Below are positions 1-64,000 of a DNA stretch of 64,000 nucleotides, in pieces. Position 1 is the stretch's first letter. The number at the start of each line of letters is the position of its first letter. This DNA is from Bolinopsis microptera (Eukaryota; Ctenophora; Tentaculata; Lobata; Bolinopsidae). The translations under genes and the position numbers were made by a program. The notes beneath the pieces were generated by a model, which was not told where the DNA came from, did not search any database, and saw only the letters and a program-made list of their open reading frames with translations. The stretch covers positions 19,806,103 to 19,870,102 of the forward strand of contig NC_087072.1 of NCBI RefSeq assembly GCF_026151205.1, in the 5' to 3' direction.

Positions 1-699
1 ACAGAAGGTGAGATAGAAAAGTGCTCAACACATGAGGCCAGGTTTCAAAATGAGGGAGTGGTCTGAAAGTCCTTTCCGAAACTTTCTTTAGTTAGATATC
101 CCAGCCCTATTCAGAAGAATTTGTGATTAATTTATTGCTCTGTAAATTTGTATTTCCTGATAAATAATGAGACCTAATTATTTCATTTTCAGAGTTTTAG
201 TCACAATTTCGTATTACTCTAACTCAGTTGATGAAGTAAAATATAATTTGACAAAGTAAAATATATTCGAAGAAATTGTGTTATACATAATTTGTTGCCT
301 TATTTAGTTTGTTACTGATGTCTTAAACGAATTTGTTGCTTTAATGTTGCCTTAATGTTGCCTTGATGTTGTCTTAAAACTCACACTTAAAACGGATATT
401 TTTAAGGTACACCTATATCAACCTTAAACTACAGACCTCCTACTTAAAATATTACTTTCACAGTTTACATACGTAGCAGTCACACATATACATCATGTGT
501 TTGATATTTCCGACACGAGTTTTGATACTTTTGACCCTCACAAAAATTAAAATAGTTTGATGAGTAAATGTAATCGTTAAAATCTGAAGTTTATTATTTA
601 TTATATACTAGTGCCGTGTGGAACAAAGAAAAACCATAGTGTTTCAAGAGTAAAAGTAGTAGTAGCGTTTAAAAACAATCTTAATAAAAATTATAAAAA
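1..699. other. Intergenic, AT-rich, no gene seen
   Basis: No convincing coding exon, RNA gene or transposon end was seen. There is a short run of related phrases near 340-375 (gcctta/atgttg repeats). Confidence 0.5.
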
Positions 700-1140
700 T
701 TACGATAAATCCGTTATGTCTCCATTCTCAAGCTCCGCGAGAAGGCCAGCCGAGAAAGGCAGATCAGTAGAGGTGGCCGTTGGTACCAGGTTGTCCCTGT
801 GGACCCTTAGAATCTCCAACCAAAGTTCGTGCCTTTCAGCCTGCTGCATTTGCATTTGCTGCATCTCAATTTGCTGAATTGCCAGAATCCCCATTCTTGC
901 TTGATGAAGCTCTTCTGCCCGATCCTGCAACAGTTCTTCCCTTGGGTTGAAATGATGAGGTAGGAGAATTTCTCTGCCTCTCGTTCTTTACCTGCAACGA
1001 GGGTTTCCTCTTTGAGCTTGCTGGGATACCGATGCTCGAACTTGTTGCTGGAGTGCTGGGGCACTCTTGCTCCTCTTCGCCCAGGTTTATTACCTCTACA
1101 TCTGGTGAGGGGTCAGTATCTTTTAGACTCCCAAGGGTGG
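700..1140 (-). pseudogene. Coding-like remnant with Gln-rich coiled coil, possibly from a Harbinger-type MYB/SANT protein
   Basis: Read on the minus strand, about 1140 to 960 encodes an acidic then Ser/Pro-rich linker, and 930 to 700 encodes a Gln/Met-rich helix (QIEMQQMQMQQ) followed by a leucine-containing tail and a stop. The two pieces are in different frames, so either a small intron or a frameshift lies near 960. An acidic/serine linker followed by a Gln-rich coiled coil is the usual C-terminal layout of the MYB/SANT-like partner proteins of Harbinger transposons; that link is inference. No DNA-binding domain is visible here. Confidence 0.25.
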
Positions 1141-1160
1141 AGCCAGAGTCAAACTCATAC

Positions 1161-1213
1161 TTGAGAATTTAGTTAGCCATGATGCAGTGCATCATGGCTA
1201 ACTAAATTCTCAA
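1161..1213. repeat. 53-bp palindrome, 26-bp arms, 1-nt spacer
   Basis: Arms 1161-1186 and 1188-1213 are exact reverse complements around a single G at 1187. It directly abuts a second palindrome. Confidence 0.95.
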
Positions 1214-1264
1214 CTTTATAATATCAGTTGTGTGCATCAGATGCACACAACTGATACTATAAAG
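1214..1264. repeat. 51-bp palindrome, 25-bp arms, 1-nt spacer, one mismatch
   Basis: Arms are reverse complements around a single A with one mismatched pair near the base of the stem. It starts at the base after the preceding palindrome ends. Confidence 0.93.
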
Positions 1265-1274
1265 TTTTCAAATT

Positions 1275-1605
1275 TGTGTGTGGCGAAATTACCCTGATCT
1301 TCTGATCCCATTTGTTTGGCGAAGTTTGGCGCGAAATTCGCGCGCGGCTGGCAAAGTCACGCACGTGTATTGGCGAAGTTCGACTACATTTCTACTTCAT
1401 CCCGGCGATGTTACCCACAGCATGGCGATGTTACCCCGGCGACCAAATTGCCCATTGTAACACGCAGGCTAGAGCTAGATAAGTAAAATTGGCAGGTATA
1501 TTAAGGAAATATAATTGAGTTTCAAGTGGTATGGTGCTTAGCACCGAATATGGTATAGTTTCAGAATGGCGAAGTTACCCCGTATTGCAGGGTAACTTCG
1601 CCCTG
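1275..1605. repeat. Cluster of GGCGAAGTTACCCC-like phrases with terminal hairpin
   Basis: Variants of GGCGA(A/T)(G/A)TTACCC occur near 1278, 1404, 1424 and 1567. The last is followed after about 9 nt by its exact 13-base reverse complement, giving a hairpin at about 1567-1601. It may be the end of a nonautonomous element; no terminal repeats or target duplications were recognised. Confidence 0.5.
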
Positions 1606-3758
1606 ATTTCAGTGGAACCAATCTAGCTAACTATTTATGCCTGGCTGATGTGGTTCATACGAAAACATTTGCTTTACCAATCCTGTTCATATGAGCTATA
1701 AACTTTTTCAAGTACTCGTGTCGTATTTTCTAAATAACATGAAATAGCTGTAAAACAAGGCCAAGTTCCCCCATTCTACGGTACTATATTTCATGTACAC
1801 ATCTATTTTCCTAACAGTTTAAGTTAAAGCCTAAAGTTACCGGTACGTGACCAGAACTGCATTAAGTGCACACGTGCGAATTTGATTTTACGCACGAATT
1901 AGTTTTAAATGTTAGACCAATTAGAAATTGATCTAATACACAACTTTACTTCTATACACTTCAGTGATTGGGCTGATGACTCCAGTGAAAGGGCTGGTGA
2001 CTCTAGCGAAAGTGCTGGTGACGATGAGAAAGACCATAAACCAGGGATTCCTTCAGGAGCATGTAAGATTATATCCAAAGTTTGTTCGCCAATGGGGTGT
2101 GTCTGGGTGTCAAAGATCTTCAAGGTGGGTGCTACTTGTGATGAACTCTAGAAGGATGGGATGGTAATATTCGGTCTGGCCGTCTGGAAGCCCATAGAAT
2201 TCCAGTTCAGAAACTGAGTAAGGAGGTGCGGCTACTGATGAGAAGCCTCCTTTATAAAGTTTATTTGGGTTAGAAACGACATCTGGGTCCCTACCCTCGC
2301 ACAAGATTATTCTCAATATTCTTGTTGTGTTCCACAACTACCAATAAGTATACTTACCTTTATGTACATGATATCTTTCTATAACATATTCTCTATACAA
2401 TATTGTTTCTCCTATAATTATATATTGTACATGACAGACATAAAATTTATCCTGACTGCCATCTTCTGTGTTCTCAGTTTACAATGGTTTCCTGCGGACC
2501 CTAATTCTTTCTAACAAAAACGTAGTCTGTGCTATCAGCTAGTTATAAGTGTCCAAGACTATAAATAATGTTTTTCTTCTATCCGCACCCCGGGATCGAG
2601 ATGTAAGCCTTCTAAAGAATTACCTTCAGCAGTTCCATAACTTAAGGTAGATACCATACTATACTATTTGTATCACGTCGCGATCCCCACCGACATGTCA
2701 TTACTTTCTCTTAGTAGATCTTGAAGTGAAAATCTTTTCCGGTTTTAGCGTTGATGTCGCTGAAAATTTCCGTGGTTGTTAGACTTGCCAAAAGCAAAAG
2801 TTCTTACTTCTTTCTGATCAAGGTATTCCATTAGCGTTGCATTACCATTAGCCTTAGGTGGAGGTATAAAATTCGATAACTGTTTTATCGTCTTATCGGT
2901 ATCCGCGTGGTTTTCTGATCTAATTCTACCGGCCGAATGGCAAAGCGATAAACATTATTTTTCATAACACATCCGCGTTTTCCAACCAGTTTAAGTTAAA
3001 TAAGGTTAACGGTGACCAGTCCTGTGGACAATGTCATGGAGCCTATTACGTATGACTATAAATTTATAATAATGCAATTCACAGTTGCATTTTGACGTAC
3101 TTTTGGGAGTACCAAAAGCGCGCAAACTGAATATATTTAACGCGCGAATCTGTTTTTGAAATAAACTGAAAGTGAAAGAGAATCTAATTTGTAATTACAT
3201 CGCGCGGGGAATAATGTTGGTCACGTACGTGTAATAGTAAAACTATACTATAAGTATACGAATACCTAACGATTCCCTTAAAAATAAGGACAATCTATAA
3301 ATCACTTTGGCGCGGGACTGGGAAGCTATTCTCGCACATAACTTAGGAATCCAAAATTACTAGGTCTAGAGAAGGTTCCAAAATCAAACCAGCAATGATA
3401 AGTTTATCTTATTGAACTTTATTTAATTTTAATTTTGAATGGACACAAATTCAAATTGAACGCTTGAGAGTCTGAGAAGAGGCCCCAGCTAGGGCATAGC
3501 GTACATATATTAATATCCGTTTAACCTTAAATAGTCTGCCCATTTACGTTCAAGTCAACGCCCGTACGTAAACGTTTGAATGCCTCCGGGCTCCGAGCGT
3601 TCATTTTGATGTCCATTTTTAACTTTAAATGGATACAATGAGATAAAACTATGTTGTCGGAATTAGACAATAAATAAACAATAATGAATAAAAATAAGTC
3701 ACTAGTATAGCAATAAGCAAATAATAATGAAATTATTGCTCCTTAATTCGTGAATTTT
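1606..3758. other. Intergenic, no supported gene
   Basis: Short frames exist, for example on the minus strand around 2110-2337, but they have no recognisable domain, splice context or repeat structure. Confidence 0.4.
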
Positions 3759-4167
3759 TCATAAGACGCAAACTTGCGTTAACATAAATAAGGTCTCGCT
3801 GCTTGTTAACTGTGAGGCGGTTTCTTTTTTGTTAATCGTCCAGTCGTACAAGCTCCAATTCGTCTCACAGGGTGAGGCTGATGTCGATTGCGACAGCGCT
3901 TTCATTGCAAAACTTTGTAGTTGCGAGTTCGGGTACCTCGCAACCGAAGTTGCTCCACCAAGAGACTGGACCGTCAGAATCTTGGCTAAAACTTGAGGCA
4001 GCGTCAGTAGAGAATAAGCCTCTTTTCTCTCGGTAGAACGTGTACTGCGAAAGTATCTTCTTCTTTGTTGCGCCGTCACACCACGTGTCCATGACATCTA
4101 GAAACTCCTTCCAGACATCCTGATTCGTGTGTTGATCATATCCCTGATATATAAGCCGGGTGAACAC
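3759..4167 (-). pseudogene. hAT-family transposase C-terminal remnant, frameshifted
   Basis: One minus-strand frame encodes a segment with VSWWSNFGCEVPELA. A second, shifted frame continues with ALSQSTSASPCETNWSLYDW followed by NKK. Joined, these match the hAT C-terminal dimerisation region (W-W---G---P-L, then L---AS---CERNWS--D-----KRNRL). The frame change inside the domain, C-E-T in place of C-E-R, and the loss of everything upstream show that it is dead. No terminal repeats were found nearby. Confidence 0.7.
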
Positions 4168-6660
4168 AAAACCCTACTGAATGTAGGGGGGAATGGAGCT
4201 CGAGCCACCTTTTGTTGGCAAGACTAACCATATCGCTTTTATAGTTTCAATTGCGAAAAGCAAAATTTGCTAACTTTAAGGTGAACAGATAATATTTGTA
4301 ATAAATTACACCGATGAAACCAACAGGAATCTTAAGACTATTGTCTGAAAATTTAAGCAAGACTATTATCGGCTCGAGAATTGAGCATAAAATATAAATA
4401 GTCGACTTCTATCCAGAAACACTAGCGGAGTTTTAGGGCCTGAAACGTGCATGCATGCGCGCTAAAACTCTTTTAGCTCATCTAGAACATGTAAAATTGC
4501 GGGAAACGATGGCGTGTCGACGTGTTAATATTTTAAATCTGATTAACGTTCCTTTATATGTTCCGAACAGTAAAATCTTTTAGCGAACGCGTTCACAAAC
4601 TATTTTTAGTAAGCGTTCCGTACGTTCACTACAACTAAGCCGGGTGTCTATCAAAGTAAATACTCATACTTTGACTCTTTGACAATGACATCAACTGTGT
4701 GGAACCCGATATCCTAAAAAGAGTAGATATTGACAATATAATCCTTAATCTGTTTAACCGTGCTACTGCTATTAGTATTGTCGATGGAGATTGGAGATGC
4801 TCCCGCCCATTCATGCATGGCGGATTATCAATATTGTCCCAATGTCCAAAATAGGAAATCTCACCGAGGCTGACAACTACATTAAATGGATCACCATCAT
4901 CAATTGTCAGCAAAACTCTCAACCGCATGATCCTTATCAGTTGAGAGAGACCCGCTCGGGGTATTCTGATGAACATACTGACAGCATGCCTACGGTATCC
5001 GTATAGTATTCCAAGGCCCATAAGTTAGGCTGATTCGACACTATGGAAAAATTCATTCTTGCAGGAGTTATGCAAGGGAATACGCTACCTGTTTGTCATT
5101 ACTTATATTGAAGCTGTGTTGTGCAAAAGTCATAGAAGGTCGTGATCTTGGCTTCAAACTCGTTCTAATAGACCAAAATCATATATAAGACCATGAAGAT
5201 TATACTTTTCCGAGCCACCGTTGAGCCTGTATTGTTCTATGGCTGAGACCCATTGGATATCAGTTAGTTGCTGTCTGATAACTATAAGCGTATCAATGGC
5301 TGTTACAGTAGGCCCTCAACAGTTGAATTAACGGGTGATACTCGTAAAATATCTGTTCCATATATTGGACCGTCCAACTCGGACCGTCCAACTCGGCGCG
5401 CGTCCTGGTATGTTATAAACCTACAACAGTTGAATACCATCCCCAATCCAACAGTGATGATTAGTCGAAGCATAATGAAACTAACCAAGTATTTAGTAAG
5501 ACACAATGATGAACTGGCCGATCAAGCACTTTTTGGGATTCCCAGCATGAAATAACAGCACCTGTTAAAGTTAAAGATTAAACTTACCGTTGCCTAATTC
5601 TGAGAACATGGAACGCACACGTGCAAATATGATTTTACGCGAGAATTACCCAGAAACTGAAACTTAATGCTGAAAGAGAATCTAATTGCGTCGCGCGGGG
5701 AATAATTTTGGTCACGTACATCATTTTGTGTTCCCTTTTAAATACAATTACCAGTGCAGAGAGTGGTTTCAGAAACGCAAATTCAACTTGCAAAGATGAA
5801 TTTACCTGGGAACGGTATACCTCGCTCAGGCTTTTGTATTTATTAAGTTAAACACATTGATTTAACATTGAACATATTATGGCGATTAAAAATATGCCTA
5901 TAGCAGATAGGGCGGAATGACAGGTTCAGCAACGCCCAGGAATTACAAGCAGCAAATTCTGCTACTGCTAGTGCTATCACGGAGAATCAAAGCAAATATT
6001 ATAGTGGTACCGTGGCATGTCCATTCTTGGTCAGCGTTGTATAGGTTGCATGGATAAGTCCCTGCTTGCTGTTGACGTTGCTGCGGTGAGGCTAGCTGGA
6101 ACAATTGTCGGAGAACTCTTTGGCTTCGTACTCTCTTCACTTCTTTCTCCGCACAAAACTGTTTAATCCGTGGGAGGCCCTGTTATTCAAATAAAGTTCT
6201 GAACCGTCAATCAAGCGTTTAGTTCTAAAACTGGTTATGGAAATTGTAGTTTTGTAGCTTTTCTCATAACTATCGTCCTATCGAACTGATGATCAATAAA
6301 CATCACGCGGTTTGCTACAATCAAGTTAATATATGGGGTCGTTTACATATCAGCAGATGGGTCTTCCAAATTGCAAATGATTACGATTGACCGCATATGA
6401 TATTGTAATTTTGGCACAATAGCACAATACTAATAGCGATACCCGGATTTAACATTTAAACAATTTTTAATCGTATTGCCGTGCAGTGTTTGTGTAACTC
6501 AAGTTAGTAATCGCTTTTCTTGTCAAAAAGTTAATATTTATTTCCTTCGATGGTAAATTATTTTGTCCTAAATTCATATATTTTCTAATAATATAAAATT
6601 GGTTTAAGACCAATACAATGTCAATAAGTCATGTGGCATGTAAGGCGCCAAAGACAAATT
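4168..6660. other. Intergenic, mostly featureless
   Basis: No supported gene. A 15-bp phrase (accgtccaactcgg) is directly repeated at about 5369-5397. An inverted copy of a dispersed repeat motif lies near 5905-5935 and is listed separately. Confidence 0.4.
5905..5935 (-). repeat. Fragment of dispersed repeat (core ggcggaatgacagg)
   Basis: Reverse-complement version of the motif gctcagcctgtcattccgcc that occurs near 7750 and 43232, with two differences. Confidence 0.6.
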
Positions 6661-6680
6661 GCTAAAAGGCGCGGCGCAAC

Positions 6681-6943
6681 TGCTGAAAACTGCCACTAAC
6701 TGCCACTAACTGCCACTAACTGCCACTAACTGCCACTAACTGCTACAAACTGCCACTAACTGCTGCAAACGGCGCGCGCAGTGCGTGGGCGCGATTGTAG
6801 CAGTTAGTGGCAGTTAGTGGCAGTTAGTGGCAGTTTGTAGCAGTTAGTGGCAGTTAGTAGCAGTTAGTGGCAGTTTGTGGCAGTTAGTGGCAGTTTGTGG
6901 CAGTTAGTGGCAGTTAGTAGCAGTTAGTGGCAGTTTCTTTGCA
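6681..6943. repeat. Inverted array of a 10-bp repeat (CTGCCACTAA / TTAGTGGCAG)
   Basis: About nine units of CTGCCACTAA and close variants at 6681-6770 are followed by a GC-rich turn of about 25 bases. About 14 units of the reverse complement then run to 6943. The array could fold into one long imperfect hairpin. Variant units (ACAAACTG, TAGCAG) are interspersed on both sides. Confidence 0.9.
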
Positions 6944-7178
6944 CTTAGCTCCTCCTGTGAAGGGAGTCATATCGAAGATCAGACACAGTTTGGACTTAGG
7001 AAATCCCACTGTACAAAAAAACTAGCATTCTTGCTTCGCATCGATCGTTGATCATCGATTGTTGCTCGTCGTTGATCGTCGATCAATGGGTTGACATCGT
7101 CAATCAAGTACATCTCATGTAGTTAATTAATTTGTAGATTTAATTACCAAATCTTTTTAACTTAAGAATCATGTTTTA

Positions 7179-7331
7179 GGCGGAATATTTATCGACCTAA
7201 GCAAAGCTTTTGACGCCATCGACCATTCAACACTTTTTATAAAATTAAAGGGATGTGAAATAAAAGGAGTTGCAAATAACCTTTGCACAAAAAGCTATTT
7301 GACAAACAGCAAACAGGCAACAATACACTAA
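7179..7331 (+). pseudogene. LINE reverse transcriptase fragment
   Basis: The frame reads IFIDLSKAFDAIDHSTL, then a K-rich stretch and SYLTNSKQ before a stop. This is the RT palm motif of non-LTR elements ((I/L)-DLSKAFD-(T/A)-(V/I)-DH, then SYL-NR-Q). Only about 50 codons survive and neither EN nor the YADD box is present, so it is an isolated relic. Confidence 0.8.
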
Positions 7332-8800
7332 AGTTAATTTGGGATAAAAATCAAATACCCTTAAAATCAATACCCTATTTCTTATTTTAAGAAAAAATTT
7401 TATTTACCACAAAACAATTAATAAATAATGTTATATTCATAAATAAATTGAGATTTGAATTATAACCATATAAACAGCCCGCCGCGCACACTGCCACACA
7501 TTGTTGAGAAATCCTTACTAGGTGCAGCTGTAAGCGCCGCGCGCAGGATCTATTGAATTGTTATCTTGTATTACATTTTATATTACATCTTATATTAAAT
7601 CTTATATTACATCTTATATTATATTACAATTACATGTCACATTTATTAATTACATGAAGAACCAAAATTTCAGAAGCAGAATAAGTTTTATGAAAAATTT
7701 ATGCCCCGCGCATGAGAGGGTTCAATAGTTGAATATTTTTACTGGGCCGCGCTCAGCCTGTCATTCCACCTAATTTCTATTTTGTTGTTTATCAACATTA
7801 AAGCCTGGGGTCCTCAGGTAAGATTTTTTTTTAAAATATGAACGACATCACAAACATGGTTTCAAACTAAAATCATTTGTTACCTTTACTGATGATACCA
7901 ATATATTTTTGTTGGCAAAACAAAACGTGATGCATATAAACAAGAAAATATAAGCTATTGTTTCACCTAACCATGTGCTTTCGCGCCACTTCGGGCGCAC
8001 TTGTTTCACAAACAAGCGCAAGGGCTTTAGATAAAGCAAAGCTATAGTCGTCATTACAGTTTTATATGAGAGCAAATAAGTTACGTATAAAAATGTCCTG
8101 TGCTGCTCTTTAGTCTCCCTTTATTCTTCCTGTGTCGACTGTCACGTGAATTTTTCAAGCCGTTCTCTAGCTGGCCCTGAACGACTATTCGAAACCCTAA
8201 TCCTCTAATTTGATCCCAACCTTATAAAATAAAACACATACCAAATCCCCAACAAAAGCATATGCTAAAACCCTAACCCTAACGAGAAATTATACTAACT
8301 TCCCTGTACAAGTATACAGTCTTATCACGTGATCATGATCGAGACAATTTTTCGCCAATATCTCGTCAGGGGAGCATTTTAACCTTTTGTCATGGGGGTG
8401 ATTCGGAATCAGCGTCCGAAAATACATCAATTAATGTTGGTTTCAACTCTCGGGGGCCCTTTTAGAACAATCTCGAAGATCAACTGCAAACTGTAGAGTG
8501 ATTTAGCATGCTTGATTTTAATCATAAATTGAATAAATGCTTGAACCACAATTTGGTTAACTAAAAATCCACATAACCAATAACTAAAAAAAATGCTCTA
8601 TTATGATTATATAACATCGTAATAATATAATAAAATGGCCCACGATTATTATTTTTTGTTGACAGAGGAATGATGCTTATTAACTAAACGTACCTGTACA
8701 CTAATTGATGTACTTTTATTCTAATTGTATTTCCTCGCTTATACTGACACGGCCATGGGATAGTTATATCTCCCTGTTTGTGTATTGAATGATTTTGATT
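7332..8800. other. Intergenic with one dispersed-repeat copy
   Basis: Contains a (ttatattacatc)-like degenerate run at 7561-7620 and the repeat copy at 7741-7815. No coding exon was recognised. A short ccctaaccctaa stretch near 8268 is too short to be telomeric. Confidence 0.4.
7741..7815 (+). repeat. Dispersed repeat copy with stem-loop (family also at 43.2 kb)
   Basis: Shares actgggc-gcgctcagcctgtcattcc-cc with 43213-43250. In both copies a small hairpin and then agcctg...ggggtcc follow. The stem sequences differ between copies while pairing is kept. Confidence 0.65.
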
Positions 8801-8865
8801 TTGTTTATAATTCATGTACCCTTGATTTGTCTTCAAAATAAATTGATCCATTCTTCATTGTTTTC

Positions 8866-8879
8866 CTAACCAGGACTGA
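8866..8879 (+). promoter_or_regulatory. Splice acceptor just upstream of the NAGLU start
   Basis: Pyrimidine-rich ttgttttcctaaccag ends about 8 nt before the ATG. It would serve a 5'UTR intron or spliced-leader addition; the sequence cannot tell which. Confidence 0.4.
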
Positions 8880-8881
8880 AC

Positions 8882-11092
8882 ATGAGTTTGGCTAATTTAT
8901 CTCTACTCATCTTTCTCATCAAGATTACTACCTGCTCTTCACTATCAAATCTTAAACAGTTTCTATGCAGAGTCACCCCGGCTAATTGCCAGTTCGTAAA
9001 TGTTTCTCTTGTTCAGAAACAAACTTCTCTAGAGTTTTTCAAGTTACACACGCACAACAGTTCAGCTGGGACTGATCTCCTCATTAAAGGTACATCCAAA
9101 ACTGCAGTTATAAGTGGACTGAATTACTATCTAAGAGTTCATTGTAATACAACTCTCACAGAGTTTGGCTTATCCCGTGAGACATTCAAAATTGTTCAGC
9201 TGAATGGTACTGTATATCAGATTTTGAATGGCCTTACACACTTCTATGGAAACATTTGTGCTTACTCCTACTCTTACTGGGCATGGAATTGGGATATGTG
9301 GGAGAAACATATTGACTGGATTGCTTTTAGGGGATTCAATATGATTTTTGTTCCTACTGGCGTTGAATATGTTAATCTACAAATGTTCAAAATGCTTGGT
9401 CTACATGAAAAAGAAATTTACGAATTTTTTAATGGACCTGCATATCTTGCTTGGTCTAGAATGGGAAATATGAAAAATTTCACTGCTCCTCTCACACCCG
9501 AGTTCATAAACTTCCAGACATCTCTGCATAAAAATATCAGTAGAAGATTCAATGAACTGGGTGTAAAAGTTGTGATTCCTGGCTTTTCTGGATTTGTCCC
9601 TCGTGAGCTGATGCAACTTTACAACAAGACTAACTTCAATGATGTTAGTTGCTGGAACGGTTTTAAAAAAGAATATTCATGCCTGGTGCAGATTGATCCA
9701 ACTAAAGAATTGTACAGGACGATTGGTAACGTCTATATGAAGATTTTGTTGAAAACATTCCAAACAAATCACTTTTATGCTGTTGATATGTTTAATGAAA
9801 ATACTCCAAAAAATACAAGTCTGCAGTACCTTCAGTCTTGCGGTAAGAACACAGTATCACTTATAAAGTCTGCAGACCCTCATGGTGTTTGGCTTTTGCA
9901 AGGATGGACATTTGGATACGATCCGTTTTGGGAGAATGCTAGGGTAGAATCATATTTGAAGCATGTTGAAAGTAGTGACATAATCATTCTTGATATGTTT
10001 GCTGAAGTTAATCCAACATGGAATCGTACTAAAAGTTTCTATGGCAAGCCATTCATTTGGAGTGTGGTTAACAATTTTGGTGGTAATACTGTAATCAATG
10101 GCAATATAAGGGAAACTTTGGAGGGATTTAATCTCGCATTGAAGGATAGCTTATCCCTGATCGGTTTTGGATTTATGCCTGAGGGTATTTATGAAAACAC
10201 CATTTTTTTAGATGCTGTAATGCAGTTTACAACATTACATAACAACAATCAAAGCTTACGGAATCCCTCTGAATTTTATGCTAAATGGAAGGATAGAGTT
10301 TCATATTACAGATATAGTGACTACAAGGGTGGTATTGTCACAAATATTGCAGACAAATTGTATTCTGGTGATAGTAAAGGTTCTTTTCCAGACAGCTCTT
10401 TCATATATCAGCAACCAGGGTTTCATATGCTATTTAAACCTACTTCAGAAATGTCAGATACTATTGAAATTCTGCTTAATTATCTTGAGATAATCCATCG
10501 CAAGCAAGTCAGAGAGTTCTCTGAAATATTCTTTTATGACATGAGTTCTGTGCTTCAAAGCTATGGTGATCACTTGTTTCATAAAATCTATGAACAATTG
10601 GTTAGTGCTTACGAAAAAAGAGACATTAACTTGCTTACCAGTTGTGCTGGAATAATGATCAAAACTATACAATTGCTGGATGAAGCCTTCAGTCTTCTTC
10701 ATCTCAAATCTTTGCCATGTTATCAGAGTGATATAAACTCCTTTGCTCTGTTGATCAAAGAAAACCCAATGAAGCTTTCTCAAAATTTCAGACTTCAGTT
10801 AACCACTTGGGGGTATGACAATGAAGTTCTGGACTATGCCTTCAAGTTGTGGTCGGGGCTACTGGCCAAATACTATAAACGTAGATGGGAGACATTTTTT
10901 GACTTTTTACAGCTGTCATTATTAGAAGACACACCATTTGATGATAAAGGTTTTGAAGTTGAGGTTACTGAAGTGGAGAGAAAATTTGTGACTGAGGGTG
11001 TTTCTGAGAGTTGTATCCCTTGGGGTGAACAAAGTATATCAAAATTTGCTTTACTTGCTGAAAAATTGATATGGCTTCATCATGTTTTGTGA
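8882..11092 (+). CDS. NAGLU: Alpha-N-acetylglucosaminidase (GH89), single exon
   Basis: Lysosomal hydrolase that removes terminal alpha-N-acetylglucosamine, including from heparan sulfate. The 736-aa frame is close to the 743-aa human enzyme. Residues 1-19 are a signal peptide. The family blocks run in order: the NICAYSYSYWAWNWDMWEKH region (about 124-143), FFNGPAYLAWSRMGN (about 182-196), DMFNEN with predicted acid Glu306, and GFMPEGIYEN with predicted acid Glu434 (human Glu316 and Glu446). Several N-X-S/T sites fit a glycosylated lysosomal protein. The start has A at -3 and follows a splice-acceptor-like tttcctaaccag by 8 nt, so a 5'UTR intron or trans-splice site is likely. The coding region has no intron, unlike the multi-exon vertebrate gene. 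It is followed by a same-strand phosphatase gene. Confidence 0.95.
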   Translation: MSLANLSLLIFLIKITTCSSLSNLKQFLCRVTPANCQFVNVSLVQKQTSLEFFKLHTHNSSAGTDLLIKGTSKTAVISGLNYYLRVHCNTTLTEFGLSRETFKIVQLNGTVYQILNGLTHFYGNICAYSYSYWAWNWDMWEKHIDWIAFRGFNMIFVPTGVEYVNLQMFKMLGLHEKEIYEFFNGPAYLAWSRMGNMKNFTAPLTPEFINFQTSLHKNISRRFNELGVKVVIPGFSGFVPRELMQLYNKTNFNDVSCWNGFKKEYSCLVQIDPTKELYRTIGNVYMKILLKTFQTNHFYAVDMFNENTPKNTSLQYLQSCGKNTVSLIKSADPHGVWLLQGWTFGYDPFWENARVESYLKHVESSDIIILDMFAEVNPTWNRTKSFYGKPFIWSVVNNFGGNTVINGNIRETLEGFNLALKDSLSLIGFGFMPEGIYENTIFLDAVMQFTTLHNNNQSLRNPSEFYAKWKDRVSYYRYSDYKGGIVTNIADKLYSGDSKGSFPDSSFIYQQPGFHMLFKPTSEMSDTIEILLNYLEIIHRKQVREFSEIFFYDMSSVLQSYGDHLFHKIYEQLVSAYEKRDINLLTSCAGIMIKTIQLLDEAFSLLHLKSLPCYQSDINSFALLIKENPMKLSQNFRLQLTTWGYDNEVLDYAFKLWSGLLAKYYKRRWETFFDFLQLSLLEDTPFDDKGFEVEVTEVERKFVTEGVSESCIPWGEQSISKFALLAEKLIWLHHVL

Positions 11093-11122
11093 TTGTTTTA
11101 TAAAACAATTGTTTTATAAAAA

Positions 11123-11194
11123 CAATTTTCGGCCTCAATATTATACAGTAGTTGAGTATACTCAACTACTGTATAATATTGAGGCCGAAAATTG
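11123..11194. repeat. 72-bp perfect palindrome, no spacer
   Basis: 36-base arms (11123-11158 and 11159-11194) are exact reverse complements with no loop. It lies 30 bp past the NAGLU stop and just after a smaller palindrome (attgttttataaaacaat). If transcribed, it would fold into a very stable hairpin in the NAGLU 3'UTR or intercistronic region. Confidence 0.97.
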
Positions 11195-11467
11195 ATTTTA
11201 CATGTACAACATCTTGATTAGTTATTCATTTAAACATTTTTTATTTTTATACATATTTTATACCTATGAAGTTTTTACAACTAGTGGTTTGTTTGTTACA
11301 ACTTTTAAAGATTGGTCGTGACTTATTCGTCTTACTCGATTTGAATTGAAATTGACTAGTAGTAGTAGTAACAAATTTGAATATCTCTTTAACTTAGATC
11401 ATCATAAAAGTTCAGTTAAATACATTTTCTTGGTATTGGATTTTAATATTTATTTATCTTCTTTCAG

Positions 11468-13351
11468 GGTGTACATGAAAAGTATTAATGAAGCTGCTCT
11501 ATCTGTGCTTTCTACTCCTACCACCACCCATCTCGTCCATCCCTGAACTATCTTCAAAGACTGTTTATGATGCTGTAAGAGGAGATATCAGGAATGTGGA
11601 GACTTTATCAAATGAAAAGGGACAATGCATGCCTGACAGAATATACTTCCTGTTAAGGCATGGTAGCAGAAACTTTGGTAATACTATAACTACCCGAATA
11701 GATGCATTTTTAACAAGGTTTGCCAAGCTGGTAGATTCAGGTATTGTGACATTGAACTCAGATATGGAGTGGTACCAAGAGTGGGAGGGTGGGGTTTATT
11801 ATACGGACTATGAACTGGTAGTGGAGGGAATGTTAGAACACTTCTCTATTGCAACTAGGTACAAAGGGAAGTTTCCCACTTTATTCCCAAATTACTCAGT
11901 GTACAATTACTCACTGCAAGCAACAACTAAAACCAGGACTATTCAGAGTGCACTTTCGTTCATGGATGGGTTGCTGCATGGTACTGGACCTCTTGAATCA
12001 AGTCCTGATAGACTTGACATTGTCATGAAGGGTTACATGCCCCCTGGTATGGTTATCGAAAAGAATGATGAGGACAGATTGTTGCGGTTCATGGATTGTT
12101 GTCCAAAATATGAAAAATATATAAAAACACTGAAGTGGAAGGATGAATCAAATCTTTTTGATGAACTTCCTCTTTATCAATCTGTTGTGCAATCAGTGTC
12201 GTCAGCATTAAAGTATGACGCAACTTTAAATGACTCAAAAGCCCTGTATTATTTGTGTGCCGCAGAAAACATGTCACCAACGCAGGCTGGACATTCTCAG
12301 TTTTGCAGCGTGTTTGATGAAGAATCACTAGATGTGCTTGACTATAGTAAGGATCTTGAAAAGTACCATAAATACAGCTACCCATATCCTACAACCTATA
12401 AAATGTCCTGTTTGCTTTTGAGTGACATCATCAAAGAAATGGAAGGCAATAAGAACACTCCAGTGCTTAAGTTTGCTCACGAAGAAACTGTTATGCCACT
12501 GCTGTCGTTGTTAGGCTTGTTTGATGATGGTGAGATTATGACTCATAAGATGGTTGACTGGAAGAATCGCAAGATGAAGGTTTCAAGAGTCACACCTTTT
12601 GCTGGAAATGTGGCTTTCGTGAGGCAATCGTGCCCTGGAGATGATGAACCTCGAATACAGGTACATTTATATAATTTAGAGAGCATGTACCTGATTCTTC
12701 TTTTTAGTTACAGCAGTATTTTTAGTTACAGTTATTAAAGTCATTGAATGAAGTAATGATATTGTTTTCAATCCGCTCATAAGATAAACTCTGTGTTCAG
12801 AAATATCTTAAAATACGCTAATGTTCAGGTATTTAATACAGTACTACAATTTATACCTACTCATTACTCAATTGTTAGTTACAATGTTTAGATCACTTTT
12901 CACTGTTAAATTAGTAATTTTTTCAGTTGAACAGCTGCGTTTAACTATCTATATAATACTTCATAAAAATTGTACACATTTTCAGGTAATAGTTAACGAA
13001 AAGGAAGTAAAAGTCCCCCTTTGTAGCAGAGCCGGATGCACTGTTGCTGACCTAAAAGAAATCATCAGCACCCGAGCAGATGGTTGTAATTACAACCTGA
13101 TATGTAACATATCCCCAGACAAATGGGACGACAAACACAGCACCCAACAGATCATAATAGCGGTACTTCTCACTCTCTCACTCTGTCAAGCTACCTACAT
13201 CTTCTTTCACTGCATTAAGAGGTGCCCACTGAACAGCAGGGAGGATCAGACAGACTGCTCGGATCAACAACCCTTGATTGAGGAGGAAAGTGATCAGGGG
13301 TATGCTGACGAACCGGACAGTAATTTAGTAACTACAGTCTTGGATGACTAG
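11468..13351 (+). CDS. MINPP1: MINPP1-like histidine acid phosphatase with C-terminal membrane anchor
   Basis: Multiple inositol-polyphosphate phosphatase family, which dephosphorylates InsP5/InsP6 by a phospho-histidine mechanism. Coding exons are 11488-12660 and 12986-13351 (phase 0, cag|gtacat ... ttttcag), giving 512 aa against 487 in human. Residues 1-17 form a signal peptide. The nucleophile motif is RHGSR (57-61). The acid motif reads H331-E-E333-T where the family has HAET. The second exon encodes the Cys-containing end of the domain, then a membrane segment at about 446-467 and a short acidic tail, where vertebrate MINPP1 ends in an ER-retention signal. A type I membrane protein is inferred. 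Acceptor ttcttctttcag ends 20 nt before the start, and an out-of-frame ATG at 11474 precedes it. A paralogous family member of the same fold is possible. Confidence 0.85.
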
Positions 13352-13537
13352 TTGTTGTGTTGGCCCATTTGCATTTAATAATGCAAAAATTAGATGGAAT
13401 TTGTTATTTCTAAGATTTGAAATAATATTTAATTACTATGTATGATGGTTCATGGTTCACTTTATTATATGTACATATAAATATAATGGCTTAATTGTGT
13501 AAATGTACCAATTATCCATTTGCTGATATTTATGTAA

Positions 13538-13543
13538 AATAAA
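13538..13543 (+). terminator. Poly(A) signal AATAAA of the MINPP1-like gene
   Basis: AATAAA lies 187 nt after the stop, followed by a T-rich stretch. No AATAAA was seen between the NAGLU stop and the MINPP1 start. Confidence 0.6.
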
Positions 13544-14149
13544 TGTTTTTGTTAAATTTGTGACAATCACAAGCTTCCGTTTGGCTTTTTATATGTTATG
13601 GCATATTTATTGTTATTATTTGTTTGTTATCAATTCATTTATTTCAGTACTATTAATGGCATCATACTATCGAAGGGGTATTTTGATTATTAATTCAACT
13701 TAAAGGACCAGTTAACTGAAAAATTTGTAGTCTCCAATTTGGCTAAGATTTAAATCAGCTGTGACAAACTGGTAAAGAATCGTATCGCCGAAAGAACCAA
13801 CTCTCTAGCGTACGTGTAACGCGTGTTATTGCAATAATAAGCTGTGGCCTCGTGACGTCATAAAGTCCCTCAGTGCGCGCTTGCATAGCGTTTAATACAT
13901 TGCAAATGTTTATCATCGTCAATAAAACACGTGTAACTCACTCAAATTTTAGAATTATGACTATTACCCTAGTTCTCCAAAATCCTTATAGTTTTGGCTA
14001 TCATCCTAACTAAAGGAATAGCTGATTGGATGTACAGTGCTCACGTCATGATTTTAAACAGTGATATAGGTTCTTGAACAGTGGCGGGTGAATGTACGGT
14101 TAGAAAGTTTCTGCTATTACAACTTATGTCATATGTGATAATTTTGGAT

Positions 14150-17100
14150 TGTTTTCATTGCTTAAATAGAACGATCTTTTCTGCCTTTTATCAGTAGTGA
14201 AATGACATGTTCTCTTAAGTAGTCCAAGTCTAGATGTAGCTTTGGAAACAAGCGCTTTACATTGTGCACCCCAATTAAACCTGGAGTTTATTGCGACTCC
14301 TAAATCTGACTGAGAGGGCACAAAGTCAATATCACTTCCAGAAAGTTTATAAAAGAAGGTATTGAATGGCAAGTTATCCAGCACGTTTCTTTGCAGGGAC
14401 ACAGAGAGGGCTTTGCACTTTTGTGGGTGGAACTTCATTCGATTTCTCACTGACCAATCATATAATCTATTGATGTCATTTTGGATTATGTGATGGTCAG
14501 GGTAACCAAGAATCTCCCTCCAAATTTTAGTGTCATCTGCATAAAGGGCGATATTGGTGCCTTCAGAGACACAGGAGAACATGTCATTTATAAATATTAC
14601 AAACAATAAAGGGCCAAGTATAGAACCTTGAGGGACACCAGACCGAACTGGTAGAGAAGAAGACGTTTGGCCTCCTATCACTACTTGTTGTTGTCGCCCC
14701 TCAAGATAGGACTTAATAAATTTAAGCATTAGTCCATCGACATTAAAAATATTCTTTAATTTACTTAAAATGAGGTCATGCGAAACGCTATCAAAGGCTT
14801 TCGCAAAATCAAAATATATTATATCAGTCCTGGACCTGTTATTCAATGCAAGTGCAAGATTGTCCGTGAAAGGTATCATTTGGGTTGTGCATGAACGTTC
14901 ATTAACAAAACCGTGTTGTCGGTCATCCAACAGATCAGAACACGCAGCGTATAATGCAGTCTTTATGCACCTTTCAAAGACTTTCATTACAAGAGATGTT
15001 AACGAGATAGGCCTGTAGTTCTCAACCGAAGACTTATCGCCCTTTTTGTGCACTGGTACTACAAGTGCCAGCTTCCAATCAGGGGGTATGCATCCGCTCG
15101 AGAAAGACAGGTTAAATAAAACACTAAGTGGGTATGCAATGCTTTGGGCACAGTTTTTGAGGACTCTCCCATGAATCCCATCAGGGCCAGGGGCCTTGTT
15201 AGGATTTAACTTTTTAAGAATCAACAGAACATCTTCTCTACTAAACACAAGACTTGAAAAACAATCATCACGAAAATCTATGTCAATGCCATAATCGCTC
15301 TCTTGAGAAAACTGCTCATAAAAATATTCGTTAAAAAGGGCAGCTTGATCAGATGGATTGTTTCGAAAGCGATTATGATATTTGACAGTTTCAGGGATCC
15401 TGGTTGACTTTGATTTAGATTTAACGTAGGTCCAGAATTTCTTGGAGATAAGAGCATCATCGGAGTCATCCTCAACACTGAGTCTCATTCTTTCGTCCAT
15501 CAAATTTTTAAATTTTGTGCGAAATGCACGAAACTTTTGTTTATGAGACTCAGAGTTGCTCCCCTTATGCCTTATTCTCCATTTCTCCTTATTTCGTAGG
15601 AGACGATCACATTCGGAGTCATACCATGGGGGCTGGAACTGAGACTTAATGGTCTTTTTAGGGATCCATCGGTCACAGGCTGCACCGAGAACTCCTCTGA
15701 ATCGACTCCAGGCAAGATAAGGATCATTACACTCAAATATACTATCCCAATCGATGCTAAATAACTCAGAATTCAGGCCCCTAAAATTACCTTTACTATA
15801 ATTAAAGATCTTTCTTTTAGGCTGCTTAATATACTTGGTCTTAATATCAATGTCAAATGTGATACAAAAGTGGTCGGACATACACATTTCGTTTTGATCT
15901 AAAACTTTAACATTCTTAATAAGGTTTTGAATGTTAGTGAACACAAGATCTAAGGTGTTGCCTGACTTGTGAGTAGGGGAGCTAATAAGTTGTGTATGTC
16001 CGAGGTCATCAGTGAGAAAATTTACAAAGCTAGAATGTAGCTGGCAAGATGACTGACCATCTGGCCAGGAAATCGAAGCCAAATTAAAGTCACCTACCAG
16101 AATGTGCCTTTGCAATTTTCTGGCAGATGCTAAAGTAACAAAATGTTTCTTGAAAGATTCAAAATTATCTAAGCCAAGCGTTCCTACTCTATAAAATGTT
16201 GATATACAAAAGTTTCTTCCACACTGAGTCTTAATAATGATGGATAATAATTCAGCTTGAACACTAACTTTAGAGAACTTTAGACTCGAGATATCAATGT
16301 CTGTACTATGGGCAATCAGAACACCACCACCGTTTTTTCTGAATTTCTTGGGCTGGGTTGCATCCACTGGATGCGATCTTAAGGATCGGTCAAGCCTAAA
16401 TACTTTGTATTTGTCAGGGAGCACCTCATTACTGAGAATGGAATTTTTCAGCCATGTCTCGTTTAGAATAATGATGTGAGGCTTATGTTTGTAGATATAA
16501 CCATGGAATTCATGTATCTTGGTCATATTTAGTGGTGGTGTTCCTGATGCTAAATCGCGTGTATTTAGGAAACCATGGACATTATTGTAAACAACGGATA
16601 AATTTGGTCCAGGGTTCAGTAAGGAACAATTACAAATTACTATCAGGGAAATATTAAGGAGAGATAGAAAAACCAGACCACACCTAGACATGACCCCAAG
16701 CCAGCTGCTGGTTATACTGAAAAGTAACTTAACAGTCTGTTTCGGTGACATGGTAGGTGACAGTTTGGTTTTTGTGGTAGATAGCAATTTTACAGAAATT
16801 GCAGCTAAGGCTGTCCCAATGCCCCCCTCCCCCCTATACACAAGTTTAAAGTGTCTGAGAAAAATGGTACAAAATATTACCATAAAGTAAAGATTTATGG
16901 ATGACCTCAAACATGGTACAGAGTGTATTTTAGGTTGTAGGGGAGCACCAGGGAGTATATTAGCATCGATAGTCAAAGAAAATATATACAAAATAACATA
17001 AAAATAAAATATACCCAATAGAGCACATAACATATGACGAGACAGAAGACAGGACAACAAATTTTCCCCGTTACCTATATTACTTTTACTGATGATAACA

Positions 17101-17153
17101 TACCTAGAAAACATACCAGTTGCAACACGGTGTTGTTGAGCCGATATTCCCAT
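14150..17153 (-). CDS. LINE ORF2: endonuclease and reverse transcriptase (3' end displaced)
   Basis: Apurinic-type endonuclease plus reverse transcriptase used for target-primed integration. The open frame is 1009 codons, but residues before about 135 may be upstream of the true start; a Met near residue 135 precedes NPGP and SVVYNNVHG, the usual N-terminus. EN residues: LNETW (about 230), GDFN (354) and SDH (426). RT: APGPDGI (654), FDFAKAFDSVSH (781), PQGSILGPLLF (841) and YADD (871). The frame is open across both domains. After residue about 987 (SFYL) it runs into unrelated sequence and stops at 14124, because the rest of the ORF lies inverted at 19.37 kb. The element was probably mobile recently but this copy cannot be active. 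Confidence 0.92.
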
Positions 17154-17347
17154 AGAACTTTAAAGTATATTATTAACAGAATTGTGTCTCGCCGTTGTGT
17201 TTTGTCAGGTATTGTGCTATGATATGAAGTAACATACATTATGCTATCACTTCGTTTGAATACATATAAATAACATCCAAATGATCAGATCCAATAGGAT
17301 ACTGATGCAGACAATGAAAAATTGAAATATTGAATTGGATTACCACA

Positions 17348-18874
17348 TCAGTATCCCATTGGATTAAACCACTTTGAGTGTATGATTCTGAGATAGAACT
17401 TTGCCAACACTGGCATCCCAGCCTTGGGGCTGGGATGAATATCATAAAAGCCCCTATTGTCACACTTAGGAAATAATCTCTCGTTTCTGTTTCCATAGCG
17501 GTCTAAGAATGCCCAAAAAACATCAAGGTAAAACAGTTTATGCCTAGAGCAGCGATCAAAGATCAAATTATTCATAGCACAAACATTACCAGGGATTTTC
17601 TCTTGTCCGTTGGGGTGGACTGGTGGAATAGCTTGTACAAAAACACGTGCATTTGGATAAAGTTTTTTTTTTTTTTTTGCTGTCTTCATAAGGTCACTCA
17701 CAGGGGTCTTGAGATGATTGACCCCCTGGGTACAGTACCGAATGTCGTTGGCACCGAAGCTTAAGAACAGTTTCTTTACCTGCACAAGAGGGTTCTTTGT
17801 ATAAAAGGCCTCAATAGATTTCTGTATAGCTGACATCTTAAGCCCACCCTTAGCTATGTTGGTGACAGTTTCTTTACCTCTACTGAGGCGATCAGCGTCC
17901 AATCGAGCAGCAAAGGAGTCACCAGCAATGAGAATGATAGACTTCTGGTGTTTTTGAGAGTCTGTGATGGGGGCTTTTGGGGATACTTTATTAGGACTGT
18001 CGGATGTAGGAGAGGGAAGAATAGGAGATGAAGGGGAAGAGGAAGAGGAAGGTGTGGCTAACTTTCTGAAGGACAGACTATACCTCCAACAAGTTTCATT
18101 GTCAGAAGGTGCAACTCCTGGGGCAATCCTGTGCCTCATGACTTGCTGTGCACCAGGCTTCATGATGTTCAGTGTGCCATTGGTGGCAGGGAGGGTGAAG
18201 TCTGCGTTAATCAACTCTTGGGCTGGCCTTGACCTAGAGGCCCTAGTTGTGCGTTGTTCTACTTGGGTTGTATCCAGTACAAACTCAAGTGACCGTGGAG
18301 CTCCTATTGAGTAAGTGCAAATGGAGCTGGACTGTGATATTATTAGGTCTTCATCGTCTTTATGGAGGCTTAACTTAGCTTGCTGAGTGTCGTACCTAGT
18401 AACAAGGCAAGCATCCATGTTGTTGGTGGTGGAGGGGAGGTCATTAATAAGTCCCATCAACTTAAAGATGCTAGGGAAGTTGTTGATGGGATGTGGCTTG
18501 TTAACTATGTTACCAAAGCAGTAGTCTTCTGATGAAGGGCTTAGCCATAGGGTGTGGACTTTTTTAGATTTGCCTTCAAGATTCATTGAATCCAATTCTT
18601 CTGTGATTTTCTTGAATAGATTTTCGTTCATTCCAGGGAGGACTGGGACGTGCTCTACGAGCGCATGTGGGCTATACGAAACATTTTGAACAGTAGTTTC
18701 CTTCTTCGTTTTCTTTTCCTTCTTCTTTTCATCTAACCGTTCTATCTTTGAAGCAAGCTTTTCCTCTTTCAGACTGTCCAGGATACTCTCAGTGAGGAGG
18801 GTATGCATGTGTTGCTTTACTTCAAGAGATAAGTTTTGCAGTAAGGCGAGGAAGTTGGCGGGCAGTGTTGGCAT
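17348..18874 (-). CDS. LINE ORF1: coiled coil, AlkB-like dioxygenase and SGNH esterase fusion
   Basis: The 508-aa frame is upstream of ORF2 on the same strand, with about 195 bp between. Residues about 8-60 are Leu/Lys-rich and coiled-coil-like. Residues about 150-272 match an AlkB-type 2-oxoglutarate/Fe(II) dioxygenase: H171-x-D173, H248, and the R264-x5-R270 pair that binds 2-oxoglutarate. A Ser/Pro linker follows (about 273-310). Residues about 311-500 form an SGNH/GDSL hydrolase: G-D-S320, G-A-N376-D and D478-I-H480. Both active sites look complete. An esterase in ORF1 is established for CR1-type LINEs. The added AlkB domain is what stands out here; a role in repairing alkylated RNA or cDNA is only inference. 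Confidence 0.85.
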   Translation of the reverse strand: MPTLPANFLALLQNLSLEVKQHMHTLLTESILDSLKEEKLASKIERLDEKKKEKKTKKETTVQNVSYSPHALVEHVPVLPGMNENLFKKITEELDSMNLEGKSKKVHTLWLSPSSEDYCFGNIVNKPHPINNFPSIFKLMGLINDLPSTTNNMDACLVTRYDTQQAKLSLHKDDEDLIISQSSSICTYSIGAPRSLEFVLDTTQVEQRTTRASRSRPAQELINADFTLPATNGTLNIMKPGAQQVMRHRIAPGVAPSDNETCWRYSLSFRKLATPSSSSSPSSPILPSPTSDSPNKVSPKAPITDSQKHQKSIILIAGDSFAARLDADRLSRGKETVTNIAKGGLKMSAIQKSIEAFYTKNPLVQVKKLFLSFGANDIRYCTQGVNHLKTPVSDLMKTAKKKKKLYPNARVFVQAIPPVHPNGQEKIPGNVCAMNNLIFDRCSRHKLFYLDVFWAFLDRYGNRNERLFPKCDNRGFYDIHPSPKAGMPVLAKFYLRIIHSKWFNPMGY

Positions 18875-19369
18875 CTTGTTGTGAAGTGTGGGAGGATCGG
18901 GAGGAGACTGGGTGATCTGGATAAGAGATCAACAGCAGGATGTTTCAGTGGCACCGTTATAAACCCTAGCAATCTGGATCTGAAACAGTCAATAGGCCAG
19001 AGATTTATAGTTCAGAGTGAAAAAATTTGAATTATAATGAACAGAGTTGTGGTAAAGAACTGTATAGCAGAAAAAAGAATGCAATACTTATCTAAGGGAG
19101 AAGTAGCTAAAAGGAGTTAACAAATTTCAAACATCACTAGATCTCTAACAATTAAACTAACCTCGTACCAGACCGCAGGAGCCCTGGCAGTACAAGACTA
19201 CCAGGGCAATAGGAAGAAACGATTACCACCTCCACAACATGCCATCTAACTCAGATCCATCACACCCAGGACACCGGCAGACTTTACTCCAACGGATTAC
19301 TCATCGGTAGCCATGCCTAAATAAATGTAATAGATTTGTAGTGTTGTAATTAGTTTAAAACTAGGTCTA

Positions 19370-19884
19370 TATTAATTAGGTCTATATTTGAACATTGTTC
19401 TGTCATATGGTCCCCTCAATCTGCAACTCATCTTCAACAGTTTGTTGCTATCCAAAAGAGGGCTATTAAATGGATCAATGGTGAACCTTACTCCAGTTAT
19501 AATGACGATAAACTTGCTACAGAACAAAAGAAACTAAATATTCTCCCTGTTAAACAGAAGTTTATTTATAACGATCTTATGACCTTCTATAAAATAGTGA
19601 ATAGCATAATTCCAGTTTCGCTCCCTACATATATAGTCCTATGCCGTCCAGAGGGCACCCGATACACTAGGCACAATGCTCAAATAATTGATATGTCGGA
19701 TACTTCAACTTACATGAGTACCACTGTGCCCTGCTCGGATGCCTTCCGAAATAGCTTTTTTCATAGATCTATGCTGAAATGGAATAGTCTACCAGTATGT
19801 ATCCGGCAGTCAGAGCGTATTTCTACTTTTAAGGCCAAACTGATCAAGTACCTCTGGGCTGCCGATACAGTCTGGCCAGATTAG
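19370..19884 (+). pseudogene. C-terminal end of LINE ORF2, inverted relative to the rest
   Basis: The frame IRSIFEHCSVIWSPQSATHL... continues through WNSLP---R---SI-TFK--L to a stop at 19884. This is the standard C-terminus of CR1/L2-type ORF2. A small duplication (taggtctatatt) sits at the 5' breakpoint near 19363-19383. The 3'UTR and poly(A) follow to 20308. Confidence 0.88.
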
Positions 19885-20309
19885 CTCATCAGTCTTATGA
19901 GTCTCAGAAATTTGTTTTTGTTGGTTACAATTCTGTCCGTCCAATTTCCTATCTGCTTGTCCTTTTCTTTTTTCTTTATCAGTTGTGACGGAATTGTAAT
20001 GAACAAAATCCTTATAATTATTTATGATATGTTTGATTTCTTGTTAATGTTTGTCATTCAAATTTGGTAGACGGCCCCAACGTTAATGTGGCTCTTGCTA
20101 TGTGTTGGTTCAGCCGAATTAATTATTATATAATCAAGTTTATTTTTCTCGTTAGTTGTCATCCGGCCAAACATTAAGCAACTTATATTGCAGTACCATT
20201 TATCATTTAGTAACCAAAATATGTCATTGTAATTTTGCATGGCTGAAATGTAACGCTTGATTTATATATATAATGATTAATTGAATTTTCAAATAAAAAA
20301 AAAAAACAC

Positions 20310-21669
20310 AAGCAGGGAGACTGTACCGATTATTTTTCCCCAGTCCATGAAACTCTAACGAATTTAGAAAGGATCCAGATAAGTAGGAGTTTGTTCAATT
20401 CCGAGAGCAATTATATTTATAGCATAGCGAAATTTCTAACTTTAATCCGCATGTGTCAGCCAGTACAGGAGACAAGAAGTCTGGCTACTTTACGGCCGTT
20501 CCTCTGAGACCATTAATAGAAGTAGCTTCTATCAGAACAGTGCCGTGGGAACAGAATTCCCGCCAAAATACCCGGTCTACCAAATAGTAATACTGATTGG
20601 AGTGTACGGTGTGAGGTGTGATTTGAATTAGACTTACGGCTTACCTAGTTGTTATCCTAATTGCATTATCATCGGTACATAACATAAATAAACTACTGGT
20701 AAGTTTAAATACCAAGTGCAAACGTGTTCAGTCAATCGACCCACTGAACAACTATGGAATTTCCAAGACCCTATTATTCTCTGGCCATATATTACGGCAC
20801 GATCGATTGTTAGATGGCTAAACGACCAACGTTAATCTATACAATTCTAAAACTATGAGCTAGCACTTTAATCTAAAAATACACTTTTTATATTACTCCT
20901 GATTTTTACATTTCACGTAAAACATTGTCGCCACAGGTTGATCATGGACACTAACAGCTTAATTTTTAGATAAATGACTTATGACTTTCTCTAAAGTTAA
21001 CTCTAAAGTTGTGTAGTCCAGTCATTTATGGACATTTATGGAAATGAACCTGCAAATGTTCAAATACTCACGAAACTTTGCACAGACCCGAAGTTATGAA
21101 TAAACGATTTTCGTTTGGAGACATTTTTTTGACCGTGGAGAAAACCCAGGAGGGCCACGCCCATATTGACCCAATAACGTAACCGACCCCTTGCTTCTGA
21201 AGGTCGTAGAGACTTCAAAATAGGCTTAAACGAAGCCGCATATGCATGTTTATATAGGAGTTATTGAGCAACACATGGCCTAAAATCCTCACTTTTCGAT
21301 AAATTCGCCAAAAACCATTTTGGGCGTGGTGCTGAGCCCATTTTCGATAGGATTGTGATAGAGTCTTTAGACAGGGTGCAAAAGAACCGCAATTAGCATA
21401 TTAATATATGACTTACGAACAAACATATGCCTTAAAGTGCTTACTTTTTCAGTTATTGGCGAAAAACTAATTTTCGGTTCCAGAAATCATGCAAAACTAT
21501 GGGTATCTGGTAAATTGGGCTATGAAGGCCCTAAAGCTTTTTGAATGTGTGCAAATTGTACAGAATGGCCATGTTTATATACAACTTATGAAGCAACATG
21601 TACCCTAAATTACTTACTTTTCGAGTTATTCGGGGGAAAAGATTGTATTATGACCTGTAAAATACAGTC
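20310..21669. other. Interior of the TTAA element with three degenerate tandem units
   Basis: Units of about 150-172 bp begin near 21250, 21400 and 21572. Each contains ...-atatagg/ac-tta--gagcaaca-atg-cct-aa-t-ctta(c)ttttcgag-tatt-g-cg-aaaa. They are diverged, so old. No coding capacity was recognised. Confidence 0.6.
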
Positions 21670-22200
21670 TCACGAGCTCTTCTGCGCGCGCAAGGGACTT
21701 TATGACGTCATCGCCAAAATAATACAAACGCTATTTACACGCGTTAGAGAGCAGTTAGAGATTTAGGAATTTCGACTCGTTGCTTAGTTTGCTATTTGTC
21801 ACAATCTGTCAAAATATGAGGATAACTTTTTTTTCAGTTAACTGGTCCTTTAATGGTTGAGCTGTAGTGTGAAATCATAGTAATAATGCTTCATGAATCA
21901 CCTAGCAACCTTTTAAAATTCACTCTGTAATTTTTGGGATATTTTAATGAAATTATTATTTATATAATTGAGGGCTCTCTATAATAATAATATAAAGGTC
22001 GATGCGCAATAACTAAACTGATTAACATTGTCGTTAATTAAACAAACTTTACCATCCATACTAATTACTAGGAGGATTATTCACAGGGTAAACTGTTTCA
22101 GACTAAAGTCTAAACTTATTTAACGAAACATACAAATCATGATAATATATTATGTGTCTCAATTCTTAAGTCTCTTTTTTATTTTAAATAATACTTTCAG

Positions 22201-25200
22201 TAGGTAATTATGATGAGGACGTGAGAAGTGATATGGCAGTGTGCTCAGTGTGCAACAAACCTAACAGCACACATTCAGAATCTCTTATACAATGTGGCAA
22301 GTGTAAATTCTACGTTCACAAAGGTAATATATTATACAATTTTAGAATATTTTAATGTCACGTGCATTTATTATTTGTTACTTTAGGTACCCAAGCTCTT
22401 CTGAGCTTACATGAAACAAAATGAATGAAAAACTTAAACCTTTTATGTACCGGTAAATCAGATCAATTTATACAGTGCCCTATTTTCAGAATGTTACGGT
22501 ATACCTAGCCAGTTCTCCACTGTAGAAGGTTGGCATTGTCAGCGGTGTACACTCGGAGCAGGAAACGAGCGTTGTCAGCTCTGCCCGTTTGGTGAGGGCG
22601 CGCTTAAGAAGACAGATAACGGAGGCTGGGCTCACATTCTCTGTGCTCAATACATTCCCGAGGTAATGAAGAATTTCTTCTTCGGAGAATATCACGCGTA
22701 CTTCTGTGATATTAATTGGAGCTGCCTTCTTGACTTGTAAAAAATATCTAGAATTATAAGGATTTAAGGAAATGAGAAATCATTTTGATACGTTTTCAGT
22801 GGTTTGCAAATAATAGTGGTGATATTCCTAGTAATAACACGTATCGTCACCAGGTCATATTTGGTAACAACTACTCGATGGAGCCAATAAACCTTGCTGA
22901 AGTCCCGGGACCTAGGTTCCAGCAAGTGTGTTATATTTGCGACGAAAAGGGAGATGACATGGCTAAGAGACAGGGTGCCTGTATGCAGTGCAATGTTCAG
23001 GTATATGCAATGATCAGTATGTGCCTCATAATTGGCAAATAGATTATCGGAGAGATAATGAAACAAAGTCTTATCCGATCTATGGTAGAAATTCTCTGCG
23101 TCGGAATTAAAAGCTGTAGATGTCTACGTTTTTCGGGAGAACTATATATACTAACTACAAGTTCTTCCGAAAGGATTAGACTCTAATCAATTCACTGATA
23201 CCCACCGGCCACCGCATACAAAACTTCTTAGTAAATATATCCCCTCCTCCTCAGAACTGTATCAACTGTTTCCACGTGACATGTGGCCAGAAAGCTGGAC
23301 TTCTGGTGGCTGAGGACTGTGAAAATAGACGGATTGTGGATTACTACGGGTTCTGTAGTCGTCACGTCAAACACAAAGCTAGCAGTTCTAAATTCGGGGA
23401 ACAGTCTACTGAGTGAGTGATTTTGCAATGTATTTCAAATTGACTGGTTAATGGTTACTGAGTGAGTGTTTTTAGTGAAGTACTCACATGATGGGTTTGC
23501 TGTGAAACATAACAATATTCCATATTTTTATTTTACAACGGGGCCTCTCTGCACTTTCAATGGATTTAGCGTGTGTTCTAGTGCTCTTGCCTACGGTTGC
23601 CTAGAAAATTATTGTACATCGTATGTTATTGTTCAGATTACGATTATACTCGGTAAGGTATTATGGAACCGCAAATAAAGTTACTTACTAACAAAACATA
23701 ATACTGTGTTCTATTGTGAAATCGTATAGTCCATATTCTGCATAATTCACGAGGTCTACATTAAGTTTTATCCTAACTGTAGGTAACATTTTAATGTATT
23801 ATAATCTTTTGAGTTATTTAAGTGTTTATAAACACTATAATTCATTAATTTATTATACTTCATACCTAAAAAGAAGTTGATACCTAAGTGACTTCAACCT
23901 GTTCAAGCGCAAACGATATATTATCATAACAACTTATATAAGTAAATAGTTTTACTTTCAGTAGCAGCAAAGAGAAGCTGCCAGCAGTGGACACGTTGTT
24001 GCAAGCCCAGCAGCTGAAAGATGTTACTAAGATACTCCCCAGTATTGGTAACGCACCTAAAACACTGCCTTTTGATAACGGGACAAACTTTAAACCTGTC
24101 CAGCCTAAGGTAGGTATTGTGTGTGTATGTAGGCTTGGGTATGTGTGTAATTGTATACAAGATAATGTTGTATATACACTTTGTATGTAATTATAATCAT
24201 GATGTGCACGAAAAACTAAATTTAGATTGTATTCGTTCGATGATATGTATATCAACGATTTTTCTGCAGGTCCAAGCACAGCCAATGCCATTTCAAGGGG
24301 TCCATAAGCAAGACAAAATTATTGATAGTGGAATTTTACAAGTGGGTGAATTTCTTATTGTTTTTTATCTGTTCAATTTGAATTTTCAAATGCTAAAACA
24401 TCAGATTTGGGTTGATAATATTGTATAAAATAATCTACAATACAAAATAATCTACAATCTAGAAAACACGAAATCGTCCATAATGTAAGTCTCAATGGGA
24501 GTCTTGTCAGCCCCAGGGAGCATGTACTCGTCGTAAACATTCTTCGCATTCTTCTCTGACTCCCCACTTTTCCACTTCTTCTTCGAGAGGTTGGATTTGA
24601 CCTTGCGTAGAGCCCGTCGTGTAGCATGGATAGCCTGAAGAGCTGGAGTGTAGCAGGACACAGGATGGTCTGTGCAGGTGGAGGGGAGGCGGACTAGGGA
24701 GCTCCGTGAAGGGCCAGAGGGAAAGCGGTATCTCCTGGTTATTGTTAGGTTAGAATTGTAGAGTAGAGAAGAGGAACCAGAGGTGTTAGATTCAGGGATA
24801 ACAGTGTATACTGGAGAGGGAGATGTTGTAGATTCCGAGGAGGATGGTGGATCAGAGGAGGGGATGGTTGGTGGTTCTGAACTAGAGCTAGATGATGTAG
24901 AGGTCTTCCTGGAGGAGTTAGGAGACATGTTCTGATAAATAGGATCGTCTTCCTGGGATGGGAGGTTCTCGTATGTGCTCTCATCAGTCTCCTTATGAAC
25001 TTCACAGGGTGGAAAGTTCTCGTAAACAGTATCTTCAGTCTTATTTAGATAGGAAGGAGATAGAGGAGGTGATAGGCTGTCATAAGTGGTGTCAGGATGG
25101 TTCATTTCAACATAGATAGAGCCCAGGGTTCCCTGTGAATCAATAAACTGAGGAGGAGGTGGGTAGAGTGTGGAGTCCTTGTCTTCATCTGCTGGAGGAG

Positions 25201-28200
25201 GAGGGAACTGAAGTGGTTCAGTCTGGTTTAACCTGGTGGTGAAGCTAGTATCGTTCTGTATAGGAGACATAGTTGTGCAAGATAAGAAAGCGGAAATGAT
25301 GATATGTTAGCTGGGTTGTGTGTGTTATATAGGTGATAAGCTTGTTAAACTGTACTTGTGGTTCGTGGCAACGAGCTTGCTGTCCTGACGCGATCCTGTC
25401 ATCAATACGATGTGATCCTCGATGTGAAAGGGTGGCATGCAATAATGTGATTCGATTGTGATGTGATCCATTGCCTGATGTGGTGTTTACGTGATATGAT
25501 TCAACAAGCGTTGTGAACAATGAACATGTGATCTTGTTAGTGATCCTGTTCCGTACCAATATGACTGGATAACAAGTAATAATTACTCTAAACCCACTAA
25601 GAATTGTAATGAACTTCGCTCACAGACGACGGAAGGTGACGGGTACCCAGCGAAGAGAGAAGGTGACACCATCAACTCCAGCTCCACAGCCAGCGCTACC
25701 ACCAGTACTAACAGCACGCCTTCTTCTGTTCCTAAAACCAGGAAACCTTCCTCCGAGACTGGTTGGTACTCTCAGTTCTAGTTCTAGTTCACTTTGTAGT
25801 TCTACGACACTTTAATTTCATCTATCCAGCATCTCTCTCCTACTGACATCCTAATTTTCATATCTAATATGATCTGCAACAATTCATTCTCTAAATATTA
25901 GCTATTGTTGGAGAAGATAATCATTAATTTGTTAACCACTAACAAAGTCTCATACCTACTGCAGACACTGCTGACAGTGAAGACCTAGGATCTGAGCCCA
26001 TAGTCAAGACACTTCAAACCTTAAGCTACAGTACGGGAGAGAAAACTAAACTGAAGATATCCAAGCAAAGTGCTCCTAGTAAAGGAGTGCGTGATTTGTT
26101 ACTTTTAGTTTATAGTTTCAGAATCGTGATCTTGAGTTTATTTTCTGTGATATTGCAATTTTATGCCGTAAATTATTCTTTAAATGATACAACTATCATT
26201 CCAAATGTTTATATCATATCAAATGTTTATGTATATATAATATCAAGATATCAACTTTGAGAAAACCATGTTGATGAACACATTGTATGATATTCTTATC
26301 CCTCAGCTCTCCAATATCTCAGTACCAAAATCTCCTTAGCAATATCTCATTACCAATACCTCAGGACGGTAGTGACGGTGGAGAGCAATATAACGATCTT
26401 CTGGACGTCTTCTCCAAGAAATCCAAGAAAAAGAAATACAAATCTCCCGACTCAGAGTTATCTGATTACATTCCTTACAATGAACGTAAGAGCAGAAGTC
26501 TTCACAAGAAGGGTAAAAGAGGCAAAATGAAGAAGGACCCTCTGAGGATACGATCTCTCAAGTCTAAGATCAAGTCTCCCAAATATAATCACAATAGCTA
26601 CATGTACAAGTCACCTCCAAAAACCCCTGTAAAAGTACAAAAATCCCAACTTCTGAACGGAGATAAAGGTTAGTCAGCTAATTTAAACGTTTTGCCTCGT
26701 CCTCGTTAAAATAATCTATTATCTATACTAATAATCTCAAGATGTGTGTTCGTTCGTTCGTTCGCGTGTAATTTCCGAACGGCTTAATCAAGAAAATGAT
26801 AAGAGATATGTGACTGGTTTTTTCGGTTAGTGCCGACAAAACTCTGACGAAGCCAAATGAATAAGGTTTTTCAAATCGGTCGGTCGCGGTGGTAGGTTGT
26901 TTAATTGATCATTTTGTGACCCAAATGTGATACTAAAGTGTCTAACTTACTCTCCCTCTCTCCCACTCTCGCTCTCTCTCTCCTTATAACAAATTTGCTA
27001 TATAATTAATAATTTGGCTGGAGACCTCAAGATTGCGTATCAAGTATTACTATTATAAGATACGTGAGGGGCACTCAGAATTAAATTGCGGTGTGTTTGG
27101 ACAGAGCGAGTTCATACTTTCGCACCGTTTTAACTACGAAAATGTAATGCGTGTTTTCGAATATAAGAATATAATAGGCGGGTTTATACTTTTGCATTTT
27201 CAACTCACGATAGTGGAGTCCTGGCAGTAGGCACGGGTTACACTAGCTAAATGATAAACGTAAGGCTGTTAAGAAATAGAGATATTATGAAGAAATTGTT
27301 ACAAAAATATATTTCAGGGTATTCGCCCACAAGTATAGTTAGTTCTATGATGGAAGAAACAAGAGACCGACCGGTTGAAGATTACAAACCTTGCACCGGG
27401 AAACCTCTCATCACACTAGACACATTCTTCGATAGATTCAAAGAAATGGGCATGCAGTACATTCTCGATAAGTGTCAGAGTGAGAAATCGAGGGAGACTC
27501 TCAAGCAACTGCAGGAACTAAACCAAGTTAATTCCTATCTGGCAAACAGAATAAAAGCCAAATCATCAAAACTTGAGCAGCTGAAGAATCTGAATGCAAG
27601 GTTATCAGTACCATATTCAAAACCTCTGAGAGCTCTGCCAGAAGCAATTCCTCTTAGTAAAGCTGCCACAGAACTTTTGTCAACAATTCACAAGCCTCCA
27701 GAGTTCAGGACTGACATTATCATTGCTGAAACATTTACTGATAAAGAGATAATTGAGAAGCAGTCTAAAAAAGACCCACAAGTTTCATCACCAGAAGAAC
27801 CACCACGACCTACCACTATTGAAGAACCAGAAGTGGTAGTGAAACTACCGGTCCCAGCTTCTATGTCAGCATTAGTTCCTAAACCTACTGAACCAAACAG
27901 TAGCGAGAAACCTGAAGAAGCTGCAGCCTCAAAAGATACTGAAACACCCACCACAGATACCCCTCAGATAATAATAGCCGGAGATCCGCCCATGGCTTAT
28001 ACCTACAAGGATGGGGCCCTTGTTGGTTACCCTGAGGCGCTTCAGTCGTCTCTTACCTACAACAAAGCCTTGGAGGATCAGTATAATAAAGTTGTAGAGC
28101 AGCACTACAAGGAGAAGATTAGCGCTGCTTACTTTGAGGTCAGTTGCTAATTAATTGATCAGTTAATTCTAAGTAATAACCTCATCATGATACTTACTAA

Positions 28201-29205
28201 ATTACCTTGTCAAAGCACCGTCGTAATAGTGTCTGATAGTACCGTTATTGACAGGCCCAGCGACGACAGTATGAGGGTTTACTGCAACATCAGATGCAGA
28301 GTAAGATGCAGGCTAGCGATTACCTGACTCAAGCCTACCTATCAGTAAGTATAACTACTTTGTCAACACAGGTTACTCGTTTAAGGTGAAGTTGCAAATT
28401 GGACAAAACATGAGATGAGAGAGTTAAAATGTTCCAAATATCACTACAAACCACACCCTTAAAACTTTAAAAGAAGTACTTGATTTCCTGAATTTTGGAG
28501 AGTTCATCTCAACTACTCTGAAACCAAAATGGAAACATTGCCCCAGAGCCCTTTCTGAACATGCTAGGCACACCAAACTTCTCAAGGACACTCCTGGTAT
28601 CAATACCGATCGATTCTAATCGGTTTTAGTTTAATTCAGGCGAGTGAAAAGAAAATGTTCATTTTATGTTCATTTCATTCATTCCATGAATCAGGGAATA
28701 TTTCCCAGGAGGCTGAAAATGTTAGTACACATGCCCCTCTATCATACCAGGGCAAATCCCACTCAGTTCACGGACATATACAGCCGAAAAACATGTATCA
28801 GAAGTTGTCTCAAATGTTTCCAAAATCTCGGATTCATCTTCTGATTTTGGAAGGCGCGAAGCAATTTTAGTGATAAAAGTCCACTTTTCTAATACTTACG
28901 CTGCGCGCAAATCCAATTATATGCCAATTATGATGTTTACATTTTGTAAATGTACAAGTACTTTTGAATGTATTATATTTACGTTCGCATCGTCGCTATG
29001 TTTATTGTGGGTGTATCATGAAAATACGGCTTTATTGATCTGACTTGTATATTCCCAGGACCCATTCACGGCGAGTTATTACTACGCTCAACAGACTGGC
29101 AGGCAGATGCCCTCATTGACCCCTCATTTCCCCTCCAACCCCTCACTACCCGCTCCCTCCTACAGTGGTCTGTCTTCTAGACCTGCTGTTACTAGACCTG
29201 GCTAG
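22201..29205 (+). CDS. MLLT10: AF10/AF17 homologue (PHD-ePHD plus octapeptide/leucine zipper), 12 exons
   Basis: Nuclear chromatin reader and DOT1L cofactor family. Coding exons: 22233-22323, 22490-22662, 22800-23000, 23255-23412, 23962-24109, 24270-24341, 25626-25761, 25965-26086, 26365-26668, 27318-28138, 28255-28344 and 29059-29205. All are GT-AG and all phases agree, giving 820 aa. Exon 1 opens in frame from its acceptor, so a further upstream exon is possible. Exons 1-4 encode the PHD finger, zinc knuckle and extended PHD (CQLCPFGEGALKKTDNGGWA; CYICDE; GACMQC; FHVTCGQKAGLL). Exon 9 is Lys-rich. Exon 10 carries the octapeptide motif/leucine zipper (LKQLQELNQ ... LEQLKNLNARLSVP), the DOT1L-binding part in vertebrates. 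An insertion of about 18 residues sits in the extended PHD before SMEPINL. It is the single pre-duplication type of AF10/AF17. The start of exon 9 could instead be 26325. Confidence 0.9.
24452..25270 (-). CDS. Tyrosine-motif docking protein nested in AF10 intron 6
   Basis: A 272-aa single-exon frame lies wholly inside the 24342-25625 intron, antisense to the host gene. The start has A at -3. No signal peptide or membrane segment is seen. Tyrosines sit in SH2-ligand contexts: Y53 VEM and Y112 QNM (YxxM, PI3K p85 type), Y83 ENF, Y100 ENL and Y112 QNM (YxN, Grb2 type), and Y63 DSL, Y155 TVI, Y246 DEY and Y249 MLP. Y53/Y63 and Y100/Y112 are spaced like ITAM pairs. FPPPP (22-26) is an exact Ena/VASP EVH1 ligand, and YPPPP follows at 36. 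A Ser-rich middle (about 119-150) and a basic region (about 218-234) follow. No family was recognised; an adaptor downstream of a tyrosine kinase is inferred. Confidence 0.7.
   Translation of the reverse strand: MSPIQNDTSFTTRLNQTEPLQFPPPPADEDKDSTLYPPPPQFIDSQGTLGSIYVEMNHPDTTYDSLSPPLSPSYLNKTEDTVYENFPPCEVHKETDESTYENLPSQEDDPIYQNMSPNSSRKTSTSSSSSSEPPTIPSSDPPSSSESTTSPSPVYTVIPESNTSGSSSLLYNSNLTITRRYRFPSGPSRSSLVRLPSTCTDHPVSCYTPALQAIHATRRALRKVKSNLSKKKWKSGESEKNAKNVYDEYMLPGADKTPIETYIMDDFVFSRL
26719..27245 (+). mobile_element. Possible nonautonomous Helitron-like insertion in AF10 intron 9
   Basis: Begins near tctatactaataat, contains (gttc)n and CT-rich microsatellites, and ends near cacgggttacactagct, a terminal phrase type seen in Helitron-like elements. 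A related phrase (acgggttttctagtataa) occurs at 44258-44275. Boundaries are uncertain. Confidence 0.3.
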
Positions 29206-29308
29206 GAGTATCAGTCATCGGACCAAGTTTATCCACCTGAATCAAATTCCCTCTGCTCGATCGACAAAGCAATATTATCCACTGCTCACCGCCATGGACT
29301 AACCTTGA

Positions 29309-29666
29309 GGGAGCGTTCACATATGACGTCAGCAGCCGAGAGGGGAGGGGGGTTGGAAATGCAGACGGGGGGAGGGGGTCTGGGCCTTGCTGACGTCAGC
29401 AAAAATACGTGCATTTTGACAAAAGTTGTTGTTTTAAATACATTTTATTAACAATAAAACTTTGCTAATTTCCTTAATATTAGTGCTTCGGTGAACTGAA
29501 CTCTGTTGACCAACTTTAAATCAGTCACACACTAATTTTCCCTGCCTTCACCCCCTCGTTGGCTGACGGGAGGGGATATGTAATAAGTAAGGGGGTTAAG
29601 AAGGCAAAGTGGGAGGGGGGTTAAATTTGACAAAATCTTGCTGACGTCATAATATGTGAACGGTCA
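29309..29666. mobile_element. MITE with TIRs GCGTTCACATATGACGTCAGC
   Basis: The left end (29311-29335) and right end (29636-29663) are near reverse complements (gttcacatat...tgacgtcagca). Both are bordered internally by G-rich stretches (ggggagggggg). It begins about 105 bp after the AF10 stop and contains aataaa at 29453, which could act as that gene's poly(A) signal. Confidence 0.75.
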
Positions 29667-30354
29667 TCAAGAACCAATGACACCTATATACGATGAGATT
29701 ATTTGAAAACATAGTGAACTATGCAATGTATGTTCAAATGTATATCTAGATATTCGATCGTTTGTGAATGACCTCTTTACATAATTTACCATGTTTGTTT
29801 ATTTTTCTTTCTAAAATTTCATTCGCATATTTAACGGAGTTGGCACGTCTCCAGGGAGAAAAGGACTTGCGGTGACTAACAAATACCCCGCTGTGCAGTG
29901 GGCATAAATCATATATTCAATGTGGGACAGTTTTGAAAAACTTTTAACTGAAGCAAATTTGCGCGTTTTGCTCTAAAGTCATAATTTTAGAAATTTTACC
30001 GGTGAATTCTCTCAAGTCACTTAATTTGTCTAATTTTACCTTTCTGCTTTATGAGGGGGAGGATGCTAACGCGTACAAATGTAAAATCTCTAAATTAGGT
30101 GATTTTAGAAGAGTCGCCAAAAAATCTATAAATTAATGTGTTTCTACACAGATCAAAACACGTAATTTTGCTATTACTTTAGTTAATTTTTTCCAAAGTG
30201 TCTCGCATTTAAACGCGACAATTTTGTTCACCTGCACTGCCGAGTCGTTACGCCACTGGACTCTAGTCCGAATGTTATCCAAGTTTATGCCACCGATGCT
30301 CGAAATAAGAATCCTACCCGCCAATTCAGACATTTAAGACGCCTATCAAGTTAT
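29667..30354. other. No gene seen
   Basis: AT-rich sequence between the MITE and the LINE fragment. It may include decayed upstream LINE sequence, but no RT motif was found. Confidence 0.4.
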
Positions 30355-31240
30355 TGTCCCCATCACCTGCTACACAGACGGGTCACGCACAGACTCAGGT
30401 AGCGGGGCTGGTTATATTATCACCACTGACAACAACAACACTACACTAGATGACAGATCATTCAAGCTTCCCGATTATTGCACCGTTTATCAAACAGAAC
30501 TCACTGCCATCATCGAAGCTTGTAAATATCTATCAACTTATACCAACACACACATCATCATATGGTCAGACAGTCTCTCCTCTATTCAAGCTATATCCTC
30601 GCCCTGGCCCTCAACGAGGAGTAGAACTACTAGAGACTGTTACGACACCCTCAATACACTCGGATCCACTAACACCTTAGAGATCAGATGGATAGCAGCA
30701 CACATCGGATTGTGGGGTAATGAAAAAGCAGACGAGCTGGCCAAAAATGGCACAACCAGTGAATCCACTTTGAATTGCCCAATTCCACAATCTTACATCA
30801 AACGCCTGATCAACGACAAAGTCACCAAACTTAATCAAGAATCATGGATTACTGATGGTCCCAGACAGTGACACACTAAACTGACACTTGGACACAAAAA
30901 AATCAAAAATCTCAACACTACACTCAGTAACAACAGACAAAATTACAGAACTGCAGTGCACCTCATCACGGGACATTGTGGCCTCAACAAACACCTACAC
31001 ACCATTCGCAAATCAGACACAAGTGCTCGTCCTAAATGCGGCGACGAAGAGGAGACTGTCTCACACTTTCTCGGACAGTTCCCGGCTATTGCCCAAATAA
31101 GAGGTCAATATTTCCGGGACTACTACCTCTCTGTCAATGACATATTCGACAACCAACACATCTCCACCATTGTCAACTTTGCAAACCACACTAAACGCTT
31201 AATGGTGCCAGAGGAGTTGGACCAGACAGGTGTAACATAG
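30355..31240 (+). pseudogene. LINE 3' fragment encoding RNase H, one internal stop
   Basis: The frame from about 30355 holds a type I RNase H: CYTDGSRTDSGSGAGY, YQTELTAIIEAC, IWSDSLSSIQAI and AAHIGLWGNEKADELAK, giving the D-E-D-D set plus the histidine region. It continues through a degenerate Cys/His segment (SARPKCGDEEETVSHFLGQ) to a stop at about 31240. A single in-frame TGA near 30868-30870, probably an old TGG, is the only lesion seen. RT and EN are absent, so it is a 5'-truncated copy of an element from a clade carrying RNase H (I-group type). A CT-rich 3'UTR and a T-run follow to about 31470. Confidence 0.85.
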
Positions 31241-31496
31241 CGACTACTTGAACGCCGTCTTATTTCGCCTCTCTCTTCCACACTCAACCACCACTTAAGC
31301 GTTCATCTATGACACACCCCACAACACTTACCATCATCCTTGATTACACATCTTGATTCCACTGGCATCCTCCCACAGGATTGCCATACCCCAGAGGTAG
31401 GCAAAGCATTCATATGCTATCCTCTCGTGGGCTAACCAGGCCCAGCCTCTCTTAAACATTTTTTTTTTAAAGACCCAACCCATCTCCTATATTTAT

Positions 31497-31743
31497 AATA
31501 TATTACGTAATCAAGATTAGACACCCCCCAAAGCACTACTAAACGAAAATTGGTTTTAAAAAAGAAAATTTTGATTACATAATTAACGGAAATTGTCAAA
31601 TTGGTATTTCGAAAATCGGCAAAAAATTAAAATTTTGATTACGTAATCAACGACCAAAAGTAAAACCCCCGCGTAATCAACCGTAAGCATTTGAAACCCC
31701 CCTCCCCCCTCGGCTGATTTCGCAATATGTGAACGACCCCCTA
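31497..31743. mobile_element. Second MITE of the GTTCACATAT family
   Basis: The right end (31690-31743) is the reverse complement of the left end of the 29.3-kb MITE, including the G-rich block and cagccgag. The left boundary near atattacgtaatca is less clear. An internal ttgattacgtaatcaa phrase is repeated. Confidence 0.6.
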
Positions 31744-32160
31744 TCCTAATGATGGGGTACCGGTAATACTCAAAAATTCAACTTAATCCACACACTCGAA
31801 ATTGTGGACTGCATCATGTTTCGAACTGAATTGTATTTTATTTTGGGTTTGTTTTTCTACTTTGTATTTGCGAATGAAAAGAAAAAAGAGTTTCGATCGT
31901 AAAATGAAAAAGTTGAAAATTCTTCGATATAGATGAGACCTTTTAAATGAGATTAAATTAAGATATTCATTCGCTAGACAAAATCACGCCAATGTAATTG
32001 TAAATCATACTCGAAATATTTGTTAGTAGTATAGCAGGGAATCAAAGTGTCTATTTAAAGCTACAGCACTATGTCATCAAAATCTACCGAACAATTCTTC
32101 CTAATTTAATTGATACAAGCAATTTAATTCAGGCGAGCTACTGTCTTTGCTAACTTTTTA

Positions 32161-35100
32161 TTACATTTGCATGTCTGCCTCCGTCAAACCAACACGAGCT
32201 TCTGTTTCCTTTACTTTTTCTGAAAATTATATTGTTTCGAGTTAGGTTGTTAAAGCTATTGCCTATATTTATAATAGTAGTAGTACATAGTACTAGTATT
32301 AACTATTGGTGCAACAAAAGTATTGCTAGGAGGTTTCTCTCTCCACGAAGAAAGCTATTAAATTAAACATGTTAAATTTCGATTATAGCACTATTAGTAT
32401 TATACTATTTTACCTGTTGGTCCGACTTCACAAATGAAGGGTAATTTTTGGTCGGGGCTCAGAGTCTCCCACTCTCCTCCTTCGTTTATTGCTGCCACGG
32501 CTGATTTCATCCTGTAATGTGACTATTATAATTGTTTACTATACACTGCACATTGAAAATGTATCCAGAATGAGCACCCGAACAGGTTTAGTATATTTTA
32601 AAAAGATAACAGCCTTACTCTGACTTCTGAGTTTGAGCACCATATTCAAACTTTGCGTATTTGAAGGGAGAGTTATCTACCCAGGCCCATGTGGTCTTTG
32701 AATTGTTATCGTTGTAGTGAGCGTCGTACAGACCTGTAACATTAACAATACTTGTCAGTGATCATATCCCATAGAATTATTGATAACCAGGTCATTAAGC
32801 AAGCTATTAAAACTTTCAGTGAATTTTACCAAAACCCATATTCATGGGTAGAGTGGACCGCTGCCAGTGTCTCTCTTTCCCAAACAAAAGGAAATGATAT
32901 TAATTTGATTGACCGTTCTCAAATGCAAAATGATACCGAGAATGAAATCGGTCGCTCGCTTTTTCCATTCATTCACGGCTTACGAATTGTAATAAATTTC
33001 GATTGATTACATCAGTCAGATGCTGTAAAAATCTCTTTGGGTTGCGTTCGGATCGATACCTAGTATTTCGGGGTAAGGGTAGTAGTTATTGCTTATTGAA
33101 TTAGCTGAAGTTTATTGAATCTTTATTGCCGAGTACAGCTGCCTTTGGGTAGATCTTCTTAATCTATTACAATTGTAAATGAATGGGAAAAGCGAGCGAC
33201 CGATTTCATTCTCGGTATCATTTTGCATTTGAGAACGGTCAATCAAATTAATATCATTTCCTTTTGTTTGGGAAAGAGAGACACTGGCAGCGGTCCACTC
33301 TACCCATGAATATGGGTTTTGGTAAAATATCATCTCTTTTTGATTATAATGTCAGGGTACTTTATAAAGTCGAAATATAAACTGATATCTTCATTAATTA
33401 ATAAGGAGGAAGTTTCAACGATTTCGAAATTTTCCTTTAAAAACATTTCCTTGTGTTTAGGTAAGCATATCGGTCGATCACTGACTGAATATGCCACCTA
33501 ATACTCATTCAAGTTGGCATTAAATTCATATATAATGACATTAAACTGTCGTGGCAAAGCAGAATTTGTTGGAAATCACGAATGAGCAAAATTCTCACCT
33601 TTCGCACGTGCAAACTTTGAGCGGACGTTGCGTGCGCATCCAATATTGAATCGCCGTAAATTTTTTCATGTAATTGTTTTATATATAGCTTGATAAGCAT
33701 GCAAAGTTTCAAAGTATTTCAAGAAGAACTGTAATCACAACGGCACTCTAAAGTTGACAGAAAATGACGAAAACAGCAATTTTCAGTGATTTTAGCAATT
33801 TTCTATCAATTTGGGCGTGTCCCCACGTGTGCAACTTTTCGATTTTCAACTTCAAAACTAGCCTAATGCACAATTTATACCTATAGGAAGCAGAACTGAG
33901 CTCCTCAACTCAAGGCATGGCCCAACACCAGAGAATACTAAATCGCAAAATTGACGTTTTTATAAAATAATTCTTCAAAAAAGCACAAACTTCAATGACG
34001 AATATCTTTATGAATGAGCAAGCTAGAAAAACTTTCCGGTAGATTTTCAGAATGCTTGAACAATTATCTAAGATGAAAATCTCCTCAGATTTTGAATAAA
34101 ATTACTCCTTAATGGTTTAAAATTAATTTTAAAAGTTATTACTTTGTCAAAAATCAAGTTTTAAAAACGGTTAACTTGATGACGTCATCAAGGGGTGTTT
34201 ATGACGTCAAATAATTTTTTTATACAATGTAAACTAAAGTGTAAACAATTATTTGCAAGACCTGTGGTCGGAAATGGCTTTATCTTTTATACTTTTGAAT
34301 CTATGGACAATTAAATACAGGCTACAATTGACTGGCAAAGCGTCTATCCCTGAATATGTATGTATATATAATTATATATCACGACAATCTGTCGTAAAAC
34401 AGGGGTTCTAGAAAACCCATTTCCCGATACTCCTGAAACCTGAAACTTTTTTTGCAGTCGATTTGATCAACGTCTAGACGCCCTGCAAAGTTTCAGATCT
34501 CTTACTCATTTTTAACGTGGTTTTTAAGGCACCTGAATATGGCGATTTTAGGTTTTTTACCTAATTTCGTATAACATGCTGGCGCGTATTTTGCACAAAT
34601 TTCTTAAAAACCTCCACATAACTATTTCTTATTCCTGTCATCTTTAACATTGAATTAGAATGGGGGTGAGCAGTAAGGGGGGTAAATAGTAAAGGGGGTA
34701 AATAGTAGAGGGGGTAAATAGTAAAGGTGGGTAAATAGTAAAGGGGGTAAATAGTAAAGGGGGTAAATAGTATTGTGAATATAAGGGCGACGGTCATGCT
34801 TGCCAGCATTGTGATTGCTTAAAGAGAATTCCAAAAACTATGATTTGTAAAAGAGTATGAACGAACCGATCCATGCTTCTGTTCTACCATTTGCTACGAG
34901 CAGCTTCTTCACCATTTCGTTTGATTTCTGAACAATGGAGTATGTTGGTTATTTTAGTTTAGATAACAAGTACACACTTTAGGATTTATATAGAAAACTC
35001 TAAAGGGATTCGATTACCCGTGATTCCATTCATTCACTGAACCATCAGTCATCAGAAAACCAATGAAGATTACCTGTCCGGTTATTACAGCCAGTCTTTT

Positions 35101-36261
35101 TCCCTCATCTATGCACCTGTCCTTAGCCATAGGCCAAGCCCTGTTCATCAAAGATATCGAGAATCTACCTGTTGTTAGTAATAGTTGTATGATTGATTTT
35201 AGTTATCCAATATATAATTTAAGAAATGAATTTTAATTCAATGCTTTTCCTCCATTTATTAACATTTGTTAAGAGCTAGAGATATCAGTATTACATTTTC
35301 ATTAGTATTTTATATTTCCTTTAAAGAACTCACTCGAATCTGAATGAAGGTAATGTGTCTCTGCACTGGCTTTGGACCATTCTACTCCATCATCGTTGGA
35401 TCGACCGTACTTGAGTACGAAAACGTGGAACTTCCCATCAGTGAGTTGCGGATAGTAGAAATATGGAACCGCTGCACTAAAATTATATGGTCAGGAAATT
35501 TTCACATTAATTTACCAAACTGGATTTCTCCCATTTTAGTTTTACTTGACCAGTTGTGAAAATGAGTGAATTTTAGGCTGAACATGTACTGTAGATAGTT
35601 TAGATGTTCTATTTTCAATCAGGTGGGATATAGTAAGGAAACACTCCCCATCGCAATCCATCCGAAATACTTACTACCACCACCAGCAGTTGATATTATA
35701 TTGAAATTGGATTTATAATTATATACAGCCAGAAAAATTTGTGAAAGTTTTAACTTACTTGAAAGCAAAGTCATAACCCTTTTCGAATCTATTTCCAGTT
35801 AGATCGTTTAATTCTTTAGCTGCGATGTGCACCCTGTCTGTATCTGCCGGAACGTTGTTAGGATCGATAACTATCTTGGCAGAATGGTCATACTCCGTGA
35901 CAGATGGTTGAGCTGGAACATTGTCGCTGAATCCCGCGAGAGAAGAGCCCAATAATCCTCTGAAATTAAAAGGGAGATAAGTTTGGGTATCGAAGAGAAG
36001 ATTCCCGCCAAAGGGCTATGGAGCCACTCCGAAATCAGGGTCAGTTATCAACAGAGAGATACAAATGAAATATATACTATTTAACGATTTTACTGTAACT
36101 CTTGAAATTCTGGGGTATGAAACGTTGTCAAACAAACTACGTTATCAACGATCTTAAAGTTAAATCTAACGATTCAGATAGAAATCATGAGCAGAATGAT
36201 ATCGGTATAGCACGTCTAATCATTTAAAGTGAACTTACATAAGAAATACAGTTAGCAGCAT
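32161..36261 (-). CDS. Secreted C-type lectin-domain protein, 8 exons
   Basis: Exons on the minus strand: 36261-36239, 35959-35759, 35476-35334, 35168-35074, 34927-34867, 32733-32619, 32511-32414 and 32219-32161. All are GT-AG with consistent phases; 264 aa. Residues 1-18 are a signal peptide (MLLTVFLIGLLGSSLAGF). About 110 residues with no recognised domain follow. The lectin fold comes next: WPMAKDRCIDEGKRLAVI, AWIGLYDAHYN, TTWAWVDNSPF, and a closing WETL-PDQKLPFICE. Only the two outer cysteines are present; the inner pair typical of the fold is missing. No EPN or QPD sugar-binding triplet is seen, so carbohydrate binding is doubtful. The stop codon is followed at once by an overlapping AATAAA. 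The 1.9-2.1 kb intron between exons 5 and 6 holds an inverted duplication and a minisatellite. Confidence 0.88.
32823..33328. repeat. 154-bp inverted duplication, spacer 198 bp
   Basis: Arms 32823-32976 and 33175-33328 are almost identical reverse complements, with about two differences at the inner end. Each contains the same open frame reading YQNPYSWVEWTAASVSL. It lies in the largest intron of the lectin gene. Confidence 0.95.
34668..34772 (+). repeat. Minisatellite, 17-18 bp unit (ggggtaaatagtaaagg), about 6 copies
   Basis: Head-to-tail copies with single-base variants, inside the same lectin-gene intron. Confidence 0.95.
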
Positions 36262-36339
36262 GATGTTAACTGTGCGATCTTCCCGTGTATTAGACTATCT
36301 GAGTTGGAGTGTAAAGTGTGGTAGCCGTTGACCCGGACC

Positions 36340-36380
36340 ACATGGTCACGTGGCTTTGTTTCTTGTCTGTGATTGGTGGG
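36340..36380 (-). promoter_or_regulatory. CCAAT/CACGTG promoter module of the lectin gene
   Basis: About 90-115 bp upstream of the ATG there is a CCAAT box (ATTGG on plus, 36372-36376) and a CACGTG E-box (36347-36352). The same pair recurs elsewhere in the window. Confidence 0.5.
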
Positions 36381-36389
36381 CAAGGTTGT

Positions 36390-36985
36390 AGAGCATAGGG
36401 GGACAGTGCTTCATGAGGGAGCAACGCACGGTATACTCTGCGTGTACTCGCAGCTTACCTTTCACAGGGAATAAGCCAGATAATTATGACGTCATGTGTA
36501 GTGTGTACTGTTATATACACGGCCATCCTGGATCTATGTTTCTGGGTTAATTCTTCCTATAAAAAAAAGAATTTAAGAAATTATAATCTGTGTTAGGAAA
36601 TATGCTTTAACAATAACAGAACACTGTTGTTCTATTCAACATCATTCGTATCCCCGTTTTAACATTATACACGTAATGTGTACAATCTGAAATTTAGTCA
36701 ATTTCTATGTTTTGTGCAAACTTTTTAATCCTTATCATTCTATGAGGTGTGGTAATATTCATTAAAATTAAATAAAATTAAAGCATTAAGTCAGAATTGG
36801 TGAAAGAGTTATTATACATTATAAAGTTTTTAGCTTTCCTGAGGAAGTTTAACTCGACAATCTAAGATATTTCATAAAACATACCTTATCGGACGCTATT
36901 TGACCGGACATTTCATGGACGGACATAATTTTTAACCGACATTAAAATGGATCTCTAGCGTCAAATTAATGTGCGTTCAAATAAA
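36390..36985. other. Intergenic, no gene seen
   Basis: AT-rich sequence between the lectin promoter and the GGGA array. Confidence 0.5.
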
Positions 36986-36992
36986 GTCCGGA

Positions 36993-37221
36993 AGGGAGGG
37001 AGGGAGGGAGGGAGGGAGGGAGGGAGGGAGGGAGGGAGGGAGGGAGGGAGGGAGGGAGGGAGGGAGGGAGGGAGGGAGGGAGGGAGGGAGGGAGGGAGGG
37101 AGGGAGGGAGGGAGGGAGGGAGGGAGGGAGGGAGGGAGGGAGGGAGGGAGGGAGGGAGGGAGGGAGGGAGGGAGGGAGGGAGGGAGGGAGGGAGGGAGGG
37201 AGGGAGGGAGGGAGGGAGGGA
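36993..37221 (+). repeat. (GGGA)n microsatellite, about 57 units
   Basis: Uninterrupted GGGA/GGAG tetranucleotide for about 229 bp. It is open in several frames as (GGRE)n or (SLPP)n, which is a consequence of the repeat and not evidence of a gene. The G-rich strand can form G-quadruplexes. Confidence 0.98.
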
Positions 37222-37319
37222 GTCTTCTGTTAAGAATAAGTCTTTGACTTTATTGACCCACATCGTCCATTCTTTGCCGAAAGATTCGTTCATTGTGATT
37301 TCTACATTGTAATGCATTT

Positions 37320-38436
37320 AATTAATCGAATTGGCTGAATCCAACCTGGTGAATGTCTTTGCTAATAAGAATTTATTTCTATACTGTAAGAGTGTATAAA
37401 TTTATAAAGGCGTTTAATTAATCGCATTTGCTGGATACAACCTGGTGAATGTCTTTACTAATAAGACGTTTATCGTCGCCAGGAATGAGAGATTTGATTA
37501 ACTTTTGTATAATTCGGATCTGTAACTTCTTCCCCCCAAGGTGCCATGCGGTATGAACAGTGGTGTGGTAGTGGAAGGGAAGAATTAGATTATCAGTTTA
37601 ACTCGGGTCCTCTAATAAAAGGCGACTCCCCTGGAGTTACCATGGTTAAATCCTGATGGCCGAGACCGGAGACTGTCTGTTGGGTTTGGCACTATATGGT
37701 TTGGGTGATTATTTATCTGATGAGCTACTGCTCCTTTGCAGTCTTCTCGTCCTTGTGGTCGCGGAGTGGAGGGGCCGTCAACCCTGCCCAAACGCTTGAG
37801 CAGTTTTACTTTTACAGCTTTGCAAAAGCGCTATTGGAGTCGGATTGGCGCCTGCTTTATTGTTTATAGATCTCAGGATGGCGACCGCTGGGTATCGGGA
37901 TTTGACCTCTTCCGAGGAGTTGTTGGGGCTGCTTTGCACGCCCCTGAATGGCCCTAACTGAAAAAATGTGACTCGTCGGACGTCGCTTTCGCTGGAGATG
38001 CAAAATGTGATAAGTGCGTATTTGAAACCGTTTGTTCAAGTAACTGTGATTTTGGAAAGAGAAACTGACTATGTTTCTAGATTTAAACTTACGAAGGGTT
38101 TACAAATTCGGTGGTTTTTTAAAATCCTTTGTTATCAAATCCCTAAACTGATCATGTTTCGAAGAATGTGACGCTCCTTTGTTTGACCATACCAATAATT
38201 TTGATGTTTGATTATTGTGCAGGACCCGACATGCGACACTTTCTGGGTCCTCCCTGACTGTGGACGAAGCTGCTAATTGGCATAATCTCTCTGTAATCTG
38301 TATGAGTGAAAGTGGCCCTGTTCTTCTTTCAGGGATTGGATTCTGCTTCTGTGGTTGAACAGGAGTTCCAGTCCTTAGTTGCCCCTTTAACGTGAGTGTA
38401 ATGTCTTGTTTTCCGAAAGTCTCGTATAGTATTGTG
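37320..38436 (+). pseudogene. Unknown exon-bearing unit, copy 1 (degenerate)
   Basis: Contains exon-like blocks behind acceptors. At 37737 (ctcctttgcag|) is a block with LQKRYWSR. At 38222 (attattgtgcag|) is a block reading TLSGSSLTVDEAANWHNLS up to gtaatc. At about 38336 (ttctttcag|) is a block reading LDSASVVEQEFQSLVAPL. Each aligns with a block of the second unit (39.6-41.1 kb), but copy 1 has frame changes. The flanking intron-like DNA is also similar (37.5 kb versus 39.74 kb). No known family was recognised. Confidence 0.45.
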
Positions 38437-38438
38437 GA

Positions 38439-39133
38439 GCAGTGATGCACGCCGCCGCCGGACGCCGCCGCGCCGGCACATTTTCACACGCCGCCACGCC
38501 GATACCTCTCAAGTCGGCGTGGCGTGAAAATTTAAAAAAATTTCAAAGCAGCTACTAGTTCTGAATTAGAAAGAGTATGGAGCCAGTCGGGGTTGATTTT
38601 GAACTCTAGGAGATCCAAATTGCATGATTGTCCAACGACAATGTTAAGAATTTGATTTTTCTTAAATATAATTGGGACAATGTGAAGTCATCCCTGAATG
38701 TAACTGAGTAAATTGAATAATGTTTCTTTTAACAAAAGGATCAAGACTTTTTTCTTGTTTTAGCCGTTTAATATGAACATTCCTATTTATTGAAACATAA
38801 CAGGAATTAGGAATTAACAGGAATTAACAAAATTAGGTAATATTACAATAACAGTGATTAGGTCACATTACAATAACATTGATTCCAGGTATTGTAACAC
38901 TTAAAGTCATTATACTCATGAAATTGAAAGTACAAATTAGAGTTTTCTGATGGTAGCATTATGGGGCTACTCGCTGCTATGAGGCCACTTCGTTACAATT
39001 TTTGTGGGCCTGGAAATTCAAACCTAAATTTTGACAAAATTATGTTCTACGCCGCCGAACGCCGCCACGCCGGGCCATTTTGGGCACGCCGCCGCCGGTT
39101 GGCGAAAAATGAACCGGCGTGCATCACTGCTTT
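38439..39133. mobile_element. hAT-like MITE, TIR AGCAGTGATGCACGCCG
   Basis: The ends 38441-38457 and 39115-39131 are exact reverse complements, starting CAGTG as hAT elements do. Both ends carry GCC-rich subterminal repeats (cgccgccgccgg), against an AT-rich interior of about 560 bp. An 8-bp target duplication was not recognised. It sits between the two unknown units. Confidence 0.75.
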
Positions 39134-39574
39134 CGCTAAACCTGCAAAATCTTTAATGTGGCTGCGGAACCATGACATGGCTCCTATGAACCTTTGTGCT
39201 TTTTTCCTAGTGTTAGGGACTGGCATGGTTTTAATTGCTTTTGTTTTTTTTTCTTCGTCTCCTTTACTATATTAATTCCGATATTCACTAAATTTTTTCG
39301 GACGATTATGGCCACTCCGTAAGGTTTACACACAAATTTTGTAGGGAAACGAAGACATGGCATAACAGTGCTATAAGACCAACGGGCTCCAACAATTACA
39401 AGATATGTGAATTGTGAAATTGCGTGAGTTTTGCACCTACTTCCGTTTGAGCATCCGCTCAACATCAAACCTGGTACCCGGTTGAAACTCCCGGCCCGTT
39501 ACTGTAAACAGTAAAAGGCATTAACCATCCTGGTACCGAGCAAATTCTTACTTACTCTAGCAAATAGTGGTTCG

Positions 39575-41120
39575 CCGATTCGGCTGAGAGTCTCCTGGTG
39601 AGATTTTTATCTAATAAGCCTCCAAAACTATGTTTGTGTGTGGTGCGATTCATCGTCTCTGATGATACTGAGTTGGTTTACTGACTTTATTAATGAGGCG
39701 TTGATGATTAGATGTTAAAGAATGGTTGTGACTGTTATCTTGCAATAATACGTCTTTGTAACTTTTTGTCCCGCCGATGTGGTTCGGCGACGTTGAAGTG
39801 GTAGTAGGGGTGAAGAATTAGATTTAACAATTAACTTGGTACAGGGTTCTCTAATGAAGGTAGACTACCTTGCAGGTTGGCTATACTTTCTTATTTTGCG
39901 CAAGTTATTTTTTTGAAACTAATTCCTCCTGAACGAAATTGGAGATTGCCTGTTGGATCAAGTCCTGCCCGATGGTGGTTTGGTTGATGCTTTAACTGGA
40001 GAGGTGAATGGAATGAGGATCGGTGGCTTTTCACCAAGCTTTTAAAGTCTGATCTCAAATTTCCTAAATTGCTGACGGAACTCTCATCTGTTCAGCTATA
40101 CCAGTTGTTTTGATGTTTGATATTTTTGCAGGATTCTGGCCCGGCCCTTAATGGATCAACTCCAGCTGTAGACCCTGCCGCTAGTTGGCCTAACCTCTGT
40201 GTAAGTGTCCCTGTTCGATTATATGTTATGACTAGGAGAGCGCACTATTGTAAATACAGAGTTTTGAACTGTCGTCCCTTTAACTATTACCTATTCTTTC
40301 AGGCCTTCGAAAAGGCTACGGTAGCCGCACAAGATTTTCAGACTTTAGTCGACCCTCTACTGGCAGTCGACTCTATTCATCCTACCGTTGGTTCCCCTAC
40401 CCCTGCGTCTGTCTCTGGGACTCTACAGAGAGGGTTGAAGTCCGACCTACCTCAGCGCATTCCCCGGTCGTCCCCTGCTCAACGTCGCTACTGGGCTCGA
40501 GTGGACGCGTTGATTCACGTCCGCCTGTTATCAGCCGGGTACTGCGAGCTGACGATCCCGGAGGCTCGTGAGTTGTTAGGATTGTTGGGCCTTTCTTGGA
40601 CCGGCCCTAATCATCAGAGCATATCTCGCCGTTTTTACTGGCGGTGGAAGAATATCAAACGTAAGTGTAGGAAACTGTCCGCTTACTTTGGATTCGTCCT
40701 CTCTTACTTACTACCACACATTGAAGCCCATGTTAAACCCAGGAGTTTAACTCCTGTGATTTTGCACTTTTTGACTCTTAATGTACGAACTATCTACTGA
40801 GCTATTAGTATTGAAGAGGCCTATATTGTGCTGAAATGATTCATTGTAGGACGCGGTTTTGGACCATCCCGCTGACGGCCACACCCCTGAGAAGTGAGCT
40901 GCTGTACTATTTTATGGTGAGTACTTTGAAGACTTACCTTACCCTACTAAAATATTGAGCATGCTCGCAACTATCTTGACTTGGACCCCTAAATCCTTTT
41001 GTGAAAGTCCTAACGTTTTATTTCCTTACAGGACAAGAGTGAGATTGGGAGAAAAGTACCGAGACCAACCCAGGCTGTAGCTGAGCGAAATAAGGATGAC
41101 TTTAACTGTGGAAATTGTCG
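39575..41120 (+). CDS. Unknown exon-bearing unit, copy 2 (best preserved)
   Basis: Two clear coding exons: one after tatttttgcag at 40132 (reading ALNGSTPAVDPAASWPNLC, ending at gtaagtgt), and 40303-40660 after ttctttcag, ending NIK|gtaagt. The second encodes LVDPLLAVDS, then QRRYWARVDALIHVRLL and EARELLGLLG, then SRRFYWRWKNIKR. A last block follows cattgtag at 40850 and stops within about 16 codons. Codons are GC-richer than the surroundings. The basic, aromatic end could be nucleic-acid binding, but no family was recognised. It could be a host gene, or part of a retroelement with introns. The 5' end is not defined. Confidence 0.4.
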
Positions 41121-41359
41121 AATTTTGTTATAGAATGTAGAAACTGTGAAATGATGATAACTACGTAAATACTTTAGTGTTATGATTTTCGTTCGATTAA
41201 AACAGCTGTTTAATAAAAGTGTAAAACTTATATAACAACACAGTTAACATTTCCCAGTACGTATTAGTCCCGACCCTGGTCGTGAAATTCTACAGGTTTT
41301 CTCATTGGGGTACACACAATTTCAAATTTGCAATTACACGTGATGCCAGCCGGATGATA

Positions 41360-41636
41360 CTAGATTGCCGCGTTGGCTAAGTCTAGCTGCGCTGTTAGTT
41401 GGGTTATCTGAGTTCTTAGCTGGTTGCGTTCTGTGGGATAAGGATTTTTGAATTGATCCGAGGAACCTAGTAACGATGTCCTTAATTCTGATCTATCTAT
41501 CGCAAGTCATATTCTTAATGAAAATGGAACCTATCGGAAAGGCAAAGTATTTACCCTCTCTGAGCCGGTTATTTTCCTCCATGATCTTCTCTCCGAACTG
41601 AGCCACATTCTGTACGATATCGAGAGCTTGTTCCAT
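41360..41636 (-). CDS. Short coiled-coil frame at the start of an LTR element's internal region
   Basis: The ATG at 41636 lies about 55 nt inside a putative primer-binding site. It encodes EQALDIVQNVAQFGEKIMEE and then NNRLRE. The frame stops after 48 codons unless a 58-nt intron (41554-41497, g|gtaaat ... gatag) is removed. Splicing would give 72 aa ending in a second heptad stretch (QLRTQITQLTAQLDLANAAI). It is probably the N-terminus of a gag-like protein; whether the intron is real is uncertain. Confidence 0.35.
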
Positions 41637-41695
41637 TATTCTAAAGTGAAAAGAGGTTTACCGTTAAGACCTTAATCTGGTTCGAGGGACCATTT

Positions 41696-42348
41696 TGTAA
41701 CGTTAGAAATCTAAGTCTATTTACTTGAATGTTTAGACAGTACAGATAGATGACTAGTTACTTAATTTAAGGGTGAGTGGCCTTGAAGGTCCCCTTGGGG
41801 CTTAAGAGGTTAATCCCCAGTTCAGTATGTAGTACGCCAAGGACTGTAAAAGATCAGAGACTGCTAGTGAAGGCGGTCTCTAGGTATAATTCAAGGTTGG
41901 ACAAGTGAGACTCGTAGTTATGTTTAGTGAATTATTATAAGGAAGAAGTACAACACAATTACATGATCAAAGTCTCTCCTTCTGGAGAGTTACTACAAAT
42001 TTATTCCTAGAGGCTGTCCAGTTAAGACTATGTCTCTCCCCGAAGGAAGAGCCAGACAATCTTAGAACAGGTAGAGTAGTAGAACTATTAGTCAATACAA
42101 ACTCAAACCCGACTGGACACTTCTGAACTCAAAATCGCTTCCTTAAATATGAAATCTTTGACTCCTTTGACCCTCTTGACTCCCTTGACCCTCTTGACCC
42201 TCTTGACTCCCTCAGTAATCTTTGGAGTATAAGCTCCTGGTGTCAGGTTACATTGTGCGTTTAATCATCTGGTTGTCATGCCAACTTTAGCATTTAGCAA
42301 AAGGGCATCCTCGCGTTTAAGAGATTATAGTAAGAACTGCTTCTTACA
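41696..42348 (-). mobile_element. LTR of a retrotransposon with adjacent primer-binding site
   Basis: On the minus strand the segment starts TGTAAGAAGC and ends CGTTACA (TGT...ACA termini). Three bases later comes TGGTCCCTCGAACCAGA, a TGG-initiated primer-binding-site candidate, followed by a gag-like ATG. No second LTR was found, so the element is truncated at its 3' side near 41.25 kb. It interrupts a third fragment of the unknown unit at 42349. The LTR contains a minisatellite. Confidence 0.6.
42155..42217 (+). repeat. Minisatellite of 9-bp units (gactccctt / gaccctctt)
   Basis: About seven tandem units inside the LTR. Confidence 0.85.
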
Positions 42349-42460
42349 CGAGGCTCGAGAGTTATTGGAGCTGTTGGGCCATGCTTAGACAGGACCCAAC
42401 CACGAGGACATAACTCGGCGTTTTTGCTGGAGGTGGAAGAACGTTAAACGTGCGTATTTA
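42349..42460 (+). pseudogene. Unknown exon-bearing unit, fragment of copy 3
   Basis: Encodes EARELLELLGHA, a stop, then TGPNHEDITRRFCWRWKNVKR, which aligns with the end of the 40.3-kb exon. It includes an in-frame stop and is cut on its left by the LTR. Confidence 0.6.
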
Positions 42461-43150
42461 AATGTAATAATAGGAGGTGCACGATAAAATTAACTTGCTT
42501 GGATTTTGAAAATTTGTGAACCATTGTTTTCTAAAGCTTCTTACAATACTAAATTTATTATACCTTTTTGGAATTATTGATTAATTTCGCCTAGGTGCCA
42601 TATTTAATAATGTGCGGCTTTTGCATTTTGGAGCTTCAGTAATAAAACTAATAAGTGTAAAAGTCGCGTAATTGGTAATTTGACGAAATTCGTTGATCAT
42701 GATTTTTGTCGTATTATTTTGTCATATCTCAAATTCCTGATATGGAATCAATTCATACTGAAAATTTGTAAAAATATTCCAATCGGACTGTCAAAAGTGT
42801 CAAAAGACGTTGCTTTGAGCTGTAAAATAATGTTTGTAGCGCGATGCACTATTGGGTCGCGCGCGCATCCAATAATGCTTCTCGCAACCACACTCGTATG
42901 CAGATCGGCGAGATGCGAAGGATTGACATTTGACATTGTGAATCAACCAACTTATGCAAATCGGCGATCAGATGTAAAGGATTTTCATCGTCAATCAAGG
43001 TGCAAATTAGTAATTTTTAATTTTTATTTATCACGCGTACGCTTTTTATTTTTAATTTAATTTTTGATCTCACCTTTGACCTTGCTGTACCAAAATTTAC
43101 TTGCATTTGTGCACCTTTGACCTTTGATGAAGGACAAGTAGAATTATACT
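42461..43150. other. Intergenic, no gene seen
   Basis: AT-rich with cgcgcgc patches; the frames present have no recognisable content. Confidence 0.4.
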
Positions 43151-43204
43151 GTTTATGATTTATAATCTTTGCATTTATCCACAAACTTGACCATTGTTAA
43201 TGGT

Positions 43205-43475
43205 CTGGCCCGGCGCTTACTGGGCGGCGCGGCGCTCAGCCTGTCATTCCGCCGAATCTTTATTCGGCTATTATGTTTATATGAACATAATAGCCTGGTA
43301 TGGGGTCCCTTGACGGATGTTACTCGTCTAAATTTCTTCGAAGTAGCGCGCGCCGCTTTCTTCTCCCGACATTGGACATGCGCTACTTCAATTCTTAGCA
43401 CATGCCATCGGGAACCAACGGCGCGCGCTACTAGTAGCGCTTCGAAGAAATTTAGAAGAGTATAACATCCGTCAA
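43205..43475. mobile_element. Dispersed repeat copy with attached foldback element
   Basis: 43205-43312 matches the 7.74-kb repeat. It is followed by an imperfect inverted repeat: gacggatgttactcgtctaa (from 43313) through ttcttcgaagtagcgcgcgc, and the reverse complement at about 43430-43474 ending aacatccgtc. This gives a foldback of about 160 bp. Confidence 0.65.
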
Positions 43476-43689
43476 TCCACAAACCCGATGCGCCAATACC
43501 ATGGGATCTGGGCTGCCGTTTTCTCATAAAATTAAAAGGACAAAGGAAGTACAGTTCATATTTGTAATTTGCCATGTTTCGATATATTGCGCTTTTTGCG
43601 TTTGCGTTTTTGGTTTTTTCTACGTTTTTTTTAGTAAGATCGAAAGCAATTATCAATAATTAGTCAAATTTTAAGTTGTCAGAAAAATT

Positions 43690-44335
43690 AACAATTAAAG
43701 CGTTCAGCCTTTCATATGTTTAGAAATAACCATTTTTGCATAATAATTAAGCTAATTTTTTATACTGGATGAACTTACTTCTTTTTCTGAGAAAAATGTG
43801 ACTTACTTCCTTTTCTGAGAAAAATCTCTGTTTTATCTTTTTCTGAGAAGGAAACTGAATTGAATTAAGTCCAACCTGCAACCCTTATACTACATTTTTG
43901 AGATTGGGATTTATTTAAAATTTTGAAAATCGACCACAAAATTTTTTGAGGCCTAAATGAAAATTTTGATCACTATCTCAATTATATTCAGAAAATTCTT
44001 TTTGTATGTATGTACGACCGCCCACGTGCAAATCAGACGAGAAATAGGAAGTTTCGTATTAACCATAGTTACTGGGGTTGGTACACGTACGTGCACGTGC
44101 AATGATTGTTTTAACATCATTTTGATAGGTTTTGGTGATATTACGTTGTGTTTAGTGCGAGCAACATTTTAATCGGCTGTATCTTCGGTTGTGTAGGATA
44201 TTTTTTTACGCGATTTAAACTTACTAACAAAAAATACTATTAGCGCACTTACCTGTGACCACGGGTTTTCTAGTATAATTATAATGTAAGGTTAAAATGT
44301 AATTATTGATTATACATCGATTCTACAAATTTCTT
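43690..44335. other. No gene; possible Helitron-like fragment
   Basis: Three tandem copies of acttactt(c)(c/t)ttttctgagaaaa lie at about 43777-43850. An acgggttttctagtataa end phrase lies at 44258-44275. Confidence 0.35.
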
Positions 44336-44370
44336 GTAGGTTTACAACCTACCGTACCAGTTGGACTCGT

Positions 44371-44437
44371 CGACGGTCTAATATTTGGACGGTCTAATAT
44401 TTGGACGGTCTAATATTTGGACGGTCTAATATTTGGA
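44371..44437 (+). repeat. 16-bp tandem repeat ggacggtctaatattt, 4 copies
   Basis: Four identical head-to-tail units. Confidence 0.97.
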
Positions 44438-44879
44438 ACAATTATTTTACGAGTATCACCCGCTAACTTAACAGTATATTTCGCTCCAGACAGAAAGTAA
44501 ATCACTAAAAGTAAATAATAATAAAATTGCGATATGAATTCATGTACATCAACATGCAACATGACTCAGCTTATTAATGATTAAATCATAATATTCAGCT
44601 GCAATACTGAACACTATACTACATTATGCTACATTATGCTATTATATATATTATATGTATATATATAGCATTCCCATGTCGCACTCAACTGATTGTTCCT
44701 CAAACAAGTGAACTTAATTATACTGAGCGGATGCACCTCATCCTGGAACGGTACGGAACCTTGCAAGCACACAAGCCTTTAACCTACCGCCAAAATGTAA
44801 TTTAAACAAAACACACGTGTTTGGTGTTGAAGGCAAATTGCCTGTATCCTGAATGGTTGTTAAAAATACAAGGCATGAT

Positions 44880-44960
44880 GTCAGTCACGTGACAAATCGT
44901 CATGCTCACTGATTGGTGGGGTGCAGTTAGTGCAGGTGCCATTATAGGGCGCATGCAAGC
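44880..44960. promoter_or_regulatory. CACGTG / ATTGG promoter-like module
   Basis: CACGTG at 44886-44891, and ATTGG at 44912-44916 within the same ctgattggtggg context found at the lectin promoter. No first exon was assigned. Confidence 0.35.
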
Positions 44961-47900
44961 TTTACTCCGCTACTACTCCGCCTATGTGTGATGTGGAAGA
45001 AAGCAATTTCCTGTCCCTGGGTGTTTCACTGCATTTTCTGACAGTTACAGAAACTCACCTCTCCCACATTCTTAAATTTATTTATCCTGTCAAAAAGTCG
45101 AGTGTTTCATGAATTTTTCAGAATCCAGATGGATTAGACAAATTGGGAAAATTGTTTATAACTGTAAAAAATAGAACGGTTCGTCAAATAAGGTTAATTC
45201 CTATACTTTGATACGAATGAGGATTAAATAAACATCTTTCCCGGTTAATTTATAACTACGCATTTTAAGACGAGAATCCTCGAACATGGCTTTTCCAATC
45301 GCTCCTTGATCTTTCTCTGATCTCTCTCGAACATTTGTTTCTATATTAATCAGCCAATAGATCCACGTATAAAATACCACTTTACGGAATTTTACGCAGA
45401 TCTAAATTTTCTTACTTCAATTCAGCTTCTATTTACTGATTGTAAAGTAAGATACCAATCGAACGTGCACTGCATTTCACTTTATCATTCTATTTTAGAG
45501 CTGCACTTACATTAACTGCAAACTGACTGCAGTGGCCAATTGAAAAGTAAGGTCACAACAGTTCAGGAAACCCACTCCAGAACTTCGGCAGATCAGTGAC
45601 CAATCAAATCGCAGGACCACCGGCAAGTAAGAAATGGAACTATGAAGTATGTCGACCACCTCAATCACATGATGAAATAACGTGCTATCCAGCACATAAA
45701 ACACAACTACGGATCAAGCTATGATCTGGAAGTGCTATACATGTGAGTTCCTCGCCCAGTGGTCTGCATGATGAATTAGCGACCGTTGGCACAATGGCCC
45801 TCACGATGGTGCAACCGTTTTATGCACCCGGGAACTACTGTGGTAAAGTCGCCAAAAGTGAGCAAAACAGTGTTACTTCACCCATTGTTTGAACACTGCA
45901 CCACCGACAACCCGTCTAGCACATCCACTACTCAATTCCATATTTGCACCCTTGATGGAGGATAAAGGATGGGCTAGACGATGTCAGGTGTTGGCGACAG
46001 TTATCAATTAGTGGATCAATGCGTGGCTGCTGGCACACGACTGATGTATACCACAGGGGGCAGCACGACAACCTCTAATCGATACTTGTCAGCAGTTTTA
46101 TATTGTGGTAAGAAATAATCCGCTCCATGATATCTGCCTATTGTATTTCTATTGCTAATACCATAATTGCATGGTTTGAAAAATGACAATGTTACATTTG
46201 TATCGACTGAGGCCCTGTTGAGGTAGGGTGATTAGACTTTTACCTGTATTATTTGAGGACCTAAACTGTAAAACTAAAGACCAGTATCTGTAACAAAATA
46301 TGAATCCTAATTATATATGTTTAGTCACTTAAAAAGCCAAAGGAGCGAAAATTGGGCCCTATAGGAGTCTAAAATCCCTAAAATGGGGCAATAGAGCACT
46401 CCAACGAATGCTGTGGGGCTGTATGCTACTTTTCCCGCAACTTTTAAACCGTAATTATCTCACTTTAAGTAACAAAACTCAGCAAAATTGCTTCCCAAAA
46501 TTGCGGTTCTTGGCTAAGTAGGAGCTGATAGGTTCATAATGGACTCTTAGCACTTGTTAAAGTTCAACACAGCGTCAGACACCAATACCCTGTTGAGTGA
46601 TTTGTAATCAATTATCCCATTATGACGCCTACTCAATCCACCAATCATCACACGTGATACCAATGTTGAGATCCTATTCGAGGACTTCACTCGATTTATA
46701 CCAAATTAGAAGTCTAATTGTTCTCCTGAATTGTATCTACTGTGCAACCTGCAGGCATCCTGAATGCTTAATCTGACCGTAAACTATTTATGAACCGGAC
46801 CTACTCCCTGCGAATTAACAACATGAGTATACATTGCTTGAACTTCGGGGACCTTTCGGTCGGACATTAAAGTGCAAACTGAGCAATTAGTCTGTGGACA
46901 ATAGAGATAATTCATCAGTTCGAAACGATCGGAACCCGAAGGTAGGGATTAAGCACTGACCGTGATGGAGCATTTGCCAACATTTGTAGCTAATTAAAGT
47001 GCTTAATTGTTGCCTCTGTTGATACTCACTTTCCATTCATGTTGATGTCTCGTGTCCTGGCCCTGCTAAATGCACGCATCACGTCTCTTAAATGTGACCC
47101 TAATCCTGTACATAAACTTATGTGAATCAGATTATTTTTAGTCTAACTTATTCGCACCATGTACGTCTTTACAGTCTAAAAATAATCAAGGGACCTGAGC
47201 GATGGATTAAAAGATTGAAATAAAAAAGTTAGTAAAACTAAACCGATCAATATTGAATATAAATGTTATACCTAACGTGAGCCGACGGGCATTGTTATCG
47301 ATGGTCGACTAATTATTTTCCAACCCAACTTTACTTCAATCAATAAATCACAGGTTATGTAAGGTTTGAGCCACATTTAAAAAATCAACACCTCCAATTT
47401 GTCTGCCCCTGAGAAGGGGTGTCAGGAAGTGCCTCTGGACACGATGGACCAGAAACTCGTCAAATCTAATTCAATTACAGTTGCTGTCAGCGTTCACCGA
47501 TAATTAGATTATTGACAGGCCATTGAGCGGTCAATAACCAGGTTCTCATTGTTAATTCACGACCCCTTGTACCCCGGCTCTATAATACTCTAGAGTCACG
47601 TCCTTCACTCTCCCTCTCTTTCTCTCTCTTGGGAGTAATATGACTTCACAATTTCCATGTGCACTCTGTCACTGTGTACTGCAAAATGACGCAACGTTAA
47701 TTATCAAGGTACCAGTATTCTTTATAGTCAAGTGTTGGATTATAATGATGACGTGAGTATACCAACATCCTACTATTTCAAATATTTGCCGCCGCAATAT
47801 TCCCGCTTCTTCTTACAGCTTTACAGGTGTGGCTTGCATATACTCACCCGCAATACTATATTTGGTAACGCAAAACCTGAGATTAACTTTTAAAATCTAA

Positions 47901-48000
47901 ACCATTATTGGTATTGCATTACAGTATATAAATCTGTACAGATATTGTACTTTTGGTAAGCTGGCGGTAACAACACACTTCCTTGCAGCACGGAGCACTG
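44961..48000. other. Gene-poor region
   Basis: No supported exon, RNA gene or transposon end. A TTTGAA/GGCGGC-like cluster near 47776-47812 is noted as possibly regulatory. Confidence 0.4.
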
Positions 48001-48019
48001 GATCATCTGGGAGACCCGT

Positions 48020-48120
48020 GCAGCCAATCACCGTGCGGCATCTGAGTCGCTGACCAATGAGAAGACGCTTCTCCAGTCACGTGATTATCGCTGGCCAGTG
48101 AGAGAGCGTGGGTATGATAA
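48020..48120 (+). promoter_or_regulatory. Promoter candidate: two CCAAT boxes, CACGTG, AT-rich box
   Basis: CCAAT at 48024 and 48054, CACGTG at 48078-48083, and gataataaag near 48116, about 60 nt upstream of a signal-peptide ATG. Confidence 0.45.
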
Positions 48121-48175
48121 TAAAGCAGTGAGTAGGAAACGTAATATCCAGGCTTAAGCTGTTAGCTTCGCAGCA

Positions 48176-48223
48176 ATGGGATACTATCTGTTGCTATTTA
48201 TTTTGTGCAGATATATATCTTGG
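48176..48223 (+). CDS. Possible first exon encoding a signal peptide
   Basis: The ATG follows gcagca and encodes MGYYLLLFILCRYIS, then W and a donor-like g|gtaagc. It is hydrophobic and of signal-peptide length, and lies behind a credible promoter. No matching downstream exon was identified within the window, so the gene's identity is unknown. Confidence 0.3.
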
Positions 48224-48229
48224 GGTAAG

Positions 48230-51200
48230 CCTAATATAACCACACCCTTTTATATGGCAAGCTTCCTCCTTGCCCCGGGCGGGAGGCAAGTGCTTGTAAT
48301 ATAACTTCATAAGCGAGTTAAAAGAATCATAAAGTTATAACATAAATTCTGTTCAAACCTAGAAAAATCTCTAATGAACTTAAAGATTAATTCCCTTATG
48401 TGATTAAAACTTTAACTTGATTAAAGGTAAAATAATTTAATATTGCTTAATCAAAAAATGCATGTGATAAAGCTCGAAATGAACTGTAATCGTAAGTGAA
48501 AACGGGGCAACACCAAAACTGGTTTGGTACCTGTTTCTGCAGATGCGATGAAACACTGTCTGAACCCAGTTTCTCATTACCATTCGCTCTAACTTCCTGG
48601 CCAGATGATTAAGATTTTGATTGGAAAATAAATTTCCCAGGACTCCAGGTCCAGGTCCGGCGCAGTTAGTTGATATCTTAATCGGCCGGGCAATTATAGC
48701 CCTCAAGGTTGTCTGGTGGCGAGTAGGACTAGTATAATTGTATTGCAGAATTCAGATAAGGAGAAGTTGCACTGATAAGCAGGTGATGTGATAAACAACC
48801 ACCAATCTCGGAGCACCGTTCTAAGTGAAGTGCGGCCGATGGTTTGAGCGGGATTTTCAAAATAGAACATCTGCTCGAGAAACGTAGTAGAGGCTCTTAC
48901 GGGCATTGTCTGCTCGATACGTTAGGGACCCCAGATACACCCTACTAGACGTATTTTTGACCGTAGAATCGATTGAAAGTGGTTTCAAGATGATTGGACT
49001 GATTTTTCTGGGGTAAAATCGCAAAAAACCGATTTTTGGGCCAAAAATAGGCCAAAAAACCATGTTTTTTGATATTTTGAGCAAGTTAATTTTGTTGGCA
49101 TGTCGGCAAAACTTGCATAAAGATAGCTAAAAGACAGCCGCACAAGATTGTATAAAAATAAAACAAATCCCTCTATTTGTTCTGAGGTAAAAATCCAAAA
49201 AAGTGGTAAAAATTTTGACTTTTTTGCTTGAAGTTTGAATAATTTTTTGCAGTTGTATTAAATCAACCCAAAAATAGTCACATCGTGTTTGCCTAAATTT
49301 TTCCTTTCCGAGAAGTACCCACTTCATATACTTTATCGAAGTTTGAATATTGTCACTCCGCAAGCGTTTTTGCCAAATTTTCGACGCGCACTACGCGCAA
49401 AAGCATTTAGTTGTTATCAATTGGCACCCGCGCGTTCATCATAAATTTCAAACAGCTATAACTCAGCGAGATTATGTCCGTTCTAGCTCATATTTTCACA
49501 CTAAATAGAAAATAATGGGAAAGTTAAATTTTTAAAGATTTATGCTATCAGCTTATTTCGATCATATTCAGGAACTGTTGAAAATTAGGTTCACGTCAAA
49601 AACAGCTAGTTGGTTCACTCCACTCACACACAGTTACACGTATGCTGTAAAACCGAACTGTTAGGTACCTGGCAGAGACCCAAATTCCAAAACTTACACT
49701 AACCAGCTGTTCTGTAACCTGTGATCATTGAGATTAGTTTCACATTTTCACAATGACAGTATTGTCAGGCTGGTCCGTGGTCTCTCTCCCTCGCTCTCCT
49801 CACCTGGTGTTAGAGCCTTCTCGAACAATTGCAGAGCTGAGCGGGCTTGCTGGCTATTGTACTTATTGTTCACACATTCTTGGCATATTGCCCGCGTGTG
49901 AGAGCCCAGGAATCACAGCTAGTGAGCAGTTATATAGCTATAGGACTATAACAAAAGATTCACCAGGGCCAGGATTCATCGGTTATCTTACCCGGCGGTG
50001 GGTGATCTATAACACGTTTATCTCATCCAGGGGAAAGTCTGGCTGGACGTCGACAAAGCCGTACCCGTGCTGACAATCTCATCGTATTATCATCATCAAC
50101 AATCCTCCGTTACCAGGCCGTATGAAGCGTATTATATAAGCGATGGGTTGTATATTTTGTGTACACTGTCAATGTGCTAAATATTCAAATTTTGAATTCG
50201 GGCGGGAAGATTGTATAGCTAGTAGAGTGCTGATGCTGCAACACGGATATGTAAACTTACCATTGCTAAAAGCCTACATAATCGTAAAAACAGAGAGCTC
50301 TCAACAGTTGGGACTACTCCAACTTCTCAGCGGCGGCACGAAAGGGGAAAATGAGCTACTCAATATTCAGTTGTGCTCCTACAGTCCTCATCACTCCACA
50401 AAAACGGAAAACCAGACCTTATTTCCTGGGCCCGCCTTCCAGTCGGTGATTAAGCTTCCTCAGTGTCCGGTTGTCCAAAATCTGAAAATGAGAAGGGAGC
50501 TGGACGTTCGAGGAGTGATGTGTATCAGGTGCGTATTGTAACTGTATCCGGGGATTGCTGTATGCTGGCAATTACTCATAATTGAGGCTTGGTAATGGAT
50601 TGCACATTGAGTGGGCGATGTTAACCAGGCATGTGCCACTATTCTTAAAGCCAGCAGGGTAATCCAGGTCGGCAACCCTATCCTGAGATGTAGCAAGCAG
50701 TCAACACCAAAAAATTACCACTTGATCTCTATAAAGAAACCCTAAAAGTTTGAGTGCATGATAAACCTAAAACCTGAAACCCTAACTTGTACCCGTCACC
50801 CAATCCTGGCAGGCTATTAATACAGCTGACGAGATCATTATACATTGTGAAAAGGGAGAACTATACGAACTATCATTTATCAGACCGTTTATTACCATAC
50901 GTAGAGATTTTTTGGAATTTCAATGTAAAGTTTAGTAACCATTAATTAACATTTAAAAATGGGTGAATCATGATAGAAATTCCGTATTTCGCCGGTCTCC
51001 CTTTTTTCTAAATCGTGAGGAAAGCCCGCCCACATGATTATATTGTTTTATCAACCGAGTTTTACTTAATCTGTCATCAACTCTTTTCTTCCTACCCAAT
51101 AAAATAACTCCAGCCCTCCTGCTAATGAAGCCCAATTATACCGCAAGTAAGTCAGACGTCTGTCGTACTGAATAATATTTAAATACTTCCATCAGACGGC

Positions 51201-54050
51201 TAGGTCTCCATCATGGAACTTACCCGAAACCAGTCCGCCGCACCGAACCATCAACAGTAAATAGAGTGGTACAGAGGGAGCAGTAGACAAGACACACAGT
51301 CGCTGGTAATAGTATAATCCTAAAGAAAGCAGGGCCATCATTATAGTGCTCCTGAAACTCCAATCAGCATGCTTTCTCTCCCGTAATGCACCTCATTATA
51401 CTGCTTTCAGCGCAGTGCTATGCCCTAATAAGGTCTAATCGGCACACCTGTAATGCGGGGTATAATGACCGTATAGTAACAGCACAGCTCTGTGGCTGAA
51501 CCACGTGACCTTTTGATAGGTCCCGCTCACTTTTAAATAGTTAAACGATGCACTTACCACTCACTCTGCCCTGCATTTTAGCGAACATTATCCAGGGGCG
51601 AGTAAGGGGACCCACAACAAGTCTCATCAAATCTGAGCTATGACAGGATAGGGGGTAAAGGAAACTCAGCTGGGGGCTCAGAAACGAGGGGTGATTAAAT
51701 TCTAGGCTGACACAGGGGGTCTATTGTTAACGTGATTGGTAACTGAAGTCTCTGTTGGAGCAACTAGGATATGGTGGATTAAACAACAATGATCTATTAA
51801 TAGCTACACCCGGTGTACAAGCTTGCAGCTAGCTTGCAGGTACACATACAGGCTTGCGGGGGTACCACCAGCCACACTGCATCCACGACATACCGCTACC
51901 AGGAAATATTAGGGACCAGGTTGGGAGCATTAGAGACCCTGCTGGTACGTGGGAGCAGCTCGCTCCTACTGCACTCTAATTGAGAAGCAGAATGGGCTAA
52001 CAATGTAGCTAAGGTTTCAATTTCCAAATCAGTATCTCATGATTTGAGGCGTGGAGTGCGAACTAAGTAGTGTTATGACTGTGTGGCCAGCTGAAGGGCT
52101 GGAGATAGGAGTGGAGCGTGATCTACTGTGGACTGGCTGTATCACTACCATAACTCACCGGTTGGGGACGTCTGCCGGGTCTTTTAACACGGCTGTCTGC
52201 TCAACACACTGTGTTTAAAACATTGGGCTCATATAGTGTGAGAGATATTATCCAGATATTACACGTTCCCAGGACGATAATTTTAAAACGTTCTCCGAGC
52301 TAGCTCAACAGGTGGCTGAAAGTCAAGAACGGTCTCCGGAATATTAATTAGATTTGCAGGTTGTTAACTTATACACAAGTACACCGCTCCAAACAGTACA
52401 GCCTTGACACTATTCTAACAAGATATCTTAATGTATCTCTCTCTCTCTTTCTCTCTCCTGATCAGATACCACTCAACACAATGGAGCTCAGTTAAGCTCG
52501 TACACCTGAATCTCACAACAACCACTCTGTAACTGAGCTCTGTACTTTGACAGGTGGGATAACCAACTAGCTCCAGTTCACAGTTCAGTCTGAGTGCGTT
52601 TTGAAACCCAGCCCAGGAAACTGACCCGCAACAACCAATAACGCTTGTCAACAACCCGACACAGTATTGGTCCGCAATATTTGAATTTGGGCGGGCTGGT
52701 AATTCAAGACGGCTTTATCGAAAACTTGTGACGCATGTTTTCCTGTTTTCGGGTTAACACATGGTAATTTAACCTTTGTTTTGCCCTTTCTTGACCTGGC
52801 CAGATGTAGCAGAACGAGAAAATATGCGGAGAAGCAAAGACCGGCCGATGATTTGAGAGGCTCGAGAAGCAGCCTTAGATGAACGCGGAACGAGCAGGCA
52901 CAGGTGGTCGGATAAAGGAGCAGGCTTGAGGGCTCCTTATGGTTCCAGGTGGATGTTCCGGACACCAAAATAACCGGCTTACTCCACCCTACTCCGAAAA
53001 TCCTTTAATCACCAACTTGGAATTCTAAACTTGCTGGGGAAGCCAACAATTGAACCCACATTTTTGTTGCAGGTGTGACCGGTTCGGAGAATAGTTAAGA
53101 TGCAGTCAACTCGGGTTGAACTAAACACGGGACATCTGTTCAAAGACGAGGAGGATTCTAGAATATTCATTGATATCAATTTCTCATGGTCTCCACCATC
53201 ATGTACTTTGACTTACTTAATGAGGTCACACCTCTACTGAACAGATCGACTGTACTGTGGTATAATTATTTGAATTATATTGTTTAGAGGGGAACAAAGT
53301 AATACACACATATTCTTTGGTCTTACGAACAAGATGATGAATATACGAACATAAATATTGATCTCTCTTATACTTGTAGTATAATAATGTACACCAGTAA
53401 TATATAAAACAAGAAATATCATTCATCTACCAATCTCAATATTTATTATTTTATACACAAGATCTACATGGCATATATAGCCAGTAACCAGACATTTATT
53501 AAGAAATAACATTCGCTATTAATTGTACTCAGATGTAAATATCATAATCCATCCCAAATCAATACATAATGTTGAAGACAAGCCAAGTTTTATAATGTTA
53601 ATTTATCAATCAATCTCTTTAATGGTAACGAATTTGATGTGAAATGAACGATAAAATACGGCACACGTATCAGACAAGTACCGAGAAAATCTGAAGAAGG
53701 GACACTAATCATATGGTTAATTAACAGAAGGCATAGAAATATCACAAAAATACCAACAGGGCCCAAACTGACTCGCGATGCAATTAAATACATAATTTAT
53801 CCAATAATCAAGGCCTACACAACACAATTTGTTAGCTATTTATACCCAGGAGCTTGGCTTTAGTCCAGGGAAGAAAACACAATTCAATGTAAATCTTTTT
53901 ACCAAATTAATTACAGGCTAATGGCACAGAACTGTCTTTATAGCTGTCTATTCCTGGATTGGCGGGAACTTTAACAAGGTTACAGCCGTGTTTATGTACG
54001 TGGGTAAAATTGAGTGTAAATTCGTGGCATATTGGAAGGCACTAATTCAC
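48230..54050. other. Gene-poor region
   Basis: Contains low-complexity patches (tctctc at 52437-52458). Promoter-like phrases are present: TATATAA at about 50131, TTTGAA with GGGCGGG at 50191-50206 and 52680-52695, and CACGTG at 51502. A 132-codon plus-strand frame starts at 50143, just after the TATATAA, but it has no family features. No gene can be supported. Confidence 0.4.
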
Positions 54051-54267
54051 TTTATTGAGATCCATTAGCCTGTAATTGGATTTTGGTAACAGAATAAAGG
54101 TTAAACAAGGGCAACTACACTAAACGGACAAGTAATAAATAATACGAAAATAACACTTTAACTCAGCCAGCTATTCACAAGGCAGCATTTCATTATTTTA
54201 CAAAATTAACATAAATAAATCAAGATAATATGATATATCCCGCAACATGATAAACAAAATAAGTTCG

Positions 54268-54978
54268 CTATGAAATTGTCTGTATCTCACAACTATTAGG
54301 ACTGCTAAACCACAGTTTTTTACATAGCATCTGAACCTTAGAAGAGGTTCGAGGCGAGTTAGGGTCGAAGAGTTTGAAGCCGGATCTTGAGGGAGCAGAT
54401 TTCCAGGTCCTCTTGATGCAGGGAGGAGGCGGGACATTAGGATCGGACGGGGACGGGAGGTCTGTTTTGTAGGATACAGCAGAAATTACGTGTCCTGTAC
54501 TTTCCATTAACTGTTCTGTGTCGCTCTCTGTTTTGAAGCACTTGGCTGGATGTTCATCACAGTCTGCCTGGGGCTGGCTCCGTTTAAGACTTGTTGTGGA
54601 TGCAAGGTCGTCACATTGTGGCACTTCAGCTACAGTTGCAGTACACACCGGTTCTTCAGGCTCACAGTACTCGAACAAGCTGCTCAGGTTCACTCTCCGT
54701 TTAGGAACGGACGGTCTCCGCTGAGTTGGTCTTTCTGTGGAAAGTGACAAGAATTTCCTGATGTCCGGTGACTTAGTTCTGGATAAGGCAGTTCTGGATC
54801 TAGTCAAATGCTTGGGTGACATATCCAGTTTCCCTTCCTTCGTCGATTTGTAGAATTGGTCCAGTCGAGGAGACTTAATCGGGGAGCTGTTGAGAGATCG
54901 GCTCCTAGTGAGCCTACGTTTTGGCATCTTGAAAACTTTACTAGGAGAACGGTACGAGTAACAGCTGCTAGAAAACAT
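54268..54978 (-). CDS. Basic nuclear protein with PIP-box-like repeats and a KRRL cyclin-binding-like site
   Basis: Single-exon frame. The likely start is 54927 (A at -3; 219 aa), with an alternative Met at 54978. The N-terminus MPKRRLTRSR contains a KRRL cyclin-docking-type sequence. Two related segments follow, LTRSR...KSPRLDQFYKST and LTRSR...KSPDIRKFLSLST. Each ends like a PCNA-binding box (L/I-x-x-F-Y/L) but lacks the leading Gln. RRVNLSSLFEYCEPEEP (about 78-93) loosely recalls the LFG segment of CIP/KIP inhibitors. The rest is Ser/Pro-rich with many SP sites, ending KLWFSSP. A cell-cycle role is inferred, and no family is firmly assigned. AATAAA (plus-strand tttatt at 54051) lies about 210 nt past the stop. 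Confidence 0.55.
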   Translation of the reverse strand: MFSSSCYSYRSPSKVFKMPKRRLTRSRSLNSSPIKSPRLDQFYKSTKEGKLDMSPKHLTRSRTALSRTKSPDIRKFLSLSTERPTQRRPSVPKRRVNLSSLFEYCEPEEPVCTATVAEVPQCDDLASTTSLKRSQPQADCDEHPAKCFKTESDTEQLMESTGHVISAVSYKTDLPSPSDPNVPPPPCIKRTWKSAPSRSGFKLFDPNSPRTSSKVQMLCKKLWFSSPNSCEIQTIS

Positions 54979-55029
54979 TGACAGAAATGGTCCACAACAG
55001 AACGCAGCAATAGAGATGTGTAGCGCGCG

Positions 55030-55140
55030 CTGTTTGAAATAATTGCAAGGTCGCGAGCCAATCAGAGCGCGGCTACAGCGCCTCTTCCGTGTGCGCCTCT
55101 TCCACATATATCTCAGTGCGTCACATGGGCTCTCACGTGA
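55030..55140 (-). promoter_or_regulatory. Promoter candidate of the PIP-motif gene
   Basis: CCAAT (55058), TTTGAA (55033), an AT-rich catatat near 55104 and CACGTG (55134) lie within 210 bp upstream of the start. Confidence 0.4.
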
Positions 55141-57780
55141 CTCTGAGCAGAGTGCAAGGCTGCATTTGCTTCAGCCTTGCGTGGTAAATTAACGGTAACG
55201 TGCTACATGTGTATTGACCAGCTTTCCAACACAGACATTAGATTTTCACCGTTTTGGCAAACTTGGAAAGAAAGCTCAGCCAATTCAACTATTCGCAATT
55301 TCTTTAACTACTCTAATTTCTATACATAGTTACTTGCACTTATAACACATAATTTGTGTCTCAACATAAACTTACTTTAGGACTGTGTATCAGAGTAATG
55401 TTGATAATGTTTCCTTTAACTGTCCGTGCCCGTGTAGCCAGCTAAGGGCATTAAGCCAAACTGCAAACTCGGCGTTGAACATCAACTATTCACACCATTA
55501 TTTTACTTAACGATGGTATAAAACCTGGCTCTGGTCCAAGTGTGTGCGTTCTCGGAGTCACTGAGCTTAAAGTTGTGTTGCCTAACCCTCATGAAACGTT
55601 GATAGATATTTGGCAGGGTTCCCAGAGTACAAGTAGCTTTATTATAGCTTTATTCAACTAGTAATTGGGCAAATTTAGAATGAAGCGAGAGCTAAAACAG
55701 ACTATTGAGGAATGGAACACAGTATTTGATGAGACGAAGAAGATTTAGTGCATACACTTTGATACAATTTGTATAGATAATTTAGCGTCCACTTCAGAGT
55801 TACCACGATCAAACAGTGTGGATTTACTCAATTTAGAATTTAAGAATATAATAGCTGTACTTTTAACACATAATCATATGATTTCGAAGATTTGCAGGAA
55901 ATATCTAGCTCAAAGCGTTGAAATCTTGGTCCCTCAACCGTTCATTCAGCCGATAGTTTAAGACAGGCATGGCCACGTAACATGGCATAATGTTTACAAT
56001 GCATCTAGTTATCAGTTGCCGGAAGTAACCCTCCCTTGGCTGATATGACAGTTAGTGAGCATTATCTCCCGATTGTGCTCTATCAAATCCCGATCCTGGG
56101 GGTACATTTAGATGGGTGCACCCGTGCAGAGGAACATGGCCGCGTGTCGTACTGATTACTGACACTGTATGAATATTGTAATCGTGCATTAGTAATGAGA
56201 ACCACACCGTGAGTCATCAGTCACAGAATCGTGTCATTAGCAGCTCTCAGTATTATACACGTTCTACACTTGATGCTTGTACTCAGGACATCATTGAATT
56301 GCTATCAGAGCAATCTCTCTTGCAGTCAACCTCGTCGTTTGACCTCATGACAGTGATCTGAAATGCTTGTACCGTGTACCAACTAGATGAGAGGAATAGT
56401 GAATACACAGACACGCAACATGATGCATAATCAGTGTGTTATGATTTACATGTATTTAATTAAGGCTGAAGCACCGTACACACTGCAGAGTGCAGACTAA
56501 ATGCTACACATGCATAATGACATATTTGACACAGCCCTACTTGTAATAATTTTCTCAGATGACGGCAGGGGCTGGCCTGTTACAGCCAGCTTTACTAGCA
56601 GGAGTCGCTTTTAACCGGGCTATTTTTGCACATTGAGTCAGTCACAGTGCAATGTTGTTAACGTTTCGAGACAAATGTAACACTGCTAGAACGAACGTCA
56701 TAGGCTTTTGAAACAGAAACTAGGAGTAAGAAACCCGCCAGGTTGAATTCTACATTTTTGGGATTGTTATACAGACTATTAAGAAACCATCCCAATGTTA
56801 AACACCCTATGACCAGATTTGATCGAGCTTCTCCTATAATTATAATGGGATATTGGAGGCCACAACTGAGACCATGTTTAACTTCTGATTCATGAGACCT
56901 AGAGTTCTAGTTGCTATCATAGGTTGCTATGCGTTACAATGCACGTGAGCCACACGAGCCAGGTTGCTTTGTAACTGCATTTACCGGACTCTCAAATCTT
57001 TTCAGCAAGCCATTTAACAAGCAATTTTAAGGGGCACGGGGGGCTAATAGTAATCCACACATGCTTTTTATTTTAAGGTATGCTCTCAAAGCTTTATCCA
57101 CACTGAATAACAATGCAGCGTTTAACATTAGTCCCACCAATAAACCTTCCCGCATAATAACTCTCGCCATCAATTATGCAGTAATATCACCATCTATATT
57201 CTATAATCGCGTGGCTCTGTGGTTTATGTATAATCACGAGCTGGGACCTCGCTTTTATTATACCGGGCCGGAAAATCACGTTGATCTAGCAATGTCTTCT
57301 CATAATCACAAAGGAGGGCTCTCCCACTCCCAGACTACAGGCTATTTATATTTTAGCCAAACGATCTGCCGATGGCACGAACCGGCTATTAATATCATTC
57401 AATGATCTAAAGTTAGAAAAAATTTCGCAACCAAGCTTGAAATAGGGGCTACTGAGATGGCACGCACCTGAGAAATCATTTGTTTCTGCACAAGTGGCCG
57501 TTTGAACTGTCGGAATGAGGGCTTGGCTGGCCAATCATCAGCCATCCAACTCTTTCCAGGCACACGTCCGAACTCTGGTATATCATTGTTCTTAAATTTC
57601 TTTTATCTCCAATTGGGTTCAACAATACACGATCAAGGACCTTAATGTTAATAATTTTATTGGTGTGAGAGGTGTGTGTTGATGCTTTTGTTTAAATAGG
57701 TGGCACACGTTTGAAATCAATGCAAATATAATCCTGATGAGGGGAATCACGTGGGGTACAGTGGTGGTTACCATCACTGC
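55141..57780. other. Intergenic, no gene seen
   Basis: No exon or repeat structure stood out. Confidence 0.45.
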
Positions 57781-57800
57781 CACACAGCTGCTTTACAAGT

Positions 57801-57970
57801 TGGCGGGAATATTTGAATATGCGAGTTAAACATGCACTGCGGGGGGAGATGCACTTGAAATGCATGTCACGTGATATGAGGACTGGTTGCTGATTGGTTG
57901 GTTGTTGTGAGAGCAGAATTATGATTGGTTAGCTGTCACCTGCACGTGCTTTCAACGCCATGTCACGTGC
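57801..57970. promoter_or_regulatory. Dense promoter-like cluster: CDE/CHR-type element, ATTGG x2, CACGTG x3
   Basis: GGCGGG-AATA-TTTGAA at 57802-57817 has the 4-nt spacing of vertebrate CDE/CHR sites. ATTGG occurs at 57893 and 57924, and CACGTG at 57868, 57943 and 57964. ctataagcg near 58031 precedes a 38-codon frame at 58084. No confident gene was assigned. Confidence 0.4.
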
Positions 57971-59060
57971 CGTCGATGAAACGATTATATTGGCCCATTC
58001 AAATATATCGAGAATTGTGATTGACTCTGGTGCTATAAGCGAAGCGTTACATTTGACCGTGCAATTGTCTGTCGAGAGTAAACGATGATTGATGGGGCAG
58101 GACAGTATTGTGCTCAGATAATAGAGAAGTCGAGGCCGGCAAGTTCGTTAAAGGGACATAATGATAAACTGCTGGGGTGCACAATGCAAGCACTTCTCTA
58201 ACAATAACCTCCAACTCAGTACTTAGTCTGGTCTATGAAGTCAGCGAACCATTCACTGAAGTGAGATGCCAGATCATGTTAGAAAACTACAGCACTCCCA
58301 GCAGGATTAGCTGGTTAATCATTTTAAAACCCAGACTTAGTAGGAACATTTAGTGCACGTGAACTTCTACTTTTGAGTTCCTCAATACGAAGTTGGAGGC
58401 AACATCGTCCTGAAAAGCCGAGCCATTTCAATGCACACTTAGCAAGTACACGCTAGATTTGCCTCCATCTTGACGAATAAGCTGCTTTGTGTCACTTGGA
58501 AACAGTTCGCAGTAGACGGAGATAATGAGGATTAAAGATCTCGCGTCGGTATTAAAATTTGCACCCTCTTGTTGTAAATTTGAGTAGCGGAGTTTCACAA
58601 CAGAAATTCGGAATATAATCAAGATCGTATAAGATATTATGATACTGATAATTTACAATCAATGATAAATATTTTATACAAAAGCTCTGTTGATTATTAT
58701 AAACCTGCATAAAAATCAATAAATTAGTATGTTCATTCCGGGTATAAAAATAATTATCTCAAAAACAAATATGTCCTGAAATTGTGTAAACAAAAGTAGA
58801 CATAATGTTAAACCTAAAAGTAAAAAACATCCACTAAGTACAAATGCTTGTGTACAGTCAACAACGATACATAGTCTGTTGAAAAGATTTACAAACTCAC
58901 AAAAAATTAAACTTTCACTACAGTAATAACGTTTCTTTTCCGTTAAAACTTAACCTATAGATTGCAATTTCTATTGTTCATATTCGTTGTCCATATTTGT
59001 TGTCCATATTCATTGTTCGTATTCATTGTCCGTATTCATTGTACGCCTTTCGTGATCATC
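57971..59060. other. Intergenic / laminin 3'UTR side, no gene seen
   Basis: A ttcattgtc(c/g)(a/g)tat repeat run lies at about 58976-59040, just past the laminin stop. Confidence 0.4.
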
Positions 59061-62000
59061 CTAGAATGTAACATTGGGGCAAGACTCGAGTCGCACCCCG
59101 GAATTTACTCGAGGGTTCGTGAGGGAGACTGGGATCCCGTTTAGGATAGGATCTTCTAAACATCCCAGGAATTGATCTGAAAGAAAGCAGCAGTTTAACA
59201 AGTGCAGCTTGTTGTATTAAGCTGAACGCATTTCATTATTCTGTATAATATATTATTTTAACAATTAACTTTCTAACAACACAGAACTCATTAGTACAGG
59301 AATCCAGGCTTCAGAGTATGTGTTGATCATTCCCCCCAGAAACTGGGTAAATAAAATATGCTTCACTAAAACTCACTCTAAATTACCGGTGAACTTCATG
59401 TTCATACTCACTATTCAGATACTTCATTCACACTACACTCATGTTAGTCACACTACACTCATAACTCATGTTAGTCACACTACACTCAGCACACTACTCA
59501 CTATACTTCTCACTGTCTCCCTCACTATAACTCATATCACCTCCAAGTCGAAGAGAGACTGGATCGCTTGTCAACTTCACCGTTACTTCACTTTCATTGT
59601 CATCCACCTGAAGAGGGAATATGTACTATTAAGTATTACTGGTAAAGTCACTGGTAAATTTACTGGTAAATTTACTGGTATAACAAGTAGACTGCATGAA
59701 CCTGATATTTACTGAAATTTTAAATCGCATTTTAGATATTTTATAGAAATAGACCAATGAGAAATTTTTTTAAAAACCAAGTTAGAATCACTAATGAGGT
59801 CTATTCAACAATATTAGACATTACTTTGAATGTTTGATGAATACTAACGCCTATAAATTGCCGATGCTTTGAATTCTGTGGCGGGAGTTCTAGTATTGTT
59901 GCATTTTAAAAGTTTAAAATACCAATAGACTGTCAGACCAGCTAGTTGAAAACATATTGTACACATCAGACCAGCTGTTCATCGTATGACTCATGACAAA
60001 AACAAAGTACTTGTTCTGGAGTTTTTATAGTACTTTCAAATTCACTGTCAATCGTCACATTTGAACAGGAAGTAAACAAGGATCTATTTGTTTCTTGGAA
60101 AACAGGCATGAATTTCACGCTGTCTGACTATTATAACATTTCCACAGAGTAAAATGCCATATATTGAGATAATTCGTGCGAGTATTGAGTAGATCCACAT
60201 AGAATGTCTCTTAAAATGCGATCTCGTGCTCTCGTGATCTCGTAAATCTGGTAAAATGTCGACAGTAATTTGCTACGTCGACGGTAATATCATAACACGT
60301 CAGACCTCAGTATTCCACATTGAGTTTCTATCGGTAACCGAGTTGTATATCCACCAAAATTCGATTGTCCTCCGATATTACGAGGTTTCTAATCTTGTTT
60401 ACAGGGAGATGTGGGCCTCAACACAGCTTGTAAATCTAATGATTATACCTCGATAATGGCCCTGGTCCCAGGACATGGTGAGGGGGTGCGAAGAACCATG
60501 ACCTCCACCAGATCCAAGTTAATTAACATCGCTTGTTTTTATCAAAAGTATCTCTCTTATCTCAAGGGATCAAACCTTAGAAGTAGCAACTAAAATTGAT
60601 AAACTACTTAGCGCTGTGAAAGTGTGAAGATAGCTACACATGATAAAACTTACCGTCACAGAAGCAGAGCCCGAGTTAAGCATCACAGTAAGGTGATGTG
60701 GGGCTCCATCACAGAAGTAGAACGAAGTAGCACCCTCCACCGGGAACAGTTCCTCCGGCTCCCCACCACCAGCACTTATCAGCATCTGAAATGGAGTGGT
60801 CGTTATGTGTCAACCGGGGACCTTATCAAGATTCAAAAATAAAAAGACCTGTCATCCGTACTTCCATAGCTTATCTTTAAGGAGCCGATGTGTCAAAAAT
60901 TACTAGGTAAAGAGGAAAACTGGAGGGTTTTGTTGGGATTTCTTCCCTGTCATGAGTTCAATGGGGTGGTGTCTACAAAGTGACGATATTTTCCAATGAA
61001 GATAACCTGATAATAATCATAAACGCTTTTCAATTCGTGGGAATAGGTATAATATTGGCGCCAAAACAAAATTGGGAAAGTTTAAACCCACGATTTTAGC
61101 GCGAAAATGAATTTAAAAAGAACACTTTTTGGCGGCAAATAAGTTTTAAACTTATTTACCAAGAGTAAACCTGTTAATGGTAGAAAACCGTACCGGTGCT
61201 AGATCTTTCAGCACATTTAGAAAATAACCTACCGAGCATCTGGCTTCACATTGTCTTCTGTATCTACTAAGTCCATGTACAAACCAGAAACCTTTCTCCA
61301 AAAGGTTGTACTCGAACCCATATCCGTCAATTGATGTTGTGAATAAGAGAACTTAAAAGTGACCAATGGGTTTCTCCGCCGCTATCCCCCGTTCAAAATG
61401 GTCATTTAAAAACGCACATAGGCTGCATTAACAGATTTAAAACTGTTATTTACTGTCTAATGTTTGTCGGATAGGAGCCAATAACGTGCAAGACGTTGGA
61501 CCAGGTCCAGCGACCGAGAACCAGATGGCCACGGTTTAAAAGAGGGCTGCTCTAAATCTGCATCGTTTTAGATAAAAGCAGGTGGTTGTACCTCACTACC
61601 TTGATTGTGTTATCTTTTGTCGACCAGGACTTGTTAATGAGGAAATTAACAGATTAACGCAAATATTCAGGGCTACCTTTTGAAGTGTAAACGAGTTTAA
61701 TGAGATGGTTTGCCTGGGGCTACTATTATTTCCCGTGAATTAGATCGTTGCCGAGTTTCTTCAGCAAATCACAGGGTTAAACTAGGTTAAACTGAAGAAT
61801 ATTGTGGCCAGGTGGCCCTGGAATACAGGAACAGGGGTACAAGGGTCGCGGAACAAGTCCTTAATATTTATAAACATGTTTGTAAACACATATCTACCCT
61901 CAAACATTGCGACATAACATTGTGGTACAATATATGAAATTCATAATTTAGGGCGTGCTGCAGAGTGCAGTCTTTAAAAATAAAAGTTATATGGATATTG

Positions 62001-63960
62001 AATATGCATGACGACGATTATGTTGAAACATCAAACAGGTGATAGCGCATAGTTGAACAACCTGACAAGGGCTATTTCGAGAAATCAAACAGAATCACGT
62101 ACAAACAAACAAACAAACAAACTCACCCTGTAGTTGTCAAGAGAGATTTGGAGTACCACGCTATCCTGTGAGTCCAGCAGTGTCATCAGGGTGCCAGTTT
62201 GGCGACTTGATTTGAAGGTCAGCAACAGCATCGTATCAGTAGATATATCCACATCTGAAAAATGGTTCAATTTGGTTACAGCTGCGGTAAGATGTGTGAT
62301 AATTGTATGATAGGGGGTCAGAAAAGGGGTCAATAGTTTAGGGGGTCAGAAAAAGGGTAAGGCTCCAGGAGAATGTGTCGGGTAGAAGTCCGACGTGTGA
62401 CTAGTTTCAAATTTTTCCTCTGGAAATCCATGATACAATGTGTTTGTTGTATGCCGAATGTATGCTAAATCTCCTCTATGTGTTTGTTATAGTATTCCAT
62501 AGACAGACGGCTAATTGAGCACTGCGCGTGAAGTCTAAAGAAATAAATAGGATATGTGGCTGTCAAAGAGGAACTGCCAATAGTACAGATATAAAATGAG
62601 TACTCTCGCGTGCGTTCGTGTTTTTAGCTCTGGCTCTGTTGAAGTTAAAGGCCTAAACTTCTTTGTTAGGGTAAACACGTGGATATGTTAATTAACTTTT
62701 ATTTCTCCCACCGGCAGCCTACATTCTGATAAACATTTTGTTATGACAATTGCATCATGCATAGTTATAACATGATATGTTAAAATATTTCTGAAAAGTC
62801 TAGTTCCAACATGAGACATAGGAACAAATGAGTGTTTTTAAAGGGGTACCTCAAGGCTCAACCTGAATATTGGCACTGCTGTTTAAGCTTTTAAAAGAAG
62901 CCCCCGCCAACATGCTCTCAGCTCAGGGCTGTATAATCGAGTACTGGCCGGCTATTTATAGAGTCGGTATCCTATCAGGTGAATACAAAAATATCATATG
63001 TTGCAAGGACGTAAAGGTATGGAAAGTCTGTTAAGAATGGGCACGTGTATCGCTTATTGTTGACACATGTTATAGGTTTAGCTGCAACTATACTACAAGG
63101 CTTCCCGGAGTTCGTTCAACAGGGTCTCCACTTCACGCTGTTATAAAAGGGTGCACTAGGTGGTAGACTTAGAGTCTGATGTGGAATATTACGGAGCGGT
63201 TGTTGTACTGTCACTTTCACCTCTGATCCGCTTCATCAACACCATCACTTAATCAGTTTAACGTCATTGGTAATTTAACAAACTGGTATTTTTAACTGGC
63301 CGTTTTAACGAAGCGCACCCGGGTCCCGTGCTTATCGCTGGAAAACTATTGGTCGAAAAGTGGGTAGAACATTTAACATTTAACAAGGTCAGATAATAAG
63401 GTACCAATTTAATGAACTCAGACAATCGGGCATCAATTTAATGAAGTCAGACAATCAGGCACCAATAGCTTTCTAGTTTTTAGTTCTACCTTATCGTTAG
63501 AAAGTTATTGGTCGAAAGGAGGGTAAAAATTTCAAATTTAACGAAGTCAGACAATCAGGTACTACTTGTGAGGAACACATTTACCGGTTGTTAACCCTTA
63601 AAGATTAAAGGTAAATAGGGGGCGTGGCTCGTGAGGGGGGAGGGGGGGGGGGGGGTGAGGGTAATTCGGTGGTGAGAGTAATTTAAATAAGAGGTAAATT
63701 TGTCTATCAACTGCAGCTCAATATTACTAATAACTCAATGTATAGAAAGCATAACAGTCGAGTTTATCCCTCATATCACTCTCTTTCTCACCAGGAATGA
63801 GGGAAGAGTCGCCGTTAAAGAAGTGAGCTGAGGACATGGCCCCTCCCTCCGTACACTGCGGTACATTCCCCACAGTCGTGATGGTGGAACTGTCGTAGGT
63901 AGTCCTGTCTAGCATAATACCACTGATACATCCCACAAACTCCATGTTGAACCCGAGACT
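59061..63960 (-). CDS. Laminin alpha chain, C-terminal exons (LG4 end and LG5); 5' part beyond window
   Basis: Basement-membrane laminin alpha subunit; the LG domains bind dystroglycan, heparin and other receptors. Minus-strand exons: 63960-63792, 62254-62127, 60785-60654, 59607-59541 and 59176-59061, with compatible phases (0/1, 1/0, 0/0, 0/1, 1/stop). The first exon ends an LG domain (MEFVGCISGIMLDR ... VPQC) and starts the next (AHFFNGDSSLI). The following exons give LLLTFKSSRQTGTLM, FYFCDGAPHHLTV, VKLTSDPVSLRLG, and QFLGCLEDPILNGI ending GVRLESCPNVTF. The terminal G-V---SCP matches laminin alpha tails. The upstream acceptor (ctatcctcag) is at the window edge, so the gene is partial. Another LamG protein such as perlecan is a less likely alternative. 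Confidence 0.82.
59435..59512 (+). repeat. Minisatellite (cactacactcat / aactcatgttagt)
   Basis: Short tandem units in the last laminin intron, just after a donor site. A second run (actggtaaattt) x4 lies at 59639-59682. Confidence 0.8.
62099..62121 (+). repeat. (CAAA)n microsatellite
   Basis: About five units next to a laminin donor site. Confidence 0.95.
63344..63561 (+). repeat. Degenerate tandem repeat in a laminin intron
   Basis: ttattggtcgaaa-g-ggta...ttta-aa-gtcaga occurs at 63344-63401 and 63502-63561. aatttaatga(a/g)(c/g)tcagacaatc occurs at about 63407 and 63437. Confidence 0.75.
63629..63660 (+). repeat. Poly-G tract
   Basis: A run of G interrupted by a few A, in the intron next to the first laminin exon of the window. 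Confidence 0.95.
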
Positions 63961-64000
63961 CTGAGGATAGAACAACTATATTAGGAATTGAAGGGAAGTG

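Follow-up and report, generated by a model that had tools for sequence, protein, structure and literature searches.

The closest described systems are the type IV esterase ORF1 proteins of CR1/L2-type LINEs, such as ZfL2-1. As far as the available text of the two sources goes, these resemble the locus analyzed here in carrying an SGNH domain in ORF1 directly upstream of an ORF2 with endonuclease and reverse transcriptase (EN-RT) (PMC3905857, PMC4120745). According to the available part of PMC3905857, the ZfL2-1 ORF1 esterase is hydrolytically active; it binds phospholipids that carry a negative charge and does not bind oligo(A) RNA. In the family of this locus, an AlkB-like dioxygenase precedes the esterase. 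Compared with the type IV esterase ORF1s as Schneider et al. describe them in the portion of their paper at hand (PMC3905857), this AlkB-like domain is an extra one, and it would bind nucleic acid. Neither AlkB nor dioxygenase appears anywhere in the main text of the ORF1 classification in PMC4120745.

AlkB domains are also carried by other replicating elements. A Ty3/gypsy retrotransposon of Phalaenopsis encodes an ALKBH5-like ORF with the same HxD...H and RxxxxxR motifs. It differs in being an LTR element whose AlkB is a separate ORF of the ALKBH5 clade; demethylase activity was demonstrated there, and no SGNH is mentioned in the available text (PMC9289625). Plant RNA viruses carry AlkB domains that are proposed to protect their RNA; here the replicating element is a virus genome, and the sections available again mention no SGNH (PMC544882). 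The platyfish texim genes encode an SGNH domain related to the CR1 esterase and are found with a Helitron. According to the part of the source available, texim is an intron-bearing gene with the Helitron downstream or in the last intron, and the main text nowhere uses the word "dioxygenase" (PMC4021074). In contrast, SGNH, AlkB, Rep, and helicase share one frame in the Helitron-like element described below.

Human ALKBH3 and ALKBH2 are cellular repair enzymes. They are the nearest solved relatives of the AlkB domain, followed by E. coli AlkB, and phylogenetically they separate from the mobile-element domains. Targeted searches of the open-licence full-text literature, in the portions available, found no LINE or Helitron described with an AlkB; subscription papers and Repbase notes lie beyond it, and a prior description is possible. 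The accessible text of PMC11294593 and PMC7915175 covers host alkB genes only.

The ORF1 protein

The window is the whole 64,000-nucleotide stretch of Bolinopsis microptera DNA that was analyzed. A minus-strand open frame at 17348-18874 translates into an intact ORF1 of 508 aa. Sequence, Pfam, and alignment divide it into an N-terminal region, an AlkB-like dioxygenase, a Ser/Pro linker, and an SGNH hydrolase, all on the minus strand. The N-terminal region (residues 1-90; 18605-18874) is Lys/Glu-rich in composition (14 K+R, 12 D+E). The AlkB-like Fe(II)/2-oxoglutarate dioxygenase domain covers residues ~91-273 (18056-18604) and is assigned from a family profile, Pfam matches of sister proteins, and an independent profile. 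Its predicted Fe(II) ligands are H171-x-D173 (18356-18364) and H248 (18131-18133), and R264-x5-R270 (18065-18085) holds the predicted 2-oxoglutarate/substrate arginines. The linker is Ser/Pro-rich in sequence (residues 274-312; 17939-18055). The SGNH hydrolase domain (residues 313-508; 17351-17938) contains S320, G344, N376, and H480 and is assigned from Lipase_GDSL_2 and a family profile.

A preliminary description of this DNA had proposed that AlkB and SGNH domains share one frame, with both active-site residue sets, directly upstream of an EN-RT ORF2. This is borne out, and a residue audit located every residue that it named (H171, D173, H248, R264, R270, S320, N376, D478, and H480). The architecture is almost certainly that of a LINE ORF1 joining the two domains. 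As a separate observation, residues 400-402 (17669-17677, minus strand) are three extra lysines in an A-run that are absent from 22 compared copies.

The LINE copy in the window

The first part of ORF2 (14124-17153, minus strand) encodes the endonuclease and reverse transcriptase (Pfam RVT_1 4.7e-30, Exo_endo_phos_2 7.2e-11). Its last residues come from flanking DNA, and the element match ends at 14163. On the other side of ORF1 is the 5' untranslated region (18875-19371, minus strand). Within it, all or part of a 244-bp segment (19128-19371) matches the same side of 22 of the 29 other family loci, and this segment therefore belongs to the 5' end of the element. The 3' part of the element lies in the opposite orientation (19372-20300, plus strand), is 99.6% identical to L044:6730-7657, and comprises the C-terminal end of ORF2, the 3' UTR, and an A-tail. 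The open frame for the ORF2 C-terminus runs there from 19354 to about 19881-19884 (plus strand). Against the uninterrupted copy L044, window positions 19127-14163 match on the minus strand and 19372-20300 on the plus strand. The window copy (14163-20300) thus carries a 5' inversion, joined at 19371/19372, that breaks ORF2. The inversion is of the kind attributed to twin priming. Intact copies of the family are present elsewhere in the genome. The element has an ORF1 with an EN-RT ORF2, an A-tailed 3' end, and multiple copies, as LINEs do.

Three further open frames were observed on the plus strand of the window. Those at 8870-11089 and 11479-12735 match NAGLU (1.6e-105) and histidine phosphatase branch 2 (6.7e-33), respectively, and are probably host genes. 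The third, at 30338-30868, matches RNase H (2.6e-17) and is probably a retroelement remnant.

The SGNH domain

The expected Lipase_GDSL_2/SGNH match is found with the window protein alone (Pfam 1.8e-8, residues 325-484). Sister ORF1s match Lipase_GDSL_2 as well (L039 3.7e-10, L040 1.2e-13, L042 2.9e-13; Pfam), and the family profile matches the SGNH esterase 6njc in the PDB at 4.5e-9. S320, G344, N376, and H480 are invariant in an alignment of six ORF1s, and the copies that cover them retain all four, apart from a single gap at H480. The catalytic Asp of SGNH enzymes is expected in a DxxH motif. D478 is at -2 from H480, not -3, and it is absent at the aligned position in L039 and L042, so the acid of the putative SGNH triad is not established. 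A degenerate SGNH-block pattern occurs at ~1.4 times its control and is uninformative.

The AlkB domain

The AlkB half had been expected to match Pfam or profile models. This holds at the family level, but not for the window protein alone, for which neither Pfam (E up to 10) nor the PDB gives an AlkB match. A single-sequence PDB search with the window ORF1 matched neither the AlkB nor the SGNH domain. In Pfam, the nearer sisters L031 and L036 match SGNH only, or 2OG-FeII_Oxy below threshold (0.021), as in the window protein. The ORF1s of L039, L040, and L042 share 39-41% identity with the window protein across residues 92/97-508 and match PF13532 (2OG-FeII_Oxy_2) at 4.8e-16, 6e-17, and 5.4e-17.

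A six-sequence profile of the AlkB region, with the window's sequence included, matches human ALKBH3 (1.2e-10), ALKBH2 (1.4e-6), and E. coli AlkB (3.1e-3) in the PDB. Among the 35 distinct PDB sequences that it finds at E up to 1, 31 are AlkB enzymes, four are mite allergens (0.068 and weaker), and ALKBH5 and FTO are absent. Independent support comes from a profile built, without the window sequence, on L045-47, three ORF1s that are more distant. It matches the window protein at 5.7e-10 (hmmsearch, with the database size set to 100). Against the PDB, it matches ALKBH3 at 3.6e-24 and, weakly, a DNA N6-methyladenine demethylase at 5.5e-4. These matches point to an AlkB domain that resembles ALKBH3/ALKBH2, of the single-strand DNA/RNA repair type, rather than the m6A erasers.

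When eight ORF1s of mobile elements, at 18-48% identity to that of the window, are aligned with one host ALKBH2-like exon (nine sequences in all), 13 columns are invariant, among them H171, D173, H248, R264, and R270. The HxD...H iron motif (H171, D173, H248) is also invariant across 15 AlkB sequences, and R264 and R270 form the RxxxxxR motif. A chance motif match is ruled out by the PF13532 matches of the sisters, the invariant columns, and the family and independent profiles. The residue after HxD is D174 in the window; it is N, N, G, and D in L031, L036, L039, and L042, and D, S, and N in L045-47. Given this variability, the specificity of the AlkB domain may have drifted.

Copies, retention, and selection

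A search of the whole genome (264.65 Mb) with ORF1 yields at least 88 matches, with 85 of 660 candidates scored. Among the matches listed are at least 19 full-length (1-508), stop-free copies at 94-100% identity, the window's included. Sister families at 39-48% identity have the same domain order over spans such as 2-508, 28-508, and 92-508. Other genomic copies with the AlkB-SGNH order, as the preliminary description had anticipated, are thus present. It had also raised the prospect of copies lacking AlkB, and the domain is present in each of the 22 copies that retain the ORF1 N-terminus together with the SGNH part. This count comes from an audit of the 29 other copies, L002-L030; some of the 22 two-ended copies are interrupted and were matched in pieces. 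H171 and D173 are each kept in 27/27 covering copies (2/29 are uncovered), H248 and R270 in 29/29, and R264 in 28/29 (one gap). In the SGNH domain, S320 and N376 are each kept in 28/28 covered copies, D377 in 27/28 (one N), and H480 in 26/27 (one gap).

The suggested comparison of dN/dS across copies indicates purifying selection on AlkB, with omega between groups of 0.16 (group 1 against group 2) and 0.25 (groups 1 and 2 against group 3). For L039/L043 against L040-42, AlkB omega is 0.167 at a dS of 0.81; within groups 1 and 2, it is 0.30 and 0.32. SGNH omega is 0.10-0.19 between groups; the within-group values for groups 1 and 2 are 0.25 and 0.13. All omega values are descriptive, as pairs share branches and are not independent, and dS of the window against its 35-49% sisters is mostly saturated. 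On these sequence comparisons, both the AlkB and the SGNH domain look maintained.

The pair in other LINE-like elements

A genome search with PF13532, at E up to 0.01, gives at least 151 matches, which lie in open frames of recurring lengths (150 of 587 candidates scored; all those listed exceed the cut-off). Seven places were examined; four are mobile-element frames (L045-L048) and three are host-gene-like (L049, L053, L054). L045 (551 aa), L046 (593 aa), and L047 (646 aa) have AlkB followed by SGNH. Their PF13532 matches are at 4.2e-19, 2.8e-19, and 5.7e-23, and their Lipase_GDSL_2 matches, at 1.7e-4, 1.0e-3, and 8.3e-6, are all below the Pfam cut-off. Each is upstream of an endonuclease-type ORF (Exo_endo_phos 1.3e-7 in L050, 2.4e-6 in L052, and a sub-threshold 8.3e-4 in L051), and on this basis they are called LINE-like. 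Profile-profile comparison joins their AlkB to the window type (98.4%, 1e-14), and likewise the SGNH of L045 and L047 (95.7%, 8.4e-9). A search with the L045 ORF1 returns at least 82 matches (79 of 811 candidates scored). Counting L045 itself, these include at least 23 full-length copies with an identity of 95% or more, of which 22 are stop-free, and a sister at 64-67% is represented by at least 16 copies that are full-length and stop-free.

L055 is one of at least 24 frames of 478-479 aa among the matches listed. It has an AlkB domain (1.5e-39 with the window-type profile; 0.0023, sub-threshold, with Pfam 2OG-FeII_Oxy) and an SGNH domain (1.6e-12), and is followed by an endonuclease ORF, L063 (Exo_endo_phos_2 3.6e-13). 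Two SGNH frames of repeated type were also searched for AlkB. The whole 426-aa frame L058:160-1437 (minus strand) has no match, nor does L061:288-1799 (minus strand), a 504-aa part of a 1421-aa frame. Across the genome, AlkB and SGNH occur no more than 3 kb apart on the same strand in 12 cases, against 0.26 expected; eight of these pairs have SGNH then AlkB and four the reverse. This count uses Pfam-listed matches only and therefore misses window-type LINE pairs. At L044:9-551 (plus strand), a divergent AlkB fragment (PF13532 2.1e-8), SGNH-like by eye, was seen upstream of a window-family copy.

A Helitron-like element with the pair

One open frame of 3321 aa on C3 (C3:14432800-14444200) contains SGNH (6.4e-10, L057), AlkB (7.3e-22, L048), Helitron_like_N (PF14214, 1.1e-22, L059), and PIF1 helicase (PF05970, 8.2e-23, L056), in that order. 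The element is assigned as Helitron-like from the Rep (Helitron_like_N) and PIF1 helicase in one protein. The order of the pair is reversed relative to the LINE ORF1. Helitron-like frames are also present on C10, C12, and C9, the frames reach up to 3388 aa, and Helitron_like_N is also found in L064, L065, and L066 (7.5e-25 to 1.8e-23). The preliminary description had called the ORF1 the most unusual protein in the window. This is an understatement, as the AlkB-SGNH pair recurs in other LINE-like elements and in this Helitron-like element.

A search with the Rep part gives 33 matches, and the best seven are five at 100% and two at 55%. Each of these seven has a listed AlkB match upstream on the same strand, five have a listed SGNH match, and for six the frame length is the same in the AlkB and Rep tables. 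Of the 13 Rep places at 49% or more, a listed AlkB lies no further than 6 kb upstream in eight, whereas five have none listed in that range. Taken with L058 and L061, where no AlkB was matched, this means that the pair is not obligatory.

Descent of the AlkB domain

In a 15-sequence tree, a split (98/96.7) separates the ten mobile-element AlkB domains from the five ALKBH2/3-like proteins, and five window-type sequences join L055 at 100/99. A comparison with host ALKBH genes had been proposed, and in it the host ALKBH2-like exon L049 and the ALKBH3-like L053 and L054 group with human ALKBH2/3. A recent origin by capture from the host's ALKBH genes is not supported, as the host frames stand apart from all ten mobile-element domains. 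When E. coli AlkB is added, the mobile/host split drops to 72/98 and several forks open; a single origin is thus not shown. The AlkB fragment L044:9-551 formed a very long branch in the first tree and was omitted from the later two. Among the sequences compared, the best BLAST match of the Helitron AlkB is L047 (34.5%, 1.1e-21), and human ALKBH3 is at 28.8% (1.2e-17). Exchange of AlkB-SGNH between element classes is plausible but not proven by these sequence relationships. In viral contigs scanned with the window protein, 90 stretches fit a pattern and none is a relative.

Possible roles of the pair

LINE and Helitron replication share a single-stranded nucleic-acid intermediate. Single strands are the substrate of ALKBH3 and AlkB, which reverse m1A/m3C. 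For E. coli AlkB and human ABH3, the available text of PMC544882 describes repair of both RNA and DNA. The presence of the pair in LINEs and a Helitron-like element, this shared intermediate, and the ALKBH3-like chemistry lead to the proposal of a clean-up function. In this proposal, the protein is the ORF1 of a young multicopy LINE, with an ALKBH3/ALKBH2-like AlkB and an SGNH domain, and acts by cleaning up the single-stranded nucleic acid of the element; we consider the chances of this explanation evenly balanced. ORF1p would package the element RNA. AlkB would strip methyls that block base pairing (N1-methyladenine, N3-methylcytosine) from the single-stranded RNA or cDNA of the element, so that reverse transcription could run through, and SGNH would tie the particle to lipid membranes. 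The AlkB domain is probably an active Fe(II)/2OG enzyme on nucleic acid, and repair of a single-stranded template or intermediate has a little less than an even chance of being its main role.

One rival explanation is evasion of host control, with AlkB erasing regulatory methyl marks that the host places on the RNA (m6A/m1A) or on the DNA bases of the element. It has precedents in the available parts of two sources, as the AlkB encoded by the Phalaenopsis Ty3/gypsy element demethylates m6A in ssRNA in vitro (PMC9289625), and host METTL3 and ALKBH5 influence L1 retrotransposition (PMC7873242). However, the profile searches match ALKBH3/2 and not ALKBH5/FTO, the match of the L045-47 profile to the DNA N6-methyladenine demethylase is weak, and RNA marks would not account for the Helitron-like element, which leaves evasion unlikely. 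Non-catalytic use is more doubtful still. The AlkB fold would then fill a gap, as the nucleic-acid-binding module otherwise absent from esterase ORF1s; in those of Repbase, the available text of PMC3905857 reports neither an RRM nor any other structural domain for RNA binding. If binding were the only task, there would be no need for the Fe(II) and 2OG residues to stay invariant, as they do in families that are very divergent.

It is hardly credible that a functionless fragment of a host gene was captured just once, even though the window protein alone has no Pfam match to AlkB. The full-length, stop-free copies and the 39-48% sister families with the same order, the pair in other elements, the retention of AlkB, the purifying selection, and the separation from host ALKBH2/3-like frames (98/96.7) rule this out.

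For the clean-up explanation, recurrence of the pair across element kinds suggests that it helps elements keep their single-stranded copies usable. A broader and more tentative form, which we hold to be somewhat unlikely, is that AlkB-SGNH is a portable two-enzyme module, shared or repeatedly gained by LINEs and Helitrons here, in both orders. AlkB would keep single strands free of methyl lesions or host marks, SGNH would provide membrane or lipid handling, and the pair would be a general anti-methylation kit.

How an esterase ORF1 engages its RNA is a question to which the AlkB fold offers a testable answer. With the same pair in a Helitron-like element, the question moves from RNA marks to single-stranded intermediates generally. 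If unrelated mobile elements keep a repair-type demethylase, nucleic-acid methylation, as damage or as defence, would be a real limit on transposition.
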